Source: Candidatus Marivariicella framensis
GTDB lineage: Bacteria > Bacteroidota > Bacteroidia > Flavobacteriales > Flavobacteriaceae
Direction: 5' to 3'
Length of the DNA: 64,000 bases
Assembly: GCA_905182735.1 (NCBI GenBank)
Contig: CAJJCT010000031.1
Coordinates: 1-64,000, forward strand
Shown: piece after piece, positions 1-64,000 of the stretch
Position numbering within the stretch: the first letter of the stretch is position 1
How the letters are laid out: each line of letters begins with the position of its first letter
Made by a program: the position numbers and the translations under genes
The notes under the pieces: model-generated
The model's input: only the letters and a program-made list of their open reading frames with translations
What the model was told of the DNA's origin: nothing
Databases searched by the model: none

Positions 1-37
1 AAAATCTGAAAGTGTAAAGTTGGAGGTACATGACTGA
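1..37 (+). CDS. 3' end of an unidentified gene, cut by the window edge
   Basis: The frame starting at base 2 is open to a TGA at 35-37 and would encode a C-terminus ending KLEVHD. Too little is visible to identify a family or to prove it is coding. It would be convergent with the CstB-like gene that follows on the minus strand, leaving about 70 bases between the two stop codons. Confidence 0.25.
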   Translation, partial: KSESVKLEVHD

Positions 38-107
38 AAAAACGTTTACTATTCCAATAAAAAAAAATAAAAAGAAGCTTAAATTTTTCATTTATCCTAA
101 GATAGAT

Positions 108-1493
108 TTATGTTATTGGAATAGCAGTCTCTTTGATAGATTTAAAACCTCCTTTTATCTCGATTAAATTATGCACTCCCCTGCTTTTTAAAATTGAAGC
201 AGCAATCATACTCCTATATCCTCCCGCACAGTGAACATAAAAATTTTTTTCATCTGGAACATCTGATAAATAATTATTAATAACATCTAAAGGGGTGTTA
301 ATTGCAGAATCAATCCTTTCATTATCATATTCAGAATTTTTACGTACATCAAAAATAACAGAATCATTATTTTTGATTTCTATTTCAAATTGCTGAGCTG
401 AAATAGATGTTACTTTATCAATCTGATTTCCTGATTCTTTCCAAGCTGAAAAGCCACCTTCTAAATACCCTATAGTATTATCAAACCCAACTCTTGATAG
501 TCTTGTTATGGCTTCTTCTTCTTTTCCTTTTTCAACAACTAGTAAAATAGGTTGTTTTACATCTGCTATTAGAGTTCCTACCCAAGGAGCAAACCCACCC
601 TTTAAACCAATAAAAATTGATTTAGGTATATGTCCTTTTGCAAAATCCTGTTGATGCCTAACATCAAGTATAATAGCTCCTGAATCATTAGCTGTTTTTT
701 CAAATTCTAAAACTGATACTGGATTAATACCTCTATCTATAATCGAATCGATATCTTCATACCCCTCTTTGTTCATTTTAACATTTAAAGGAAAATAGGT
801 TGGAGGAGGCATGAGTCCCTCTGTAACTTCTTTAATAAACTCTTCTTTAGTCATGTCTGCTCTTAGGGCATAATTCATCTTTTTTTGATTTCCAAGAATG
901 TCCACTGTCTCCTTCATCATGTTTTTACCACATGCAGAACCTGCTCCATGTGCAGGGTAAACAATCACATCGTCAGCCAATGGCATAATTCTATTTCTTA
1001 AGCTTTCATATTGAATTCCAGCCAAGTCTTCCATTGTCATGTCATCAGATTTTTGAGAAAGATCAGGACGACCCACATCTCCTAGAAAAAGGGTGTCTCC
1101 ACTAAATATAGCGTAATCTTTTCCATTATGGTCTTTCAATAAATATGTTGAACTTTCCATGGTATGGCCTGGAGTGTGCAAAACTGTAATTGTACAATTA
1201 CCTATTTTAAAAACCTGATTATCAGTTGCTATTATAGCATCATAATTTGGATCAGCGTTTGGCCCGTATACTATTGGAGCTCCCGTCTTTTTTGATAAAG
1301 TCAAATGACCACTAACAAAATCTGCATGAAAATGCGTTTCAAAAATATATTTGATTTTTACATTATTAGACTTCGCTTTTTCAATATAACTGTTTACTTC
1401 TCTTAATGGATCAATAATAGCAGCCTCACCATCACTTTCAATATAATAAGCTCCTTGTGATAAGCATCCAGTATAAATTTGTTCTACTTTCAT
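108..1493 (-). CDS. CstB-like persulfide dioxygenase-rhodanese (metallo-beta-lactamase fold)
   Basis: A cytoplasmic multidomain sulfur enzyme of 461 aa. The N-terminal half is a metallo-beta-lactamase fold with the metal motif HFHAD (about residues 54-58), GHT and FSGDTLF, as in ETHE1-type persulfide dioxygenases. Two rhodanese-like domains follow. The first has no catalytic Cys (ILLVVEKG where the Cys loop should be). The second has an intact active-site loop, HCAGGYRS (Cys near residue 421). This order of MBL, pseudo-rhodanese and rhodanese, and the length, match the known CstB architecture, which oxidises (per)sulfides to sulfite and/or thiosulfate. It is the last gene of a minus-strand operon: its start codon nearly abuts the SulP stop, and a DtxR-type regulator gene lies upstream. 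That the operon serves sulfide detoxification is an inference. Family assignment is firm; the exact product is not. Confidence 0.88.
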   Translation of the reverse strand: MKVEQIYTGCLSQGAYYIESDGEAAIIDPLREVNSYIEKAKSNNVKIKYIFETHFHADFVSGHLTLSKKTGAPIVYGPNADPNYDAIIATDNQVFKIGNCTITVLHTPGHTMESSTYLLKDHNGKDYAIFSGDTLFLGDVGRPDLSQKSDDMTMEDLAGIQYESLRNRIMPLADDVIVYPAHGAGSACGKNMMKETVDILGNQKKMNYALRADMTKEEFIKEVTEGLMPPPTYFPLNVKMNKEGYEDIDSIIDRGINPVSVLEFEKTANDSGAIILDVRHQQDFAKGHIPKSIFIGLKGGFAPWVGTLIADVKQPILLVVEKGKEEEAITRLSRVGFDNTIGYLEGGFSAWKESGNQIDKVTSISAQQFEIEIKNNDSVIFDVRKNSEYDNERIDSAINTPLDVINNYLSDVPDEKNFYVHCAGGYRSMIAASILKSRGVHNLIEIKGGFKSIKETAIPIT

Positions 1494-1494
1494 T

Positions 1495-3222
1495 TTATTC
1501 TAATATTTCTGTATTTGCTTGCAAACTTATTTTTTCTTCAATCTTATTTTTTGGATTTTTATTTTTAAAATAAGCAAAAGCCTGCTGAGTATTAGCAAAA
1601 AAATGTTGACTTCCAATAGCTTTTGCAACTCCACTTTTAAATAAACTATCGACAACCGGTCCAATTGCACCAGCTATATAAAATTGAATATTTTTAGATT
1701 TTAAAGTTAAAACTATTTCATTTAATATTTTCATTCCGCTAGAATCAATATAATTAATCCCCCCTGAACTAAGAATAACAACACTTAATTTACCTTTTTT
1801 TTGATTAACTCTTTCAAGAAGCTGTTCTTTAAAAAATTGTGAATTTCCAAAATATATTTGCTCATCAAACCTTAGTAAAAGTAAACTCTCATAAGTTTCA
1901 ATATCCTGTGTAAACCTGTCTATATCTTTAAAATAATCAGTTCCTTTAATTTTTCCTAAAACAGCAACATGTGGCTGAGTAGATCGATATACTAATAATA
2001 ATAATGAAGCTAAAACTCCTAAGATAATCCCTTCTTTTATCCCAATAAAAAGAGTTATGAAAAACGTGAATAAAAGAATATAAAATTCGCTTTTACTTGA
2101 TTTCCATAATTTTTTGGGTGATTCAAAATCAATTAATTTAAATACAGCAACCATTATGATTGAAGCTAAAATCGTGTTGGGTAAAAAATAAAATAATGGA
2201 GTCAAAAATAAAAGAGTAAGTCCAACTACTATAGCGCTTATTATTGATGCTAATCCAGAATTAGCTCCAGCTTGATCATTTACTGCTGTTCTAGAAAAAC
2301 CTCCAGTAGTTGGGTATGATTGAAATAAAGAGCCAACAATATTTGATGCTCCTAAAGCAATTAATTCTTGGTTGGGATTAATCGAATAATCTTTTTTTTC
2401 TTCAATAGCCTTTGCAACAGAAATAGCTTCCATAAAAGCGATTAATGCTAGTGTTAAAGCTAATGGTAATATTTTTGTAATATTTATCAGTTCAATTTCA
2501 GGTAGTCTAAATGAAGGAAGGCCCTCAGGGACTACGCCTACAATCGATACTCCAGAGTTTTCTCCAAAATATTTAATCCAGACACTAGAAAGAATTACCG
2601 CTATCAAAGCTCCAGGAATAGATGGGTTTAGTTTTTTTAATAAAACTAATATTGCTATTGCTATTAGTCCAATAAATAAAGTGATTAAATGGATTTGAGA
2701 ACTTTTATCTATGAACTCAATTAATAATAAATGTATTTTATTGCTTGATTCAAAAGGAGCTCCAACCAAATGCTTTAATTGACTTAATCCGATAATAATA
2801 GCTGCAGCAGATGTAAAACCAGAAATAACAGGTTTAGAAAGAAAATTCACCAAAAATCCCATCCTTAAAAACCCTAAAACAAGTTGAATTAAGCCCATGA
2901 AAAAAGCTAAAAAAATTGCCATTGAAATATATTCATTAATTCCTGAAAGCTTTAAAGCTGCTAATCCAGAAGCAACCAACAAGGAGTCCATTGCTACTGG
3001 ACCAACTGATAACTGACGAGAAGTACCCATAATAGCATAAATAACTTGAGGGACCAAGGCTGCATAAAGACCAAATACCGGGGGTAATCCTGCAAGAAGT
3101 GCGTATGCCATTCCTTGAGGAACTAGCATAATCCCAACCGTTAGACCAGCAACAAAATCGTTTTGAATTGACTTTTTTGAAAGATTAGGAAGCCATTCTA
3201 ATATTGGAAAATATTCTTTCAT
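1495..3222 (-). CDS. SulP family inorganic anion transporter
   Basis: An inner-membrane SLC26/SulP transporter. It opens with the typical MKEYFPILEWLP segment, then about ten or more hydrophobic helices (VPQGMAYALLAGLPPVFGLYAA is the usual N-terminal signature), and ends in a cytoplasmic STAS domain (LSSGGINYIDSSGMKIL). SulP proteins carry sulfate, bicarbonate or other anions; the substrate cannot be read here. The ORF track starts at a TTG four codons upstream, but the ATG at 3222 fits family N-termini better and is used here. It lies 42 bases after the DtxR-like gene and directly before the CstB-like gene. An anion exporter for sulfite or thiosulfate made by that enzyme, or a sulfate/bicarbonate importer, are both possible. 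Confidence 0.9.
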   Translation of the reverse strand: MKEYFPILEWLPNLSKKSIQNDFVAGLTVGIMLVPQGMAYALLAGLPPVFGLYAALVPQVIYAIMGTSRQLSVGPVAMDSLLVASGLAALKLSGINEYISMAIFLAFFMGLIQLVLGFLRMGFLVNFLSKPVISGFTSAAAIIIGLSQLKHLVGAPFESSNKIHLLLIEFIDKSSQIHLITLFIGLIAIAILVLLKKLNPSIPGALIAVILSSVWIKYFGENSGVSIVGVVPEGLPSFRLPEIELINITKILPLALTLALIAFMEAISVAKAIEEKKDYSINPNQELIALGASNIVGSLFQSYPTTGGFSRTAVNDQAGANSGLASIISAIVVGLTLLFLTPLFYFLPNTILASIIMVAVFKLIDFESPKKLWKSSKSEFYILLFTFFITLFIGIKEGIILGVLASLLLLVYRSTQPHVAVLGKIKGTDYFKDIDRFTQDIETYESLLLLRFDEQIYFGNSQFFKEQLLERVNQKKGKLSVVILSSGGINYIDSSGMKILNEIVLTLKSKNIQFYIAGAIGPVVDSLFKSGVAKAIGSQHFFANTQQAFAYFKNKNPKNKIEEKISLQANTEILE

Positions 3223-3264
3223 GTTAATCCGCAATTTAATACTTTAATTATAGGGTGGTTATAA

Positions 3265-3675
3265 TTAATAATCACTTTTTGGAATAACCGATCCATGAGG
3301 ATCAATTAATTCATCCCCTAACATTTCTCTCATTCTGTTAAAGAAACTCGAATTCTCTATGTGCTCTATTTCTTCAGCAATTTCATGAACTTGATCTACT
3401 GAAAAATTCATTTCTTTAACTAAATATAATTCAATAAGCCTGTGTTTTGAAATAATTTCTATTGCCTTTTTTCTTCCTTTAGAAGTCAATTCAATTGGCT
3501 TATATGGCATTGTATCAATAAACCCCATCTTCACTAATTTATTCAACATGTTTGAGACAGTAGACTTACTTACTTTAAAAAAAATACTGAGCGCCGTAAC
3601 TGTTACCTTATTATTTTTCTCTTCAAACTTGTAAATAGTTTTTAGATAATTTTCTTTTTCAATTGTTTTTTTCAT
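3265..3675 (-). CDS. DtxR/MntR-type metal-dependent transcriptional regulator
   Basis: 136 aa: an N-terminal winged helix (KVTVTALSIFFKVSKSTVSNML, with TSKGRKKA in the wing) followed by a dimerisation/metal-binding helix region with KHRLIELYL and a cluster EEIEHIEN. These carry the Glu, Glu-His and His ligands expected in MntR and DtxR. It stops after the dimerisation domain and so lacks the C-terminal FeoA/SH3 domain, like the short MntR form of Bacillus. It is divergent from a TonB receptor gene across 56 bases that hold two palindromes. It probably represses that receptor and its own operon when iron or manganese is bound; which metal is not decided by the sequence. Confidence 0.85.
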   Translation of the reverse strand: MKKTIEKENYLKTIYKFEEKNNKVTVTALSIFFKVSKSTVSNMLNKLVKMGFIDTMPYKPIELTSKGRKKAIEIISKHRLIELYLVKEMNFSVDQVHEIAEEIEHIENSSFFNRMREMLGDELIDPHGSVIPKSDY

Positions 3676-3679
3676 AAAT

Positions 3680-3696
3680 GTTTTGTAGTATAAAAC
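3680..3696. promoter_or_regulatory. palindromic operator copy 1 (putative DtxR/MntR-type site)
   Basis: GTTTTGTAGTATAAAAC is a near-perfect inverted repeat: seven of eight pairs match around a central G. It lies 4 bases upstream of the regulator start codon. A second copy differing at one base lies 26 bases away. Assignment to the adjacent regulator is inferred from position. Confidence 0.6.
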
Positions 3697-3711
3697 TTTA
3701 TAATAGTTTTG
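3682..3711 (+). promoter_or_regulatory. Bacteroidota-type promoter for the TonB receptor gene
   Basis: TTTG (3682-3685) and TAGTTTTG (3704-3711, matching TAnnTTTG) are separated by 18 bases, the spacing known for the Bacteroidota -33/-7 promoter. Transcription would start near 3715, giving a leader of about 17 bases before the GTG at 3732. Both elements sit inside or across the two palindromes, so a bound repressor would block them. Confidence 0.55.
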
Positions 3712-3722
3712 CAGTATAAAAC
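3706..3722. promoter_or_regulatory. palindromic operator copy 2 (putative DtxR/MntR-type site)
   Basis: GTTTTGCAGTATAAAAC repeats copy 1 with one change (T to C) and shares the flanking CTTT. It ends 9 bases before the receptor start codon and overlaps the -7 element of the predicted promoter. Confidence 0.6.
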
Positions 3723-3731
3723 TTTTTTTTA

Positions 3732-5975
3732 GTGTATCGAATTCTATATATATTTTTCATTTTTGTTAAAATATCATATGCCCAAGTTTATCCTATAACA
3801 GGCAAAGTGTTTTCTGAAGGTTATCCTCTTCCAGGTGCCTCTGTAATAATTAGCGGAACCAAAATAGGAACTATAACTAATCAATCTGGTTATTTTATCA
3901 TAAACGTATCTAAGGTAAAGAATCCCAAAATAATTATTTCATATATAGGGCATAAATCTTTCAGTCAAAAAATAAGTTATAGTAGAAAAAATATTGGATC
4001 AATTGAATTAAAGTTAGATGATCAATTAAATGAAGTAGTTATTTCTGGAACATTAAAGCCAGTTTCAAAACTAAATAGCCCCGTACCTGTTGAAGTTTAT
4101 ACTAAAGATTTTTTTAAGGGAAACCCAGCCCCTTCTGTTTTTGAGTCAATGGGGATAATAAATGGTGTTAGACCCCAACTAAACTGTAATGTTTGTAGTA
4201 CTGGAGATATTCATATTAATGGACAAGAAGGCAGTTATACAATGGTTTTAATTGATGGACTTCCAATCGTAAGCGGGTTATCATCAGTTTATGGATTATC
4301 TGGTATACCACAATCTTTAATCGAGCAAGTTGAAATTGTTAAGGGACCTGCATCAACTCTTTATGGGTCAGAGGCAATAGGAGGATTAATCAATTTAATA
4401 ACTAAAATGCCTGCAAATGCTTCGAAATTTTCTTTTGATTCCTTTACCTCAGGGTGGGGAGAAATAAATACAGATTTAGGTTACAAGTACAAATCAAAAA
4501 ACAAAATACAAGGCATTTTAGGTATAAATTATTTCAATTATTCGAATCCTATTGATAATAATAATGATGGGTTTACAGACTTAACACTAGTAGATAGAAT
4601 CTCAATTTTTAATAAGTTGGATTTCAAAAACAAACTATCTGTTGCAACTAGATACATTTATGAAGATAGGTGGGGAGGACAAATGAACTGGTCTTCAAGT
4701 TTTAGAGGTGGAAAAGAAGTATATGGAGAAAGCATCTATACTAGTAGAATTGAGGTTTTTGGAAAATATGATTTTAATAAAAACTTATTTTTTCAATTTA
4801 GTTTTAATAATCATGATCAAAATTCAGTTTACGGAAGCACAATATATAACGCAAAGCAATCAATAGGTTTTGGTCAATTAATTTGGACTAAAAATTTAAA
4901 AATTAACTCTTTTCTTTTTGGTTTAGCATATAGATATACATATTATGATGACGATACAACAGCAACATTTAATGAGGGTTCATCATCTAATATGGCAGAG
5001 ATAACAAACCTTCCAGGTTTTTTTATACAAGATGAAATAAAAATCAATGATTTAAATACAGTTCTCCTAGGCTTAAGGTATGATCACAATTCAATTCATG
5101 GAAACATATTCACTCCAAGATTAAATTATAAAATTACTAATCAAGACAAATCTTCAACTGTAAGATTTAGCATTGGATCAGGTTATAGAATTGCAAAGGT
5201 TTTTACAGAGGATCATGCAGCTTTAACTGGAGCTAGAGATGTTGTTTTTTTAAATGATTTAAAACCTGAAAGATCATGGAACACAAACATGAATTATGTA
5301 AAAAAAATATATGCTAAACAAGGTTATATACTAGATTTTGATGCCAGTATTTTTTGGACAAAATTCTCAAATAAAATTGTTCCAAATTATGATATAAATC
5401 CAAATCTCATAATTTATGATAATTTAAATGGTAGATCCATAACTAAAGGAGCATCAATAAATTTTAATTCATTATTTAATAATGGACTTAGAATTAACAT
5501 TGGTGCTACTTATATAGACTCATCAATTATTGAAGATGGAGAAGAGTACACTCCATACTTAACAGAAAGCTTTCAAGGAGTTTGGAAGATTGAAAAGAAA
5601 TTTATTAAATCTAAGTATAAAATAGATTTTACTGGAAATATTATAGGGAAAATGAGACTTCCTAGATTAGGGTCATTGGATCCAAGAGATGAATTTTCTC
5701 CAGTTTTTAGTATAATAAACTTACAAATAACAAAGTCTCTTAAGAACAATTATGAATTTTATGGTGGTGTTAAAAATATTTTAAATTTTACACCTGCTGA
5801 AAATAGTATTGCCCGCTCATTTGATCCTTTTGACAAAAAAGTACTATTTGATCAAAATGGAAATGCTACTCAAACTATTGAAAATCCATATGCACTTACA
5901 TTTGATCCATCATATGTTTACGCTTCCAATCAGGGTATTCGATATTTTATTGGAATGAGATGGAGTTTAGACTGA
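3732..5975 (+). CDS. TonB-dependent outer-membrane receptor (probable metal or chelate uptake)
   Basis: A 747-aa receptor. A signal peptide ends near ISYAQ. A carboxypeptidase-regulatory-like domain follows (about 20-105: GYPLPGASVIISGTKIGTITN), then a plug domain (about 110-225; VLIDGLPIVSG, EIVKGPASTLYGSEAIGG) and a beta-barrel ending in an aromatic-rich strand (GIRYFIGMRWSLD). The plug has a CNVC motif just before GDIHING, unusual because outer-membrane receptors seldom hold paired Cys there. The start is a GTG 9 bases after a palindromic operator. It is convergent with the PepSY-flavoreductase gene, only 2 bases apart. Divergence from a DtxR-like regulator and the neighbouring reductase suggest iron, heme or another redox metal complex. 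The substrate is not provable from sequence. Confidence 0.88.
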   Translation: MYRILYIFFIFVKISYAQVYPITGKVFSEGYPLPGASVIISGTKIGTITNQSGYFIINVSKVKNPKIIISYIGHKSFSQKISYSRKNIGSIELKLDDQLNEVVISGTLKPVSKLNSPVPVEVYTKDFFKGNPAPSVFESMGIINGVRPQLNCNVCSTGDIHINGQEGSYTMVLIDGLPIVSGLSSVYGLSGIPQSLIEQVEIVKGPASTLYGSEAIGGLINLITKMPANASKFSFDSFTSGWGEINTDLGYKYKSKNKIQGILGINYFNYSNPIDNNNDGFTDLTLVDRISIFNKLDFKNKLSVATRYIYEDRWGGQMNWSSSFRGGKEVYGESIYTSRIEVFGKYDFNKNLFFQFSFNNHDQNSVYGSTIYNAKQSIGFGQLIWTKNLKINSFLFGLAYRYTYYDDDTTATFNEGSSSNMAEITNLPGFFIQDEIKINDLNTVLLGLRYDHNSIHGNIFTPRLNYKITNQDKSSTVRFSIGSGYRIAKVFTEDHAALTGARDVVFLNDLKPERSWNTNMNYVKKIYAKQGYILDFDASIFWTKFSNKIVPNYDINPNLIIYDNLNGRSITKGASINFNSLFNNGLRINIGATYIDSSIIEDGEEYTPYLTESFQGVWKIEKKFIKSKYKIDFTGNIIGKMRLPRLGSLDPRDEFSPVFSIINLQITKSLKNNYEFYGGVKNILNFTPAENSIARSFDPFDKKVLFDQNGNATQTIENPYALTFDPSYVYASNQGIRYFIGMRWSLD

Positions 5976-5977
5976 TC

Positions 5978-8170
5978 TTAATAGCAATCTAAAAGTAGTT
6001 GACCATTATTTTCAAACTCGCTTAATGATTGATTGAGATTTTTTGATGATATTTCTTCAAGAACATCAAGAACATCGTGCTGCATTGATAATGATCCACA
6101 TATCATTATTACTCCATTATTTTTTATTGTATCACAAACTTGATCTTTGTTTTCAATTAAAACGTCTTGAACGTATTGTTTTTTATTTTCTTTCGATAAA
6201 GCCTTATAAAAATGTGAAAGATTATTTTTTGATATAGCTCTATTTATATATTTTTCATAAATTTTTAGAGACTCCTTAGTTCTTCCTCCCCAAAATAAAT
6301 ATAATGGTATTTGAGTATTATTTTCATTAATCATTCCAAGAAAAGGAGCAATACCTGTTCCATTAGATATTAAAATAACAGAATGTGCTTTTTTTGGAAA
6401 ATGAAAATTAGAATTACTTTCAAAAGTAGCATTTAAAGAATCACCGATATTGAGTTCACTTAAATAAGAAGAACAAAAACCTTGATCATGTTTTTTTATA
6501 CTCAATAATAAATCTTCACCAATCTTTCCTATAGAATATTGTCTTGTATAATTATTTTCTTTTGGGAGAATATTTAATAAATCTCCAGACTTAAAATTGA
6601 AGTTTTTTTCAGACTGTAATTCTAATAAAAATGTATTATCAATATTTAATTGTTTTCGATTTATGACTTTAAAATAATTGGTTTTTAATTTCTTTTTGAT
6701 CGGTTTAGTTATTTCTAAATTTAAATTAATTGCTGTAACCTTTGACCATTTTTTAATCCAAAACTCAAAGGCGCTTTTTGATTCTTCATTAATCTTGTAA
6801 AGAGGCATTATTGATTTAAACTTGGGATTATTATTAAGTATTTTATCAACGTCAATAGCAAATTGGCAATAATTTGGATACATTAATGATCCAAAACCTA
6901 CAACTGAAAAATTCATTTCATTTACAGGAATACTAGTTTCTAGTTTTCTTTCAAATAAGCGAGCATTTGATGGAGCTTCTCCATCCCCATAGGTGGCAGT
7001 AAACACAATAATATTCTTTGCTTTTTCATATTGAGTATAGTCGCTTAATGATGATATAAATGCATTCTTTCCTGCTTTAACTAAGCTGTTATAAAAATGT
7101 TTGGCAAATGTATAAGTGTTACCTGTTTCTGAACCTACTAAAATTATATACTCACATTCATTTTCGCCCAATACTTTATTTGTTTTTTTACTTTTAAGAA
7201 TTCGTTTAAGTCCCATTGAAAATCCAGAATACATAAAAAATAACATACTTGAACTTGCTATAAATAAAATAATAGACCATAATATACTTCCTCTTCCTGT
7301 ATGTAAAATTAAGTTCCATCGTGCAGCTAGTTTCATAAAAGGATAATGAGATTCTTTAATAACTCTTCCCGAAAACTGATCAATAATTAGCACTCTATCT
7401 TTAAGAGAAAGTTCAAAAAAATCTTCTTTAGATTTTGAAAAGGGAAAAGTTAAACTTCTAACTTCTTCTAATGAAATAGTTTCAAAAAAGCTTGTTAATG
7501 ATTTGTTATTCACTAATTCACTTTGTTTATCATTCCAACTATAATTCAAATAATTCTTTGGTAATAACGATAATTTCTCGATTGACAAAAACACTCCCGT
7601 TACTGCAACTATTATTATAGGAAGAACCAACCACCTTCCCAAAACAACATGATATTTTTGATTAAAATTACCGTCCTTTACGCGCTTAAACCACTTACTA
7701 AAACCACCTTGTCTTTTTGCTAACAAAAAAATTCCTGTAACTCCGATAAAACAGAGCAGCAGTGAAACTAAACCTACAAAAATACGACCAATAGTTTTGA
7801 GGAAAAGTGATCGGTGTAGATTAGTGATGAAACTGAAAAATCGTTTTTGTTTTTTGACCAAACCAATATTTCCTCCAGTTATAGGGTCTATGTAAATTTT
7901 CTTTGCTTGTCCATCATCTGTAATTACTGACGCTATAACAAAATCATCCTCTGTAACTTCTATTTTAATTGTTTCTTTATAATTTTTATTGAGACTTAAA
8001 ACAGTTTGATTGAGTGAAACTTCCTCAAGTGAAGTCAAATTATATGGCTGAATTGAAACTGCTATAGGTTCAAAAGCGAGAATTCCTCCAGTTATGGAAG
8101 CGATTAGTAAAAAAAGTGAAGAAATTAATGCAAGTAAAAAATGACTATATCTCCAAATAAGAAGTGACAT
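5978..8170 (-). CDS. PepSY membrane protein fused to flavodoxin and FAD/NAD(P)H reductase domains
   Basis: 730 aa. The N-terminal half is a PepSY-associated membrane module, with hydrophobic helices near residues 1-35, 130-155, 175-200 and 285-320. Its helices carry His residues (RYSHFLLA, NLHRSLFL, KYHVVLGRW, NLILHTGRG) suited to ligating heme. The C-terminal half reads like a sulfite-reductase flavoprotein: a flavodoxin domain (GSETGNTYTFA, ATYGDGEAPSNA), an FAD domain (RQYSIGKIG) and an NAD(P)-binding domain (GTGIAPFLGMI, LFWGGRTKESL). Such a protein should carry electrons from cytosolic NAD(P)H across the inner membrane to a periplasmic acceptor, for example a ferric chelate. It lies 9 bases after the DUF2271 gene, as a two-gene operon. 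Domain calls are firm; the acceptor is inferred. Confidence 0.85.
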   Translation of the reverse strand: MSLLIWRYSHFLLALISSLFLLIASITGGILAFEPIAVSIQPYNLTSLEEVSLNQTVLSLNKNYKETIKIEVTEDDFVIASVITDDGQAKKIYIDPITGGNIGLVKKQKRFFSFITNLHRSLFLKTIGRIFVGLVSLLLCFIGVTGIFLLAKRQGGFSKWFKRVKDGNFNQKYHVVLGRWLVLPIIIVAVTGVFLSIEKLSLLPKNYLNYSWNDKQSELVNNKSLTSFFETISLEEVRSLTFPFSKSKEDFFELSLKDRVLIIDQFSGRVIKESHYPFMKLAARWNLILHTGRGSILWSIILFIASSSMLFFMYSGFSMGLKRILKSKKTNKVLGENECEYIILVGSETGNTYTFAKHFYNSLVKAGKNAFISSLSDYTQYEKAKNIIVFTATYGDGEAPSNARLFERKLETSIPVNEMNFSVVGFGSLMYPNYCQFAIDVDKILNNNPKFKSIMPLYKINEESKSAFEFWIKKWSKVTAINLNLEITKPIKKKLKTNYFKVINRKQLNIDNTFLLELQSEKNFNFKSGDLLNILPKENNYTRQYSIGKIGEDLLLSIKKHDQGFCSSYLSELNIGDSLNATFESNSNFHFPKKAHSVILISNGTGIAPFLGMINENNTQIPLYLFWGGRTKESLKIYEKYINRAISKNNLSHFYKALSKENKKQYVQDVLIENKDQVCDTIKNNGVIMICGSLSMQHDVLDVLEEISSKNLNQSLSEFENNGQLLLDCY

Positions 8171-8179
8171 ATATTTTAT

Positions 8180-8668
8180 CTAATTAGAAATCATCCTTAT
8201 GTAATGTATAAATCCACTTCCTTCTATTTTATTATTAATATTTTCAGAGGTCAAATCAAACTGAATATCTTCAATATAATATTTTTGGTCCTCAACTGAA
8301 CTTTCAAACCTAACGCTATAACCTTTATCGATCTTATCGTTAGGTATTTTTATCAAACTAACTGTTCGTTCACCTCCACTCACTGTTTCTCCAGTAATGG
8401 CATCAATATTATTTCTAATTTTGCCATAAAATCTCCACCATTTACTTAATTCATTATACCACTCTTTATCTTTGCCTTGAACAAAAAGTGTGCTTTCGTA
8501 ATCTCCTTCTGGGTTAATTAGTGATATTATGATATATGCGCCAAACCCATCATAATCTGTCATCTGAATCATACATTTAACATTAGTAGTGTCTAATATT
8601 TTTGAATATGAAAACATTAAGAAACTTATCAAAACTATAACTATTGAGGTTTTTAATCTATTTTGCAT
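8180..8668 (-). CDS. DUF2271 family periplasmic protein
   Basis: 162 aa with an N-terminal hydrophobic segment (about 8-25) that acts as a signal peptide or anchor. The body fits DUF2271: GAYIIISLINPEG, a TLFVQGKDKEWY block, a W-rich WYNELSKWWRF, and DAITGETVSGG. The molecular role of the family is not established; members are often encoded next to PepSY proteins. Here it is the first gene of an operon with the PepSY-flavoreductase, so it may be a periplasmic partner of that electron route. Confidence 0.7.
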   Translation of the reverse strand: MQNRLKTSIVIVLISFLMFSYSKILDTTNVKCMIQMTDYDGFGAYIIISLINPEGDYESTLFVQGKDKEWYNELSKWWRFYGKIRNNIDAITGETVSGGERTVSLIKIPNDKIDKGYSVRFESSVEDQKYYIEDIQFDLTSENINNKIEGSGFIHYIRMISN

Positions 8669-8792
8669 GTTGTCTAAGTTTATTTAAATCAATATTATTT
8701 TTTGAAATCTATAAAACAGGTTACAAAAATAATTATTTATACTTAATCTAAATAAAAGAATTGAATAAAAATTTTTAAAAAATTAAAATTAT

Positions 8793-9668
8793 TTAATCTT
8801 CTTTTTTAAAACCATAAAAGAATTGTCCAATAAAGTCCTTAGACATATTATTATCTCCTTCATATCCAAGTTTTATTTCTCCATCTTTGTGAGGAACATA
8901 ATTAGTCTTAAATATATAATCCCAAACACTTAAACTGATTGCAAAATTGACTCCAATTTTAAATTTCTTTGGAGATGAATGTGCATGATGATGAAGGTGC
9001 ATAATTGGATTATTGAAAATATATTTTAAAGGGCCATAACTAAGCTTTATGTTTGAGTGATTTAAATGCCCAATAGTGATTGTTAGAAAATGAATTAAAT
9101 ATGCTTGCTCTGGCTCAAAACCACCAATCAACATTATAGCGAAAACTTTTAGAGGTTTATATAAAATATTTTCCATCCAATGATAACGAAAATGTGCAGC
9201 AAAACCCATTTCCTTAACCGAGTGATGAACCTTATGGAATTTCCATAAAAACGTATACTTATGCATTAAAATATGTGTGGTCCATTGAAAAAAGTCTAAA
9301 ATCACAAAAAAAATGAGTAATTGAATTAATGGGTTAAAATGGGAAAGATTCAATATAGAAATTGAATTTGAACTTATATTAAAAGCATCAAACATCATTT
9401 TATTAAAAACTTTATAAAAGCCAACAATAATTATTGAGAAAATGAAAAAGTTAAAAAACATATAAAAAAGATCTAACCAAAAATCTTGTCTAAATATTTT
9501 CTGATTCTTTCGCCAAGGAAAAACTAATTCAATAGTCCAAACCACCGATGAAATAATAATTAAACCCCAAAAGTAATTTTCACTAATTGGAACTTTAAAG
9601 AAAAACTGCCTTACAGTCCATTGTAAGACTCCTAAAAAAGACTCTATAAATAACTCAAAATATTCCAT
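8793..9668 (-). CDS. sterol desaturase / fatty acid hydroxylase superfamily protein
   Basis: A 291-aa integral membrane di-iron oxygenase. It has the histidine boxes HILMH, KFHKVHHS, HLNHSN and HLHHHAHS in the usual order, with hydrophobic helices before and between them (about 25-45, 68-95 and 115-135). Family members hydroxylate or desaturate lipids, sterols or carotenoids; the substrate is not readable here. It stands alone on the minus strand, with a possible 29-codon membrane ORF ending 14 bases upstream. Gaps to both neighbours are AT-rich. Confidence 0.88.
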   Translation of the reverse strand: MEYFELFIESFLGVLQWTVRQFFFKVPISENYFWGLIIISSVVWTIELVFPWRKNQKIFRQDFWLDLFYMFFNFFIFSIIIVGFYKVFNKMMFDAFNISSNSISILNLSHFNPLIQLLIFFVILDFFQWTTHILMHKYTFLWKFHKVHHSVKEMGFAAHFRYHWMENILYKPLKVFAIMLIGGFEPEQAYLIHFLTITIGHLNHSNIKLSYGPLKYIFNNPIMHLHHHAHSSPKKFKIGVNFAISLSVWDYIFKTNYVPHKDGEIKLGYEGDNNMSKDFIGQFFYGFKKED

Positions 9669-9682
9669 GGATCAAACTCAAA

Positions 9683-9772
9683 CTAATTGTTAAAAAATAA
9701 TATGCAAATAAAAAAGACAAAAATAAAAATAATGGAAACTGTAATTTGAAAGGTTGAGAAGTGTTTTTTCAT
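9683..9772 (-). CDS. possible 29-aa single-helix membrane microprotein
   Basis: ATG to TAG, 29 codons: three charged or polar residues (MKKHFST) followed by about 18 hydrophobic residues rich in Ile and Phe, then NN. It ends 14 bases before the hydroxylase start and could be co-transcribed. It is too short for the ORF track. AT-rich DNA produces such Phe/Ile-rich frames by chance, so only conservation would prove it. No function can be assigned. Confidence 0.25.
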   Translation of the reverse strand: MKKHFSTFQITVSIIFIFVFFICILFFNN

Positions 9773-9931
9773 GTGATAAAATCATCATAAAGATAGTCAA
9801 CTAATTGAAACTAAACTCTATTATAAATTAGGGTTGAAAGGTTCACTAATATGAATAGAAACTAACACAAATTTAAATTTTTTGTTTGTCTCTATTGCTC
9901 TTAAATTCCAAATCAAAACCCTTTTTGTCTT

Positions 9932-11251
9932 TCACGAAATTAAAGTAGTTACCCGTACTTTTTTCTTCTTTAATCGGGTGTTATTTAATTTTTCCACCAG
10001 GACAACTGCTATTGTTTTTGGCACTGCAACAAAAGCACAATCTTGCTTTAACTCAATTATTCCTAGTTGGTCTTTTGTAATATTTCCTTGTTTAAAAAAA
10101 AGTCCTGCAATATCACCTTTAGAAATCTTATCTTTTCTTCCACCAGAAATAAATAGTGTTTCCCAAAACTGAGGCTTTCTTAATGCTTTTTTTGAGATAT
10201 TTACAACTTTAGGTTTTTTAACATACTCTGGAAAGTCTTCGTTTTCTCCTCTCAAAACATAGGCAGTTCCTTTAGAAACTACTCGAGCAGCTCTTCCATT
10301 TCTATGGACAAACTCTTCTTCGGAACGAGGCAGTTCGAAATGAATAATAAATTTTAGTTCTGGAATATCTAAGCCTCTTGAGGCTAAATCGGTAGCTATT
10401 AAAATCGAGTTGGTCCCATTTCGAAACTTTATCAATGAACGCTCTCTATCTTTTTGCTCCATTCCGCCTGAAAAGCAGCTATAGTTTAGCTTATTTTTAT
10501 CTAAAAAACGACTTACCTTATCAACACTACTTCTTAAGTTACAAAATATAATTCCATTTTGATTTCCAAGGTATTCTAATAAATTTAATAGGGTTGTCAA
10601 TTTATTTTTTGAAGAGGACAAGACCGTTTTAACCTCTAATTTCGAGACTACCTTTTCTTTTAAATAATTGACCATCTTGGGTTGGTCCAAGCGCACAAAG
10701 TCTGGAACTTTAATACTTTGCGTTGCCGATGTTAAAACCCGTTTATTTATATGGGGCAGCTGATTGATAATTTCACGCATCTCCGACTCAAAACCAACTT
10801 CAAGAGACTTATCAAACTCGTCTAATATAAGTGCTTTTATATATTTCTTAGAAAACCGATCATTACTAAAATGATCTGCAATTCTACCGGGAGTTCCTAT
10901 TAAAATTGAAGGCACATGCTTGATCTCAATCTTGTCCTTAGACATGGGACGGCCACCATATACAGCATTTACTTTAAATCCAGAACCCATAGTACGAACG
11001 ACCTGTTCAATTTGGATGGCAAGTTCACGTGAAGGAACAATAATTAATGCTTGCAGCTCTTTACAATTCGGATCTAGAGTCTTGATAATGGGCAATAAAA
11101 AAGCCAAGGTTTTACCTGTTCCTGTGGGAGACAAAAGAATTGTGTTGGTTGTTGATTCTATTATAGAAATAGCCTCCTTTTGCATTGGATTTAGTACATG
11201 AATATTTAATTTTGTTAAAATATCTTGTTGTTCTTTGATGCTATTTGCCAT
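9932..11251 (-). CDS. DEAD-box RNA helicase, DbpA-like
   Basis: 439 aa with the full helicase core: NPMQKEAI (Q motif), SPTGTGKT (motif I), LILDEFDK (motif II, DEFD rather than DEAD), TSATQ (motif III), ATDLASRGLD and HRNGRAAR (motif VI). After residue about 360 there is a domain with TLFISGGRKDKISKGDIAG, which resembles the DbpA RNA-binding domain that recognises 23S rRNA hairpin 92. A role in 50S ribosome assembly is therefore likely. It follows another helicase gene by 5 bases, as a two-gene unit. The DEFD variant keeps both metal-coordinating acidic residues and need not abolish activity. Confidence 0.87.
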   Translation of the reverse strand: MANSIKEQQDILTKLNIHVLNPMQKEAISIIESTTNTILLSPTGTGKTLAFLLPIIKTLDPNCKELQALIIVPSRELAIQIEQVVRTMGSGFKVNAVYGGRPMSKDKIEIKHVPSILIGTPGRIADHFSNDRFSKKYIKALILDEFDKSLEVGFESEMREIINQLPHINKRVLTSATQSIKVPDFVRLDQPKMVNYLKEKVVSKLEVKTVLSSSKNKLTTLLNLLEYLGNQNGIIFCNLRSSVDKVSRFLDKNKLNYSCFSGGMEQKDRERSLIKFRNGTNSILIATDLASRGLDIPELKFIIHFELPRSEEEFVHRNGRAARVVSKGTAYVLRGENEDFPEYVKKPKVVNISKKALRKPQFWETLFISGGRKDKISKGDIAGLFFKQGNITKDQLGIIELKQDCAFVAVPKTIAVVLVEKLNNTRLKKKKVRVTTLIS

Positions 11252-11256
11252 AATAA

Positions 11257-12588
11257 TTAATCCTTTTTTAAAGTAGATTTTTTTGAAATTGTTACACCTG
11301 TATTTGCTAAATAATTTGCAAGCACTTTCTCTATTAATTCTTCTTTTGTAAGGTGATGAAAAATAGTTCTCACCTGCTGTTTAAATTCAGCTGAAACACT
11401 ACGATTTGATTTGGTTTTAAATATTTTTTTTGCCCATAACAAACCGTTGTTTTCTTCAATGCTTTGTGCATCTCCTTTTTTGAATTCATTAAACTTAATA
11501 CCTAATTCCTTTTCAAAATCAGCAATTTCTTTAACTTCTTCTTCTTGAACTATAGTTAATGAAAAGCCTTTTACTCCTGCTCTTGCTGATCGTCCACTTC
11601 TATGCACGTAAGCTTCATAGGTGTCAGGTAAGTGATAATTCACAACATAGGTGATTTCTTTAACATCAATTCCACGAGCTGCTAAATCGGTTGCAATAAG
11701 AATATCTATATATCCTTTTCTAAATTGATCCATAATCCGGTCACGAATTCCTTGCGTTAAACTTCCATGAATCGATCCCGATGAGAATTTATTGATGGAT
11801 AAATTTTTACCTAATTTATTGACAGCTGCTTTTGTTTTGCAAAAAATAATCCCTCTTTCTCCTTCTTTAGCACTTAAAAAGTGCATTAAAACATTCAGTT
11901 TTTCTATTGGCTCTACAACCATATAGTAGTGATCTATGCCTTGATGACCCATCATAGTCATGTCAGTTTCTATTTGCAAAACATCCTTTGACATATAATT
12001 TTGAATCAATTGTTTTATAGCGCCAGAAAGAGTTGCGGTAAATAATAGTGTTCTACGATTTTTTGGAATTACTTCGATAATACGATCTAAATCATCTTTA
12101 AAAGCACTCACTATTTCATCTGCTTCATCCAACACTAAATACTTTATGTTCTTAATATTTATAGCACTACGGCCAATTAAATCTATCAAGCGTCCAGGTG
12201 TTGCAACAATAATATGCGTTTTAGTTTTTAAGCTCTCTATTTGAGATTTTATTGGAATTCCACCGTATACTGCTAAAACAGAAATCTCAGAAATGTACGC
12301 TCCATAAGTCAATAAATTGGCATGAATTTGTTGACCTAACTCTCTGGTAGGTGCTAGTATCACAACTTGAACATGAGTTTCTTCTATGTCGATTAACTGC
12401 AACAAGGGCAATCCAAAAGCAACAGTTTTACCCGTTCCTGTTTTTGCCAAAGCAACAAGATCTTCTTTTTGATTGAGTAACAACGGAATGATCTTTTTTT
12501 GTATATCTGTGGGAGTAGCAATTTTCAAATCTGCTAAACCTTTTTGTAATAGTTGGTTAATTCCTATATCAGAGAAAGATTTTGACAT
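11257..12588 (-). CDS. DEAD-box RNA helicase
   Basis: 443 aa. Core motifs: ATPTDIQKKII, AKTGTGKT, LVLDEADE, FTATLSG (TAT in place of the usual SAT), ATDLAARGID and HRSGRSAR. The C-terminal ~80 residues are basic and lack a domain I can name. It is the first gene of the helicase pair, with a TATCTTTG promoter-like element 15 bases upstream on the minus strand. RNA unwinding in ribosome assembly, cold response or mRNA decay are the usual roles. It is not a recent copy of its neighbour, as the two differ throughout outside the core motifs. Confidence 0.9.
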   Translation of the reverse strand: MSKSFSDIGINQLLQKGLADLKIATPTDIQKKIIPLLLNQKEDLVALAKTGTGKTVAFGLPLLQLIDIEETHVQVVILAPTRELGQQIHANLLTYGAYISEISVLAVYGGIPIKSQIESLKTKTHIIVATPGRLIDLIGRSAINIKNIKYLVLDEADEIVSAFKDDLDRIIEVIPKNRRTLLFTATLSGAIKQLIQNYMSKDVLQIETDMTMMGHQGIDHYYMVVEPIEKLNVLMHFLSAKEGERGIIFCKTKAAVNKLGKNLSINKFSSGSIHGSLTQGIRDRIMDQFRKGYIDILIATDLAARGIDVKEITYVVNYHLPDTYEAYVHRSGRSARAGVKGFSLTIVQEEEVKEIADFEKELGIKFNEFKKGDAQSIEENNGLLWAKKIFKTKSNRSVSAEFKQQVRTIFHHLTKEELIEKVLANYLANTGVTISKKSTLKKD

Positions 12589-12602
12589 AAAATTGTTTTA
12601 AA

Positions 12603-12610
12603 CAAAGATA
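12603..12610 (-). promoter_or_regulatory. -7-like promoter element of the helicase pair
   Basis: TATCTTTG on the minus strand matches TAnnTTTG and would start transcription about 11 bases before the ATG at 12588. No clear TTTG lies at the -33 position, so support is partial. Confidence 0.4.
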
Positions 12611-12774
12611 TATATACGAAATCCGATAATCGAATAAATTGGAGCTCTAATTAATTTAACTCAACGGTGAATGAATTGAGCAAAAAATAAAGGCTAATAG
12701 AATAATAAGTTTGCTCCCCCAAATGACCCCAGTTAAACAAAAAGGACATTAAACTATAATAGCATAAAATAGAT

Positions 12775-12942
12775 ATGGCAAATACAACAGGAAATATTAA
12801 AGGTGAAATACGATTAGCTGGTGGTTCTTATTTATCTTCACACAAGACTTGTCATGGAAATCAGCGAGATAGAAAATTATTTGTAGATAAAGAAACTGCT
12901 AATACCCATATAAGTATTGTTGGATATAAACCCTTAATATGA
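12775..12942 (+). pseudogene. 55-codon ORF resembling the C-terminus of a formylglycine-generating enzyme
   Basis: This ORF is too short for the track. It runs from ATG 12775 to a TGA overlapping the sulfatase start codon (ATGA). Its product contains LAGGSYLSSHKTCHG and ends HISIVGYKPLI, in the same order as the FGE/SUMF1 C-terminal block (GGS-aromatic-hydrophobic, Cys-x4-Cys, then a Gly-Phe-Arg-like end). The first active-site Cys position would be Ser and the second is Cys. A stop lies 4 codons upstream and nothing before it reads as the rest of an FGE. It may be a relic of a sulfatase-activating gene, or a short coupled leader ORF. Resemblance was judged by eye only. Confidence 0.35.
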
Positions 12943-14357
12943 AAAAAATAATCTCAATAGTAATATTATTTCTTCTTCATTCATGTGATCAGTCAAAACT
13001 TAATATTAAACCTAATTTTATTATAGTTTTTGTTGACGACATGGGGTACGGTGATTTAGGATCATATGGACACCCTACAATCAAAACTCCCAATCTGGAT
13101 AAAATGGCACACGAAGGACAAAAGTGGACTCAGTTTTACTCTGCATCAAGTGTTTGTACACCAAGTCGTGCAGGATTATTAACAGGACGACTACCCATAA
13201 GGAATGGTTTGATTGGTAGAAAACACAGGGTTTTTTTTCCTGACTCTAAACATGGTCTTCCTGATTCTGAGATAACCATTGCAGAAAAATTGAAAAAAAA
13301 TGGATATAAAACTGCCGCAATAGGTAAATGGCATCTAGGTCATAAAAAAGAATACCTTCCCCTTCAACATGGCTTTGATTATTATTATGGAATACCATAT
13401 TCGAATGATATGGATAAGATTAATAATGAAACATGTTGTCCAGGATCACAGTATTGGCAGAAGTATGAAAATGAAAGACCTGAATCAACTAACTATAATG
13501 TTCCTCTGATTGAAAATAATGAAATCATAGAAAGACCAGTAGATCAAACAACAATTACTAAGCGATTTTCGGATAAAGCAGTTGAATTTATAAGAAATAA
13601 TAAAGAAGATAATTTTTTTATTTATTTAGCTCATAATTTACCTCATACCCCGCTTTATGCTTCAGACGATTTTATAGGAAAAAGTAAAAGAGGGTTATAT
13701 GGCGATGTAATTGAAGAAATTGATTACGGAATGGGTTTGATAGTTGAGGAATTAAAGAAGAATAATCTTGATAAGAACACAATTGTAGTTTTTACATCTG
13801 ATAATGGTCCATGGCTCCCCTTTGAGTCTCACTCAGGCTCTGCAGGACTTCTTAGAGAAGGAAAGGGTTCTACCTGGGAAGGGGGACAAAGAATTCCTGG
13901 AATATTTTGGGGAGCTGACATAAGCCCCGGAGTAGTCAGTGATTTAGGATCAACGATGGATATCTTTCCTACTTTATTAGAAATGTCAAATACTAGTATG
14001 GTCGATGATAGAATAATGGATGGAATAAGTTTAAAGAATACATTATTAAATCATGAACCCAGTAAAAGAGAAACAATATTTTATTATCGCTCTAGGGAAA
14101 TTTATGCAGTTAGATTTGGCAAATATAAAGCTCACTTTATTACTCAAGGTGCTTATAATTATCCGCCAGGAAGCGATAAGAAGAAAGTTTTGAAAAAACC
14201 ATTACTTTATAATTTAAATATTGATCCATCTGAAAAATATGATATAGCAGATAAAAACCCTGAAATATTAATTAAAATCAATAAGATTGTAGAAATACAT
14301 AAAAAAAACTTAATTGCTCCTGAGGATTTGCTAAATGATAGGGAGGGGGCTAAGTGA
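12939..14357 (+). CDS. sulfatase (S1 arylsulfatase type), lipoprotein
   Basis: 472 aa. A lipoprotein signal peptide (FLLHSCDQ, lipobox Cys near residue 16) places it on the envelope. The alkaline-phosphatase-like sulfatase fold is shown by IIVFVDDMGYGDLGSYG (metal-binding Asp pair), the activation motif CTPSRAGLLTGR (C-x-P-S-R, whose Cys becomes formylglycine), GKWHLGH, and FTSDNGPW. It probably removes sulfate esters from algal or other polysaccharides. Maturation needs a formylglycine-generating enzyme or an anSME; neither is complete in this window. A second sulfatase gene follows after 208 bases. The start overlaps the stop of the short ORF before it. Confidence 0.93.
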   Translation: MKKIISIVILFLLHSCDQSKLNIKPNFIIVFVDDMGYGDLGSYGHPTIKTPNLDKMAHEGQKWTQFYSASSVCTPSRAGLLTGRLPIRNGLIGRKHRVFFPDSKHGLPDSEITIAEKLKKNGYKTAAIGKWHLGHKKEYLPLQHGFDYYYGIPYSNDMDKINNETCCPGSQYWQKYENERPESTNYNVPLIENNEIIERPVDQTTITKRFSDKAVEFIRNNKEDNFFIYLAHNLPHTPLYASDDFIGKSKRGLYGDVIEEIDYGMGLIVEELKKNNLDKNTIVVFTSDNGPWLPFESHSGSAGLLREGKGSTWEGGQRIPGIFWGADISPGVVSDLGSTMDIFPTLLEMSNTSMVDDRIMDGISLKNTLLNHEPSKRETIFYYRSREIYAVRFGKYKAHFITQGAYNYPPGSDKKKVLKKPLLYNLNIDPSEKYDIADKNPEILIKINKIVEIHKKNLIAPEDLLNDREGAK

Positions 14358-14565
14358 ATATTGCTATTTGGAGATGATAATAGGTGTGTTTTTAATAGTG
14401 GAATCACAAAATACATTAAAAGAATTAATAAGAAACTTGATGGCTTTGTATTTCTTTTGTTTTCAATTTTTTATATTTATTACAATTAACCCTAGGCAAT
14501 ATTCATAAGTTATTTATTTCTTATCACTCTCTTTATTTGACAATAAAGTTTAATTAAACACAATC

Positions 14566-16173
14566 ATGAAACATCTGTACCCAGTATTATTTTTTTCTTT
14601 TTTTCTTTCAAGCTGCACTGATAACTTAGAAACAAAGCCTAATATATTATTTATAATGTCTGATGACCATGCTTATCAAGCAATAAGTGCATACGATGAC
14701 CGACTGATAAAAACTCCTAATATTGATAGAATTGCAAATGAAGGTATGCTCTTTAACAATGCATGTGTTACTAACTCAATATGTGCTCCTTCCAGAGCAG
14801 TAATATTAACAGGAAAACATAGTCACATCAATGGTAAGATTGATAATCATGCTAAGTTTGATGACTCACAAACTACTTTTCCTCAACTTTTTCAAAAAGC
14901 TGGATATCAAACAGCTATGTTTGGTAAGCTTCATTTTGGAAACAATCCAAAGGGAGTTGATGACTTTCTAATACTTCCTGGACAAGGAGACTACATTAAT
15001 CCTAAATTCATAGGAAAAGAAAAAGACACAATAATTAGTGGGTATGTAACAGATATAATTACTGATTTAACATTGAATTGGTTTAAAACCAAAAGAGACA
15101 AAAACAAACCATTTTTAATGATGTACTTACATAAAGCTCCTCATAGAGCATGGTGGCCAAGTCCAGAAAAGTTTGCAGAATTTTATGAGAAAGAGTTTCC
15201 AGAACCTGAGTCCTTATTTGATAATTACTCTGGAAGGGGAACTGCTGCCAAAACAGCAGAAATGAATATTTTAACTCATATGCAATATATGCATGACAGT
15301 AAAGTTAGGCCCTCAACTATAGAGGAAATGGATAAAGTAGAACCTGAGATTGTTTATGTTAAAGGTGACGGAACTTTAATGCGTCCAACTGCAAAAGGAT
15401 TTACTCGTCCTTTTGGAAGAGCCAATGAAGATCAAAAGAAAAAATATGATATTACTCTCGATAAAATCAGCAAAGACTTTAAAGAAAATTGGCCGAAAAT
15501 GAATAATAAAGAAAAAATGAAATGGAAGTTTCAAAGATATATGCAAGATTATTTAGCAACTATTTCTTCCGTTGACGATAATGTTGGTCGTGTTTTGGAT
15601 TATCTTCAAGAGTCTGGACTAGATAAAAACACAATAGTGGTATACACATCTGATCAAGGATTTTATTTAGGGGAACACGGCTGGTTTGATAAAAGATTTA
15701 TTTATGATGAATCCTTTAAAACACCACTAATGATCAAATGGCCTAATATAATTACACCGGGAACAACCAGTGAAGAAATGGTTCAAAATCTAGATTTTGC
15801 TCAAACATTTTTAGAAGCTGCAATGATTGAAGCTCCTGAAGATATGCAAGGAGAAAGTCTTATTCCTTTATTAAAAGGAGATTCTGAGAATTGGAATAGA
15901 GATGCAGTATATTATCATTATTATGAATACCCTTCAGTACATATGGCTAAAAGACATTATGGAATTGTAAGTAAGGAATTCAAATTAGTTCACTTTTATT
16001 ATGACGTTGATGAATGGGAGTTATATGATCGTTTAAAAGACCCTAATGAAATGAACAATATATATGAAAATCCTGAATATAAAAACATAGTTGATGAATT
16101 AACTCAAGAATTAAAAGAAATGAGAATTAAATATAAAGATTCTGAAGAGCTAGATAAAAGTTTTATTTATTGA
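14566..16173 (+). CDS. sulfatase, lipoprotein
   Basis: 535 aa with a lipoprotein signal (FFLSSCTDN). Sulfatase motifs: ILFIMSDDHAYQAIS, CAPSRAVILTGK (C-x-P-S-R), GKLHFGNN, and YTSDQGFYLGEHGWFDKR. This last block is typical of iduronate-2-sulfatase-like and related S1 subfamilies. It differs clearly from the upstream sulfatase and has an insert near residues 220-310. A sulfated glycan such as fucoidan, ulvan or carrageenan fragments is the likely kind of substrate, but none can be named. No SusC/SusD pair or glycoside hydrolase lies in the window, so this is not a complete polysaccharide utilisation locus. Confidence 0.92.
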   Translation: MKHLYPVLFFSFFLSSCTDNLETKPNILFIMSDDHAYQAISAYDDRLIKTPNIDRIANEGMLFNNACVTNSICAPSRAVILTGKHSHINGKIDNHAKFDDSQTTFPQLFQKAGYQTAMFGKLHFGNNPKGVDDFLILPGQGDYINPKFIGKEKDTIISGYVTDIITDLTLNWFKTKRDKNKPFLMMYLHKAPHRAWWPSPEKFAEFYEKEFPEPESLFDNYSGRGTAAKTAEMNILTHMQYMHDSKVRPSTIEEMDKVEPEIVYVKGDGTLMRPTAKGFTRPFGRANEDQKKKYDITLDKISKDFKENWPKMNNKEKMKWKFQRYMQDYLATISSVDDNVGRVLDYLQESGLDKNTIVVYTSDQGFYLGEHGWFDKRFIYDESFKTPLMIKWPNIITPGTTSEEMVQNLDFAQTFLEAAMIEAPEDMQGESLIPLLKGDSENWNRDAVYYHYYEYPSVHMAKRHYGIVSKEFKLVHFYYDVDEWELYDRLKDPNEMNNIYENPEYKNIVDELTQELKEMRIKYKDSEELDKSFIY

Positions 16174-16314
16174 TTTATAATCATTTGCCTCCCTTCTATC
16201 ATTTAGTTGAATTTCATTTGAGAATTTTCTCATCAAAAAACGCATTACCTTATCATTACTTAAATGATTAAAAGCTGCTTTTAAATTCTCAATAACTTAA
16301 TTAAGTTCTGTCAT
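16150..16314 (-). pseudogene. possible decayed small gene with one in-frame stop
   Basis: On the minus strand an ATG at 16314 opens a frame that, apart from a TAA at codon 6, stays open for 48 more codons to a TAG at 16150. The product after the stop (VIENLKAAFNHLSND, then KVMRFLMRKFSNEIQL and further mixed residues) has a protein-like, helical composition rather than the Lys/Phe/Ile noise of AT-rich DNA. It overlaps the last 24 bases of the sulfatase gene. I do not recognise a family. Confidence 0.25.
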
Positions 16315-16322
16315 TGTGGATC

Positions 16323-16363
16323 AAAAAATAAAAGGGAGATAAACTTTCGAATATCTCCCTTTT
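16323..16363 (-). terminator. rho-independent terminator after the tRNA-Gly/tRNA-Leu unit
   Basis: On the minus strand, AAAAGGGAGATA and TATCTCCCTTTT form a 12-bp stem around a 10-base loop, followed by ATTTTTT. It lies 2 bases past the end of tRNA-Leu. Confidence 0.7.
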
Positions 16364-16365
16364 GG

Positions 16366-16450
16366 TACTCGAGGCGGGACTTGAACCCGCACGACCGCAA
16401 TGGTCATTGGATTTTAAGTCCAACGTGTCTACCAATTCCACCACTCGAGC
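16366..16450 (-). tRNA. tRNA-Leu (anticodon UAA)
   Basis: An 85-nt cloverleaf with a long variable arm, as expected for a class II tRNA. The acceptor arm is GCTCGAG with CTCGAGT; the anticodon stem TTGGA/TCCAA encloses CTTAAAA (anticodon TAA); the T arm contains GGTTCAAGTCC. No CCA is encoded. It lies 13 bases from tRNA-Gly on the same strand, probably as one transcript. Confidence 0.95.
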
Positions 16451-16463
16451 AAAATATACTTAG

Positions 16464-16535
16464 AGCGAAAGACGGGATTTGAACCCGCGACCCCCACCTT
16501 GGCAAGGTGATGCTCTACCCCTGAGCTACTTTCGC
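16464..16535 (-). tRNA. tRNA-Gly (anticodon GCC)
   Basis: A 72-nt cloverleaf. The acceptor arm GCGAAAG pairs with CTTTCGC with discriminator T; the D arm is GCTCAGGGGTAGAGC; the anticodon stem CACCT/AGGTG encloses TGCCA (anticodon GCC); the T arm contains GGTTCAAATCC. It is the first gene of the two-tRNA unit. Confidence 0.95.
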
Positions 16536-16584
16536 AAAAGGTTTACAAATATAGAATAAACATGTAAATAGCAGTTAAAGCTGA

Positions 16585-16626
16585 ATAAAAAAATTGGGTT
16601 TTTTTTAAAATTAATTAATACCCAAT
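16585..16626 (-). terminator. terminator-like hairpin overlapping the mutS stop codon
   Basis: On the minus strand ATTGGGT and ACCCAAT flank an AT-rich loop and are followed by TTTTTTATT. The left arm lies inside the last codons of mutS. The stem is short (7 bp) and the loop long, so support is moderate. Confidence 0.4.
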
Positions 16627-19211
16627 CTTCGTTTTATTTCATTTAGCTTCATTAAGGCCTCTATAGGGGTAAGTGAATTAATATCTAATTCATTTATTTC
16701 ATCCCTCAATTGCTCTAAAAGAGGGTCATCAAGTTTAAACATTGTCATTTGTAGAGAGGACTTATTGTCATTCATTGAATCTGTTCTTTCCTCTAATGCA
16801 TGACTAGATTCTAGAGCTTTTAACTTTTTAGCTGCTGTTTGTAATATAATTTTCGGCATGCCTGCCATTTTTGCTACATGAATACCAAAACTATGAGCGC
16901 TACCTCCAGGTTCTAGTTTTCTCAAAAACAAAACCTTATTCTTGAGTTCTTTTACAGAAACATTATGATTTTTAATTCTAGGAAATTGCTGAGACATCGC
17001 ATTTAGCTCATGATAATGGGTTGCAAAAAGAACTTTAGGCTTATATGGATGTTCATGAAGAAATTGAGCTATTGCCCATGCAATAGATATACCATCATAA
17101 GTACTTGTACCTCGTCCAATTTCATCAAGCAAGATTAGGCTTTGTTTTGTGACGTTGTTTAAAATTGTTGCTGACTCATTCATTTCAACCATAAATGTTG
17201 AAGCTCCTTTTGAAATATTATCACTTGCTCCAACTCTAGTAAATATTTTATCAACTATTCCCATTTCAACAGACTTAGCAGGCACATAGCTGCCCATTTG
17301 ACCCATTATAGTTATCAGTGCTGTTTGCCTAAGAAGAGCGGACTTTCCTGACATGTTTGGTCCTGTTATCATGATTAATTGCTGATCCTTGTCGTTTAAT
17401 GTAACAGTATTTGGAACATAAGAGGAGTCTCTTGACAATTTTTGCTCAATTACTGGATGTCTTCCCTCTTCAATAAAAATTGAGTTTTCATCTATAAATT
17501 TTGGACACACATAATTGTGTTTTTTTGCTGAAAATGAAAAACTCCACAAACAATCTAGAAAAGAAAGTTCATTTGAAGCCAGCTTAAGAGTGTCTAAATA
17601 ACTCTGAAGCTCATTTAGAAGTTTTTCATAAAGACTCTCTTCAAGAATTTTTATTTTATCCTCCGCTCCAAATATTTTTGATTCAAATTCCTTTAATTCA
17701 TCCGTTATATATCTCTCAGCATTAACTAGGGTTTGCTTTCTGACCCACCGCTCTGGAACTTTATCTTTATGGGTATTTCTTACCTCAATATAATATCCAA
17801 AAACATTATTAAATGCGATTTTTAATGAACTTATTTTAGTCAGGTTTATTTCGTTTTTCAAAAGATTGTCTAAGCGTAACTTAGTAGTAGAAAGCAAATT
17901 TCTGAGTTCGTCTAATTCATCAGAAACTCCCTTAGCTATTACATTTCCTTTATTAATTGATGCAGGCGCATCTGAATCTAATGTCCTTGAAAGTAAATTA
18001 ACAACCCCCTCTATTGATGGGAACCTAGAGGCATTGTTTTTTAAATTTTTATTTCCACTTTTGTTTAAAACATCTAGGATATTTGGGATCACATTTAATG
18101 AACTATTTAGCTGAACCAAAGTTCTTGGAGCAACCTTATAAGTTGATATTTTAGCCATCACTCTTTCTAAATCTATAACTAATGGCATAAAATCTTTAAG
18201 AGCTAGGTAAACCGATTCGACATTTATGATTGATGAAACAATTTGTTGTCGTAAGTTAATTTCTTTAATGTCTTTCGAAGGGAAAGCAAGCCAATGTTTC
18301 ATGCGCCTGGCTCCCATTGAAGTTTGAGTGTGGTCTAGAATTGAAATTAATGATACACCTTCAATATTCGAAGGGTAAAATAATTCAAGATTTCTAATTG
18401 TAAAGTCATCCATCCAAACGTAATCTGAACTAACTAACCTTTGAATCTTGGTTATATGCTTTAATCTTTTTTGTTGGGTTTCATATAAATAATGAAGAAT
18501 TGCTCCAGCAGAGTTACTTCCTTCAAACAGATCATTAATCCCAAACCCACTTAATGAATTAGTTTCAAAATGTGATGTTAATTTTTCATTGGCAAAATCA
18601 TTTTCAAAAACCCAATCTTCAACAAAAAATGTAGGAAATTGTGATCCGAAAGTTGCCTCAAAAATTTTTTTATGTGGTTTTGCAACTAATATTTCACTTG
18701 GAATAAAATTTTGTAAAAATTGTGCAATTATATTTTTAGTTCCTTGGCCAACCCAAAAATCTCCAGTAGAAATATCTATAAATGATATTCCAATATTTTT
18801 TTTTCCAAAAAAGACTGCACATAAATAATTATTTTTCTTGTGATCAAGAATTGCATCATTCATAGCAACACCAGGAGTAACTAGCTCAGTTACACCTCTC
18901 TTAACAATTTCCTTAGTTAGCTTCGGGTTTTCTAGTTGATCACAAATAGCTACACGGCAACCTGCTTTTACTAATTTAGGTAGATATGTATCCAAAGAAT
19001 GATAAGGAAATCCGGCAAGAGGTGTTTCACTAGCACTTCCTGCACCTCGTTTAGTCAAAACAATACCCAAGATTGAGGCAGCTTTAATAGCATCTTCTCC
19101 AAAAGTCTCATAAAAATCTCCTACACGAAACAACAACAAAGCATCAGGATGCTTTTCCTTGATTTGATTGTACTGTTTCATTAAAGGCGTTTCCTTTATT
19201 TTATTTTGCAC
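16611..19211 (-). CDS. mutS: DNA mismatch repair protein MutS
   Basis: 866 aa, full length for MutS1. The N-terminal mismatch-recognition domain carries RVGDFYETFGEDA (the Phe-x-Glu wedge). Connector, lever and clamp domains follow, then the ABC-type ATPase with Walker A (TGPNMSGKSALLRQ, about 610-625), LLDEIGRGTSTYDG (Walker B and signature) and THYHEL. A C-terminal tail of about 60 residues ends with a helix like the tetramerisation region. It detects base mismatches and recruits MutL. The gene is monocistronic and divergent from the methyltransferase gene. Confidence 0.98.
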   Translation of the reverse strand: MQNKIKETPLMKQYNQIKEKHPDALLLFRVGDFYETFGEDAIKAASILGIVLTKRGAGSASETPLAGFPYHSLDTYLPKLVKAGCRVAICDQLENPKLTKEIVKRGVTELVTPGVAMNDAILDHKKNNYLCAVFFGKKNIGISFIDISTGDFWVGQGTKNIIAQFLQNFIPSEILVAKPHKKIFEATFGSQFPTFFVEDWVFENDFANEKLTSHFETNSLSGFGINDLFEGSNSAGAILHYLYETQQKRLKHITKIQRLVSSDYVWMDDFTIRNLELFYPSNIEGVSLISILDHTQTSMGARRMKHWLAFPSKDIKEINLRQQIVSSIINVESVYLALKDFMPLVIDLERVMAKISTYKVAPRTLVQLNSSLNVIPNILDVLNKSGNKNLKNNASRFPSIEGVVNLLSRTLDSDAPASINKGNVIAKGVSDELDELRNLLSTTKLRLDNLLKNEINLTKISSLKIAFNNVFGYYIEVRNTHKDKVPERWVRKQTLVNAERYITDELKEFESKIFGAEDKIKILEESLYEKLLNELQSYLDTLKLASNELSFLDCLWSFSFSAKKHNYVCPKFIDENSIFIEEGRHPVIEQKLSRDSSYVPNTVTLNDKDQQLIMITGPNMSGKSALLRQTALITIMGQMGSYVPAKSVEMGIVDKIFTRVGASDNISKGASTFMVEMNESATILNNVTKQSLILLDEIGRGTSTYDGISIAWAIAQFLHEHPYKPKVLFATHYHELNAMSQQFPRIKNHNVSVKELKNKVLFLRKLEPGGSAHSFGIHVAKMAGMPKIILQTAAKKLKALESSHALEERTDSMNDNKSSLQMTMFKLDDPLLEQLRDEINELDINSLTPIEALMKLNEIKRRLGIN

Positions 19212-19299
19212 TTTTTTGCTTTTTACGAATGTACACTTTTATGAAAATCAAAAAAAGAAAATCAAGTAGACTGTGGCTATGTTTTGTTTATTTTTGAAA

Positions 19300-19830
19300 A
19301 TGCGAAAGTTGAAAAATAGTGAACTTAACAGAAAAACAATATCTGAATATAAAGCAGCGAATAAAACTCCATTAATTATAATTCTAGATAATATTAGAAG
19401 CATGAATAATATTGGGTCAGTATTTCGAACTGCAGATGCTTTTTTAATTGAAAAGATTTATTTGTGTGGAATCACGGCAAAACCCCCACATAAAGATATT
19501 CAAAAAACTGCACTAGGCTCAACAGATTCAGTAGATTGGGAGTATTTTGAATCAACTTATAATTTAATAAAAAGTTTACTAGGTAAAGGAGTAAAAGTTA
19601 TCGCTATAGAACAAGCCGAAGGTTCAATTTCTTTAGAAAATTTTAAACCTGAAAAGCATGAATTATATGCATTTGTTTTTGGAAATGAAGTTAAAGGCAT
19701 TTCACAGGAAGTAATTGATTGTATAAATAATACAATAGAAATTCCTCAATTTGGGACTAAGCATTCTTTAAATATATCTGTTTCCGCTGGAGTATTAATT
19801 TGGGATTTTTATAGCAAAATTAATGGTTAA
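19300..19830 (+). CDS. TrmH/SpoU family tRNA/rRNA 2'-O-methyltransferase
   Basis: 176 aa from the ATG at 19300. SPOUT motifs: ILDNIRSMNNIGSVFRTADAF (motif 1 with the catalytic Arg), FVFGNEVKGIS (motif 2) and QFGTKHSLNISVSAGV (motif 3), which together make the knotted SAM site. The ORF track starts nine codons earlier at 19273, but MRKLKNSEL is the family-like N-terminus and a TATTTTTG promoter-like element lies just ahead of it. It transfers methyl groups to ribose of an RNA nucleotide; the target is not defined. It is convergent with folK-dNK, overlapping by 11 bases. Confidence 0.88.
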   Translation: MRKLKNSELNRKTISEYKAANKTPLIIILDNIRSMNNIGSVFRTADAFLIEKIYLCGITAKPPHKDIQKTALGSTDSVDWEYFESTYNLIKSLLGKGVKVIAIEQAEGSISLENFKPEKHELYAFVFGNEVKGISQEVIDCINNTIEIPQFGTKHSLNISVSAGVLIWDFYSKING

Positions 19831-20941
19831 TGAGTTTTCTTAACAAATACTCTTGACCTTTTTCATCTTTGAGGTTTAAAATCTCTTTTGGACTTAATAC
19901 AATCAAAATAAAGTTGTGTTTATCATCAAAAACAATTTCATATTCCTTGGAAATAGAGTCTAAATAATCTTTTGAAATTTGATTTTCAAATGATCTACCT
20001 CTTTCAATAATTTGTTTTTGTAGTTGTAAAGTGTTTTGATTTAAAAAAACTATAATTTCTGGAGCTCTTAAACCATGATTGAGTTTTTTATATTCCTCAA
20101 TATATTTTTTAAATAAATTTTCGTGAAGATTGTTTTTCGCAAAAACTAATGATTTTCCAATCCAAAAGTCACTAATTGTTTTTCTTTTTGATGAAATTAA
20201 AAAATGCTTATTTATTTGATTTATTCTTTCATTTAAAAAAAAATTTTCAACTTTTAATGAAAACTCATTTGGATTAGAGTAGAACTCTCTTAAAAATGGA
20301 TTTTTTTTATAATTCTCATTTAACAATTCAATATCAAAATGAGATTTAATTTTTTTACTTAGGGTTGTCTTTCCTGCTCCAATGTTCCCTTCAATCGATA
20401 TGTAAGAATACCTCTGCCAAAAAGGGACATAATAGCTGTTGTTTTTTATTTTTTTTACATCTGAATTATCTTTAGATATAACTAATAAGTTTTTGATTGA
20501 TTTATTAATTTTTGGATGAATAAAGTCAGAGGAGATGTCACGCATTGGAATTAGCACAAAATTTCTTTTAGATATATGTGGGTGAGGAATGATCAAGTCC
20601 TCTGAATTTAAGATTAAGTTGTCGAAAAATAATAAATCAAGGTCTATTTCCCTAGATGTATATTCACCACTTTCACTTCTTACTCTTCCTAAAGAATCTT
20701 CAATCGATAATATTTTTTTTAATACTATCTCTGGTGAAAATTTTGTTTTTAAAATTACACATCCATTATAAAAATCTCTACTTTCAAACCCCCATGATTT
20801 TGTTTTATATAAATTAGAAACCCTCATGATTCTCCCTACCTTAACTTCAAGTTCTTTAAGGGACTTGATTATATGGTTCAATCTGTTTCCTTTATTACTT
20901 CCAAAAGAAATATAGACTTGATGTGAATTAGCTTTAATCAT
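19820..20941 (-). CDS. folK: HPPK (FolK) fused to a deoxynucleoside kinase
   Basis: 373 aa. Residues about 5-140 are 6-hydroxymethyl-7,8-dihydropterin pyrophosphokinase (VYISFGSNKGNRL; TSREIDLDLLFFDN), the folate-pathway step before dihydropteroate synthase. After a linker, residues about 175-373 are a deoxynucleoside kinase of the dAK/dCK/dGK type: the P-loop IEGNIGAGKTTLSKKI and a lid region with RSFENQI. The protein would join folate synthesis and deoxynucleoside salvage in one chain. I recall this fusion from other Flavobacteriia, so it is lineage-typical rather than new. Kinase base specificity is not readable. Confidence 0.93.
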   Translation of the reverse strand: MIKANSHQVYISFGSNKGNRLNHIIKSLKELEVKVGRIMRVSNLYKTKSWGFESRDFYNGCVILKTKFSPEIVLKKILSIEDSLGRVRSESGEYTSREIDLDLLFFDNLILNSEDLIIPHPHISKRNFVLIPMRDISSDFIHPKINKSIKNLLVISKDNSDVKKIKNNSYYVPFWQRYSYISIEGNIGAGKTTLSKKIKSHFDIELLNENYKKNPFLREFYSNPNEFSLKVENFFLNERINQINKHFLISSKRKTISDFWIGKSLVFAKNNLHENLFKKYIEEYKKLNHGLRAPEIIVFLNQNTLQLQKQIIERGRSFENQISKDYLDSISKEYEIVFDDKHNFILIVLSPKEILNLKDEKGQEYLLRKLINH

Positions 20942-20961
20942 AAAACAAAATTACAAAACGC

Positions 20962-20969
20962 TATCTTTG
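20962..20969 (+). promoter_or_regulatory. -7-like promoter element of the queuosine-precursor transporter gene
   Basis: TATCTTTG matches TAnnTTTG and predicts a leader of about 48 bases before the ATG at 21021. It is the only such element in the 79-base divergent gap; no clear -33 TTTG. Confidence 0.4.
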
Positions 20970-21020
20970 CATGAATGAGATTATTCAATCATAATCTTAA
21001 AAAAATATAAGATAAATTAA

Positions 21021-21737
21021 ATGAATGCTTCAGATAAAGTTTTTGCTGAAAAAATTTATCTTTTTTTAAGTGCTCTATTTATAACTTCACTTGTTGTATC
21101 TAATATTATTTTTCAAAAATTTTTTTATTGGTATCCTTTTGATTTTTCTTTATTTGGTCAATCTTTATTTGAAATATCTGTAGGATTACTTCCTTATCCA
21201 CTGACATTTTTAATTACAGATTTAATATCAGAAATTTATGGTAAAAGAAGAGCTAGTATTGTTGTTGTTATTGGAATATTTGCTTCTTTTTTTTCTGCTG
21301 GAATTTTACTTTTAGGAAATGCCCTGCCAGCCGTTGACTATTCTCCAATAAATGATTCTGTATACGAAAAAGTTTTCTCACTATCTCCAATTGCAGCTTT
21401 AGCATCTATGATTGCTTATTTAATGGCTCAATTTATTGATATTCGTATTTATCATTTTTGGAAAAAGTTGACTAAAGGAAAAATGCTTTGGCTTAGAAAT
21501 AATTTTTCAACTTTTACCTCTCAATTTATAGATAGCCTAACTGTTGTTGGACTTTTATGTACATTTAATGTCCTTAGCTGGGATAGTTTCTTGGGACTTT
21601 CAACAGCTTCTTTCATTTTTAAAATAATGATTGCAATAGTTGATACCCCTTTTTTATACATTTTTGTTCATCTTTTTAGAAAAAGATTTTCATTAAAACT
21701 CGGAGAAGAAATAGATTGGAATACAAATGATGAATGA
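21021..21737 (+). CDS. queuosine precursor transporter (YhhQ/VUT family)
   Basis: 238 aa with six hydrophobic helices and the family signature LPYPLTFLITDLISEIYGK (about 68-87), followed by SMIAYLMAQFIDIRIYHFWKK. Family members import preQ0/preQ1, the precursor of the queuosine base in tRNA wobble positions. Its stop overlaps the start of the pseudouridine synthase gene by 11 bases, so the two are translationally coupled and both concern RNA modification. Confidence 0.88.
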   Translation: MNASDKVFAEKIYLFLSALFITSLVVSNIIFQKFFYWYPFDFSLFGQSLFEISVGLLPYPLTFLITDLISEIYGKRRASIVVVIGIFASFFSAGILLLGNALPAVDYSPINDSVYEKVFSLSPIAALASMIAYLMAQFIDIRIYHFWKKLTKGKMLWLRNNFSTFTSQFIDSLTVVGLLCTFNVLSWDSFLGLSTASFIFKIMIAIVDTPFLYIFVHLFRKRFSLKLGEEIDWNTNDE

Positions 21738-22455
21738 ACCTATACGTTTAAATAAATACTTTAGTGAAATAGGATTTTGCTCTAGACGTGCTGCAGATAA
21801 ATTAATAGACCAGGAAAGAGTTTTAATTAATAATAAAACGGCAATAGTCGGTCAAAAAGTCAATCGTGATGATATAATCAAGGTTGACGGAGAATTATTA
21901 AACACAAAAAAAGAAAGACAGGTTTATCTTGCATTTAATAAGCCTATTGGGATTGTTTGTACTACAGACACTAGGGTAGAAAAAGACAACATAATTGACT
22001 TTATTAATTATCCATCTAGAATCTATCCAATTGGAAGATTGGATAAACCAAGTGAGGGTCTGATTTTCTTGACTAATGATGGAGAAATAGTAAATAAAAT
22101 TTTGAGAGCAAGAAATAATCATGAAAAAGAATACTTAGTTACTGTAAACAAGCCTGTAACTGATGATTTTATATCTAAAATGGGAATAGGAATACCAATC
22201 CTAGACACTATTACCAGGAAATGTTTTGTAAAACAAACTCATAAAAAACAATTTAAAATTATTTTAACGCAAGGACTAAATCGTCAAATAAGGCGAATGT
22301 GTGAATATTTAGATTATAGAGTAATTAAGCTTATAAGAACAAGAATAATGAATGTTAATTTAGACCTAGATGTTGGAAAATATAGAGAGCTTACTTCAAA
22401 AGAAATAGAATCAATAAAGGAATTAGTTGTAGATTCAAATAAAACTATTGACTAG
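21727..22455 (+). CDS. RluF-like large-subunit rRNA pseudouridine synthase
   Basis: 242 aa. An N-terminal S4 RNA-binding domain (IRLNKYFSEIGFCSRRAADKLI) precedes the RsuA/RluB/E/F-type catalytic domain with the nucleophilic Asp in GRLDKPSEGL and GLNRQIRRMCEYL near the end. The composition and the MGIGIPILDTITRKC block resemble RluF, which modifies U2604 of 23S rRNA and a tRNA-Tyr site. Two ATG codons in a row (21727, 21730) are both possible starts. It converges with the DUF2797 gene. Confidence 0.87.
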   Translation: MMNEPIRLNKYFSEIGFCSRRAADKLIDQERVLINNKTAIVGQKVNRDDIIKVDGELLNTKKERQVYLAFNKPIGIVCTTDTRVEKDNIIDFINYPSRIYPIGRLDKPSEGLIFLTNDGEIVNKILRARNNHEKEYLVTVNKPVTDDFISKMGIGIPILDTITRKCFVKQTHKKQFKIILTQGLNRQIRRMCEYLDYRVIKLIRTRIMNVNLDLDVGKYRELTSKEIESIKELVVDSNKTID

Positions 22456-23243
22456 TTAATAGTAATTAAAACTTCAGTTCCTTCATTACCTCTAATATTA
22501 CAAACAGTATCGTCATCAAAAATTAAGTATTGACCTTTTATTCCTATTAAAAGGCCCTCAAATGATGTTGACTTATTTAAATTCAAGCTACTAACTTTTT
22601 TAGGGTAATTTTCAATGGGAAAATCAAGCTCAGTAACACTCAAGTCATTCAAAACAAAAGGCTTTAAATCATTTGATAAATTGTCAATTGCTTTATTTTT
22701 AGATAATTTCCAGTCAATTGGTTCAAATTCATTTTGCAGCATTTTACGCCAATTAGTTTTATCCGAAAAAACTTTTTTAAGCTCTACCTCAGCTTTTCCA
22801 GCAAGATATCTATTTGGAACCTCTAATATTGAAATTGCACTTTGAGCTCCCTGATCAATCCAGCGAGTTATAAGTTGTTCCTTTTTTGTTACTCCAACTT
22901 TGACATGACTGCTTAGAGATAAATAGACTATATGAGGTTGTAGTTGCATTTTTTTTTCAAATTCTAAATCACGATCTTCAATCCCTAAATGTGCTGTACT
23001 TAATTCAGGTCGAATAATCCAGTCTCCTATAAAAGGTGATTCAAAAAAACAATTTTTGCAGAAACCTTGTCTAAATATAGATTTATTTTTATTACAGTTT
23101 AAACACTGCTCTCCAATTTTAATAATCTTTAATTCCCGGCCAATACATTGATTAATTTCAATAAAATCATTTTCAAATGACAAAAAATATTTTATTGGAG
23201 AATTGTTATATGTATGCATTTTTTTTAATACACCCTTAAACAT
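22452..23243 (-). CDS. DUF2797 family protein
   Basis: 263 aa. It has a zinc-ribbon-like segment with two Cys pairs (QCLNCNKNKSIFRQGFCKNC, about 47-66), then a conserved DRDLEFEKKMQLQPHIVYLSLSSHVKVGVT block that fits DUF2797. The family has no established biochemical function that I know of; the Cys pattern suggests metal binding. It overlaps the pseudouridine synthase stop by 4 bases in a tail-to-tail arrangement and is divergent from GH3. Confidence 0.8.
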   Translation of the reverse strand: MFKGVLKKMHTYNNSPIKYFLSFENDFIEINQCIGRELKIIKIGEQCLNCNKNKSIFRQGFCKNCFFESPFIGDWIIRPELSTAHLGIEDRDLEFEKKMQLQPHIVYLSLSSHVKVGVTKKEQLITRWIDQGAQSAISILEVPNRYLAGKAEVELKKVFSDKTNWRKMLQNEFEPIDWKLSKNKAIDNLSNDLKPFVLNDLSVTELDFPIENYPKKVSSLNLNKSTSFEGLLIGIKGQYLIFDDDTVCNIRGNEGTEVLITIN

Positions 23244-23285
23244 AGATCAAAGTTTTTAAATTTACTTTATAAATATAAGCAACCT

Positions 23286-24800
23286 ATGCCAATTCCTTTG
23301 TTTCATTCTATAGCATCATGGGCTTTAAAAAAAAGAATTACACAAATCGAATTATTTGTGAAATACCCTAATGAAACTCAGCAAGAAGTCCTACTTAAGC
23401 TTCTAAATACTGCTAAAAATACAGAAATCGGAAAAAAATATAAATTCAACTCTATTGAAAATTATGAAGATTTCAAAAACAGACTACCAATTGTAAAGTA
23501 TGAAGAAATTAGTAAATCTATTGAAAGATGCAGGCAAGGAGAACAAAATATTTTTTGGCCATCACCAATAAAATGGTTTGCAAAATCAAGTGGAACAACA
23601 AATTCAAAAAGTAAATTTATACCTGTTAGCACTGAATCTCTTGAAGATTGTCATTATAAGGCTGGAAAAGATATGCTTTCTCTTTATCTGAATAATAATA
23701 AAGATTCTCAACTAATGGTTGGAAAGTGTCTGAGATTAGGGGGTAGTGGGGAATTGTATGAAAACAACAATAGCTATTTTGGTGATCTTTCAGCTATTTT
23801 CATAGATAATCTTCCTTTTTGGGCAGAATTAGGAAGTACGCCAAGTAATAAGGTGTCCTTAATGACTGAATGGGAGAGTAAAATGGAAGCTATAATTTCA
23901 GAAACTTTAAATGAAAAGGTAACTAGTTTGGCTGGTATGCCTTCCTGGATGTTTGTGCTTCTTCAAAATGCTTTAAAAAGAAAAAAAGTAAAAAAAATAA
24001 GCGATATATGGCCAAATATTGAAGTTTATTTTCACGGTGGGGTTAATTTTAAACCCTACAAAAATCAATTTGAAAACCTATTCAATGATAAGCAACTTAA
24101 ATTTTATGAAATATATAATGCTTCTGAAGGGTTTTTTGCAATTCAAGATCAAAATAATAGCTCTGAACTTTTGTTAATGCTAGATTATGGTATTTTTTAT
24201 GAGTTTCTGTCAATGGATTCATTTAATGATTTAAAACAAAATATAATCCCTCTTTGGGAAGTGAAAGTTGGTATTAATTATGCTTTAGTTATAACAACTA
24301 ATGCTGGACTTTGGAGATATTTAATCGGAGATACAATAAAATTTACAACTTTAAAACCTTATAGAATTAAAATTACTGGTCGTACTAAACATTTTATTAA
24401 TGTTTTTGGGGAGGAGCTAATTATAGAAAATGCTGAAGAAGCAATAAGTTTATCAGCAAAAGAGTTCAGTGTGTCAATTATAAATTATACAGTTGGTCCT
24501 GTTTTTATGAAAAAAAATTCAAAAGGAGGGCACGAATGGCTCATTGAATTTGATAAACCACCTAAGAATATTGAATATTTTTCTATTTTTCTTGACAAAA
24601 AACTAAAAGAACTAAATTCTGATTATGAGGCTAAAAGGTATAAAAGTATGACTCTGAAAAAACCATTAATAACTATTGCTAAAAAAAATTTATTTTATGA
24701 ATGGCTGTCTTCTATCAATAAATTGGGTGGACAAAATAAAATTCCAAGATTATCAAATTCAAGAAAATATATTGATTCACTTCTAAAAACAAATATTTGA
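23286..24800 (+). CDS. GH3 auxin-responsive promoter family protein (acyl-adenylate/amido-synthetase fold)
   Basis: 504 aa. It matches the GH3 family of the ANL superfamily: KSSGTTNSKSKFIPVS (nucleotide-binding loop, about 98-113), YNASEGFFAIQ, and TGRTKHFINVFGEELIIENAE (hinge and C-terminal domain). Plant members join amino acids to jasmonate or auxin. Bacteroidota homologues are common, but their substrates are not defined as far as I know. It stands alone, tail-to-tail with clpX with no gap. Confidence 0.87.
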   Translation: MPIPLFHSIASWALKKRITQIELFVKYPNETQQEVLLKLLNTAKNTEIGKKYKFNSIENYEDFKNRLPIVKYEEISKSIERCRQGEQNIFWPSPIKWFAKSSGTTNSKSKFIPVSTESLEDCHYKAGKDMLSLYLNNNKDSQLMVGKCLRLGGSGELYENNNSYFGDLSAIFIDNLPFWAELGSTPSNKVSLMTEWESKMEAIISETLNEKVTSLAGMPSWMFVLLQNALKRKKVKKISDIWPNIEVYFHGGVNFKPYKNQFENLFNDKQLKFYEIYNASEGFFAIQDQNNSSELLLMLDYGIFYEFLSMDSFNDLKQNIIPLWEVKVGINYALVITTNAGLWRYLIGDTIKFTTLKPYRIKITGRTKHFINVFGEELIIENAEEAISLSAKEFSVSIINYTVGPVFMKKNSKGGHEWLIEFDKPPKNIEYFSIFLDKKLKELNSDYEAKRYKSMTLKKPLITIAKKNLFYEWLSSINKLGGQNKIPRLSNSRKYIDSLLKTNI

Positions 24801-26030
24801 TTAAGACACCGCCTTTAAAGCTGGAAGTTCAACACTCTTAAATTGCTCTTCTGCATAAATCTTATTAACCTTCAATTCAGAAATCTCAGTACCAGGTAGT
24901 TCAAACATAGCTTGATTGAGAATTCCTTCACATAAAGAACGTAATCCTCTTGCTCCCAAATTATAATCTAAAGCTTTTTGAACAATAAAATCTAGTGCTC
25001 CGGTTGTAAAGGTTAATGAGATATTATCCATAGAAAATAATTTTTGATATTGTTTTATAAGAGCATTTTTCGGGTCAGTTAATATAGATCGTAAAGTTGA
25101 CTTATCTAGAGGGTTCATGTGAGATAATACAGGGAGTCTTCCTATTATTTCAGGTATTAACCCAAAAGTTCTTATATCTTTTGGTGTTATGTATTGTATT
25201 AAATTTTCAATATCAATTTTTTCAGTCTTAATTTGACTTTTATAACCAATTGCCTGAAGGTTCAGTCTATTATTAATTACCCTATTAATACCATCAAAAG
25301 CTCCTCCTGCAATAAATAAAATATTAGAAGTGTCAACTTCTATAAACTTTTGATCTGGATGTTTTCTCCCTCCTTTGGGGGGAACATTGACAATCGTACC
25401 CTCTAATAATTTCAACAATGCTTGTTGAACTCCTTCTCCTGAAACATCTCTAGTAATTGAAGGGTTATCTCCCTTCCGTGCAATTTTATCTATTTCATCA
25501 ATAAAAACTATTCCTTGTTGAGCTTTTTCTAAATCATAATCTGCAGATTGAAGCAACCTTGTCAAAATACTTTCTACATCTTCTCCAACATATCCAGCCT
25601 CAGTAAGAACGGTTGCATCAACAATTGCTAATGGAACCTCCAGTAGTTTTGAAATTGTTTGAGCTAAAAGAGTTTTTCCAGTTCCTGTTTGTCCAACAAG
25701 TAGCAAGTTACTTTTTTGAATTTCTATATCTTCTTTTGATTTTTGATTAGCAATTCTCTTGTAATGGTTATAAACTGCGACACTCAAAACTTTTTTTGCT
25801 GTCTCCTGTCCAATAACATATTCATCTAAAAAAGCCTTAATTACTTTTGGGAGTTTTAATTCTATACTAAACTCCGACGTATCAACCTTTGTTGATTCCT
25901 CTTCAACTATTTTATTTGCTTGACTAATACATTTTTCACATATGTGCGCATCAAGTCCTGCAACTAATATCTGCGTCTCCGGTTTTACACGACCACAAAA
26001 AGAACAAGTTAATTCGTTTTCATTACCCAT
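24801..26030 (-). CDS. clpX: ATP-dependent Clp protease ATP-binding subunit ClpX
   Basis: 409 aa. An N-terminal zinc-binding domain (CSFCGR...CEKC) that recruits substrates and adaptors is followed by an AAA+ module: Walker A ([12 protein letters not shown]), pore loop GYVGEDVE, Walker B ([12 protein letters not shown]), RKH loop [11 protein letters not shown], and sensor 2 GARGLR. A ClpP-docking loop of the LIVFG class is expected; here the corresponding stretch reads QAIGYKSQ. It unfolds tagged proteins and feeds them to ClpP. It is third in tig-clpP-clpX with 9 bases after clpP. Confidence 0.98.
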
Positions 26031-26039
26031 TTTTAATAA

Positions 26040-26702
26040 TTATTTTGCGGCCTTTAAAACTTCATCAACCATTCCATATTTTTTAGCTTCTTCAGCCTTC
26101 ATCCAATAGTCACGATCACTGTCGTCAGTCACCTTATCCATTGATTGTCCTGAATGTTTCGAAATAATTTGATATAATTCATCTTTTAATTTAAGAATTT
26201 CTCTTGTTGTAATTTCAATATCAGAAGCCTGACCTTGAGCGCCTCCAAGAGGTTGATGAATCATTACTCTTGAGTGAGGTAATGCAGACCTTTTACCAGC
26301 CGTCCCAGCACATAATAAAACTGCTCCCATTGAAGCTGCAATACCCGTACAAATAGTTGCTACATCTGGAGAAATAAATTGCATAGTATCGTAGATTCCA
26401 AGACCTGCATAAACTCCTCCGCCTGGAGAATTTATATACATTTGAATATCTCTCTTAGCATCTGTACTTTGTAAAAATAAAAGTTGTGCTTGGATTACAT
26501 TTGCAACATTATCATTGATGGCTGTTCCTAAAAACATAATTCGATCCATCATGAGTCTAGAAAAAACATCCATTTGAGCCACATTTAATTGCCTTTCTTC
26601 TATTATATAAGGAGTCATGCTACTTACTATTTCATCATAATACATAGAATTTATCCCATGATGCTTAGTAGCGTAATTTTTAAATTCTTTTCCGTAATCC
26701 AT
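26040..26702 (-). CDS. clpP: ATP-dependent Clp protease proteolytic subunit ClpP
   Basis: 220 aa, a serine protease of the S14 family. The nucleophile Ser lies in AASMGAVLL (about residue 120), the His in HSRVMIHQPLGG, and the oxyanion Gly-Gly in NSPGGGVY. The N-terminal propeptide region is about 25 residues. It forms the tetradecameric barrel with ClpX. It sits between tig and clpX, 41 and 9 bases from them, as in most Bacteroidota and many other bacteria. Confidence 0.98.
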   Translation of the reverse strand: MDYGKEFKNYATKHHGINSMYYDEIVSSMTPYIIEERQLNVAQMDVFSRLMMDRIMFLGTAINDNVANVIQAQLLFLQSTDAKRDIQMYINSPGGGVYAGLGIYDTMQFISPDVATICTGIAASMGAVLLCAGTAGKRSALPHSRVMIHQPLGGAQGQASDIEITTREILKLKDELYQIISKHSGQSMDKVTDDSDRDYWMKAEEAKKYGMVDEVLKAAK

Positions 26703-26743
26703 ATATTTATTATTATAATCTTTATTAAAAATAGTTAAAAAAA

Positions 26744-28072
26744 CTAGGCTTTTGCATAAGCCTCTTTTACAAAACTTTCAAAATTGATTTTTTTTACTTT
26801 CAATGGGCCGTGCTCCTTATAAAAGTCTAAAAGCTTTTTACTCATTAATTGCTCTTGAAGTCGTTTTCCTTCTTCTTGATTAGATAAAATTCGGTTTATT
26901 GTTCCTTCCATCTCCTCGTCTCCAGGAGCAGGTTGTCCATATTGAGCCATTTGCTTTAATATCATTTCTTTTGCAAAATCCTTTAGTTCTTCAATTTTAA
27001 CCTGTAGGTCATTATCCACAATGATTTTTCCCTCAATTAATTGATACCTAATTCCTTTCTCAGATTTAGCGTATTCTTTTTCTGCTTTTTCAGGACTTAA
27101 AGTTTCTTTTCCTGAATTTTGCATCCATTTAACTAGGAATTTTTCAGGTAATTTAAATTTTGTGTTTTTAATCAGAAATTCCGTAACATCATTAAGTAGT
27201 TTTTGTTCAGATTGTTGCTCTAATTGCTTTTCTATACCCTCTGCAATTTTTAATTTTAATTCTTTTTCAGACTTAACAGTTCCTGGCTCATAAACTTTAT
27301 CAAATAATTCTTGATTTAAATCAGCAAGAATTCTTTCATTAACTTCTTTAATTTCAACCGAGATATTTCCAATTATATTTGATGCTGCTTCGTTACTAAT
27401 TCCCAAAATACGCTGAGCTTTGTTTGTTTCATTAAACATCCCCTTTCCCTCAATTGAAATTGAACCCCCTGGCTTAGAAGCTAATATTAAATCTTTATTC
27501 TTTTTTCCTTCTATGTCGTTAACTGTAAATGTTGATGTTGTTTCTATTCCATTTTCTTTAGAATCAAAAGAAGCAGTTATTTCATAATCTTTTTTAACTT
27601 CTTGTTTTGAAATTATTTTACCATATTGTTTTAAAATATTGTTTAACTGATCATTAATCATTTTATCATCAGCTATGATTTTATAATGTGTGACTTTTTT
27701 TCTTGTTTTGAGATCAATTTCGAATTTTGGTGACAACCCTAGCTCAAAGTTAAAGTCGAGGCTTTCAGATTTCCAATCTAAATTATTATCCATAATCGGC
27801 ATAGGGTTTCCCAATATTGCTATTTTTTCGTCTTTAAGATACTTGTCTAAACTTTCTTGTAATATTTTATTTACTTCATCAGCAGTTATTGAGTTTTCAT
27901 ATTGTTTTTTTATCATCCCCATTGGGACATAACCTTTACGAAAACCTGGAACATTGGCAGTTTTACGATAATTTTTTAATACCTCTTCAACCTTGGATGC
28001 AAAATCCTTACGATCTAAGTTAATTGTTATGATTGAATTAAGTGAATCAGTATCTTTACGTGAAATTAGCAT
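26744..28072 (-). CDS. tig: trigger factor (ribosome-associated chaperone)
   Basis: 442 aa. The N-terminal ribosome-binding domain has the signature-like NVPGFRKGYVPMGMIKKQYE (the usual GFRxGxxP loop that contacts L23). A middle region corresponds to the PPIase domain but is weakly conserved, and a long helical C-terminal arm domain follows. It binds nascent chains at the exit tunnel. It is the first gene of tig-clpP-clpX, with a TATTTTTG promoter-like element 19 bases upstream. Divergent from rpsP across 239 bases. Confidence 0.93.
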   Translation of the reverse strand: MLISRKDTDSLNSIITINLDRKDFASKVEEVLKNYRKTANVPGFRKGYVPMGMIKKQYENSITADEVNKILQESLDKYLKDEKIAILGNPMPIMDNNLDWKSESLDFNFELGLSPKFEIDLKTRKKVTHYKIIADDKMINDQLNNILKQYGKIISKQEVKKDYEITASFDSKENGIETTSTFTVNDIEGKKNKDLILASKPGGSISIEGKGMFNETNKAQRILGISNEAASNIIGNISVEIKEVNERILADLNQELFDKVYEPGTVKSEKELKLKIAEGIEKQLEQQSEQKLLNDVTEFLIKNTKFKLPEKFLVKWMQNSGKETLSPEKAEKEYAKSEKGIRYQLIEGKIIVDNDLQVKIEELKDFAKEMILKQMAQYGQPAPGDEEMEGTINRILSNQEEGKRLQEQLMSKKLLDFYKEHGPLKVKKINFESFVKEAYAKA

Positions 28073-28090
28073 TTAAAATAATTTAGTGCG

Positions 28091-28098
28091 CAAAAATA
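28091..28098 (-). promoter_or_regulatory. -7-like promoter element of tig-clpP-clpX
   Basis: TATTTTTG on the minus strand fits TAnnTTTG and lies 18 bases before the tig ATG. No obvious TTTG at -33. Confidence 0.4.
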
Positions 28099-28250
28099 CA
28101 ATAAAATAGGCCCCTATCCAACGAGTTTTAAATTAAGAATTGTTGGTTTTGAGAATGTAAATTATATTAGCTTGGTAATTGTAGGTTAGTAAACAGTTTT
28201 AAAGTTTTAAAAAATTAAACTTTATGTGTTGTGCTAACAAAATAAAATCA

Positions 28251-28258
28251 TATTTTTG
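28251..28258 (+). promoter_or_regulatory. promoter element of rpsP-rimM
   Basis: TATTTTTG fits TAnnTTTG; a GTTG at 28228-28231 lies 19 bases upstream as a partial -33 element. The predicted leader of about 50 bases carries a hairpin just before rpsP. Confidence 0.45.
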
Positions 28259-28280
28259 CCGACCAATTCATTAATAAACA

Positions 28281-28297
28281 GAAGGTCGGGTACCTTC
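28281..28297 (+). promoter_or_regulatory. leader hairpin 14 bases before rpsP
   Basis: GAAGGT and ACCTTC form a 6-bp stem around CGGGT in the predicted 5' leader. There is no T-run after it, so it is not a terminator. It could stabilise the mRNA or be a protein-binding site for autoregulation; that is an inference. Confidence 0.4.
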
Positions 28298-28311
28298 ACA
28301 AATTAATTTTT

Positions 28312-29058
28312 ATGCCAGTACGAATTAGATTACAAAGACACGGAAAAAAAGGAAAACCATTTTATTGGGTAGTAGCAGCAGATTCTCGTTCTAAGAGAGA
28401 TGGGCGTTACTTAGAAAAAATAGGCACTTATAATCCCAACATAAATCCAGCATTAATTGATATCAATGCAGACAGTGCTTTAAAATGGTTGGAAAATGGT
28501 GCAGTTCCCTCTGAAACTGCCAGAAATTTACTTTCCTATCTTGGAATAATGTTGAAACATCATCTTAATGGAGGTGTCAAAAAAGGGGCGCTTACGCAAG
28601 AACAGGCTAATGAGAAGTTTGATAAATGGTTGGAGGAAAAAGAAGAAAAAATTCAAACTAAAGTTGAAGGTTTGAGTAAAGAAGAATCTCAGACTAAAAA
28701 GAAAGCTCTTGAGGCTGAAAAAGCTGTTAGTGATAAAAGAATAACAGACGCAGCCAATGCTTTAGCTGAGGCTAATACTGAAGAAACTACTGCTGTTGAA
28801 GAGACTCCTGCTGCTGAAGAGACTCCTGCTGCTGCTGAAGAAACTGCTGTTGAAGAGAATCCTGCTGTTGAAGAGGCTCCTGCTGTTGAAGAGAATCCTG
28901 CTGCTGAAGAGGTTCCTGCTACTGAAGAGGCTCCTGTTGTTGAAGAGAATCCTGCTGTTGAAGAGACTCCTGCTGCTGAAGAGGTTCCTGCTGCTGAAGA
29001 GGCTCCTGCTGTTGAAGAGAATCCTGCTACTGAAGAAGCCTCTGCTCCTGAAAAATAA
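28312..29058 (+). CDS. rpsP: 30S ribosomal protein S16 with a long acidic repeat tail
   Basis: 248 aa, against 80-90 aa for most S16 proteins. Residues 1-85 are canonical ([58 protein letters not shown]). A charged Lys/Glu helical segment follows (about 95-150). The last ~90 residues are about 15 units of EExPAx. Flavobacteriia commonly have C-terminally extended S16, but the regular repeat here is striking. S16 helps fold the 5' domain of 16S rRNA. It is followed by rimM after 18 bases. Confidence 0.97.
28779..29050 (+). repeat. 18-bp minisatellite inside rpsP
   Basis: Imperfect tandem copies of an 18-base unit (GAAGAGnnTCCTGCTGnT) encode EExPAx about 15 times. One unit is shortened by a codon and one has an extra Ala codon, while every change keeps the reading frame. 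The repeat leaves several other frames open on both strands, which explains the Leu/Lys- and Ser/Arg-rich shadow ORFs there. Confidence 0.85.
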
Positions 29059-29076
29059 TATCTTCATAATATTTCC

Positions 29077-29601
29077 ATGAAAAAAGAGGCCTGTTTTTAT
29101 CTGGGCACTATAATTGGAAAGTATAGTTTTAAAGGAGAGCTACTAGTTAAAACTGATACGGATAACATCAATAGCTACACTTCCTTAACAAGTGTTTTTA
29201 TAGATATTGAAAATAGGTTAATTCCGTATTTTGTTAAACATTGTTTAGTTCATAAATCATCCCTATTACGTTTTAAACTTGAAGATGTATCCGGTGAAGA
29301 AGCGGCTAATGTATTATTAAGAAAAAAAATATATCTTCCACTTGAGCTTCTTCCAAACTTAACGGGAAATAAGTTTTATTATCATGAAGTTATTGGATTC
29401 AAAATTATAGATCAAAAAAAAGGTGAAATCGGAACTATTTTAAAAATAAATGATCAAACTGCCCAACCGCTATTTGAAGTTAATGATGGTAATAAAAAAA
29501 TATTGATTCCCTTACATGATGATTTACTAATCAACTTAAACAGGAAAGATAAAAGTATTTTGGTGAATCTACCTGATGGACTTATTGATCTTTTTCATTA
29601 A
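29077..29601 (+). CDS. rimM: 16S rRNA processing protein RimM
   Basis: 174 aa. It has an N-terminal RimM domain (YLGTIIGKYSFKGELLVKTDT) and a C-terminal PRC-barrel (FYYHEVIGFKIIDQKKGEIG, then KILIPLHDDLL). It assists maturation of the 30S head by binding S19. The rpsP-rimM order is conserved across bacteria and the genes are 18 bases apart here. Both ends look complete. Confidence 0.95.
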   Translation: MKKEACFYLGTIIGKYSFKGELLVKTDTDNINSYTSLTSVFIDIENRLIPYFVKHCLVHKSSLLRFKLEDVSGEEAANVLLRKKIYLPLELLPNLTGNKFYYHEVIGFKIIDQKKGEIGTILKINDQTAQPLFEVNDGNKKILIPLHDDLLINLNRKDKSILVNLPDGLIDLFH

Positions 29602-29649
29602 TGATTTTATTAAAACATGTACCTTTATATGCCCTATAACAAATAGACT

Positions 29650-30825
29650 ATGAATCCAGACTTATTTATTGCCCCCGACTATTATAATCTTGATGATTTA
29701 CTAACTGAAGAACACAAATTAGTTAGAGACGCTTCAAGGAGTTGGGTTAAAAAAAATGTATCTCCAATAATTGAAAAACACTCACAAGAGGCTACTTTTC
29801 CAAAAAAACTAATTCCTGGATTAGCTAGTATTGGAGCTTTTGGGCCTTATATTCCCGAAGAGTATGGTGGCGCAGGATTAGATCATATAAGTTATGGCCT
29901 GATAATGCAAGAGATTGAAAGAGGTGATTCAGGAATTAGGTCAACCGCATCTGTTCAATCTTCGCTTGTTATGTTCCCTATTTGGAAATATGGAACTGAA
30001 GAACAAAAGAAAAAATATTTACCAAAATTAGCTGATGGCTCGTTAATGGGTTGTTTTGGATTAACAGAACCTGATCATGGCTCTAACCCTAGTGGAATGA
30101 CAACTCGTTTTACAGAAAAAGAAGATCATTATTTATTAAATGGAGCTAAATTGTGGATATCAAACTCTCCTTTTGCTGACATAGCTGTTGTTTGGGCTAA
30201 AGATGATAAAAACAGAATACATGGTCTAATCGTAGAAAGAGGAATGGAAGGTTTTAGTACTCCTGAAACTCATAACAAATGGTCTTTACGAGCCTCAGCA
30301 ACTGGTGAATTAGTATTTAACAATGTCAAAGTTCCAAAAAATAATATACTTCCTGGAAGATCTGGATTAGGAGCACCTCTTTCATGTCTTGATTCAGCTA
30401 GATATGGCATTGCTTGGGGAGCAATTGGAGTAGCGATGGACTGTTATGACACAGCGCTTCGTTATGCAAAAGAAAGAGTTCAATTTGATAAGCCAATTGC
30501 AGGAAAACAATTACAGCAAAAAAAATTAGCTGAAATGATAACTGAAATTACAAAAGCTCAACTTCTAGCATGGAGGCTTGGCGTTTTAAAAAATGAAGGA
30601 AAAGCTACATCAGCGCAAATATCAATGGCTAAAAGAAATAATGTTGAAATTGCTGCAAACATTACAAGACAAGCAAGACAAATGCTTGGAGGAATGGGAA
30701 TTACTGGAGAATACTCAGTGATGAGGCATATGATGAATTTAGAGTCGGTTCTAACTTACGAAGGAACCCATGATATTCATTTATTAATTACAGGTTTAGA
30801 TGTTACAGGTTTAAATGCATTTTAA
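29650..30825 (+). CDS. acyl-CoA dehydrogenase, glutaryl-CoA dehydrogenase-like
   Basis: 391 aa with the flavoprotein dehydrogenase fold: FGPYIPEEYGGAGLDHISYG, CFGLTEPDHGSNPSGM (FAD/acyl binding), KLWISNSPFADIAVVWAK, QMLGGMGITGEYSVMRHM, and the catalytic Glu in TYEGTHDIHLL. These details match glutaryl-CoA dehydrogenases, which act in lysine/tryptophan breakdown and both oxidise and decarboxylate glutaryl-CoA. No other gene of that pathway is nearby. It is convergent with the TonB receptor gene, 6 bases apart. Confidence 0.88.
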   Translation: MNPDLFIAPDYYNLDDLLTEEHKLVRDASRSWVKKNVSPIIEKHSQEATFPKKLIPGLASIGAFGPYIPEEYGGAGLDHISYGLIMQEIERGDSGIRSTASVQSSLVMFPIWKYGTEEQKKKYLPKLADGSLMGCFGLTEPDHGSNPSGMTTRFTEKEDHYLLNGAKLWISNSPFADIAVVWAKDDKNRIHGLIVERGMEGFSTPETHNKWSLRASATGELVFNNVKVPKNNILPGRSGLGAPLSCLDSARYGIAWGAIGVAMDCYDTALRYAKERVQFDKPIAGKQLQQKKLAEMITEITKAQLLAWRLGVLKNEGKATSAQISMAKRNNVEIAANITRQARQMLGGMGITGEYSVMRHMMNLESVLTYEGTHDIHLLITGLDVTGLNAF

Positions 30826-30831
30826 TAAATT

Positions 30832-33186
30832 CTAAAAATCAAACACAAGACCAAAAGATGGAAGTGGAGTATTTCTGTCTTCACGCTCAATTTTTATAAG
30901 TTCTCGAGGAGTAATTAAGTTGCCATTCGCATTTCTTGCTAAACTAAACTCATCAGGCCTAGTAATATCTTGTGACAAAAAGTTTTGTAATTCTATATAG
31001 AAGTTAAAAGATAATTTCTCAAAGTTCCATTTTTTATCTAACCGAATATCACCTTGCTTAAAAGAAGTTAATCTATCCTGACCAAGACGACTGTAATCAA
31101 GAACAATTTTAGGATAGGTTGTCAAAGTTGCTGATACATCTGTAGGAGCATATGGAGTTGACCCAGCATAACGATAACGAGCACTTAATTCCCAGTTTTT
31201 AGGTAACTTATATCCTCCTGTAAAAGTAATAAGACTCCCACTGTCCCATAAAGATGGAAGTTTTCTAGTTTCTAATCCAGAAAATTTACTGCTAAAAAGT
31301 GTATATGCAAAAATTCCATAAAAATTATTTGATAATTTTTGTTGAAATAAAACTTCAACCCCCTGACTTAAACCACTTCCACTATCAATAATAGCCTCAT
31401 TTCCAAGAACCTCAAAGTCAGCCCCTTTATTGGCAAGCGAAACACCGTCTAAAACTGAAACAGGATATTGATTATAAACTTTTCTAAAGGCTTCAATAGT
31501 AAGTCTAGCAGAAGGACTTACGCCGTATTCAAAGCCAAATACGTAATGATCACTTTGCGTATATCGGTTGGACTTGTTAATAAATTCTCCATCATTGTTT
31601 TGAAAGCCAAGCATAGTGTATGTTGGAATTTTGAAATACCTGCCAACTGAAGCGTTCAATTTCCATCTACTGTTTCTATCTAAAGCATAAGAAAAAGAGA
31701 GTCTCGGTGATAAATTATCAGTAATATTTGAACCATTTGTATAGCTATCTGCATCACTACGAAGACCCAGTGCAATACTTAAACGTTCATTATAAAAAGA
31801 ACGGCTAACCTTTCCAAAAAATCCATATTTAGTAAAATTAATCGCAGTATTGTATTGAAAATTACTAATTAAGTCTTTTGTTTTATTTCCATATATAGAT
31901 TGCTGAATATTTAACCCATAAGAAAGTTTCCAAGCTTCTAAATAATTGATTGCGTGAACTCTTACTTTGGTTTCTTGCTCTTTAGAGTCGTTTTGGAAGA
32001 GGATTCCAGTTTTATCCTCATTGTCTTCATATCGACTGAATATATTTTTAAGTCTGTTTGTACTAAGCGTTGTGATTATTTGTCCATTACCACTTTTTAA
32101 TTTATGCTTCCAAGTTAGTCCCATTGTTATGGTCTGTTGTTGGATAATTGGCGTAGTTTCAATCAAACCTTGTTGCTCTGGATCAAAATCATCTGGCGAA
32201 ACAACAGAAAAATCATCTAAAGATCCCAAGCCTATGAAGGTTAAACTGTTTTGCTCATCTATTTTATGATTTAACTTCCATTGATAGTCCCAGTAGTCAG
32301 GTCTAATAGGAAGTCCTATTAATTCAAACACAAATTGAAGATAACTCCTTCTTGCAGAAATCATTAATGTAGTATTTGATCTTTCCTTTTTACCCTTAAA
32401 CATAGGACCATTAAAAGTAGCACCAGCCTCACTTGCTCCTACTCGAAAATTAACAGAACCTTTTTTACTATTTCCTTCTCTTTGTTCAAAAGCTAAAACC
32501 CCTGATAAAGGATTATCATACTCTGCTCCAAATGCAGAAGAAGAAAGTGTTACTTCTCTTATGAAAGAAACATTAAGCATCCCAACCGGACCTCCAGCAC
32601 TCCCTTGTGTGCTGAAATGATTAATATTAGGTATCTCAACTCCATCTAAATAATAAACACTTTCATTTGGGGCTCCACCACGAATAATAAAATCATTTCT
32701 AAATCCTCCGCTGGATGGAGAAATTCCAGGAAGGCTTTGTGCAACCTTTGTAATATCGTTATTTCCGCCAGGATAAGTTTCAATTTCTACTGAAGAAAAG
32801 GTTTGAGTTGACAAAGGTGTCTCTATGCTGTTTCTAAATGAGCTGTTTGACAAGATTACTTCTTCTAAAAGGTATAAAGTTTTGGAAAGTTTAAAAAGCA
32901 AATCAGAAGTTCCGACAGATTTAACTATGATATTATATTTAGTTTGACTTTTATATCCAAGGAAGCTAACAGTCAAATTATATGTTTTAGTTTCAATATT
33001 TTCAATTTTGAAAAACCCATTTTTATCGGTAATGACTCCGATTGAAGTTCCATCTATAAGAACATTAGCACCACTTAAAGGTGATAAAAATTTAGATTCT
33101 ATAATCCTTCCTTGAATATCTCCAGAGTTTTGGGAAAACAATGTAAGAGAATTTAATATTATGGAAATAAATAGGAGTAATCGCAA
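30832..33186 (-). CDS. TonB-dependent outer-membrane receptor
   Basis: 784 aa. A signal peptide (about 1-19, ending LFSQN), a carboxypeptidase-regulatory-like domain (SPLSGANVLIDGTSIGVITDKNG), a plug (about 115-235; NDFIIRGGAPNESVYYLDGVEIPN), and a large barrel ending in FGLVFDF. The plug lacks the CxxC found in the first receptor. The start is a TTG: TAA is the codon just before it and no ATG lies in the signal region, so the unusual start is forced. The substrate is unknown. It follows a small exported protein gene by 37 bases and they may be co-transcribed. Confidence 0.88.
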   Translation of the reverse strand: MRLLLFISIILNSLTLFSQNSGDIQGRIIESKFLSPLSGANVLIDGTSIGVITDKNGFFKIENIETKTYNLTVSFLGYKSQTKYNIIVKSVGTSDLLFKLSKTLYLLEEVILSNSSFRNSIETPLSTQTFSSVEIETYPGGNNDITKVAQSLPGISPSSGGFRNDFIIRGGAPNESVYYLDGVEIPNINHFSTQGSAGGPVGMLNVSFIREVTLSSSAFGAEYDNPLSGVLAFEQREGNSKKGSVNFRVGASEAGATFNGPMFKGKKERSNTTLMISARRSYLQFVFELIGLPIRPDYWDYQWKLNHKIDEQNSLTFIGLGSLDDFSVVSPDDFDPEQQGLIETTPIIQQQTITMGLTWKHKLKSGNGQIITTLSTNRLKNIFSRYEDNEDKTGILFQNDSKEQETKVRVHAINYLEAWKLSYGLNIQQSIYGNKTKDLISNFQYNTAINFTKYGFFGKVSRSFYNERLSIALGLRSDADSYTNGSNITDNLSPRLSFSYALDRNSRWKLNASVGRYFKIPTYTMLGFQNNDGEFINKSNRYTQSDHYVFGFEYGVSPSARLTIEAFRKVYNQYPVSVLDGVSLANKGADFEVLGNEAIIDSGSGLSQGVEVLFQQKLSNNFYGIFAYTLFSSKFSGLETRKLPSLWDSGSLITFTGGYKLPKNWELSARYRYAGSTPYAPTDVSATLTTYPKIVLDYSRLGQDRLTSFKQGDIRLDKKWNFEKLSFNFYIELQNFLSQDITRPDEFSLARNANGNLITPRELIKIEREDRNTPLPSFGLVFDF

Positions 33187-33223
33187 TTAGCCGATAATTA
33201 AACTAAACAATGATATAAAATAT

Positions 33224-33766
33224 TTAATTGAAATCTTTTTTTTTAGACTTTCTTTTTGAGCTTTTTTTTAACTTTTCTTTAGCTTCTTCTAGCGTTTTTT
33301 CTCTCTCTTTTAGATTAAACTCTTGACGAAGGCCTATCAATTCATCTTCTGAAATAGACTTTTGATCAGATGCTTGAATAGAAACGTCATTTGTTGAGAA
33401 TGATGCTTTATTAGTTTGTTTTCTCATAATTTCCTTCGCAGATTTTAAGTTAAAATACAAACCAGGATCTATTAATTTATTTGCTATATAATTTTCTTTT
33501 TTAATTTTGTCCCATCTCACAAAAACAAACCCTCCTGAAATTGAATCTAGTTTAACTCTGAAAACATGAGCTTTATTTGGTAAAGTTTGATATACCCATA
33601 TTTTTTCAGGCACATATCCTGCCAAGTTTAACAATTCTTCCACGAAGAGTTTTTGCCCATCTAAAGATGAGTCATTTATGGGCTCAAAATATTCATAAGA
33701 ACCAGTATAATCTTGACTGATTAAAAAAAATGATTTGAAAATCAATAATTTAAAAGCTAATCTCAT
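33224..33766 (-). CDS. hypothetical exported protein with a basic C-terminal tail
   Basis: 180 aa, not recognised. It begins with a hydrophobic segment (MRLAFKLLIFKSFFLISQ) that may be a signal peptide. A compact middle region contains GYVPEKIWVYQTLPNKAHVF and GGFVFVRWD. The last ~45 residues form a charged helix ending in a Lys/Ser/Arg run (LKKSSKRKSKKKDFN), unusual for an exported protein. It precedes the TonB receptor gene on the same strand, 37 bases apart, and could be an accessory envelope protein. No function is proposed. Confidence 0.7.
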   Translation of the reverse strand: MRLAFKLLIFKSFFLISQDYTGSYEYFEPINDSSLDGQKLFVEELLNLAGYVPEKIWVYQTLPNKAHVFRVKLDSISGGFVFVRWDKIKKENYIANKLIDPGLYFNLKSAKEIMRKQTNKASFSTNDVSIQASDQKSISEDELIGLRQEFNLKEREKTLEEAKEKLKKSSKRKSKKKDFN

Positions 33767-33831
33767 TTATTAAATTTACAAAATTTACTAAGATTTGAAA
33801 ATAAAAATCAAATACGGATAGTTGAAGATTG

Positions 33832-33913
33832 TACCTTGGGTGGGAATCGAACCCACACTCTCGAAAGAACTGGATTTTGAATCCAGCGCGTCTACCAATT
33901 CCGCCACCAAGGC
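33832..33913 (-). tRNA. tRNA-Leu (anticodon CAA)
   Basis: An 82-nt class II tRNA with a long variable arm. The acceptor arm is GCCTTGG with CCAAGGT and discriminator A; the anticodon stem CTGGA/TCCAG encloses TTCAAAA (anticodon CAA); the T arm contains GGTTCGATTCC. No encoded CCA. It stands alone between the hypothetical gene and prs. Confidence 0.95.
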
Positions 33914-33995
33914 ATTAATGTCTGCAAACTTATAAAATAAATCTATTTACTAATGATTTCTTTCAATTAATAGGCTTCTGACAAGAATTAATTTA

Positions 33996-34003
33996 TAAAT
34001 TTG
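33996..34003 (+). promoter_or_regulatory. -7-like promoter element of prs
   Basis: TAAATTTG matches TAnnTTTG and lies 23 bases before the prs TTG start codon, predicting a leader of about 20 bases. The -33 element is weak. Confidence 0.4.
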
Positions 34004-34026
34004 CAAACTCATAAAGTATAAAGCAG

Positions 34027-34959
34027 TTGAAAACACCAGCTAAAATCTTTTCTTGTACGCAAAGTGAAACTTTGTCAAAGCTAATCGCAAATTCTTTTGG
34101 ACATCCTTTAGGTAATGTTTTGTTTTCAAGATATAGTGATGGTGAGTTTCAACCTTCTTTTGAAGAATCAGTTCGTGGTGCAAGAGTTTTTCTAATTGGA
34201 TCAACACATCCAAGTTCCGAAAACCTGATGGAAATGCTTTTAATGCTTGATGCTGCAAAAAGAGCTTCAGCAAGACATATAACTGCGGTTCTTCCATATT
34301 TTGGATGGGCAAGACAAGACAGAAAAGACAAACCTAGAGTTCCAATTGGAGCAAAACTAATTGCGAAATTAATCGAAGCTGCTGGAGCTACTAGAATAAT
34401 AACAATGGATTTACATGCAGATCAAATTCAAGGTTTTTTTGAAAAGCCTGTAGATCATTTATTTGCATCTACTATCTTTCTCCCTTATGTAAAATCTTTA
34501 AAACTTGACAATTTAACTATAGCTTCACCAGATATGGGTGGATCAAAGAGAGCATATGCCTACTCTAAGTTCCTCCAAAGTGATGTTGTAATTTGCTACA
34601 AACAAAGAACTAAAGCCAATGTAATTTCTCACATGGAGCTAATCGGAGATGTAGAAGGGAAAAATGTTATTCTAGTTGATGACATGGTCGATACTGCAGG
34701 AACTCTAGCAAAAGCTGCTGATTTAATGATTGAAAGAGGGGCTCTTTCAGTAAGAGCAATTTGTACTCATGCAATTCTTTCAGGAAATGCATATGAAAAA
34801 ATAGAAAAATCAAAATTAGAAGAATTAATAGTGACTGACTCTATACCGTCAAAAAAAGACCATGAAAAAGTTCGCGTACTTAGTTGTGCGCCCTTATTTG
34901 CCGAGGTCATGAAGAGTGTTCACAATAATTTATCAATCAGTTCAAACTTTATTACTTAA
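34027..34959 (+). CDS. prs: ribose-phosphate pyrophosphokinase (PRPP synthetase)
   Basis: 310 aa. It converts ribose 5-phosphate and ATP to PRPP for nucleotide, His and Trp synthesis. Signatures: FSRYSDGEFQPSFEESVRGARVF, PYFGWARQDRKDKPR (catalytic flexible loop/ATP), TMDLHADQIQGFF, and the PRPP-binding NVILVDDMVDTAGTL. The start is TTG; the family-like N-terminus (PAKIFSCTQS) begins three codons later and there is no better ATG, so the TTG is credible. It is followed by rplY after 22 bases. Confidence 0.97.
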   Translation: MKTPAKIFSCTQSETLSKLIANSFGHPLGNVLFSRYSDGEFQPSFEESVRGARVFLIGSTHPSSENLMEMLLMLDAAKRASARHITAVLPYFGWARQDRKDKPRVPIGAKLIAKLIEAAGATRIITMDLHADQIQGFFEKPVDHLFASTIFLPYVKSLKLDNLTIASPDMGGSKRAYAYSKFLQSDVVICYKQRTKANVISHMELIGDVEGKNVILVDDMVDTAGTLAKAADLMIERGALSVRAICTHAILSGNAYEKIEKSKLEELIVTDSIPSKKDHEKVRVLSCAPLFAEVMKSVHNNLSISSNFIT

Positions 34960-34981
34960 ATAAGAAATTAAATTATATAAA

Positions 34982-35641
34982 ATGAAATCAATAACAATTA
35001 AAGGATCTAAAAGAGAAAGCGTGGGTAAAGTAGCTACAAAAGCCCTACGTAATGCTGGAAGAGTTCCGTGTGTAGTTTATGGTGGGGATAATCCTCTTCA
35101 CTTTTCTGCACAAGAACTTGATTTCAGTAAGTTAGTATATACGCCAAACGCTCACACTGTTGAAATCATTTTGGAAGATGAAACAAGAATTAATGCAATT
35201 CTTCAGGATATCCAATTTCATCCTGTAAGTGATTCAATACTTCATGTAGATTTTTATCAATTATTTGATGATAGAGAAGTCTCTATAAATATTCCTGTAA
35301 AAATTGTGGGTGCCGCGCCTGGAGTTTTAAATAGTGGGGGTACTTTAATTTTAAATAAGCGTAAACTGAAAATCAAAGCCATTCCTTCTAATCTTCCAGA
35401 CGATCTGACTATTGATATTTCTGGATTAGAACTTGGTGATAAAGTTTATACTGCAGATCTAAAAAATGAAAATTACACCCTTCAACACTCTGATAACATG
35501 GTTGTTTGTCAAGTTAAAATATCTCGAGCTTCCTTAGTTGAAGAAGAAGAAGAAGAAGTGTTAGAGGGAGAGGCTGCTGAAGGTGCTGAATCTAAAGACA
35601 AAGAAGCTTCTGACAAAGCTACTCCTGCCCCAGAAAAATAA
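34982..35641 (+). CDS. rplY: 50S ribosomal protein L25 (CTC form)
   Basis: 219 aa. The N-terminal ~95 residues bind 5S rRNA ([48 protein letters not shown]). A TL5/CTC-type second beta domain follows to about 185. A tail of about 35 residues is strongly acidic ([16 protein letters not shown]), then APEK. The acidic tail parallels the S16 tail. It is in the prs-rplY-pth order common in bacteria and is followed by a strong terminator. Confidence 0.96.
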
Positions 35642-35662
35642 ATTTTAAGATTTATCGCAGTC

Positions 35663-35698
35663 AAAAGCACTCCAAATCTGGAGTGCTTTTTTTATTTT
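35663..35698 (+). terminator. rho-independent terminator after prs-rplY
   Basis: AAAAGCACTCC and GGAGTGCTTTT form an 11-bp stem around a 6-base loop, followed by TTTATTTT. It separates rplY from pth, so pth may depend on readthrough or on its own promoter. Confidence 0.9.
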
Positions 35699-35703
35699 AG
35701 CAT

Positions 35704-36318
35704 ATGATGTGGTTAATTAATTTATTTAAAAAAAGATCTAAATTCGATAAAATGAAAAAATTTCTTATTGTTGGACTTGGAAATGTTGGTGATGATTATA
35801 TTGGAACTAGACATAATATAGGTTTTGAGATTTTAGACATGCTAATTGAAGAGCATAATAAGAATTTTGAACTTTCTAGATATGCTTTAAAAAGCACTTT
35901 TAAATATAAGGGTAAACAATTTATATGCATAAAACCTTCTACATACATGAATCTTAGTGGTAAAGCAGTCAAATATTGGATTCAAAAGGAGAAAATCAAT
36001 CTTGAAAACATTCTTATCATAACTGATGATTTAAATCTTCCATTTTGTCAACTTAGGCTGAAATCCAAAGGAAGCTCTGGAGGACATAACGGACTTAAAA
36101 GTATTGAAGACCTATTAAATACTCCCAATTATCCTAGATTAAGATTTGGAATAGGAGATAAAGAAAAAACATCACAAACTGACTTTGTACTGGGAAAGTG
36201 GAAGGAAAAAGAAAAACTTTTATTAAATAAAAAATTAATTCAAAGCTGCAAAATAATCTTAAGTTTTGGAACTGACGGTATTCAAAATACGATGAATAAT
36301 TTTAATAATAAGACTTAA
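35704..36318 (+). CDS. pth: peptidyl-tRNA hydrolase
   Basis: 204 aa. It releases tRNA from prematurely ended peptidyl-tRNA. The catalytic His-containing motif GTRHNIGFEILD, KPSTYMNLSGKAVKYW, ITDDLNLPF and SKGSSGGHNGLKSI are all present. The core begins at MKKFLIVGLGNVG, 16 codons after the annotated ATG. The extra N-terminal segment (MMWLINLFKKRSKF) occurs in similar form in other Flavobacteriia as I recall, though a start at 35752 is possible. It converges with the lipoprotein gene (4-base overlap). Confidence 0.95.
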   Translation: MMWLINLFKKRSKFDKMKKFLIVGLGNVGDDYIGTRHNIGFEILDMLIEEHNKNFELSRYALKSTFKYKGKQFICIKPSTYMNLSGKAVKYWIQKEKINLENILIITDDLNLPFCQLRLKSKGSSGGHNGLKSIEDLLNTPNYPRLRFGIGDKEKTSQTDFVLGKWKEKEKLLLNKKLIQSCKIILSFGTDGIQNTMNNFNNKT

Positions 36319-37022
36319 GGTTCCGTCTGAAACTGATTAATTCCAGAAGCAGAATTATTCCCTTGTAGATCAATAGTTATGACCTGCCAGAAATAATTTG
36401 TATTTATGGTTAATTGTTGATTAAATGAAGTTTGAGGAATTTTATCTCCAAGTTTTGATAAATTATCAATTGAAGTTCCTAAATAAAAATCATACCCTGA
36501 AATATTGTTATCCTCATCAGTGCTTGTCCATAAAAATTCTATCAAATCAGAATTTGCAAGAGATATTAGTTCTTCATTTGCAGGATAAATCAAATTTGCT
36601 GGCTGAGGTAAAAAATCACCAATTACATTTCCTTCTAAATAAAATTCCCATATTTCGCTTTGAGTTGTTACTATTGTGGAATTTGAAATTGAAGTCACCG
36701 ACCAAGAATAAGCCCCACCTTTTGGTAACGTTAATTTCTTGTTGATAGTTTCTGGAACCTCCCCATTAAATCGAATTCCACTTGTTGTATCCTTATATTT
36801 TATATTTGAAGATTTACCAATCGCTATGACCTCATAATAATCAGTGTTATCTGATTTTATCCAAGAAAAATCAACTCTACTTTGATCAAAGCTAATACTT
36901 GTCGCTGTGTTACAATTGTCACCATTTTGTGGAGCTAACAGAACTGCAGGATTTGGATCAGGGATTGAATCCTTTCCACAACCATAAATTATAAATAAAA
37001 AAAGAACTATTTTAATTTTCAT
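36315..37022 (-). CDS. lipoprotein with fibronectin/Ig-like repeats
   Basis: 235 aa, no family recognised. A lipoprotein signal peptide ends at IIYGCGKDS (Cys near 15). The mature part has two similar beta-sandwich-like segments (VLLAPQNGD...FSWIKSDNTDYYEVIA; NLIYPANEE...FLWTSTDEDNNISGYDFYLG). Their FxWTxxxD pattern is typical of fibronectin type III-like domains on Bacteroidota surface proteins. Its start overlaps the stop of the big metalloprotease gene by 4 bases, so the two are coupled. It could be a surface partner of the protease. Confidence 0.75.
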   Translation of the reverse strand: MKIKIVLFLFIIYGCGKDSIPDPNPAVLLAPQNGDNCNTATSISFDQSRVDFSWIKSDNTDYYEVIAIGKSSNIKYKDTTSGIRFNGEVPETINKKLTLPKGGAYSWSVTSISNSTIVTTQSEIWEFYLEGNVIGDFLPQPANLIYPANEELISLANSDLIEFLWTSTDEDNNISGYDFYLGTSIDNLSKLGDKIPQTSFNQQLTINTNYFWQVITIDLQGNNSASGINQFQTEP

Positions 37023-40000
37023 CTTTTAATGATTTTAATAGATTGTCCCCCTGTCTTACTTATAATATTCATTATGTAGGCTCCGGGAGGATATTCAGAC
37101 ATTGACCATTCAAAATAATTTTCATCATTTTGTAGGTTTATTTGATTTGATTTTATAAACTCTCCATCGATACTGTAAAATTTAATGCTAAAAATTTTAT
37201 CAAATCCTCCTAAATAAACTTTAGCTATCGAAGCAACTGGGTTAGGAGAAACATATGCATTCTCACTTATATTGATTGTTCTTTCATATGTCCCCTGACA
37301 TCCTAAATCAGTGGTAATATTTAACTGATTTATTCCTTTTGTTAGAGGCAAACTAATATTATCTGATTTATTATAATTATAAGATCTTCCATTTAATTCA
37401 ACATAATAATTATCTCCTCCATTTAAATTTAAATTTAATTCTTGATTAGTGTAATTTACTATGGTACTCACCGACAATGATTCTGGCTCATTTATTGCAG
37501 CGGTAAAACATCTTTCAATTTGATTTTCTCCATTGGAATATATGCATAGCATGTAGTCTCCATTTTGAAGGTTGTTGATGATTTTACCAGTTTGTTTAAA
37601 GAAACTTCCTTCTTCGTTATATCCATTTGGGCCCAATAAGATATAGGTATAGTTAAAGTCTGCAAAAGCTGAAATTGATATTGAACCATTATTTCTTGTA
37701 ATACAGCTTTCATCAAATTTTAAGATTTGAAAATTATTTTGCGCGTCAAAATCACAAATATCTCCTTCTCCGTCTAAATCAGAATCAGATTGATTTTGAT
37801 TAGTGATTTGGGGACAATTATCTATTGTGTCTGCAATACTATCTAAATCACTGTTTGCTAACATCTCTCCTTTGATTGTCATATTAATTTGAAAATCTAA
37901 TAGTTCGCCAATATCTTCAGGCCCATTATCTTCAATGTTAAGTGTCCAATTTCCAAATGCAGTTTTTCCAATCAAACCATCAATTGGTTGATTGGGTCGG
38001 AATTTTCCTGTGAATGGAGGGCTTGCATTATTTATTGAAACACTAGCGTTTTGATAAAAAATAGTGTTTGTGAAATTATCACCGGCTCCTGACTGAGTTC
38101 CCAATCCAATATTTTCAGCAAGACTAAAAATAGTTCCATCAGGTGAAACTAAAAATAAAGACAAATCAGATACCCAAGTATGATTAATGTTAACAAGAAC
38201 TTCGATGTCACTTATGGCATTTACATCACTTATGAAAATTGAAGAACTGGTATATCCAATATTGACACTTTGGTTATTAATTACTTCCGCATCATTTAAC
38301 ACTAGAGGTAAACTACTTGCAACATAACTATTATTGGTAATTTTAGCGGTGACAAATGAAAAAACATCAGACCATTCACTAATACCACATTCATTTTCAG
38401 AGGCCACTCTCCAATAATAAGTTGTTCCAGAATCTAATTCTTGTAAATTGATAAAATTGTTTTCAGTGTTTATCTGATTTGTTATCGATGATAAATCAGA
38501 ATCCAAAGAAATTTCAAATATGTATTTTGACACATTTGGATTAGTATTCCATTCAAATTGAAAATCTAGAACTTCTTGATTTCCTTGAGATGGAGAAATT
38601 AGTTCGGGTCTAGATATTAATTCTTTATAATTATTTATTTCAATTGGAAAAATCGCAGACACGTTTCCTGATTCTGCAAGTATATTAATTCTATTTACTC
38701 CAATAGGCAAGGATGATAATCCAGTTAAATTAATACTGATACTTGAAGTGCTTGATGAAAATAAATCTTGACTAAATGTATAGCTTAATCCACTGTTTAG
38801 GTTTGCTATACTTAGTGAAATTGGATTATTTAAGGATTCATAAACTCCAAGGTCCAATAAAATAGTTTCACTTAGCGGGCTACAAAAATCATAAGAAAAC
38901 TTATCAAACAGGACTGCAAATGGTCTTTGCACAATACTTATGGGTTTTTTATTAATCGAATAATAAATAGAGTTTTTAGAACTTATTTTTATTCTTGTAT
39001 TTTCTGATGACAAACCACTTGGAACTCTATAAATAAATTCACCGTCATTTGGAGTGGAATTAGATATTAAAGTATTGAAGCTCTGACCTGCATCTAAAGA
39101 CAATAATATTGATACTTCCAAGGTGTTTATTGGTTGTAAGTTTGTGTTAGCAACATCCCATTGAATAATTACATTATCTCCTGTTTTCCATATATTTTCA
39201 TCTTCAGACTGCGAGGTCACACTAAACGGTCCTGCATTTGTTGTTATTGTTAATGTCATAGAGTCTGTAGAAGATTGACCTCCTTGTCCCGTTGATAAAG
39301 GTGACCTGTCTCTAACTGTCAATCCCCAATTTAATTCTCTTGCAACATTAGATACAGTTTCCCAAGCTGAACCGGTTGTAGGGTTAGTTTGAGTTAATTC
39401 TCCATTTAAAACCGAGGTTAAATTAGGTATACTTCTTAATGGACTAATTGACGGAGGCAAAGATCTAGCAGTTGCACCAGTATAATTATCTGGGCCAAAT
39501 TCTGAAACTGTCATTGAAGCACTATCAATTTGTTCCCAACAATATGTCAGCTGATCATTATCTATATCAGAAGCCGAGGCCGATAATTCATATGCCGTTC
39601 CTTTTGGTATAATATAATTAATTCCTGCATCTGCATTTGGTGGGTTGTTTGTCAATTCCACAGAACTAAAACAGGACTCCGTAGCAATGTAGTCAGCAAT
39701 ATTTTCAATACTTTTATAATTAAAATATGGATCACTATGTTGCTGAACATCATCAGGGCCAGTTATTCCTGCATATCCCATAATTGTTGATCCACTCCCA
39801 GGCTCTACATTTGATCCTGATCCTTCATTATTATATGCAAAAGTGTGAAATGCACCAAATTGATGACCCATTTCGTGAGCAACATAATCAATGTCAAAAT
39901 AGTCATTTAAAAATTCTCCATCTGCAGATAAGAATCCATGGGAAGTAAATGCACTCCCTTTTTGTCCATTTTTACATATGCAACCAATACATCCAGCATT

Positions 40001-40882
40001 TCCATTATTGGAGCCATAAGCAAATAGATGCCCTATATCATAATTTTCTTCTCCAAAATTAGAAGTAAGATCTTCTTGGACTTCAGAATTATAATTGCCC
40101 GTGTAAGGATCTGTTTCTGGATCAGTATAAAGCAATTCAACTCCTGAAACAAGTTGCATTGTTATGCTTAGATCAGTTTCATAAACACTATTTACCCTAT
40201 TCATAGTTGAAACAATAGAGGCCAGAGCATCTTCCTGCCCTGTCCCGTTTTCATCATCATTATCATCCCAAAAATTTGTGTACTCCGCTGTTGTGGAGAT
40301 TGCTAACCTAAAAGTTCTTAATTTTTTATCGTTATTAATACTCTTATTAAAACTTACATTTTTTTTAAATTCTGATTTTGAATTAAAATCACTAATTGTT
40401 TTACACTCCCAATCTTTATTGTATTTTTTACTTCTTTTATACGTATAGTGTTTTCCTTTTAATTTTCTATCAGGTTGAATAAAAACATTTTCTTTTCCAG
40501 GAATATTTATCCAAGCACTAATACCCCTTGGAGTTAATGTCATTCTTAAAGATACATTAGGACGTTTTTGACTGAAACCCTTGAAGGTTTGAATTAAAGG
40601 ATATTTCAATGAAAGTTGTGGTGATAATAATGAGATTTCTTTAATAATAAATGACTCGTAATCATTATTTTCATTTGGAAGAAAAACTACTTTTTGTTTT
40701 TGATTTTTAAATTCATTTTTAAACTTATCCTCATTTAAATCAAATGTTTTAACTGGAGTATTCTCTATTTCCTGGATCTGACTTAAATCCGAAACCCAGT
40801 AATTTTGAGATTTAAGCTTACTCGGAAGGAATATTAAAACTATTAATTGTAATAATGATAAGTTTAAATATAAGTTTTTCAT
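37019..40882 (-). CDS. secreted reprolysin-like zinc metalloprotease with T9SS sorting domain
   Basis: 1287 aa. Signal peptide about 1-25 (ending LKSQN), then a propeptide-like region to about 185. The catalytic domain (about 190-405) has the metzincin motif HEMGHQFGAFH (near 335-346) and a downstream Met-turn-like TIMGYAGI. Then come an Ig/cadherin-like block (PPNADAGINYIIPKGTAYELSA), further fibronectin-like domains, a P-domain (about 860-1005; NHTWVSDLSLFLVSPDG), a thrombospondin type 3 calcium repeat (DSDLDGEGDICD), and a type A T9SS sorting tail (YVSPNP...GAYIMNIIS). It is predicted to be exported by T9SS and to cleave extracellular protein. Its 3' end overlaps the lipoprotein gene. Confidence 0.93.
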   Translation of the reverse strand: MKNLYLNLSLLQLIVLIFLPSKLKSQNYWVSDLSQIQEIENTPVKTFDLNEDKFKNEFKNQKQKVVFLPNENNDYESFIIKEISLLSPQLSLKYPLIQTFKGFSQKRPNVSLRMTLTPRGISAWINIPGKENVFIQPDRKLKGKHYTYKRSKKYNKDWECKTISDFNSKSEFKKNVSFNKSINNDKKLRTFRLAISTTAEYTNFWDDNDDENGTGQEDALASIVSTMNRVNSVYETDLSITMQLVSGVELLYTDPETDPYTGNYNSEVQEDLTSNFGEENYDIGHLFAYGSNNGNAGCIGCICKNGQKGSAFTSHGFLSADGEFLNDYFDIDYVAHEMGHQFGAFHTFAYNNEGSGSNVEPGSGSTIMGYAGITGPDDVQQHSDPYFNYKSIENIADYIATESCFSSVELTNNPPNADAGINYIIPKGTAYELSASASDIDNDQLTYCWEQIDSASMTVSEFGPDNYTGATARSLPPSISPLRSIPNLTSVLNGELTQTNPTTGSAWETVSNVARELNWGLTVRDRSPLSTGQGGQSSTDSMTLTITTNAGPFSVTSQSEDENIWKTGDNVIIQWDVANTNLQPINTLEVSILLSLDAGQSFNTLISNSTPNDGEFIYRVPSGLSSENTRIKISSKNSIYYSINKKPISIVQRPFAVLFDKFSYDFCSPLSETILLDLGVYESLNNPISLSIANLNSGLSYTFSQDLFSSSTSSISINLTGLSSLPIGVNRINILAESGNVSAIFPIEINNYKELISRPELISPSQGNQEVLDFQFEWNTNPNVSKYIFEISLDSDLSSITNQINTENNFINLQELDSGTTYYWRVASENECGISEWSDVFSFVTAKITNNSYVASSLPLVLNDAEVINNQSVNIGYTSSSIFISDVNAISDIEVLVNINHTWVSDLSLFLVSPDGTIFSLAENIGLGTQSGAGDNFTNTIFYQNASVSINNASPPFTGKFRPNQPIDGLIGKTAFGNWTLNIEDNGPEDIGELLDFQINMTIKGEMLANSDLDSIADTIDNCPQITNQNQSDSDLDGEGDICDFDAQNNFQILKFDESCITRNNGSISISAFADFNYTYILLGPNGYNEEGSFFKQTGKIINNLQNGDYMLCIYSNGENQIERCFTAAINEPESLSVSTIVNYTNQELNLNLNGGDNYYVELNGRSYNYNKSDNISLPLTKGINQLNITTDLGCQGTYERTINISENAYVSPNPVASIAKVYLGGFDKIFSIKFYSIDGEFIKSNQINLQNDENYFEWSMSEYPPGAYIMNIISKTGGQSIKIIKR

Positions 40883-40922
40883 ATAAATAAATAATCAAGT
40901 CAAAATGATAAAATGAAAATGG

Positions 40923-40930
40923 TATTTTTG
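40923..40930 (+). promoter_or_regulatory. -7-like promoter element of ribF
   Basis: TATTTTTG fits TAnnTTTG and lies inside the longer ORF-track version of ribF. This supports the downstream ATG at 40961 with a leader of about 27 bases. Confidence 0.4.
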
Positions 40931-40960
40931 GTTATATTATGTGTAATATACATTTTTTTA

Positions 40961-41890
40961 ATGAAGGTTTATAAAAGCATAGAAAATTATAAAAGTTTAA
41001 AAGAATCTTTTCTGACTATAGGGACTTTTGATGGAGTTCATGTTGGGCACCAGGCCATAATAAAAAGACTGGTTAATAATGCTCATTCTGAAAATGCTCA
41101 TGCTGTTGTTTTAACTTTTTTTCCACATCCCAGAAGTGTAATTCAGGATGAAAAAAGTCTATTACTAATTGATAGTATGAAAGAAAAAGAAAATCTATTC
41201 AGACTATTAGGAGTTGATATTTTAATTATACATCCATTTACTTTAGAGTTTTCAAATTTAAGCGCCAAAAAATTTACGAGAGATATTTTAGTTAATTCTC
41301 TAAATGTATCCAAGTTGTTTATAGGATATGATCATCGTTTTGGCAAAAACAGGACCGCATCAGTTTCTGACTTAATATCATTTGGTCAAACTTATGGTTT
41401 TGATGTTGAAGTTATTCCTGCTCAAGATATTGATGCTATTTCTGTAAGCTCAACGAAAATTAGAAAAGCTTTATCTGAGGGAGACATAAAAAGAGTAAGT
41501 GAATATTTAGGAAGAGATTACATCCTTGAGGGAGTTGTTGTTCATGATCAGGGATTAGGGAGCAAAATAGGATTTCCAACTGCTAACATTAAAGTTATAC
41601 CAAAATATAAGATATTGCCAAAAACAGGAGTTTACTGGGTTTCGATGATTTGGTTAAGTCAAAAGTACTTTGGAATGTTAAATTTTGGGGTCAGACCCTC
41701 TTTATCAATTAAGAAAAAAACTATTGAAATTCACTTCTTTAATTTTAATCAAAATATATATGATGAAACTATTAAAATAAGTTTTCATGCTAAAATTAGA
41801 GATGAAAAAAAATTTGATTCATTGGAGTCATTGAAGTCTCAACTAAAACTTGATAGAAAATTCTGTTATGAATTAGAAAAAACTAATTAA
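40961..41890 (+). CDS. ribF: bifunctional riboflavin kinase / FAD synthetase
   Basis: 309 aa from the chosen start. The N-terminal adenylyltransferase domain has TIGTFDGVHVGHQAII and FFPHPRSV. The C-terminal kinase domain has VVHDQGLGSKIGFPTANI and KTGVYWV. The protein makes FMN from riboflavin and then FAD. The track adds 16 hydrophobic codons upstream, but a promoter-like element lies in them and the family N-terminus is MKVYKSIENYK. It is divergent from the protease gene and followed by serS after 34 bases. Confidence 0.95.
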   Translation: MKVYKSIENYKSLKESFLTIGTFDGVHVGHQAIIKRLVNNAHSENAHAVVLTFFPHPRSVIQDEKSLLLIDSMKEKENLFRLLGVDILIIHPFTLEFSNLSAKKFTRDILVNSLNVSKLFIGYDHRFGKNRTASVSDLISFGQTYGFDVEVIPAQDIDAISVSSTKIRKALSEGDIKRVSEYLGRDYILEGVVVHDQGLGSKIGFPTANIKVIPKYKILPKTGVYWVSMIWLSQKYFGMLNFGVRPSLSIKKKTIEIHFFNFNQNIYDETIKISFHAKIRDEKKFDSLESLKSQLKLDRKFCYELEKTN

Positions 41891-41899
41891 CAATTCCAT

Positions 41900-41907
41900 T
41901 ATTTTTG
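41900..41907 (+). promoter_or_regulatory. -7-like promoter element of serS
   Basis: TATTTTTG fits TAnnTTTG and lies 17 bases before the serS ATG, predicting a leader of about 14 bases. It starts 10 bases after the ribF stop codon. Confidence 0.4.
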
Positions 41908-41924
41908 TATTTAAACAATAAAAC

Positions 41925-43199
41925 ATGTTAGCACTTTCATACATCCGAGACAATAGAGATCTAATTATTGAAGCTCAAAAGAAAAGAAATTATGATGCTA
42001 AAAACATAATAGATGAAATAATTAAACTTGATTCTTTAAGAAGAAATAATCAATCTGAACTTGAAAGCAAATTAGCTAAAGCTAATGTTTTAGCTAAAGA
42101 CATTGGAGTATTATATAAAAAAGGAGAACATGAAAAAGCAAGTAACTTAAAGACAGAATCTTCTGAACTTAAATCTTCTTCAAAAGTTATTCAAGATAAT
42201 TTGAATACAATTGAAGAAAAAATAATTGAACTCAGAACACAAATCCCAAATACTCCTCATGAAAGTGTTCCTCATGGTAGTTCAGAAAAAGATAATGAAG
42301 AAGTTTTTAGAAGTGCTGATTTAACTGAATTATCTGACAAAGCACTTCCTCACTGGGAACTAGCAAAAAAATATGATATCATTGATTTTGATCTTGGAAG
42401 TAAAATCTCTGGAGCTGGATTTCCAGTTTATAAAAATAAAGGTGCTCGACTTCAACGTGGGTTAATTAATTATTTTCTTGATAAAAACACTTCTGCAGGT
42501 TATAATGAATTTCAAGTTCCACACCTTGTAAACGCAGAGTCAGGATTTGGTACTGGTCAATTACCTGACAAAGAAGGACAAATGTACCATTCACAAGAAG
42601 ATGATCTTTATTTAATTCCAACGGCGGAAGTTCCACTAACCAATCTATATAGAAATGTTTTATTAAACGAAAGTGAGCTACCTATATGCCTAACAGGTTA
42701 TACTCCATGTTTTAGAAGAGAGGCGGGAAGTTATGGAGCCCACGTAAGAGGGTTGAATCGTTTACACCAGTTTGATAAAGTAGAAATTGTTCGTTTGGAG
42801 ACTCCTGAAAAAGCTATATCTGCTTTAAACGAAATGGTTGAACATATAAAAAACATACTTTCTGAATTAGAATTACCATACCGAATTTTAAAACTTTGTG
42901 GGGGTGATTTAGGTTTTACTTCAGCCCTAACTTATGACTTTGAAATTTATTCAGCTGCTCAAAAAAGATGGTTGGAAATCAGTTCTGTGTCTATTTTTAA
43001 TAATTATCAATCCGAGAGACTGAAGCTTAGATATAAAACCAAAAAAGGGAACAAACGTCCTGTTTTCACTCTTAATGGAAGTGCATTAGCTCTTCCAAGA
43101 GTTGTCGCTGGATTACTGGAAAATTTTCAAACTGAAAAAGGTATTGTAATCCCTAAAGCTCTTGTTCCCTATACAGGTTTTGATATTATTGAATTATGA
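41925..43199 (+). CDS. serS: seryl-tRNA synthetase
   Basis: 424 aa. The N-terminal antiparallel coiled-coil arm (about 30-105) contacts the long variable arm of tRNA-Ser. The class II catalytic core follows, with motif 2 (TPCFRREAGSYGAHVRGLNRLHQFDKVEIV) and motif 3 (NGSALALPRVVAGLLENFQ). It charges tRNA-Ser and tRNA-Sec. It heads a coupled string serS-DUF4286-rsmA-mgtE, with 4-base ATGA overlaps at the first two junctions. Confidence 0.98.
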   Translation: MLALSYIRDNRDLIIEAQKKRNYDAKNIIDEIIKLDSLRRNNQSELESKLAKANVLAKDIGVLYKKGEHEKASNLKTESSELKSSSKVIQDNLNTIEEKIIELRTQIPNTPHESVPHGSSEKDNEEVFRSADLTELSDKALPHWELAKKYDIIDFDLGSKISGAGFPVYKNKGARLQRGLINYFLDKNTSAGYNEFQVPHLVNAESGFGTGQLPDKEGQMYHSQEDDLYLIPTAEVPLTNLYRNVLLNESELPICLTGYTPCFRREAGSYGAHVRGLNRLHQFDKVEIVRLETPEKAISALNEMVEHIKNILSELELPYRILKLCGGDLGFTSALTYDFEIYSAAQKRWLEISSVSIFNNYQSERLKLRYKTKKGNKRPVFTLNGSALALPRVVAGLLENFQTEKGIVIPKALVPYTGFDIIEL

Positions 43200-43510
43200 T
43201 TTATTATAACGTGACATCTCGTTTAGATAGAAGTATTGAGGTTGAATGGATAAATTGGATGCAAGAAAAACATATTCCAGAGATGTTGAATACTAAGTAC
43301 TTTACTGAAGTAAAGCTATTAAAAATTGATTTTGATGATCAAGAGGACAATCCTACTTATGCAACTCAATACTTGTTATCCTCTGAAGCCCTACTTAAAA
43401 GCTACATTAAAAATAAAGCTGATATTTTAAAAAATAAAATAATTGAAAAATTTGGAGAGAGAGTGCTTTCATTTAACACCAAACTTGAAGTAATAAGTGA
43501 GCATAAATGA
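43196..43510 (+). CDS. DUF4286 family protein
   Basis: 104 aa. It fits DUF4286: [31 protein letters not shown], a ferredoxin-like alpha/beta composition, then [17 protein letters not shown]. No established function. ATGA overlaps with serS upstream and rsmA downstream imply co-translation with translation-related genes. The protein is soluble and lacks Cys or other metal-type motifs. Confidence 0.8.
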
Positions 43511-44289
43511 AAAACGTAAACCCAAAGAAGAAACTTGGTCAGCATTTTTTAATTGATTTAAATATTGCAAAAAAAATTTCAGAAACTTTAAAGTTTGAGA
43601 ATTATGATAAAGTATTAGAAATAGGCCCAGGAATGGGAGTTTTAACAAGATTCATACTTCATAAAACAACTCCTTATGTTGTAGAAATAGACTCGGAATC
43701 AGTTCAATATTTAAATGATAATTTTATTGAATTAAAAGATAAAATTATTGAAGAAGACTTTCTAAAATTAGACCTTAAGAATATTTTTAACAAACCTTTT
43801 GCTGTAATTGGTAATTTCCCATATAACATATCTTCACAAATTGTTTTCAAAATAATTGAAAATCGCAAATTAATTCCTTTTTTTTCAGGGATGTTTCAAA
43901 AAGAAGTTGCTCAAAGAATATGCGAACCATCTGGCTCAAAGAAATATGGAATACTTTCTGTTTTGTGTCAACTTTTTTTTATTACAACCTATCTGTTTTC
44001 AGTGTCACCACAGGTTTTTAACCCTAAACCAAAAGTAGAATCTGGAGTGATTCAAATGCGAAGAAAAGAAAATTTTTATCTTAATTGTAATGAAAAATTA
44101 TTATTTAAAATTATAAAAACAAGCTTTCAGCAAAGAAGAAAAACACTCAGAAATAGTTTAAAAACACTAAGTCTGCCAAAAAATATTACAGAAGATAGTA
44201 TATTTGATCTAAGACCAGAATCCCTCAATTGTGAGGCATTTGTCAAGCTTACTAAAATGATTGAAAATGTCAAACTTTCAAATTCATAA
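43507..44289 (+). CDS. rsmA: 16S rRNA dimethyladenosine transferase (KsgA)
   Basis: 260 aa. It dimethylates A1518 and A1519 in helix 45 of 16S rRNA. Motifs: [34 protein letters not shown] (SAM motif I) and [17 protein letters not shown] (the NxPY catalytic motif IV, here NFPY), with the C-terminal helical domain starting near 195. Its end overlaps the mgtE start region by about 23 bases in another frame. Confidence 0.97.
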
Positions 44290-45625
44290 AGATTTTATTA
44301 CAGCTATTAAAATACTAATAGCTGAAGAAAGCAATATAAAGCTTAGGATAAAGCTGAAAGATATTCATTATGCAGATATTGCTGAATTAGTTAATGAACT
44401 TAACCCTGATCAAGGAACTTATTTAATTAAACTTCTAGACAGTGAAAAAACTGCAGATATTCTTCCAGAACTAGATGAATATCAAAGAGAGGCTGTTTTA
44501 GAAAATCTTTCAGCAAAAGAAATTGCTGAAGAAGTTGAAATACTAGATACTGATGATGCTGCTGATATTATAGCTGAACTTCCTGAAGAGAGACAAGAAA
44601 AAGTAATGTCAGAAATTACCGACTCTTCTCATATTGATGATATTAGAGAGCTTTTGACCTATGATGAAAATTCTGCAGGTGGTTTAATGGCAAAAGAATT
44701 GGTTAAAGTTCAAGAAAATCTGAGTGTATTGAAATGCTTAAATACTATTAAAAGTCAAGCAGAAGAAATAACCAGAATTCATTCAGTCTATGTAGTAGAT
44801 AGCAGTAATCGACTTAAAGGTCGATTATCTCTAAAAGACCTTTTAACTGCTAACTCTCAAGATAAAGTGAAAGATATTTATATTCCAAAAGTTGATTTTG
44901 TTACAGTTGATCAAGATGGAGAAGAAGTTGCTAAGATTATGTCAAAATACGATCTAGAAGCTATTCCTGTTATAAACAAAAAAAGAGAACTAGTTGGACG
45001 AATTACAATTGATGATATTTTAGATTTAATAAAAGAAGAAGCTGAAAAAGATTATCAATTAGCTGCAGGTATTGCATCAGATGTAGAGGCCGATGATACA
45101 ATTTTTGAACTTTCAAGAGCTCGCCTTCCATGGCTTTTTCTTGGTCTTATGGGTGGTCTTGGAAGTGTTTTTATATTGCAGAAATTTGAAGTTATAATGG
45201 TAAGGCCTGATTTACGAAGTCTATTTTTTTACACTCCCCTTATAGCTGCAATGGCTGGAAATGTTGGTGTTCAATCATCAGCAATAATAGTTCAGGGTTT
45301 GGCAAATAATAATTTAAAGGGGTCTTTACTTTCAAGACTTATTAAAGAAATAGGATTAAGCCTAATTAACGGTTTTGTTTTATCTATTCTTTTAATAATA
45401 TTTGGTCAAATCATAAATCAGGATTTAAAATTAAGTCTTACAATAGCACTATCTATGATGAGTGTTATTATAGTTGCTGCTCTGATAGGAACTTTCACTC
45501 CTATTGTGCTAAATAAAAAAGGGATTGATCCCGCAATAGCAACTGGTCCATTTATAACTACATCTAATGATATTTTTGGGATATTTTTATTTTTTTACAT
45601 AGCAAAAATCATTTTAGGTTTTTAA
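44267..45625 (+). CDS. mgtE: magnesium transporter MgtE
   Basis: 452 aa from the ATG at 44267 (the track begins at a TTG two codons earlier). N-terminal superhelical domain (about 1-130, with repeated [14 protein letters not shown] motifs), two CBS domains (about 135-255) and five membrane helices ([16 protein letters not shown] to the end), including the [18 protein letters not shown] block of the pore. The cytosolic domains act as a Mg sensor that gates the channel. It overlaps rsmA, so expression is probably coupled. Confidence 0.95.
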
Positions 45626-45626
45626 C

Positions 45627-46559
45627 ATGAAAATACTACATGTAGATAAAAATCACTCTCTTTTAATCGATGGACTAAAATTTTCAGGTCATGAAAATAT
45701 TGAATTATATTTAGAATCAAAATCAGAAATTTTAAAAATTATTCATGATTTTGATGCACTAATAATTAGGAGTAGATTCCCCATAGATAAAGAATTTATA
45801 ACTGCTGCTAAAAACCTTAAGATAATTGGACGTGTTGGGTCAGGACTTGAAAATATTGATGTTGATTTTGCTAAAAAAAGTGGAATAAAAATTTTATCTG
45901 CTCCAGAAGGTAACAGAGCTGCTGTTGGTGAACATGTTATTGGAATGATTTTATGTTTAATGAATAAAACAATCTTATCTCACAAAAATATACAAAATGG
46001 TATTTGGGATAGAGAGATTTCAAGAGGCTATGAAATAGAAAATAAAATTATTGGAATAATTGGTTATGGAAATATGGGAAAAAGCTTAGCGAAAAAATTA
46101 AAAGGGTTTAATGCTAAAGTTATTTTCTATGATATTAAAAAAAATATTGCAGATCAAAATGCTGAGCAAGTTGATGTTTTAAGAATTAAAAATGAAGCCC
46201 AAGTTCTTAGCCTACATGTTCCTCAGACTTTACTTACGTTAGGAATGATTAATTTAAATTTTATTTCAGAAATGAAAAACCCTTTTTGGCTAATAAACAC
46301 TTCGAGAGGAAGCGCAGTTGTTACTGAAGATTTGGTTAATGGTTTAAAAAGCGGTAAAATACTTGGAGCAGGATTAGATGTTTTAGAGTATGAGTCTAGT
46401 TCATTTAATTCTATTTTTAAAGATAAAAGTATTCCTAAATCAATTGAATATTTGATTAATAGTGAAAATGTTATTCTAAGCCCACATGTTGCAGGATGGA
46501 CAGTTGAGAGTTATAAAAAACTTTCAAAAGTTATTTTAGATAAAATCAATCAGTTATAA
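45627..46559 (+). CDS. D-isomer-specific 2-hydroxyacid dehydrogenase (phosphoglycerate dehydrogenase-like)
   Basis: 310 aa. The catalytic domain has GRVGSGLENIDVDFAKKSGI; the NAD-binding Rossmann fold has GIIGYGNMGKSLAKKL with Asp downstream (FYDIKK). The family Arg is in NTSRGSAVV, and the catalytic His in LSPHVAGWT. It lacks a C-terminal ACT domain. It could make 3-phosphohydroxypyruvate for serine synthesis, but no serC is adjacent, so the substrate stays open. It follows mgtE by 1 base and converges with the aspartate kinase gene (14-base overlap). Confidence 0.87.
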   Translation: MKILHVDKNHSLLIDGLKFSGHENIELYLESKSEILKIIHDFDALIIRSRFPIDKEFITAAKNLKIIGRVGSGLENIDVDFAKKSGIKILSAPEGNRAAVGEHVIGMILCLMNKTILSHKNIQNGIWDREISRGYEIENKIIGIIGYGNMGKSLAKKLKGFNAKVIFYDIKKNIADQNAEQVDVLRIKNEAQVLSLHVPQTLLTLGMINLNFISEMKNPFWLINTSRGSAVVTEDLVNGLKSGKILGAGLDVLEYESSSFNSIFKDKSIPKSIEYLINSENVILSPHVAGWTVESYKKLSKVILDKINQL

Positions 46560-47799
46560 ATTGAATTGTGTTTTGAGCTCTTTGCTCTAATAAAATATTT
46601 TTTCCATTATTTTTAATCTTTTCAATTGCTTTTTGATCAAAATGCCTAATGGTATATAAGCTTACGTTATTATCAACCTCTACTTTAAATCTATTTTTAA
46701 GATGACTCACTAATTCATTTAAACGACCATACTTGTTGTTAATACAAACAGAAAAACTAATAGCAGAATTTTGAATCAACCCTACCCTCATTTGATATAA
46801 ATGTAATAGCTTAAAAACATCACTAATATTATCTTCAATAATAAATGAAAAGTCCAATGAAGATAATCTCAAAAGAATTTGATTTTGTTTTAAAATAAAA
46901 CAAGGTATTGAAGGAAATAAGGGGCTTCCTTTTTTTATCGTTGTACCATTTTTCATTGGATTTAAAAATGACTTTACATAAAGTGGTATTTCTCTACGTT
47001 GCAAGGGCTGAAGAGTTTTTGGATGGATGACTGATGCTCCATAAAAAGCTAATTCAATGGCTTCTCTGTACGAAATATGTTCCAATAAGGTTGTCTCTGA
47101 AAAATATCTTGGATCAGCATTTAACACTCCTGCAACATCCTTCCATATAGTTACTTCAGATGCATTTAGAGCATATGCAAAAATAGAAGCAGAGTAATCA
47201 GAACCTTCTCTTCCCAAAGTCGTAGTGAAGTTGTTATGATCACTAGCAATAAAGCCTTGGGTAATATATGTGTTTCCGCTTTTAATCTCTGACTTTATTT
47301 TTTGAATAGTTAAATCCCAGTTTAAGTTAGAGTCTCTATAATAACTATCTGTTTTTATGTATTTCCTTGCGTCCAACCAAAAATTATTAATTTGGCTTGA
47401 AATAAGAAAATTATGAATAATTGTAGTAGATAAGATTTCTCCATAACAAACTATCTGATCATAGACAAAACTATACTCTTGTGATTTATTGGTAGATAAA
47501 AATATTTTTAATTCTTTAAAAATATTTTTAATTAAAGAACTGATTCTTGATGATTCTGAATCAAATAAGTTGCTTACTATTATTTGATGAAAATTTTCTA
47601 TTTCAAATAAATAATCACTTAAGTATTCATTTTTTTTTAAATATGAATCTACCACTTTCTCAAATGAATTAGTAGTCTTTCCCATAGCAGAAACAATAAT
47701 TACTGTATTATTGTAGTCAACAGTTTTTAACACTTTGAGTAAATTTCGAACCCCGTCTGCATTCTTAACGGAGGCTCCTCCAAACTTAAATATTTTCAA
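46546..47799 (-). CDS. aspartate kinase (monofunctional)
   Basis: 417 aa. The amino-acid kinase domain has FKFGGASVKNADGVRNL (in place of the usual KFGGTSV), TLGREGSDYSASIFA, and the regulatory-site-like KDVAGVLNADPR. A C-terminal ACT-like region (about 305-400) is poorly conserved. It phosphorylates aspartate, the first step to Lys, Thr, Met and diaminopimelate. It starts within the stop region of the GNAT gene (4-base overlap), so both are in one operon. Confidence 0.92.
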   Translation of the reverse strand: MKIFKFGGASVKNADGVRNLLKVLKTVDYNNTVIIVSAMGKTTNSFEKVVDSYLKKNEYLSDYLFEIENFHQIIVSNLFDSESSRISSLIKNIFKELKIFLSTNKSQEYSFVYDQIVCYGEILSTTIIHNFLISSQINNFWLDARKYIKTDSYYRDSNLNWDLTIQKIKSEIKSGNTYITQGFIASDHNNFTTTLGREGSDYSASIFAYALNASEVTIWKDVAGVLNADPRYFSETTLLEHISYREAIELAFYGASVIHPKTLQPLQRREIPLYVKSFLNPMKNGTTIKKGSPLFPSIPCFILKQNQILLRLSSLDFSFIIEDNISDVFKLLHLYQMRVGLIQNSAISFSVCINNKYGRLNELVSHLKNRFKVEVDNNVSLYTIRHFDQKAIEKIKNNGKNILLEQRAQNTIQFITD

Positions 47800-48290
47800 T
47801 TTTTGTTATTTGAACGGATAAATTTAATCATTCCTTTTATCGGCATCTGAACTGTTCTCCAGTCTTTTAAAATTTCAGCTCCCGTACTTTCATAAAACTT
47901 AATAGCAACTTCATTCCAATCCAATACATTCCATTCAACCCTTTTGAACCCCGCTTTTAAAGCCTCATTAATAAATGCTATGTATAGTCGTTTTCCAACT
48001 CCTTTACCTCTATGATTTCGACTAACAATCAAGTCCTCAAGATGAAGTGTTTGTCCATCCCAAGTTGAATATCTTGGATAGTATAGCGCCATTCCAATAA
48101 TACAATTATCTATCTCGGCAACAAAACATTTGAATTTAGGTTTAACTCCAAAACCATCTTTTTGAATATCTTCAACTAAAAGATTGACCGCATTTGGTTC
48201 ATTTTCATATTCAGCTAGTTCTTTAATTAATTTGAGAATGGGACTAGAATCATTAAACTCAGCCTCACGTATATTATAGTTTTGCATCAT
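47796..48290 (-). CDS. GNAT family N-acetyltransferase
   Basis: 164 aa with a standard GNAT fold: LHLEDLIVSRNHRGKGVGKRLYIAF (motif A, acetyl-CoA pyrophosphate loop) and WNVLDWNEVAIKFYESTGAEIL (motif B). The pattern resembles spermidine/diamine or related N-acetyltransferases, but the acceptor cannot be told. Two adjacent Met codons are possible starts. It is coupled to the aspartate kinase downstream. Confidence 0.87.
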   Translation of the reverse strand: MMQNYNIREAEFNDSSPILKLIKELAEYENEPNAVNLLVEDIQKDGFGVKPKFKCFVAEIDNCIIGMALYYPRYSTWDGQTLHLEDLIVSRNHRGKGVGKRLYIAFINEALKAGFKRVEWNVLDWNEVAIKFYESTGAEILKDWRTVQMPIKGMIKFIRSNNKN

Positions 48291-48345
48291 ATTTTTTAAA
48301 AAATATTCTAAAGATCAATGTAAAATTATAACATTTTGTTAAATT

Positions 48346-49119
48346 TTAACTAAACAAAAACGTATTTATTGTATTTATAAAATCTTTTTGGTTTTCTACA
48401 TGGAGCCAATGTCCAGCATTTTGAACTGTCTTAACTTGTGCTTTGGAAAAATATTTATTTATTAATTTAAAATCTTTTTTTAAGATATAATCTGAGTTTT
48501 CACCTTTCAAAAAAAGAACAGGTTTGTTAAATACCTTAGTAGAGTTTATTTCTCTACTAATTTCCTCTGATGAATTTTTCAAAACTGAAATATTCAATCT
48601 TAAACCTAATTTTTTAGGAGTTATCCAATATAAGTTTTTTAATAAAAATTGTCTTACTTGTATTTCAGGAACATATACAGATAAGTGGACATCTGCTTCT
48701 TTTCTTGTTTTAATGATTTTAAAATCAAACGATGCTAGCCCGGCTAATATTTTATCATGACTTGAAACATATTTTTTTGGGGAGACATCAACAATAATTA
48801 ATTTACTTAGCCTTCCAGGATATTTGAAACTAAACTCCATGGCTGTCTTCCCGCCCATTGAATGACCTATTAAAATTGAATTAGTGATGTTTTCTTCTTT
48901 CATATATGAAAGAAGATCATCAGCCAAAATTTCATAGTTAAATTCTTTTTCCCAAAAACTTCTACCGTGATTTCTCTGATCTAATAAATGAACTTTAAAC
49001 CCATTTTTTGCAAAAACATTTCCCTGACTCTTCCAATTATCACTCATGCCAAGAAAACCATGTAATATAATCAAATGATTTTCACCTACACCCAAGATGT
49101 TAGAATACAGTTTTGTCAT
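48346..49119 (-). CDS. alpha/beta hydrolase (YbfF-like esterase)
   Basis: 257 aa. Alpha/beta hydrolase fold: LHGFLGMSDNW (oxyanion region), HLLDQRNHGRSF, the nucleophile elbow GHSMGGKTAMEF (Ser about residue 83), and the catalytic His in NAGHWLHVENQ. The N-terminus resembles YbfF-type esterases acting on small acyl esters or acyl-CoA. Its start overlaps the pdxJ stop by 4 bases, so it is co-expressed with pdxJ. No lid or signal peptide; cytoplasmic. Confidence 0.87.
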   Translation of the reverse strand: MTKLYSNILGVGENHLIILHGFLGMSDNWKSQGNVFAKNGFKVHLLDQRNHGRSFWEKEFNYEILADDLLSYMKEENITNSILIGHSMGGKTAMEFSFKYPGRLSKLIIVDVSPKKYVSSHDKILAGLASFDFKIIKTRKEADVHLSVYVPEIQVRQFLLKNLYWITPKKLGLRLNISVLKNSSEEISREINSTKVFNKPVLFLKGENSDYILKKDFKLINKYFSKAQVKTVQNAGHWLHVENQKDFINTINTFLFS

Positions 49120-49832
49120 TTATTTAGTTGATCAATATACATTTTTATTGTTTTTTCTAAACCATGATATAATGATTCCGAAATCAACGCATGTCCGATA
49201 GACACCTCAAGTAACCCAGGTATACTTTGATTAAAAAATTTTAAGTTTTGGAAGTTTAAATCATGCCCAGCATTTAAGCCTAGATTTAAATCACTTGCTG
49301 TTTTTGAAGCAGAAACATATGATGATATAGCATTGTATTTATCCTTTAAAAATCCTAATGCGTAATTTTCAGTAAACAACTCAACTCTATCAGCTCCTGT
49401 TATTTTTGCATATTCAACCATTTCAATTAAGGGATCAACAAAAACTGAAGTCCTAATTCCATTAATTTTAAATTCTGAAATAATATCCTTTAAAAAATCA
49501 AGATTGTTTTTAGTATCCCACCCTCTATTTGAAGTTATAGCATCATCATCGTCAGGAACTAATGTAACCTGGGTTGGTTTTACATCTAAAACCATATTAA
49601 TAAAACTCTTATTTGGGTTTCCTTCAATATTAAATTCAGTTTTAACTACTTGAGACAAATCGTAAACATCAGAATAAGTTATATGACGCTCATCAGGTCT
49701 AGGATGAACTGTAATTCCATGAGCTCCATAAGATTCTATATCTCTAGCAAAATCTAGAATATTTGGAGTGTTTCCTCCTCTAGCGTTACGTATAGTTGCA
49801 ATTTTATTAATATTTACGCTGAGTTGAGTCAT
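49116..49832 (-). CDS. pdxJ: pyridoxine 5'-phosphate synthase
   Basis: 238 aa from the ATG at 49832. A TIM barrel condensing 1-deoxyxylulose 5-phosphate with 3-amino-2-oxopropyl phosphate to PNP (vitamin B6). Motifs: LSVNINKIATIRNARGG, GITVHPRPDERHI, TLVPDD, and GLNAGHDLNFQNL. The track begins 15 codons upstream, but that segment overlaps a TAATTTTG promoter-like element and the family N-terminus is MTQLSVN. No other pdx gene is nearby. Confidence 0.96.
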   Translation of the reverse strand: MTQLSVNINKIATIRNARGGNTPNILDFARDIESYGAHGITVHPRPDERHITYSDVYDLSQVVKTEFNIEGNPNKSFINMVLDVKPTQVTLVPDDDDAITSNRGWDTKNNLDFLKDIISEFKINGIRTSVFVDPLIEMVEYAKITGADRVELFTENYALGFLKDKYNAISSYVSASKTASDLNLGLNAGHDLNFQNLKFFNQSIPGLLEVSIGHALISESLYHGLEKTIKMYIDQLNK

Positions 49833-49841
49833 GTTTTTTTT

Positions 49842-49849
49842 CAAAATTA
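49842..49849 (-). promoter_or_regulatory. -7-like promoter element of pdxJ
   Basis: TAATTTTG on the minus strand fits TAnnTTTG and is repeated 14 bases further upstream (49856-49863). It predicts a leader of only a few bases before the ATG at 49832 and excludes the longer ORF. Confidence 0.4.
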
Positions 49850-49959
49850 CTGATTCAAAATTAAAACAAATAAGCAATTTGATTTTATTTAATTAAACAA
49901 TCATAATCAATATCAGCACCAACTAAAGTTTTGTAATATTGTAATAATAATATTTTTAA

Positions 49960-50826
49960 ATGAAAGTTGGAATTTTTAGAATTTCGTCAAAATCAAATTC
50001 ACTAACTGAGCATGAAATTGCTGTTATTGAATACTTAGACAAGCATAATCATGAGATTTTCATTGATGTAGACTTTTTTAAATCTCTTGCTCTTAATAAA
50101 AACAAGAAACCCTTAGATATAAATAAAGTTGATGTTTTATTTACGATAGGTGGAGATGGAACTTTACTAAGGGCTATACCAATAGTGAAAGACACTAAAG
50201 TTCCTATTTTAGGAATTAATACGGGTCAACTTGGTTTTCTTACAAGTGTCAATAAGGAAAGTTTAATTAAAGGATTAGATATGTTTTTTATGAAAAAATA
50301 CACGCTAATTAAAAGAACACTTCTTGAGCTTAAAACATCTCCTGAAATATCTGATATTGTATTCTTTCCGTATGCCTTAAATGAAGTTACTATTAACAGA
50401 AAAAACAGTACTTCAATGCTATCAATTAAAACAACTATTGATCAAAAGCTTTTAACTACATATTGGTCTGATGGTCTAATAATCTCTACTTCAACAGGCT
50501 CTACTGGCTATTCACTTAGTAGTGGAGGGCCTATAATAAGTCCAGAAGCAAATGCATTTGTGTTAAACCCAATAGCTCCGCATAACATTGGAATGCGCCC
50601 TCTTATAGTTCCTGATAAATCTAATATTGGAATTCATGTTACGGGAAGATCAAAAAAACATCTAATTTCATTAGACAACAGAAGGTTTACAATACAGAAC
50701 AGCAGTTCTATTTCCATTTCTAAAGCTCCATTTTTCATTAAAACAATTCAATTAGAGGGAAATGATTTCTTTATGACTCTTAGAGATAAGCTTTTTTGGG
50801 GGCTAGATAAACGAAATAGACAATAA
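49960..50826 (+). CDS. nadK: NAD kinase
   Basis: 288 aa. It phosphorylates NAD to NADP. The diacylglycerol-kinase-like fold shows the GGDGTLL motif (TIGGDGTLLRAI, about 65-76), NTGQLGFL, and the conserved SDGLIISTSTGSTGYSLSSGGPII (NAD binding). C-terminal residues are typical of the family. It leads the envelope cluster nadK-DUF6089-uppS-bamA-ompH, an order I recall from other Flavobacteriaceae. Confidence 0.97.
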   Translation: MKVGIFRISSKSNSLTEHEIAVIEYLDKHNHEIFIDVDFFKSLALNKNKKPLDINKVDVLFTIGGDGTLLRAIPIVKDTKVPILGINTGQLGFLTSVNKESLIKGLDMFFMKKYTLIKRTLLELKTSPEISDIVFFPYALNEVTINRKNSTSMLSIKTTIDQKLLTTYWSDGLIISTSTGSTGYSLSSGGPIISPEANAFVLNPIAPHNIGMRPLIVPDKSNIGIHVTGRSKKHLISLDNRRFTIQNSSSISISKAPFFIKTIQLEGNDFFMTLRDKLFWGLDKRNRQ

Positions 50827-50871
50827 AAGTCATTTTTTTTAGTTACACAAAGCACACAGTGCTTTAGTATA

Positions 50872-51573
50872 ATGAAAAATTTAATTTTTATTTTTTTATT
50901 GATGATTAGCTCTTTAAATTTAAGAGCTCAATACCATGAAATGGGTTTGTTTTTAGGTACAAGTAATTATATAGGTGATGTTGGATCTAATTATTATTTA
51001 ATGCCATCAAATTCTGCAATTGGGATAATTTATAAATGGAACCTAACTACAAGGTATTCAATTCGATTTAGTGCTATTAACTCCTCCTTAAAGTCTTCAG
51101 ACTATAGAACTAGTGATATGAATAGATTTAGAAGAGCCTACTCTTTTGAAAACAATTTAAGTGAAGGAAGTCTTGGGATAGAGTTCAATTTTGTTGATTT
51201 TAATTTACATGATAGTCAAACTAACTATAGCCCATATTTATATCTTGGAGCTAGCTATATTAAATTCAATGAGTTTTATTATGACTTTTCTGCTATTCCA
51301 ATTGCAAAACCAATAGAATATGGAAAAGGAGAAAGTATATCAATTCCTATTATCTTTGGCATAAAAACTAATCCAAGTCCATATTGGGTCCTTGGATTAG
51401 AAATTGGAGCGAGATACGCTTTAACTGATAATTTAGATGGAAGCTCTCCTAAAGAGAATATCGGTGTGAATTATTATTCATTTGGAAATAGCAATAATAA
51501 TGATTGGTATATTTTCAGTGGACTAACAATTTCTTTTACCTTTGGTGATCTACCTTGTTATTGTAAAGAATGA
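50872..51573 (+). CDS. DUF6089 family outer-membrane beta-barrel protein
   Basis: 233 aa. A signal peptide ends near NLRAQYHE. The rest has alternating beta-strand composition (MGLFLGTSNYIGDVG, GIEFNFVDFN, YLYLGASYIKF, IFSGLTISFTFGD) of a small outer-membrane barrel, fitting DUF6089. The role is unknown; constant placement next to uppS and bamA suggests envelope assembly. It ends in CYCKE. It overlaps uppS by 4 bases. Confidence 0.8.
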   Translation: MKNLIFIFLLMISSLNLRAQYHEMGLFLGTSNYIGDVGSNYYLMPSNSAIGIIYKWNLTTRYSIRFSAINSSLKSSDYRTSDMNRFRRAYSFENNLSEGSLGIEFNFVDFNLHDSQTNYSPYLYLGASYIKFNEFYYDFSAIPIAKPIEYGKGESISIPIIFGIKTNPSPYWVLGLEIGARYALTDNLDGSSPKENIGVNYYSFGNSNNNDWYIFSGLTISFTFGDLPCYCKE

Positions 51574-52310
51574 TGAATAATAATTTAGATAAAGATAATC
51601 TTCCAAAACACATCGCTATAATTATGGATGGTAATGGGAGGTGGGCGGCTAAAAAGGGGTTAGACCGTGTTTTAGGTCATAATATAGGTGTTGAGTCGGT
51701 GCAAGAAATAGTTGAAGAAACTTTAAACCTTAATATCCCATATTTAACACTTTATGCCTTTTCAACAGATAACTGGAGTCGCCCCAAAGATGAAATTGGA
51801 ACGCTGATGAAGCTTTTAGTTAAGTACTTGAAAAGCGAATTTGATAAACTTATCAAAAATAATATTCGTCTAAACACTATTGGTGATTTAAGTGCTCTTC
51901 CTAAGGCTGTCCAAAATGAAGTTAAAAGAGTTTCAGGAAAAACTAAAAATAATAAGAAAATGGTTTTAACCATTGCTTTAAACTATGGCGCAAGAGAAGA
52001 AATAGAATATGTTGTAAAAAAAATTGCTTCAGAAGTTAAAAATAATACAATTTCATTAGAAAATGTTGACCAATCCATTATAAATAAGCATCTTTACACC
52101 CGAAATTTGCCAGACGTTGACTTGCTAATTAGAACTAGTGGTGAACAAAGAGTTAGTAATTTTTTATTATGGCAAATAGCTTATGCAGAATTGTATTTCA
52201 CAAAGGTTTATTGGCCTGATTTTGGAAAAAAAGACCTGCAAAAAGCGTTGTTAAACTATCAAAACCGAGAAAGAAGGTTTGGAAAAACAAGTGAACAAAT
52301 CAATGTTTAA
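51570..52310 (+). CDS. uppS: isoprenyl transferase (undecaprenyl diphosphate synthase)
   Basis: 246 aa. Cis-prenyltransferase motifs: HIAIIMDGNGRWAAKKG (catalytic Asp, P-loop-like), LTLYAFSTDNWSRP, and the C-terminal RTSGEQRVSNFLLWQIAYAELYF. It makes the C55 lipid carrier for peptidoglycan and O-antigen. Adjacent Met codons at the start. It overlaps the bamA start by 8 bases. Confidence 0.97.
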   Translation: MMNNNLDKDNLPKHIAIIMDGNGRWAAKKGLDRVLGHNIGVESVQEIVEETLNLNIPYLTLYAFSTDNWSRPKDEIGTLMKLLVKYLKSEFDKLIKNNIRLNTIGDLSALPKAVQNEVKRVSGKTKNNKKMVLTIALNYGAREEIEYVVKKIASEVKNNTISLENVDQSIINKHLYTRNLPDVDLLIRTSGEQRVSNFLLWQIAYAELYFTKVYWPDFGKKDLQKALLNYQNRERRFGKTSEQINV

Positions 52311-54849
52311 AATACATTTTAACCACACAATATTTTTATCTCTCCTAATCACTTTAAGTATTGCATCTAAAGTTCATTCTCAAGTGGGGGAATTCAGCAA
52401 AGGAAAAAAATATATTATTGACTCCGTTATTGTTTCTGGACTTAAAACATTTAATGAGAAAACTGTTATATCCTATAGTGGACTTAGAAAAGGTCAACTA
52501 GTCCAAATCCCAGGAGAAGAAATAAGCAGCACTATTAACAAATTATGGAAATTAGAGCTTTTTAGTGACATCAACTTTTATGTTTCTAATATTTCAGGGA
52601 ATCGAGCTACGATTGGAATAGAGGTAAAAGAGCTTCCAACTCTAACCGAAGTCAAAATTATTGGTTTACGTAAATCTAAATCAGAAACACTTATAGCAGA
52701 TACCGAATTAACTGAAGGAAAAAAACTATCTGAAAGTTTTTTAATAAATACTCGAAACTATATTATTAATAAATATAAAAAAGAAGGTTTTTTAAATACT
52801 AAAGTCACCTTGAATACAATTCCTGACACAATTGGAAATAATAGCCTGAAAATGGTTATAAATGTAGACAGGGGAGATAGAATTAAAATTAAATCTATTG
52901 AATTTAAGGGAAATGAGGTTTTTAAAGATTTCAAATTAAAAACGAAATTTAAAAACACCAAGACCAAATTTCCTGGTCGTTTTTGGAAAAAGTCAAAATA
53001 TATAAGTGAAGATTTTATTGAGGATAAAGAAAACTTAATTGATTTTTTTAAGGAAAAGGGGTATAGAAATGCTAGGATTATTTCTGATAGTATTATCAAA
53101 AACAAAGACAACACTTTAAGTATAAATATTGATATTGAAGAAGGTAACAGATATTATTTTGGTGATATTAAATACCTTGGAAACAGTGCATATAACAATT
53201 ATCAACTTCAGCAAGTTCTTGGTATAAAAAAAGGAGATCCCTACAATGGCGTTCTTCTTAAAAAACAAATTGCTGATGATGAAAAACCAGATGGCAATGA
53301 CTTAACAAACCTTTATCAGAATAATGGATACCTTTTTTCTTCTATAAATGCAGTTGAGGTAAGTGCTATAAATGATACTATTAATTATGAAATAAGAATA
53401 AATGAAGGAAAATTGGCTCAGTTTAATAAAATTTCTGTCATAGGGAATACCAAAACTAATGACAGGGTTATTTATCGTGAACTTAGAACCAAACCCGGTG
53501 AACTTTATAGTAAAGATAAAGTTGTTAGAACCGTTAGAGAGCTTGGACAACTTGGTTTTTTTGATGCAGAACAAATAAGTCCAAATTTTAAAAATGTTGA
53601 TCCAAATCAAGGAACAGTTGATATAGAATATGGATTAGTAGAATCTGGAGCAAGTCAAATAGAGCTTCAGGGTGGATATGGTGGAGGTGGTTTTATAGGA
53701 ACTTTAGGGTTTTCATTTAATAATTTTTCAGTACAAAATTTAAAAAATAAAAAGGCATACAAGCCACTTCCAATGGGAGATGGACAAACACTAAGCCTAA
53801 GACTTCAAGCAAGTCAATTTTACAGCACTTACAGCTTTAGCTTTGCAGAGCCCTGGTTAGGAGGTAGACAACCCTTTCAATTATCAACTTCACTATCTCA
53901 TACTGTTCAATATAGGTATGATTATTTTACGGGAAGAGCCGATAAATCTCAATTCATGCAAATTAGTGGTGCTAGTCTTGGGCTAGCTAAAAGACTTAGA
54001 GTTCCTGACGATTATTTCACTTTATCTCAAGCCATTCAATACCAATACTTTAATCTTAAAAATTATTACACTGGATTATTCACCTTTGGAGATGGAAAAG
54101 CAAATAATTTAAACTATACGATTGGGCTGTCTAGAAACAATACTTATGTTAATCCTATTTTTCCAATAGGCGGATCTACTTTTTCTTTAACTGGTAAATT
54201 TACTCTTCCATATTCATTAATTACCGGAGAAGACTTTTCTAATATGGAAGAAAATCCTAATTTTCAACTTGCGAATGGAGATCCTGATACTCAAAAAATT
54301 GATCAAGCAAAATTTATGTGGCTTGAATATTATAAAATAAAATTTAGTGGAACCTGGTATACGACAATTATCGATAAACTTGTCTTAAAAACACAAACAG
54401 ATTTTGGTTTTATAGGGGCGTATAATACTGATCGTGGCAACATACCTTTTGAGCGTTTTTATCTTGGAGGAGATGGAATGGCTAATAATTATGCCATGGA
54501 CGGGAGAGAAACTATAGCTTTAAGAGGATATCCTAACCAATCTTTATCTTCAAGAGACGGATCGCTTTTATATAATAAATTTACCATAGAACTTAGATAC
54601 CCAATAACTCTTAAGCCTGCGGCATCAATTTTTGCTCTTACATTTTTTGAATCGGGAAATGGATATGATAATTTTAGACAATTTAATCCTTTTGAATCAA
54701 AAAGATCAGCTGGATTAGGTGTTAGAATTTTTATGCCTGCATTTGGCCTACTTGGAATTGACTTTGCACATGGATTTGACAGCACAACACCAGGAGATCC
54801 TACTCCTAATGGATGGGAAACTCATTTCATAATTGGACAAAACTTCTAG
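52303..54849 (+). CDS. bamA: outer-membrane protein assembly factor BamA
   Basis: 848 aa from the ATG at 52303; the track starts at a TTG eight codons earlier inside uppS. The signal peptide ends near VHSQVGE. Five POTRA domains (about 30-430; e.g. YIIDSVIVSGLKTFNEKTV, RIKIKSIEFKGNEVF, YYFGDIKYLGNSAYN, FNKISVIGNTKTNDRVI) are followed by the bacterial surface antigen barrel, with QSLSSRDGSLLYNKFTIELRYP and the conserved end GLLGIDFAHGFD. It folds and inserts outer-membrane proteins such as the TonB receptors here. The last strand ends in Phe (IIGQNF). Confidence 0.97.
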   Translation: MFKIHFNHTIFLSLLITLSIASKVHSQVGEFSKGKKYIIDSVIVSGLKTFNEKTVISYSGLRKGQLVQIPGEEISSTINKLWKLELFSDINFYVSNISGNRATIGIEVKELPTLTEVKIIGLRKSKSETLIADTELTEGKKLSESFLINTRNYIINKYKKEGFLNTKVTLNTIPDTIGNNSLKMVINVDRGDRIKIKSIEFKGNEVFKDFKLKTKFKNTKTKFPGRFWKKSKYISEDFIEDKENLIDFFKEKGYRNARIISDSIIKNKDNTLSINIDIEEGNRYYFGDIKYLGNSAYNNYQLQQVLGIKKGDPYNGVLLKKQIADDEKPDGNDLTNLYQNNGYLFSSINAVEVSAINDTINYEIRINEGKLAQFNKISVIGNTKTNDRVIYRELRTKPGELYSKDKVVRTVRELGQLGFFDAEQISPNFKNVDPNQGTVDIEYGLVESGASQIELQGGYGGGGFIGTLGFSFNNFSVQNLKNKKAYKPLPMGDGQTLSLRLQASQFYSTYSFSFAEPWLGGRQPFQLSTSLSHTVQYRYDYFTGRADKSQFMQISGASLGLAKRLRVPDDYFTLSQAIQYQYFNLKNYYTGLFTFGDGKANNLNYTIGLSRNNTYVNPIFPIGGSTFSLTGKFTLPYSLITGEDFSNMEENPNFQLANGDPDTQKIDQAKFMWLEYYKIKFSGTWYTTIIDKLVLKTQTDFGFIGAYNTDRGNIPFERFYLGGDGMANNYAMDGRETIALRGYPNQSLSSRDGSLLYNKFTIELRYPITLKPAASIFALTFFESGNGYDNFRQFNPFESKRSAGLGVRIFMPAFGLLGIDFAHGFDSTTPGDPTPNGWETHFIIGQNF

Positions 54850-54885
54850 ACTAATTAATATATAAAGAATAAAATATATTTATTC

Positions 54886-54900
54886 ACGTTATAATAACGT
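54886..54900. promoter_or_regulatory. perfect inverted repeat upstream of the first ompH gene
   Basis: ACGTTA-TAA-TAACGT is a perfect 6+6 palindrome ending 13 bases before the ATG at 54914. The GC-containing ends stand out in an AT-rich gap. It may be a protein-binding site; no T-run follows, so not a terminator. Confidence 0.35.
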
Positions 54901-54913
54901 AATAATCAATATC

Positions 54914-55510
54914 ATGGTTTCAAAAATTAATTTTATTGTTTTTTTTAAAAAATTATTTATTCTAATAATTATTTTTTCAAATAGCTTTATAAATGCCCAA
55001 AGAGGAGTAAGAATCGGTTATATCGATATGAATATTATTCTTAATAACATAACTGAATATAAAAAATCAACTAAGATTCTAGACGATAGAATTGTTCAGT
55101 GGAAAAAAGAAATAGAACTAAAAAAAATTCAGCTATCACAATTTCAAAATCAACTTAATACCGAACGTGTTTTATTAACATCCGAATTAATAGCTGATAG
55201 GGAAATAGAAATCAATGATTATGCAAACGAGATCATTGCTCTTCAAGAAAAGAGATTTGGTCCCAATGGTGACAGAATAAAACAAAGAAAAAAATTAATA
55301 ACTCCGATTCAAGACCAAGTACTAGTTATTGTTCAACAAATAGCTAAGGAAAAGAAATATGACTTTATTTTTGATCGATCTTCGAATATTGTTATGCTAT
55401 ATTCAGCAAAAAATTACGATATTAGCGACCTGGTCTTAAAAAGAATACAAATTAAAGAAAAAATAAAGGCGCGAAATCAAAAATTAAACGCTTTAAAAAA
55501 TAAAAATTAA
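54914..55510 (+). CDS. OmpH/Skp family periplasmic chaperone
   Basis: 198 aa. Signal peptide (about 1-30, ending INAQRG), then the OmpH start RIGYIDMNIILNNI and a long coiled-coil (about 50-130) of charged heptads. The C-terminal part returns to the base of the Skp jellyfish (KKYDFIFDRSSNIVMLYSAKNYDIS). It should hold unfolded outer-membrane proteins in the periplasm for BamA. The extra Lys-rich tail after residue 175 is not found in its neighbour. Confidence 0.92.
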   Translation: MVSKINFIVFFKKLFILIIIFSNSFINAQRGVRIGYIDMNIILNNITEYKKSTKILDDRIVQWKKEIELKKIQLSQFQNQLNTERVLLTSELIADREIEINDYANEIIALQEKRFGPNGDRIKQRKKLITPIQDQVLVIVQQIAKEKKYDFIFDRSSNIVMLYSAKNYDISDLVLKRIQIKEKIKARNQKLNALKNKN

Positions 55511-55532
55511 TAACCTGAAATAATAAATTATA

Positions 55533-56042
55533 ATGAAAAAATTAATTCAACTTTTTACTTTTGCCTTTTTATTAGTAGCTCCTTTTCAAGTTGCTAATTC
55601 TCAATCAAAAGTTGCTCATGTGGATGTTCAAAAATTGATTACAGATATGCCTGAAGTAATTGCGGCTCAAAAAGAATTAGAAAAACTTCAGAAAACTTAC
55701 ACTACTGATATTCAAAATACTATTAAAGAGTTGCAAGTTAAACAGCAAACATATTCTGCAGATGCTGCAAATCAAACTGAAATAACTAATCAAGCTAGAG
55801 CTGAAGAATTACAGTCAATGCAGCAGAATATTCAAAAATTTGAACAAACTGCAGCTCAGGATTTGCAAAAGAAACAAAAAGACATGATGTCTCCATTAAT
55901 TGAAAAGGCTCGCTCTGCAATTGAAAAAGTTGCTGCTGCTCAAGGCTTTGATTATGTTTTAGATTCAACTCCAGGAGGTTTTGTTATAATGGCTAAAGGA
56001 AAAGATCTACTGGCAGATGTTAAAAAAGAGCTAGGGTTCTAA
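55533..56042 (+). CDS. OmpH/Skp family periplasmic chaperone
   Basis: 169 aa. Signal peptide ends near VANSQSK. It starts KVAHVDVQKLITDMPEV, with a coiled coil from about 40 to 120 rich in Gln and Ala, and ends GFDYVLDSTPGGFVIMAKGKDL. A shorter, less charged paralogue of the upstream gene, 22 bases apart. The pair after bamA is usual for Flavobacteriia. Followed by a strong hairpin terminator. Confidence 0.93.
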   Translation: MKKLIQLFTFAFLLVAPFQVANSQSKVAHVDVQKLITDMPEVIAAQKELEKLQKTYTTDIQNTIKELQVKQQTYSADAANQTEITNQARAEELQSMQQNIQKFEQTAAQDLQKKQKDMMSPLIEKARSAIEKVAAAQGFDYVLDSTPGGFVIMAKGKDLLADVKKELGF

Positions 56043-56057
56043 AAATTTATTTGAAAA

Positions 56058-56090
56058 TAAAAAACCCATCCTAACCGATGGGTTTTTTTA
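56058..56090. terminator. bidirectional rho-independent terminator
   Basis: AAAAAACCCATC and GATGGGTTTTTT form a stem of about 12 bp around CTAACC. T-runs appear on both strands, so it can end the ompH transcript and the convergent gamma-carbonic-anhydrase transcript. The minus gene stop at 56088 lies at its edge. Confidence 0.85.
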
Positions 56091-56597
56091 TTTAAACCAA
56101 GAAGAATAAGTAATATAATTTTTGGCTATTCGGTCTATTTCTTCTCTTTTTAAAGCTGGGTTAACAGATTTGATTTTTTTTCCTGGAATACCAGCATAAA
56201 CAGAATTTGTAGGAACAATTGTTCCTTTTGCTAAAACACAGCCTGCTGCTATTATGCTATTACTTCCGATTACACAGTCATCCATTATAATACTTCCCAT
56301 TCCAACCAGCACACTGCTTTCAATAGTACATCCATGAACTATTGCATTATGCCCAATAGAAATATCATTGCCTAAACTTGTTGATGCTTTTTCAAATGTA
56401 GCGTGGATTACGGCTCCATCCTGAATATTAACTCTATTACCTATCCTTATTGAATTAACGTCTGCACGTATGACTGCTTGGAACCATACAGAACAATTAT
56501 CGCCTATTATTAAATCTCCAATAATAGTTGAGTTTTCAGCAAAATAACATCCTTCTCCAAATATGGGAGTAAAACCTCTAACACTTTTTATAAGCAT
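56088..56597 (-). CDS. gamma carbonic anhydrase-like left-handed beta-helix protein
   Basis: 169 aa from the ATG at 56597. Hexapeptide repeats (STIIGDLIIGDNCSVWFQAVIRAD, RIGNRVNIQDGAVIHAT, SIGHNAIVHGC) build a left-handed beta-helix trimer. The three metal-binding His positions of the gamma-CA/YrdA family are visible (AVIHAT, IGHNAIVHGC). Many members have little or no CA activity, so hydration of CO2 is not assured. The track adds 13 residues upstream; MLIKSVRGFTP fits the family better. Divergent from nifU. Confidence 0.9.
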   Translation of the reverse strand: MLIKSVRGFTPIFGEGCYFAENSTIIGDLIIGDNCSVWFQAVIRADVNSIRIGNRVNIQDGAVIHATFEKASTSLGNDISIGHNAIVHGCTIESSVLVGMGSIIMDDCVIGSNSIIAAGCVLAKGTIVPTNSVYAGIPGKKIKSVNPALKREEIDRIAKNYITYSSWFK

Positions 56598-56646
56598 AAT
56601 AAAAAATTTGATTAGCACTAAATTAAATAATATCAAACTGATGTAG

Positions 56647-56654
56647 TATTTTTG
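56647..56654 (+). promoter_or_regulatory. -7-like promoter element of the NifU-family gene
   Basis: TATTTTTG fits TAnnTTTG and ends 12 bases before the ATG at 56667, predicting a leader of under 10 bases. No clear -33 TTTG. Confidence 0.4.
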
Positions 56655-56666
56655 TAAAAAAAAATA

Positions 56667-57554
56667 ATGGAATCTTTCAATATTAATGCAAAAAGCGAGT
56701 TAGGAAATCCAATAGCTCATTTTCAGATTGACAAACCTTTAGGTGTTCCATATTCAAAAAAATTTAATAATATAGATGATGCACAAGACTCACCTCTAGT
56801 TCAAAAACTATTTTATTTACCTTTTGTAAAATCTGTTACCCTTAATAATCAATCAATTTTGATAGAGCGTTTTAATATATTAGAATGGGAAGAAGTAATA
56901 GAAGAGGTAAATGATCAAATTAAAAATTATTTAAACTCAGGTGAAGTTGTTCTAAAGTCTGATTTTACTGAAAAGAAAGTTCCAATAAGTATTTATGCAG
57001 AAAGCACTCCAAATCCATCTGTAATGAAATTTGTAGCTAATAAAAAATTAGTTGAGACTAATGTTGAGTATAAAAATATTGAAGATGCCAAAGGAGCTTC
57101 TTTAGCCATTGAATTATTTAATCTACCATATGTAAAAGAAGTTTTTGTTTCAGAAAATTATATTTCAATAACAAAGTTTGATTTAACAGAATGGGATCCG
57201 ATTATCCAAGAAATAAGGGGGTTAATAGTCAAAGGACTCGAACAAAAAAAGGTGTTATTCAATTTAATTAAAATTGACAATTCAAAATCAGAAGTTGAAA
57301 ATACTAATCTCACAGATATTGATAAGAAAATCATTTCTATTCTAGATGAATACATTCAACCTGCTGTTGCTTCTGATGGAGGAAGTATTGTTTTTGATTC
57401 TTATATTCCTGAAAGTCAAAGCGTAAATGTAATTCTTCAAGGAGCGTGCAGTGGCTGTCCATCATCTACGCTTACTCTTAAAAATGGTATTGAAAACATG
57501 CTAAAGGAAATGATGCCAGGTTTAGTAGAAAATGTAACTGCAATTAATGGATAG
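56667..57554 (+). CDS. NifU-family iron-sulfur scaffold with duplicated Nfu N-domain
   Basis: 295 aa. Two similar Nfu N-terminal-type domains occupy about 10-95 and 107-195. Each has a variant of NPSVMKFVANK, LFNLPYVKEVFV and FDLTEWDPIIQEI; the first is degenerate at its start. The NifU-type domain (about 215-295) carries the cluster-binding CxxC in GACSGCPSSTLTLKNGIE. It should carry or deliver Fe-S clusters. The gene touches the DUF255 gene: its stop and the GTG start overlap by one base. Confidence 0.92.
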   Translation: MESFNINAKSELGNPIAHFQIDKPLGVPYSKKFNNIDDAQDSPLVQKLFYLPFVKSVTLNNQSILIERFNILEWEEVIEEVNDQIKNYLNSGEVVLKSDFTEKKVPISIYAESTPNPSVMKFVANKKLVETNVEYKNIEDAKGASLAIELFNLPYVKEVFVSENYISITKFDLTEWDPIIQEIRGLIVKGLEQKKVLFNLIKIDNSKSEVENTNLTDIDKKIISILDEYIQPAVASDGGSIVFDSYIPESQSVNVILQGACSGCPSSTLTLKNGIENMLKEMMPGLVENVTAING

Positions 57555-59590
57555 TGAAACCAAAAAAGCAAGCAAATTCTTTAATTTCAGAAACTAGTCC
57601 CTATTTACTTCAACACGCTCTTAATCCAGTTAATTGGATTTCTTGGGAAGACAATTTACTCAGTAAGACTAAAAAACAAAGTAAACTTCTAATTATAAGT
57701 ATTGGCTACTCTACATGTCATTGGTGTCATGTTATGGAAAAAGAAGTTTTTGAAGATAAAGAAGCTGCGGAGTATATGAATCAAAACTTTATTTGTATTA
57801 AAATAGATAGGGAAGAGAGACCAGAAGTTGATCAATTATATATGGAAGCAATTCAAATAATTAGTGGTCAAGGAGGTTGGCCTCTTAATATAGTTGCGCT
57901 TCCTGATGGAACCCCTATATGGGGAGCAACATATGTCAATCTTATAAATTGGAAGACAATACTCAAAGACATAATTGAATTATACAATAAAAAACCAGAT
58001 GCAGCTATTGATTATGGAGTTAATATTCGAAGGATTATTCGAGAACAAAAAGATGAAGAAAAAGAAGTTCAAATTAATATTATTAAAATACTAAATACAA
58101 TTAAAGGTGATTTAGATTATAAATATGGCGGATTCAAAGGAAGTATAAAGTTTATGATGCCTGTTCAATTAAGGTGTTGGCAATTTTTATCATACAGCTA
58201 TAAAGATAATTTTAATTTAAAAAAGTACTGGTTAAACACTCTTGAAAAAATCACTTTAGGTGGAGTTTTTGATTTTGTTGGTGGTGGATTTTCAAGGTAT
58301 TCGACAGATAATAGATGGCACATTCCTCATTTTGAAAAAATGGGATATGATAATGGACAACTATTACAAGTTTATTCAGAAGCCTTTAAAAACAATAGCT
58401 CACCTCTTTTTAAAAGAACTGCTAAATTGGTGTTGAAATTTGTTTTAAGTGAATTGAAACATACAGATGGCTCCTTTTACAGCGCTTTAGATGCAGACAG
58501 TATTTGTGAAAAATCCTCTCTTAAAGAAGGAGCTTTTTATGCATGGGATCCAAAGATCCTAAAGAATATTTTAGGAAATGATTACTTGTTATTTAATGCG
58601 TTTTTAAATGCTAATAATTCAAGCTATTGGGCAGAGGAAGAAAAGTTAGTTTTATTTAGAACTACAACAGAAGAAAAGTTTGCTATTGAAAATAATTTAA
58701 ATTTAAAAGAGTTTATTTTAAAAATAGATAAATGGAGGAGTCTACTTTATAATAATCGAGAAAAAAGATCAAAACCTTTTAAAGATAAAAAAATAATATG
58801 TAGCTGGAACGCAATAATATCAAAGGGTTTGTTGAGCGCATACCAATCTTTTGGATGGAAAGACTCTAAGGACGCTGCGGTAAAGAATTTAGATTTTATT
58901 TTATCTAATTTTTTATTGAATAATAATAAAATTTTGAGAATTTATCCTAAAAATAATAGAAAAATTTATGGTGTCCTAGAAGATTATGCCTCTGTAATTT
59001 CGTTGCTAATTATGGCATTCGAAACTATTCATAATGAGATTTACATTCAAATTGCAAATAAACTAGTCGACCATTGTCTTTTAAATTTCTATGACTCTGA
59101 TCTTCACTTTTTTTATTTTACCTCAAAAGAAAATAAATCATTGTGGTCAAGAAAAAAAGAAGATGAGGATAATGTAATTCCTTCAAGTAATGCTATTATG
59201 GCAGAGAATTTAAATTTCATCTCTCAGCATTTGAATCGAAATGATTTAAAATCTATCTATCTGAGAATGCTAAAAAATATGAAAAATAAAGTTAGTGCTT
59301 CGCCAGGGAATTATTCTCTATGGCTGCAACTAATTGCACTAAATAAAATTCCTCAATATCAAGTTGCAATAATTGGAAATAAAGCTTTTGAAATATCAAA
59401 AAAACTTCATAAATATTATTTACCTAATTGTCGTATTTCAGCCACTGAATCTCCTAGCAATCTTCCATTATTTGAAGGGCGTTTTAAAAAAAACGAAACT
59501 TTACTTTACGTTTGTGAAGAGTTAAAATGTAACCTTCCTGTCAAAACGATTGATGAGGTAATTCAGCAGGTTGAATTTGCTAAACTTTAG
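57554..59590 (+). CDS. thioredoxin-fold DUF255 protein (YyaL/SPATA20 family)
   Basis: 678 aa with a GTG start. N-terminal thioredoxin-like domain: ETSPYLLQHALNPVNW, STCHWCHVMEKEVFED (CxxC), FICIKIDREERPEVD, and SGQGGWPLNIVALPDG. The remainder is an alpha/alpha-barrel like glycosidases (GGGFSRYSTDNRWHIPHFEKMGYDN; AFYAWDPK; CSWNAIISKGL). Family function is unclear; a redox or sugar-related role has been suggested. Probably co-transcribed with the NifU gene. It overlaps tsaB tail-to-tail by 11 bases. Confidence 0.92.
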   Translation: MKPKKQANSLISETSPYLLQHALNPVNWISWEDNLLSKTKKQSKLLIISIGYSTCHWCHVMEKEVFEDKEAAEYMNQNFICIKIDREERPEVDQLYMEAIQIISGQGGWPLNIVALPDGTPIWGATYVNLINWKTILKDIIELYNKKPDAAIDYGVNIRRIIREQKDEEKEVQINIIKILNTIKGDLDYKYGGFKGSIKFMMPVQLRCWQFLSYSYKDNFNLKKYWLNTLEKITLGGVFDFVGGGFSRYSTDNRWHIPHFEKMGYDNGQLLQVYSEAFKNNSSPLFKRTAKLVLKFVLSELKHTDGSFYSALDADSICEKSSLKEGAFYAWDPKILKNILGNDYLLFNAFLNANNSSYWAEEEKLVLFRTTTEEKFAIENNLNLKEFILKIDKWRSLLYNNREKRSKPFKDKKIICSWNAIISKGLLSAYQSFGWKDSKDAAVKNLDFILSNFLLNNNKILRIYPKNNRKIYGVLEDYASVISLLIMAFETIHNEIYIQIANKLVDHCLLNFYDSDLHFFYFTSKENKSLWSRKKEDEDNVIPSSNAIMAENLNFISQHLNRNDLKSIYLRMLKNMKNKVSASPGNYSLWLQLIALNKIPQYQVAIIGNKAFEISKKLHKYYLPNCRISATESPSNLPLFEGRFKKNETLLYVCEELKCNLPVKTIDEVIQQVEFAKL

Positions 59591-60254
59591 TTGTATAAAA
59601 TTCTTTTAAATAATATGGCTCAAAGTAAGCAACATCTTCAAAGTCTAGATTCATGAACTTTTTATATGATAGTTTAACCATATTTTTAGCTGACGGTTCA
59701 ACAGGATTATCAAGGGTTTTAAACTTTGGACTTTTAATTAAACCGTTGGTCTTTTGTGAACCAAATCCAAAGGCAAGTATGTTGTTTTTTGACAGATAAT
59801 CTTTAAAACTGTTTTCTGTTAAAACTTCTGCCCAAGTCTCTTTGATAACTTTGTGTTGATTATCCAGAATTTGAGTATAAACCTCCATTCGTCTGGCATC
59901 TATCATAGGAGCTAAAAAAGTTCCTTTTGGAGCTTCTATTTCTTGAGCAAGAATTGAAAGGCTGTTGACAGAAATTAAAGGTTTATTTAATGAATAGCAA
60001 AGACCCTTAGCTGCTGAGACTCCGATTCGAAGTCCCGTATAAGATCCTGGACCTTTACTTACAGAAATAGCGGCTAGTTTTTGCAAATTGATTTGAGAGT
60101 CGTCTATCAGTTTTTTCATAAATGGATGTAACTGTTCACCATGAGAATAATTCTCACTACTTTTTTCAATTATTTTAATAAGTTTACCATTAAGACTTAA
60201 AGCAACAGAACAGTTTTTTGTCGAGGTTTCAATATGTAATATCCAATTATCCAT
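59580..60254 (-). CDS. tsaB: tRNA threonylcarbamoyladenosine biosynthesis protein TsaB
   Basis: 224 aa. It belongs to the ASKHA fold: ILHIETSTKNCSVALSLNGK, SVSKGPGSYTGLRIGVSAAKGL, and MIDARRMEVYTQI. With TsaD and TsaE it forms the complex making t6A37 in ANN-decoding tRNAs. It follows the TolC-type gene by 8 bases on the same strand, so it is the last gene of the efflux operon although unrelated in function. Confidence 0.95.
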   Translation of the reverse strand: MDNWILHIETSTKNCSVALSLNGKLIKIIEKSSENYSHGEQLHPFMKKLIDDSQINLQKLAAISVSKGPGSYTGLRIGVSAAKGLCYSLNKPLISVNSLSILAQEIEAPKGTFLAPMIDARRMEVYTQILDNQHKVIKETWAEVLTENSFKDYLSKNNILAFGFGSQKTNGLIKSPKFKTLDNPVEPSAKNMVKLSYKKFMNLDFEDVAYFEPYYLKEFYTTKV

Positions 60255-60262
60255 TAAAATAT

Positions 60263-61681
60263 TTATTCAATAGATAGTGGGATTCCAAAATAAAACTCAA
60301 CAACCTTTAATTTAAAAATATAATCAAACTTAGCCCTTATTTGATCAGATAATGATTGTTCATATCTTTGCTTAGCCTGGACATAATCAAATGAATTTAT
60401 TACTCCTTCCTGAAAACTTTCCTGAGTATTTCTAAAGGCTATTTCTCTTGATTTTACAGTTTTTTGAGCAGCTTCATAAAATTTATATGCTCCTCTTGAA
60501 TCATTAAATGCTTGATTAATTTGGCTTTCTAAATCAAACTTTTGTCTTTCAAAAGAATTTTTAGTTCGTTCTAAATTTATTTTGGCTCTTTTGACTGAGT
60601 TTTTTGAAACAAAACCATTAAAAATTGGAATGTTTAAACTTAATCCATAATTCTGACCTTCGTTAAATTGAAACTGTTCTGAAAAAGATAATGGAGATGC
60701 AGCCGTTCTATTTTCAACCTCTCTAACAACAGTTTCTCCAGAAGAAAGTACAGTCCCTATTGGGGCTAAGTAATAATCGCCTGTGCCAACCAGTCTGTCT
60801 GAATAACCAATTCTGTTACTGTAGCTGTAAAATGCCCTGAGAGTTGGCTGAAGAGTTCCTTTTGCTAATTCAATATCTTTTTCTGCAATATCAATATTAA
60901 CAGCACCTAGCTTTATATCATTTCTCAAAGTCAATGCTTTTTCAAAGATTGATTTTGGGTTTTCTTCTAAAATTTGAGAAAAAGGAATGTCTAAATCTTC
61001 AAAAACAATATTAAAATTATCATAATCTGATATTTGCAGTAGTTGAGCTAAGTTAATTTTAGAAAGAATAAAATTATTTTCAGCACGTACAATCGACTGT
61101 TCTTGACTTGCTAAATTTGCTTCAAGTTCATACAAATCTCCACTTGGAAGAACTCCAGCTTCAATTAAAGAGGATGTTCTTTTTAATTGTTCCTTAGCGA
61201 CTATTAATTGACTTTTTTGAGAATTAAGAATTTCAGAATTAAATAATACTTGCAAATAACTATTAGCGACAAGAAGCTTTGTGTCATCAATCATGTCATC
61301 CAATTGATAACGCTTCGCAAGTATGTTTAAATTAGCTCTATGAAGTCTGTTGAAGTTTTGAAGTCCATTATATATATCCATCCCAATACTAGCTCCCATT
61401 GAACTGAACTGTGTGGTTAAGTTCTCTAACAAACCTGTTGTTATATTTTGGTTAAGCCCTACATTCCATGAATGTGACGATTGGGCATTAAAGTTTGGTA
61501 AAAAATTACCTATTGCATTTGACTTATCAACTGCGGCATTTTCTATATCTAGAATTGACTGTTTAATCGAAATGTTTTTTTCAACAGCCATTTCAACACA
61601 CTCTTCAAGTGTTAATGTCTGAGACAAAGCATTGTTAGAAACAACAAATAAGCAAAAAGTTAAAATATATCTCATATTCAA
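60263..61681 (-). CDS. TolC family outer-membrane efflux protein
   Basis: 472 aa. Signal peptide (about 1-20, ending ALSQTLT), then TLEECVEMAVEKNISIKQS and two repeats of long helices (LYELEANLASQEQSIVRAENNFILSK; SFDYVQAKQRYEQSLSDQI) that build the trimeric channel-tunnel. An insert of about 30 residues between the repeats (about 290-335) holds the RVGTGDYYLAP-type sequence seen in Bacteroidota members. It forms a tripartite pump with the adaptor and ABC permease encoded upstream. Confidence 0.93.
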   Translation of the reverse strand: MNMRYILTFCLFVVSNNALSQTLTLEECVEMAVEKNISIKQSILDIENAAVDKSNAIGNFLPNFNAQSSHSWNVGLNQNITTGLLENLTTQFSSMGASIGMDIYNGLQNFNRLHRANLNILAKRYQLDDMIDDTKLLVANSYLQVLFNSEILNSQKSQLIVAKEQLKRTSSLIEAGVLPSGDLYELEANLASQEQSIVRAENNFILSKINLAQLLQISDYDNFNIVFEDLDIPFSQILEENPKSIFEKALTLRNDIKLGAVNIDIAEKDIELAKGTLQPTLRAFYSYSNRIGYSDRLVGTGDYYLAPIGTVLSSGETVVREVENRTAASPLSFSEQFQFNEGQNYGLSLNIPIFNGFVSKNSVKRAKINLERTKNSFERQKFDLESQINQAFNDSRGAYKFYEAAQKTVKSREIAFRNTQESFQEGVINSFDYVQAKQRYEQSLSDQIRAKFDYIFKLKVVEFYFGIPLSIE

Positions 61682-61704
61682 ATATTAATTAAATCTATTA
61701 AAAA

Positions 61705-62841
61705 TTAATTTTCATCATCTTTCTCTCTTAAAATACTATCTCCAATTTTTTCAGGCTTTGTTTGGTTCCAAACTTTAATTTTATCTTCAATTGAAATACC
61801 AGAAATAATCTCAATATTTATTCCATCTGAAATCCCAACCTCTATGTCTACTCGCTCAAAAGATTGATCAGCTTTTTCAATTTCAACATATGTTTTCTCA
61901 GTCGTTTTATCAAATTGAAGTAGAGCTTCGGAAATTACCATTACATTATCTTTTCTTTCTAAAACTAATGATGCATTAGCGCTATACCCCGCTCTAACAC
62001 TCACTGAATTATCTAGAAAAACATCTCCTTCTATTTTAAACTTAACCGCTCCTTGTTCTTCATTTCCCTTTGGAGCAATAAATTTTAATCTAGCGTCAAA
62101 ATCTTTATTTTGAATGGCTCCTAAATTTATAATTAGCGCCATGTCAATTTTCAATTTTTCAACCTCAGATTCATCTATTTTACCCTCGAAAATCATTTTA
62201 GTTAAATCCGCAATAGTAGCTATTGTGGTACCAGCATTAAAAGTATTACTCTCAACAACTTGATCACCGGCTTTTACCGGAATTTCCAAAACTGTTCCTG
62301 CAACAGTTGCTCTAATGTTTGTATTAGCAGTTGATGATCCTCCAGCTGAACCAAGAAGAATAACTTGTAAATCACTTTTAGCATTAGTTAAATCTTGATT
62401 AGATCTATTATAGCTTAAAGATGCATTTTGAAAATCTTGTTTAGATATAATGTCTTTTTCAAATAAGGATTTATTTCTATTATATTCAATTTTTGCATTA
62501 TCAAGAATAATTTTTAATGAGGCAACGCGTCCCTTGGCACTATTTAACGATCCTTCATTTGGAACGACTTTTACCTTAGCTAGAAGATCTCCCTCTTTCA
62601 CCTCATCTCCTTCTTCAACAAATAATTCTTGAATAATTCCTGAAATCTGTGGCTTAATCTCAACTTCATCTTCAGGAATAACTTTTCCGGTAACAACTGT
62701 TTTCTCCTCCACAGAAGACATAAAAGCTGTTTGAGTTTCATACACAGTAATTGATTTACTGTTAGTTTTTACAAAATAAGCAGCGGCAAATAATGCTCCA
62801 CAAATTATCAGTGTTATACTTAAGTATTTTAAAAATTTCAT
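61705..62841 (-). CDS. periplasmic adaptor (membrane fusion) protein, MacA/HlyD type
   Basis: 378 aa. An N-terminal membrane anchor (about 4-25), barrel-sandwich lipoyl halves (VEIKPQISGIIQELFVEEGDEVKEGDLLAKV and TNIRATVAGTVLEIPVKAGDQV), a short coiled-coil hairpin (about 95-155) and a beta-barrel domain. It bridges the inner-membrane ABC permease and the TolC channel. It lies 23-24 bases from both neighbours in the permease-adaptor-TolC operon. Confidence 0.93.
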   Translation of the reverse strand: MKFLKYLSITLIICGALFAAAYFVKTNSKSITVYETQTAFMSSVEEKTVVTGKVIPEDEVEIKPQISGIIQELFVEEGDEVKEGDLLAKVKVVPNEGSLNSAKGRVASLKIILDNAKIEYNRNKSLFEKDIISKQDFQNASLSYNRSNQDLTNAKSDLQVILLGSAGGSSTANTNIRATVAGTVLEIPVKAGDQVVESNTFNAGTTIATIADLTKMIFEGKIDESEVEKLKIDMALIINLGAIQNKDFDARLKFIAPKGNEEQGAVKFKIEGDVFLDNSVSVRAGYSANASLVLERKDNVMVISEALLQFDKTTEKTYVEIEKADQSFERVDIEVGISDGINIEIISGISIEDKIKVWNQTKPEKIGDSILREKDDEN

Positions 62842-62865
62842 ATTGTAGTAGATTTATTTTATAAT

Positions 62866-64000
62866 TTATTCTTCTCTTAGTGCGTCTATAGGTTTAATAC
62901 TTACTGCTCGTTGTGCCGGAATTAATCCAATCAAAGTTCCTAGTGTTACCATAATAAATAATGCCCCTAAAACAAATGGAATTGGAACAGTAGGGTTAGT
63001 ATAAGGAAAGTCAGTCATATCAATAGTGAAGGCATTTATACCTGCTAATACAAATGCACCAAGTATAATTCCAAGAATTCCAGCAATTATAGTAAGAAAA
63101 ACTGACTCCAATATTATCTGTACACGAACCTCTCCTGGAGTTGCTCCCAATGCTCTTCTTACTCCTAGCTCTTTAGTTCTTTCTTTTACAGAAATCAATA
63201 AAATATTACCGATCCCTATAACACCAGCAATTATTGTTGCAACTCCAACAACTAATGATAGAAAGGTCATTCCTTCTGCAAATCCCATAATACTATTAAA
63301 AATTTCACCTAAATTAAAAGACCCAAAAGCCCTATCATCTTTAGGTGAAACTCTGTGAATTCTTTTAAGAGTTTGCTTTACTTCTGTCTCAACTTTTACA
63401 ACATCCGCATCATCATAAGCAGCAATATTTAACCACCCCACATAATCCCCTGTATTATATAAGTTTTGATAAGTTGTGAAAGGAATAAAAACGTCAGAAT
63501 CTGAATCAAAAGGACTTCCTTGTCTAAAAACTAGGACTCCAACTACTTTAAAGAATACATTATCAACCCTAACATATTTACCTACAGGATTTTCATTTTG
63601 CTCAAATAAGTCAGATGCTGTTCTCTCTCCAATAACACAAACTTTTCTTTTATTTTTAATATCTTCTTGATTGATAAACCTTCCTCCGTCATATATATCC
63701 TGAGTAGATATTTTTCTAAATTCAGGAAAATCTCCAAAAATAGCATAATCTCCTGAGTTGTTATTTCTAACAATATTAGCTGGGGCTCCTCCTCCAAAGC
63801 TTCCTCGAGAATTTCTTGGAACTATATATTTAATTTGAGGAATTCTTTTTCTTAATATTTCAACATCTTGAAGTTTTAGCTTAGGTTGTCTTCCAATTTT
63901 AAAACCATCATAGGGTATACTTGTTGATTGAGACCACACAAACATCGAGTTCATCGCTACTTTTTGAAACTGTCTTTCAAAACCATTATCTAATCCTTTA
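62866..64000 (-). CDS. ABC transporter permease, MacB/FtsX type (5' end outside the window)
   Basis: At least 377 codons are visible. The track starts at an ATG at 63954, but the frame stays open to the window edge (KGLDNGFERQFQKVA), and those residues continue the MacB periplasmic-domain N-terminal region, so the gene is longer. Visible: the MacB_PCD periplasmic domain and three C-terminal helices of the FtsX type with SVKERTKELGVRRALGATPGEV. It probably exports a peptide, toxin or siderophore with the adaptor and TolC. The ATPase would be encoded just beyond the edge. Confidence 0.92.
   Translation of the reverse strand, partial: KGLDNGFERQFQKVAMNSMFVWSQSTSIPYDGFKIGRQPKLKLQDVEILRKRIPQIKYIVPRNSRGSFGGGAPANIVRNNNSGDYAIFGDFPEFRKISTQDIYDGGRFINQEDIKNKRKVCVIGERTASDLFEQNENPVGKYVRVDNVFFKVVGVLVFRQGSPFDSDSDVFIPFTTYQNLYNTGDYVGWLNIAAYDDADVVKVETEVKQTLKRIHRVSPKDDRAFGSFNLGEIFNSIMGFAEGMTFLSLVVGVATIIAGVIGIGNILLISVKERTKELGVRRALGATPGEVRVQIILESVFLTIIAGILGIILGAFVLAGINAFTIDMTDFPYTNPTVPIPFVLGALFIMVTLGTLIGLIPAQRAVSIKPIDALREE

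Follow-up and report, generated by a model that had tools for sequence, protein, structure and literature searches.

Paired palindromes over a TonB-dependent receptor promoter are candidate operators of a short DtxR/MntR-family regulator in marine Flavobacteriaceae

The iron repressors IdeR and DtxR recognise the operator TTAGGTTAGSCTAACCTAA, which has the 14-bp core TTAGGNNNNCCTAA (PMC8464063). In Bacillus subtilis MntR and Treponema pallidum TroR, both DtxR-family repressors, the SH3-like domain is naturally absent, and for T. denticola TroR the requirement for this domain depends on the operator (PMC2628430). Within the Bacteroidota the family includes PgMntR of Porphyromonas gingivalis, which regulates the metal transporter FeoB2 and is located with it; PgMntR carries two FeoA domains, the second of which is essential for DNA binding, and its variable ligand positions are occupied by Asp and Cys (PMC4805248). 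DR2539 of Deinococcus radiodurans has an SH3-like domain and an inverted-repeat operator and regulates mntH (PMC3327659).

We analysed a 64,000-nucleotide stretch of DNA from Candidatus Marivariicella framensis, referred to as the window. An initial annotation had described two tandem palindromes, 26 bases apart in a 56-base spacer, between a DtxR-like regulator gene and a divergent TonB receptor gene, and a TTTG-18-TAnnTTTG receptor promoter embedded in them. We found both palindromes exactly as described, and the promoter is likewise present in the window and kept in relatives. The features of the locus are as follows.

3265 to 3675, minus strand: short DtxR/MntR-family regulator of 136 aa without a FeoA/SH3-like domain (Pfam PF01325 and PF02742), in one clade with 60 other short regulators.
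3680 to 3696, no strand assigned: candidate operator O1, GTTTTGTAGTATAAAAC, an 8-1-8 palindrome overlying the -33 box of the TBDT promoter, kept in relatives.
3682 to 3711, plus strand: TBDT promoter, TTTG (3682-3685), N18, TAGTTTTG (3704-3711); the same layout with N18-N20 occurs in 28 scanned regions.
3706 to 3722, no strand assigned: candidate operator O2, GTTTTGCAGTATAAAAC, overlying the -7 box and the predicted TBDT transcription start, kept in relatives 26-28 bp from O1.
3732 to 5975, plus strand: TonB-dependent receptor (TBDT) of 747 aa, divergent from the regulator, with Pfam plug and barrel domains.

The spacer runs from the regulator ATG (3675, minus strand) to the TBDT GTG (3732). 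O1 and O2 are 17-bp palindromes with a start-to-start distance of 26 bp; O1 lies 4 bp from the regulator ATG, and 9 bp separate the end of O2 from the TBDT start. Both are near-perfect: of the 8 arm positions, 7 pair in site 1 and 6 in site 2. Pattern searches, which were used for all genome-wide work, located three exact GTTTTRYANTAYAAAAC sites in the genome, two in this spacer and one before a ZIP transporter gene. No GTTTTRYANTRYAAAAC match arose in a random control of 10 sequences of genome size with the dinucleotide make-up of the window. A scan of the same genome that allowed two mismatches was discarded, as its 60 matches were near the background of 47 given by the reversed control.

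The -7 box consensus TAnnTTTG was placed at -12 to -5 in a transcription map of F. psychrophilum (PMC9723704). If the -7 box sits likewise here, TBDT transcription would start near 3716, within O2. The promoter has the form of a Bacteroidota sigma-A promoter, in which TTTG stands about 19 bp upstream of TAnnTTTG, with N18 here and N18-N20 in relatives. Both of its TTTG elements are the left arms of O1 and O2. Where two sites occur, their distance is 26, 27 or 28 bp and tracks a promoter spacing of N18, N19 or N20 between TTTG and TAnnTTTG; the one exception is locus L096, at 44 bp. No good promoter toward the regulator gene was readable in the genome of the window. Autoregulation is suggested by the operator 4 bp off the regulator start codon.

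Of 64 related loci, 56 have the receptor next to the regulator. Its nearest named models are siderophore and colicin receptors, and no substrate can be named from its sequence. Genes for a PepSY-flavodoxin reductase and a DUF2271 protein lie next to it in the window (5978-8668), and likewise in genome G100 (L149). In the sister genome G053 a fatty-acid hydroxylase gene directly follows the receptor gene, which suggests that the reductase pair is movable.

The regulator contains both core domains of the family, the N-terminal winged helix DNA-binding domain PF01325 (E 1.9e-17) and the metal-binding and dimerisation domain PF02742 (E 2.2e-20). It gives no Pfam match to the C-terminal FeoA (SH3-like) domain typical of the DtxR/IdeR subfamily and stops at 136 aa. 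Our search of genome contigs yielded 64 loci with such short regulators, mostly of 136 aa, from marine Flavobacteriaceae including MS024-2A, Arcticimaribacter, Formosa Hel1_33_131 and many MAGs and single cells; the genomes compared are mostly MAGs. On the tree the short regulators form one clade with 100/99 support and a long stem. In one of them (L145, 4001-4411) the reading frame is broken after 36 codons while both operators are intact, which may be an assembly error or decay.

The metal ligands H78, E82, H97, E101, E104 and H105 are retained in 60-61 of 61 short regulators and map to DtxR H79, E83, H98, C102 (Glu here), E105 and H106. The regulator resembles IdeR and DtxR in its core domains, in the ligands corresponding to H79, E83, H98, E105 and H106, and in an inverted-repeat operator over a promoter. 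It differs from them in a wholly different operator sequence, the missing SH3-like domain, Glu for Cys102 and Asn for Met10. This last place, position 9 of the regulator and Asp8 of MntR, is Asn or His among the short regulators instead of Met or Asp. Like MntR and TroR, the regulator has no SH3-like domain, but the Asp8 and Glu11 that Bacillus-type MntR uses in its binuclear Mn site align with Asn9 and Lys12 here (MntR numbering from PMC4805248 and PMC3327659), and the operators and target genes differ. PgMntR compares with it as a Bacteroidota family member that is located with the transporter it controls; PgMntR's FeoA domains, its variable ligands and its FeoB2 target set it apart. By sequence, the closest solved structure is 8pvt, which we take to be DR2539 of D. 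radiodurans. DR2539 shares the Lys at the Glu11 place and the inverted-repeat operator, but not the lack of an SH3-like domain or the target gene (PMC3327659).

The initial annotation had made its proposal depend on the palindrome being conserved upstream of orthologous genes. We checked about 60 genomes and found that it is: a motif of this type lies upstream of 53 of 61 short regulators and of none of the 73 long ones (mean in shuffles, 0.02 or less). Conversely, a TTAGN6CTAA box was found in 39 of 73 long-regulator regions, so that this box is not universal either (absent from 34 of 73), and in 0 of 61 short-regulator regions, which hold no operator resembling the IdeR/DtxR core. The two kinds of site are mutually exclusive and track regulator type, which bears out well the suggestion that the palindrome is a lineage-specific, non-classical recognition sequence. 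Our searches of the open-access literature turned up no published operator of this kind.

Eight short regulators are exceptions. Six have no adjoining TBDT, and with the E-value cut applied their genomes yielded no TBDT either; the others are L119, which has a variant site, and L090, where a dehydrogenase gene lies between regulator and TBDT and both sites remain with the TBDT. All 24 genomes of the window's own regulator group have a GTTTTRYANTRYAAAAC site, with 39 sites in total versus 4 for the reversed control. Only 4 of the 39 lie elsewhere than the regulator/TBDT locus or the ZIP gene, a number equal to the control. We therefore set aside as chance the exact sites that relatives have at other places, two genomes inside pyrG and two between proS and a lipoprotein gene, since they are as many as in the control. 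The latter two, in G507 and G515 (L235 about 1949, L237 about 1993), are exact GTTTTGTAWTATAAAAC sequences between divergent proS and lipoprotein genes and possibly a promoter coincidence.

The sites fall into two subtypes. In group 1, to which the genome of the window belongs, the arms read GTTTTRYA; in group 2 (Formosa-like) the arm not serving the TBDT promoter reads GTTCACYA and the arm serving it GTTTTGCA. The general group-2 pattern alone was too loose for use. Arm position 6 in group 1 is G in 48 of 50 promoter-side arms but 15 of 50 opposite arms, an asymmetry that fits separate pressure from RNA polymerase and repressor. Regulator residues 9 and 39 split with the operator subtype, being Asn and Thr in 30 of 30 and His and Ser in 23 of 23. 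IdeR has Thr40 at the place of residue 39, and Thr40 is among the four residues for which base contacts have been reported (PMC8464063). A tie between these residues and the operator subtype is suggestive only, since the two residues changed together on one branch and do not count as independent evidence.

A second target may be the ZIP transporter gene, which is unlinked to the regulator. An operator lies upstream of ZIP genes in 14 of 49 genomes, against 0 in 500 shuffles, and its subtype fits that of the regulator in all 14 (six AAAAC-type sites with Thr39, eight GTGAAC-type with Ser39). All five genomes without the TBDT in which a ZIP gene was located have the ZIP operator. A ZIP site common to the whole clade was rejected, as it is missing in most group-1 relatives. 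The Nramp genes of the window's genome (contigs C13 and C9) lack the operator. In that genome the ZIP-side site (G000:C7:81369-81385; L001, L078), which sister species do not share, lies within a copy of a longer stretch of the regulator/TBDT locus.

3661 to 3719, no strand assigned: cassette that takes in the first codons of the regulator gene and has a copy, matching at 54 of 59 positions, on contig C7 upstream of the ZIP transporter gene.

The best unrelated 59-mer of the window has 36 matching positions versus 54 for the ZIP-side stretch, and the ZIP upstream regions of sister genomes lack about 40 bp where the copy sits. On the simplest reading of these sequences, the ZIP gene in the genome of the window received a copy of the operator-promoter cassette; the -7 box there (TATTTTTG) may be native.

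We conclude that the palindromes are very probably the operators of the adjacent short regulator, and we hold with considerable confidence that they serve to repress the TBDT, and probably the regulator gene too, when metal is plentiful. The kind of site goes with the kind of regulator (53 of 61 against 0 of 73), regulators without an adjoining TBDT are without the motif, the L090 sites stayed with the TBDT after the regulator separated, unlinked ZIP sites match in subtype, site distance keeps step with promoter spacing, and the metal ligands are retained. That the L090 sites remain with the TBDT after the regulator gene moved off would be in keeping with sites of another transcription factor such as Fur, with the DtxR gene a mere neighbour, and Fur is present in 13 of 13 genomes checked. 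We consider this improbable, since Fur occurs in long- and short-regulator genomes alike while only the short regulator is accompanied by the motif, and since the subtype at the unlinked ZIP gene agrees with the DtxR subtype throughout. The repeats might also be nothing but promoter elements (TTTG and TAnnTTTG) in AT-rich DNA. The left arms do fall on the -33 and -7 boxes, 48 of 50 group-1 sites have TTTTG as their promoter-side arm, and conservation of the TTTG arms could largely stem from the promoter alone. However, the opposite arms have no part in the TBDT promoter and yet are kept too (outer-end G, T, T in 74 of 74) and form the palindromes, whereas other promoters of these genomes lack them and the excess over control is confined to this locus and the ZIP gene. 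A role as promoter elements only is thus highly improbable. Against the operator reading itself stand the absence of ZIP sites from most group-1 relatives and of the DtxR-type box from nearly half of the long-regulator regions (34 of 73).

The identity of the effector is a separate matter, and here manganese is favoured, possibly with iron as well. An IdeR-like repressor that uses the same operators to control a siderophore receptor in response to iron rather than manganese is a tentative alternative, in keeping with the nearest named TBDT models, with the transport of several divalent metals by ZIP proteins, and with DR2539, which also has Lys for Glu11 and answers to both Mn(II) and Fe(II) (PMC3327659). 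Manganese is preferred because the Glu at the DtxR Cys102 place is MntR-like, because a separate Fur is present for iron, and because PgMntR shows better DNA binding with Mn and comes off the DNA with Fe (PMC4805248). Under the operator reading, plentiful metal (most likely Mn, perhaps also Fe) would place regulator dimers on both O1 and O2. O1 would then mask the -33 box and O2 the -7 box and the start, so that the TBDT is shut off; the regulator gene itself would probably be shut off too, and both directions could be silenced at once. Metal shortage would release the dimers. The loss of the SH3-like/FeoA domain need not abolish function, since it is absent from T. pallidum TroR and B. subtilis MntR and, in T. 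denticola TroR, is needed or not depending on the operator.

The divergent DtxR-TBDT pair also occurs in many other genera of Flavobacteriaceae with full-length regulators. These pairs share with the window an orthologous TBDT (mostly 50-58% identical) and an operator in the common spacer, but their regulators are of about 220 aa with a FeoA domain (found in both of two scanned) and their spacers hold a single TTAGN6CTAA-type box, such as TTTTTAGATTAGTCTAAAAA or GTTAGATTAATCTAAC, near the IdeR/DtxR core. Of the long regulators, those placed nearest on the tree (L025, L059, L049) carry the TTAG form. Together with the shared pair, this suggests that the gene pair is old and that the operator was exchanged on the branch on which FeoA was lost, in either order. 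Two further spacers were observed. Genome G226 (L049, L147), outside the family, has long and short regulators together, each with its own box type, in a bin that is 68% complete with 4% contamination, so that contamination is possible. The spacer of G041 (L024/L257) contains GTTTTATTAATCTAAC, a short-type left half joined to a long-type right half, possibly an intermediate form.

As reconstructed from these comparisons, it is likely that the repressor of a marine Flavobacteriaceae branch lost its FeoA/SH3-like domain and swapped TTAG-N6-CTAA for GTTTTRYANTRYAAAAC while keeping the same divergent target, with two operators now on the -33 and -7 boxes, and that the regulon in the genome of the window then gained the ZIP transporter through a copied operator-promoter cassette. 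Such copying is a plausible route for a gene to enter a regulon. The locus would offer a clean before-and-after comparison of one gene pair whose repressor has shed a domain and switched to another DNA target, and it would provide a specific operator for the metal repressor of many mostly uncultured ocean flavobacteria.
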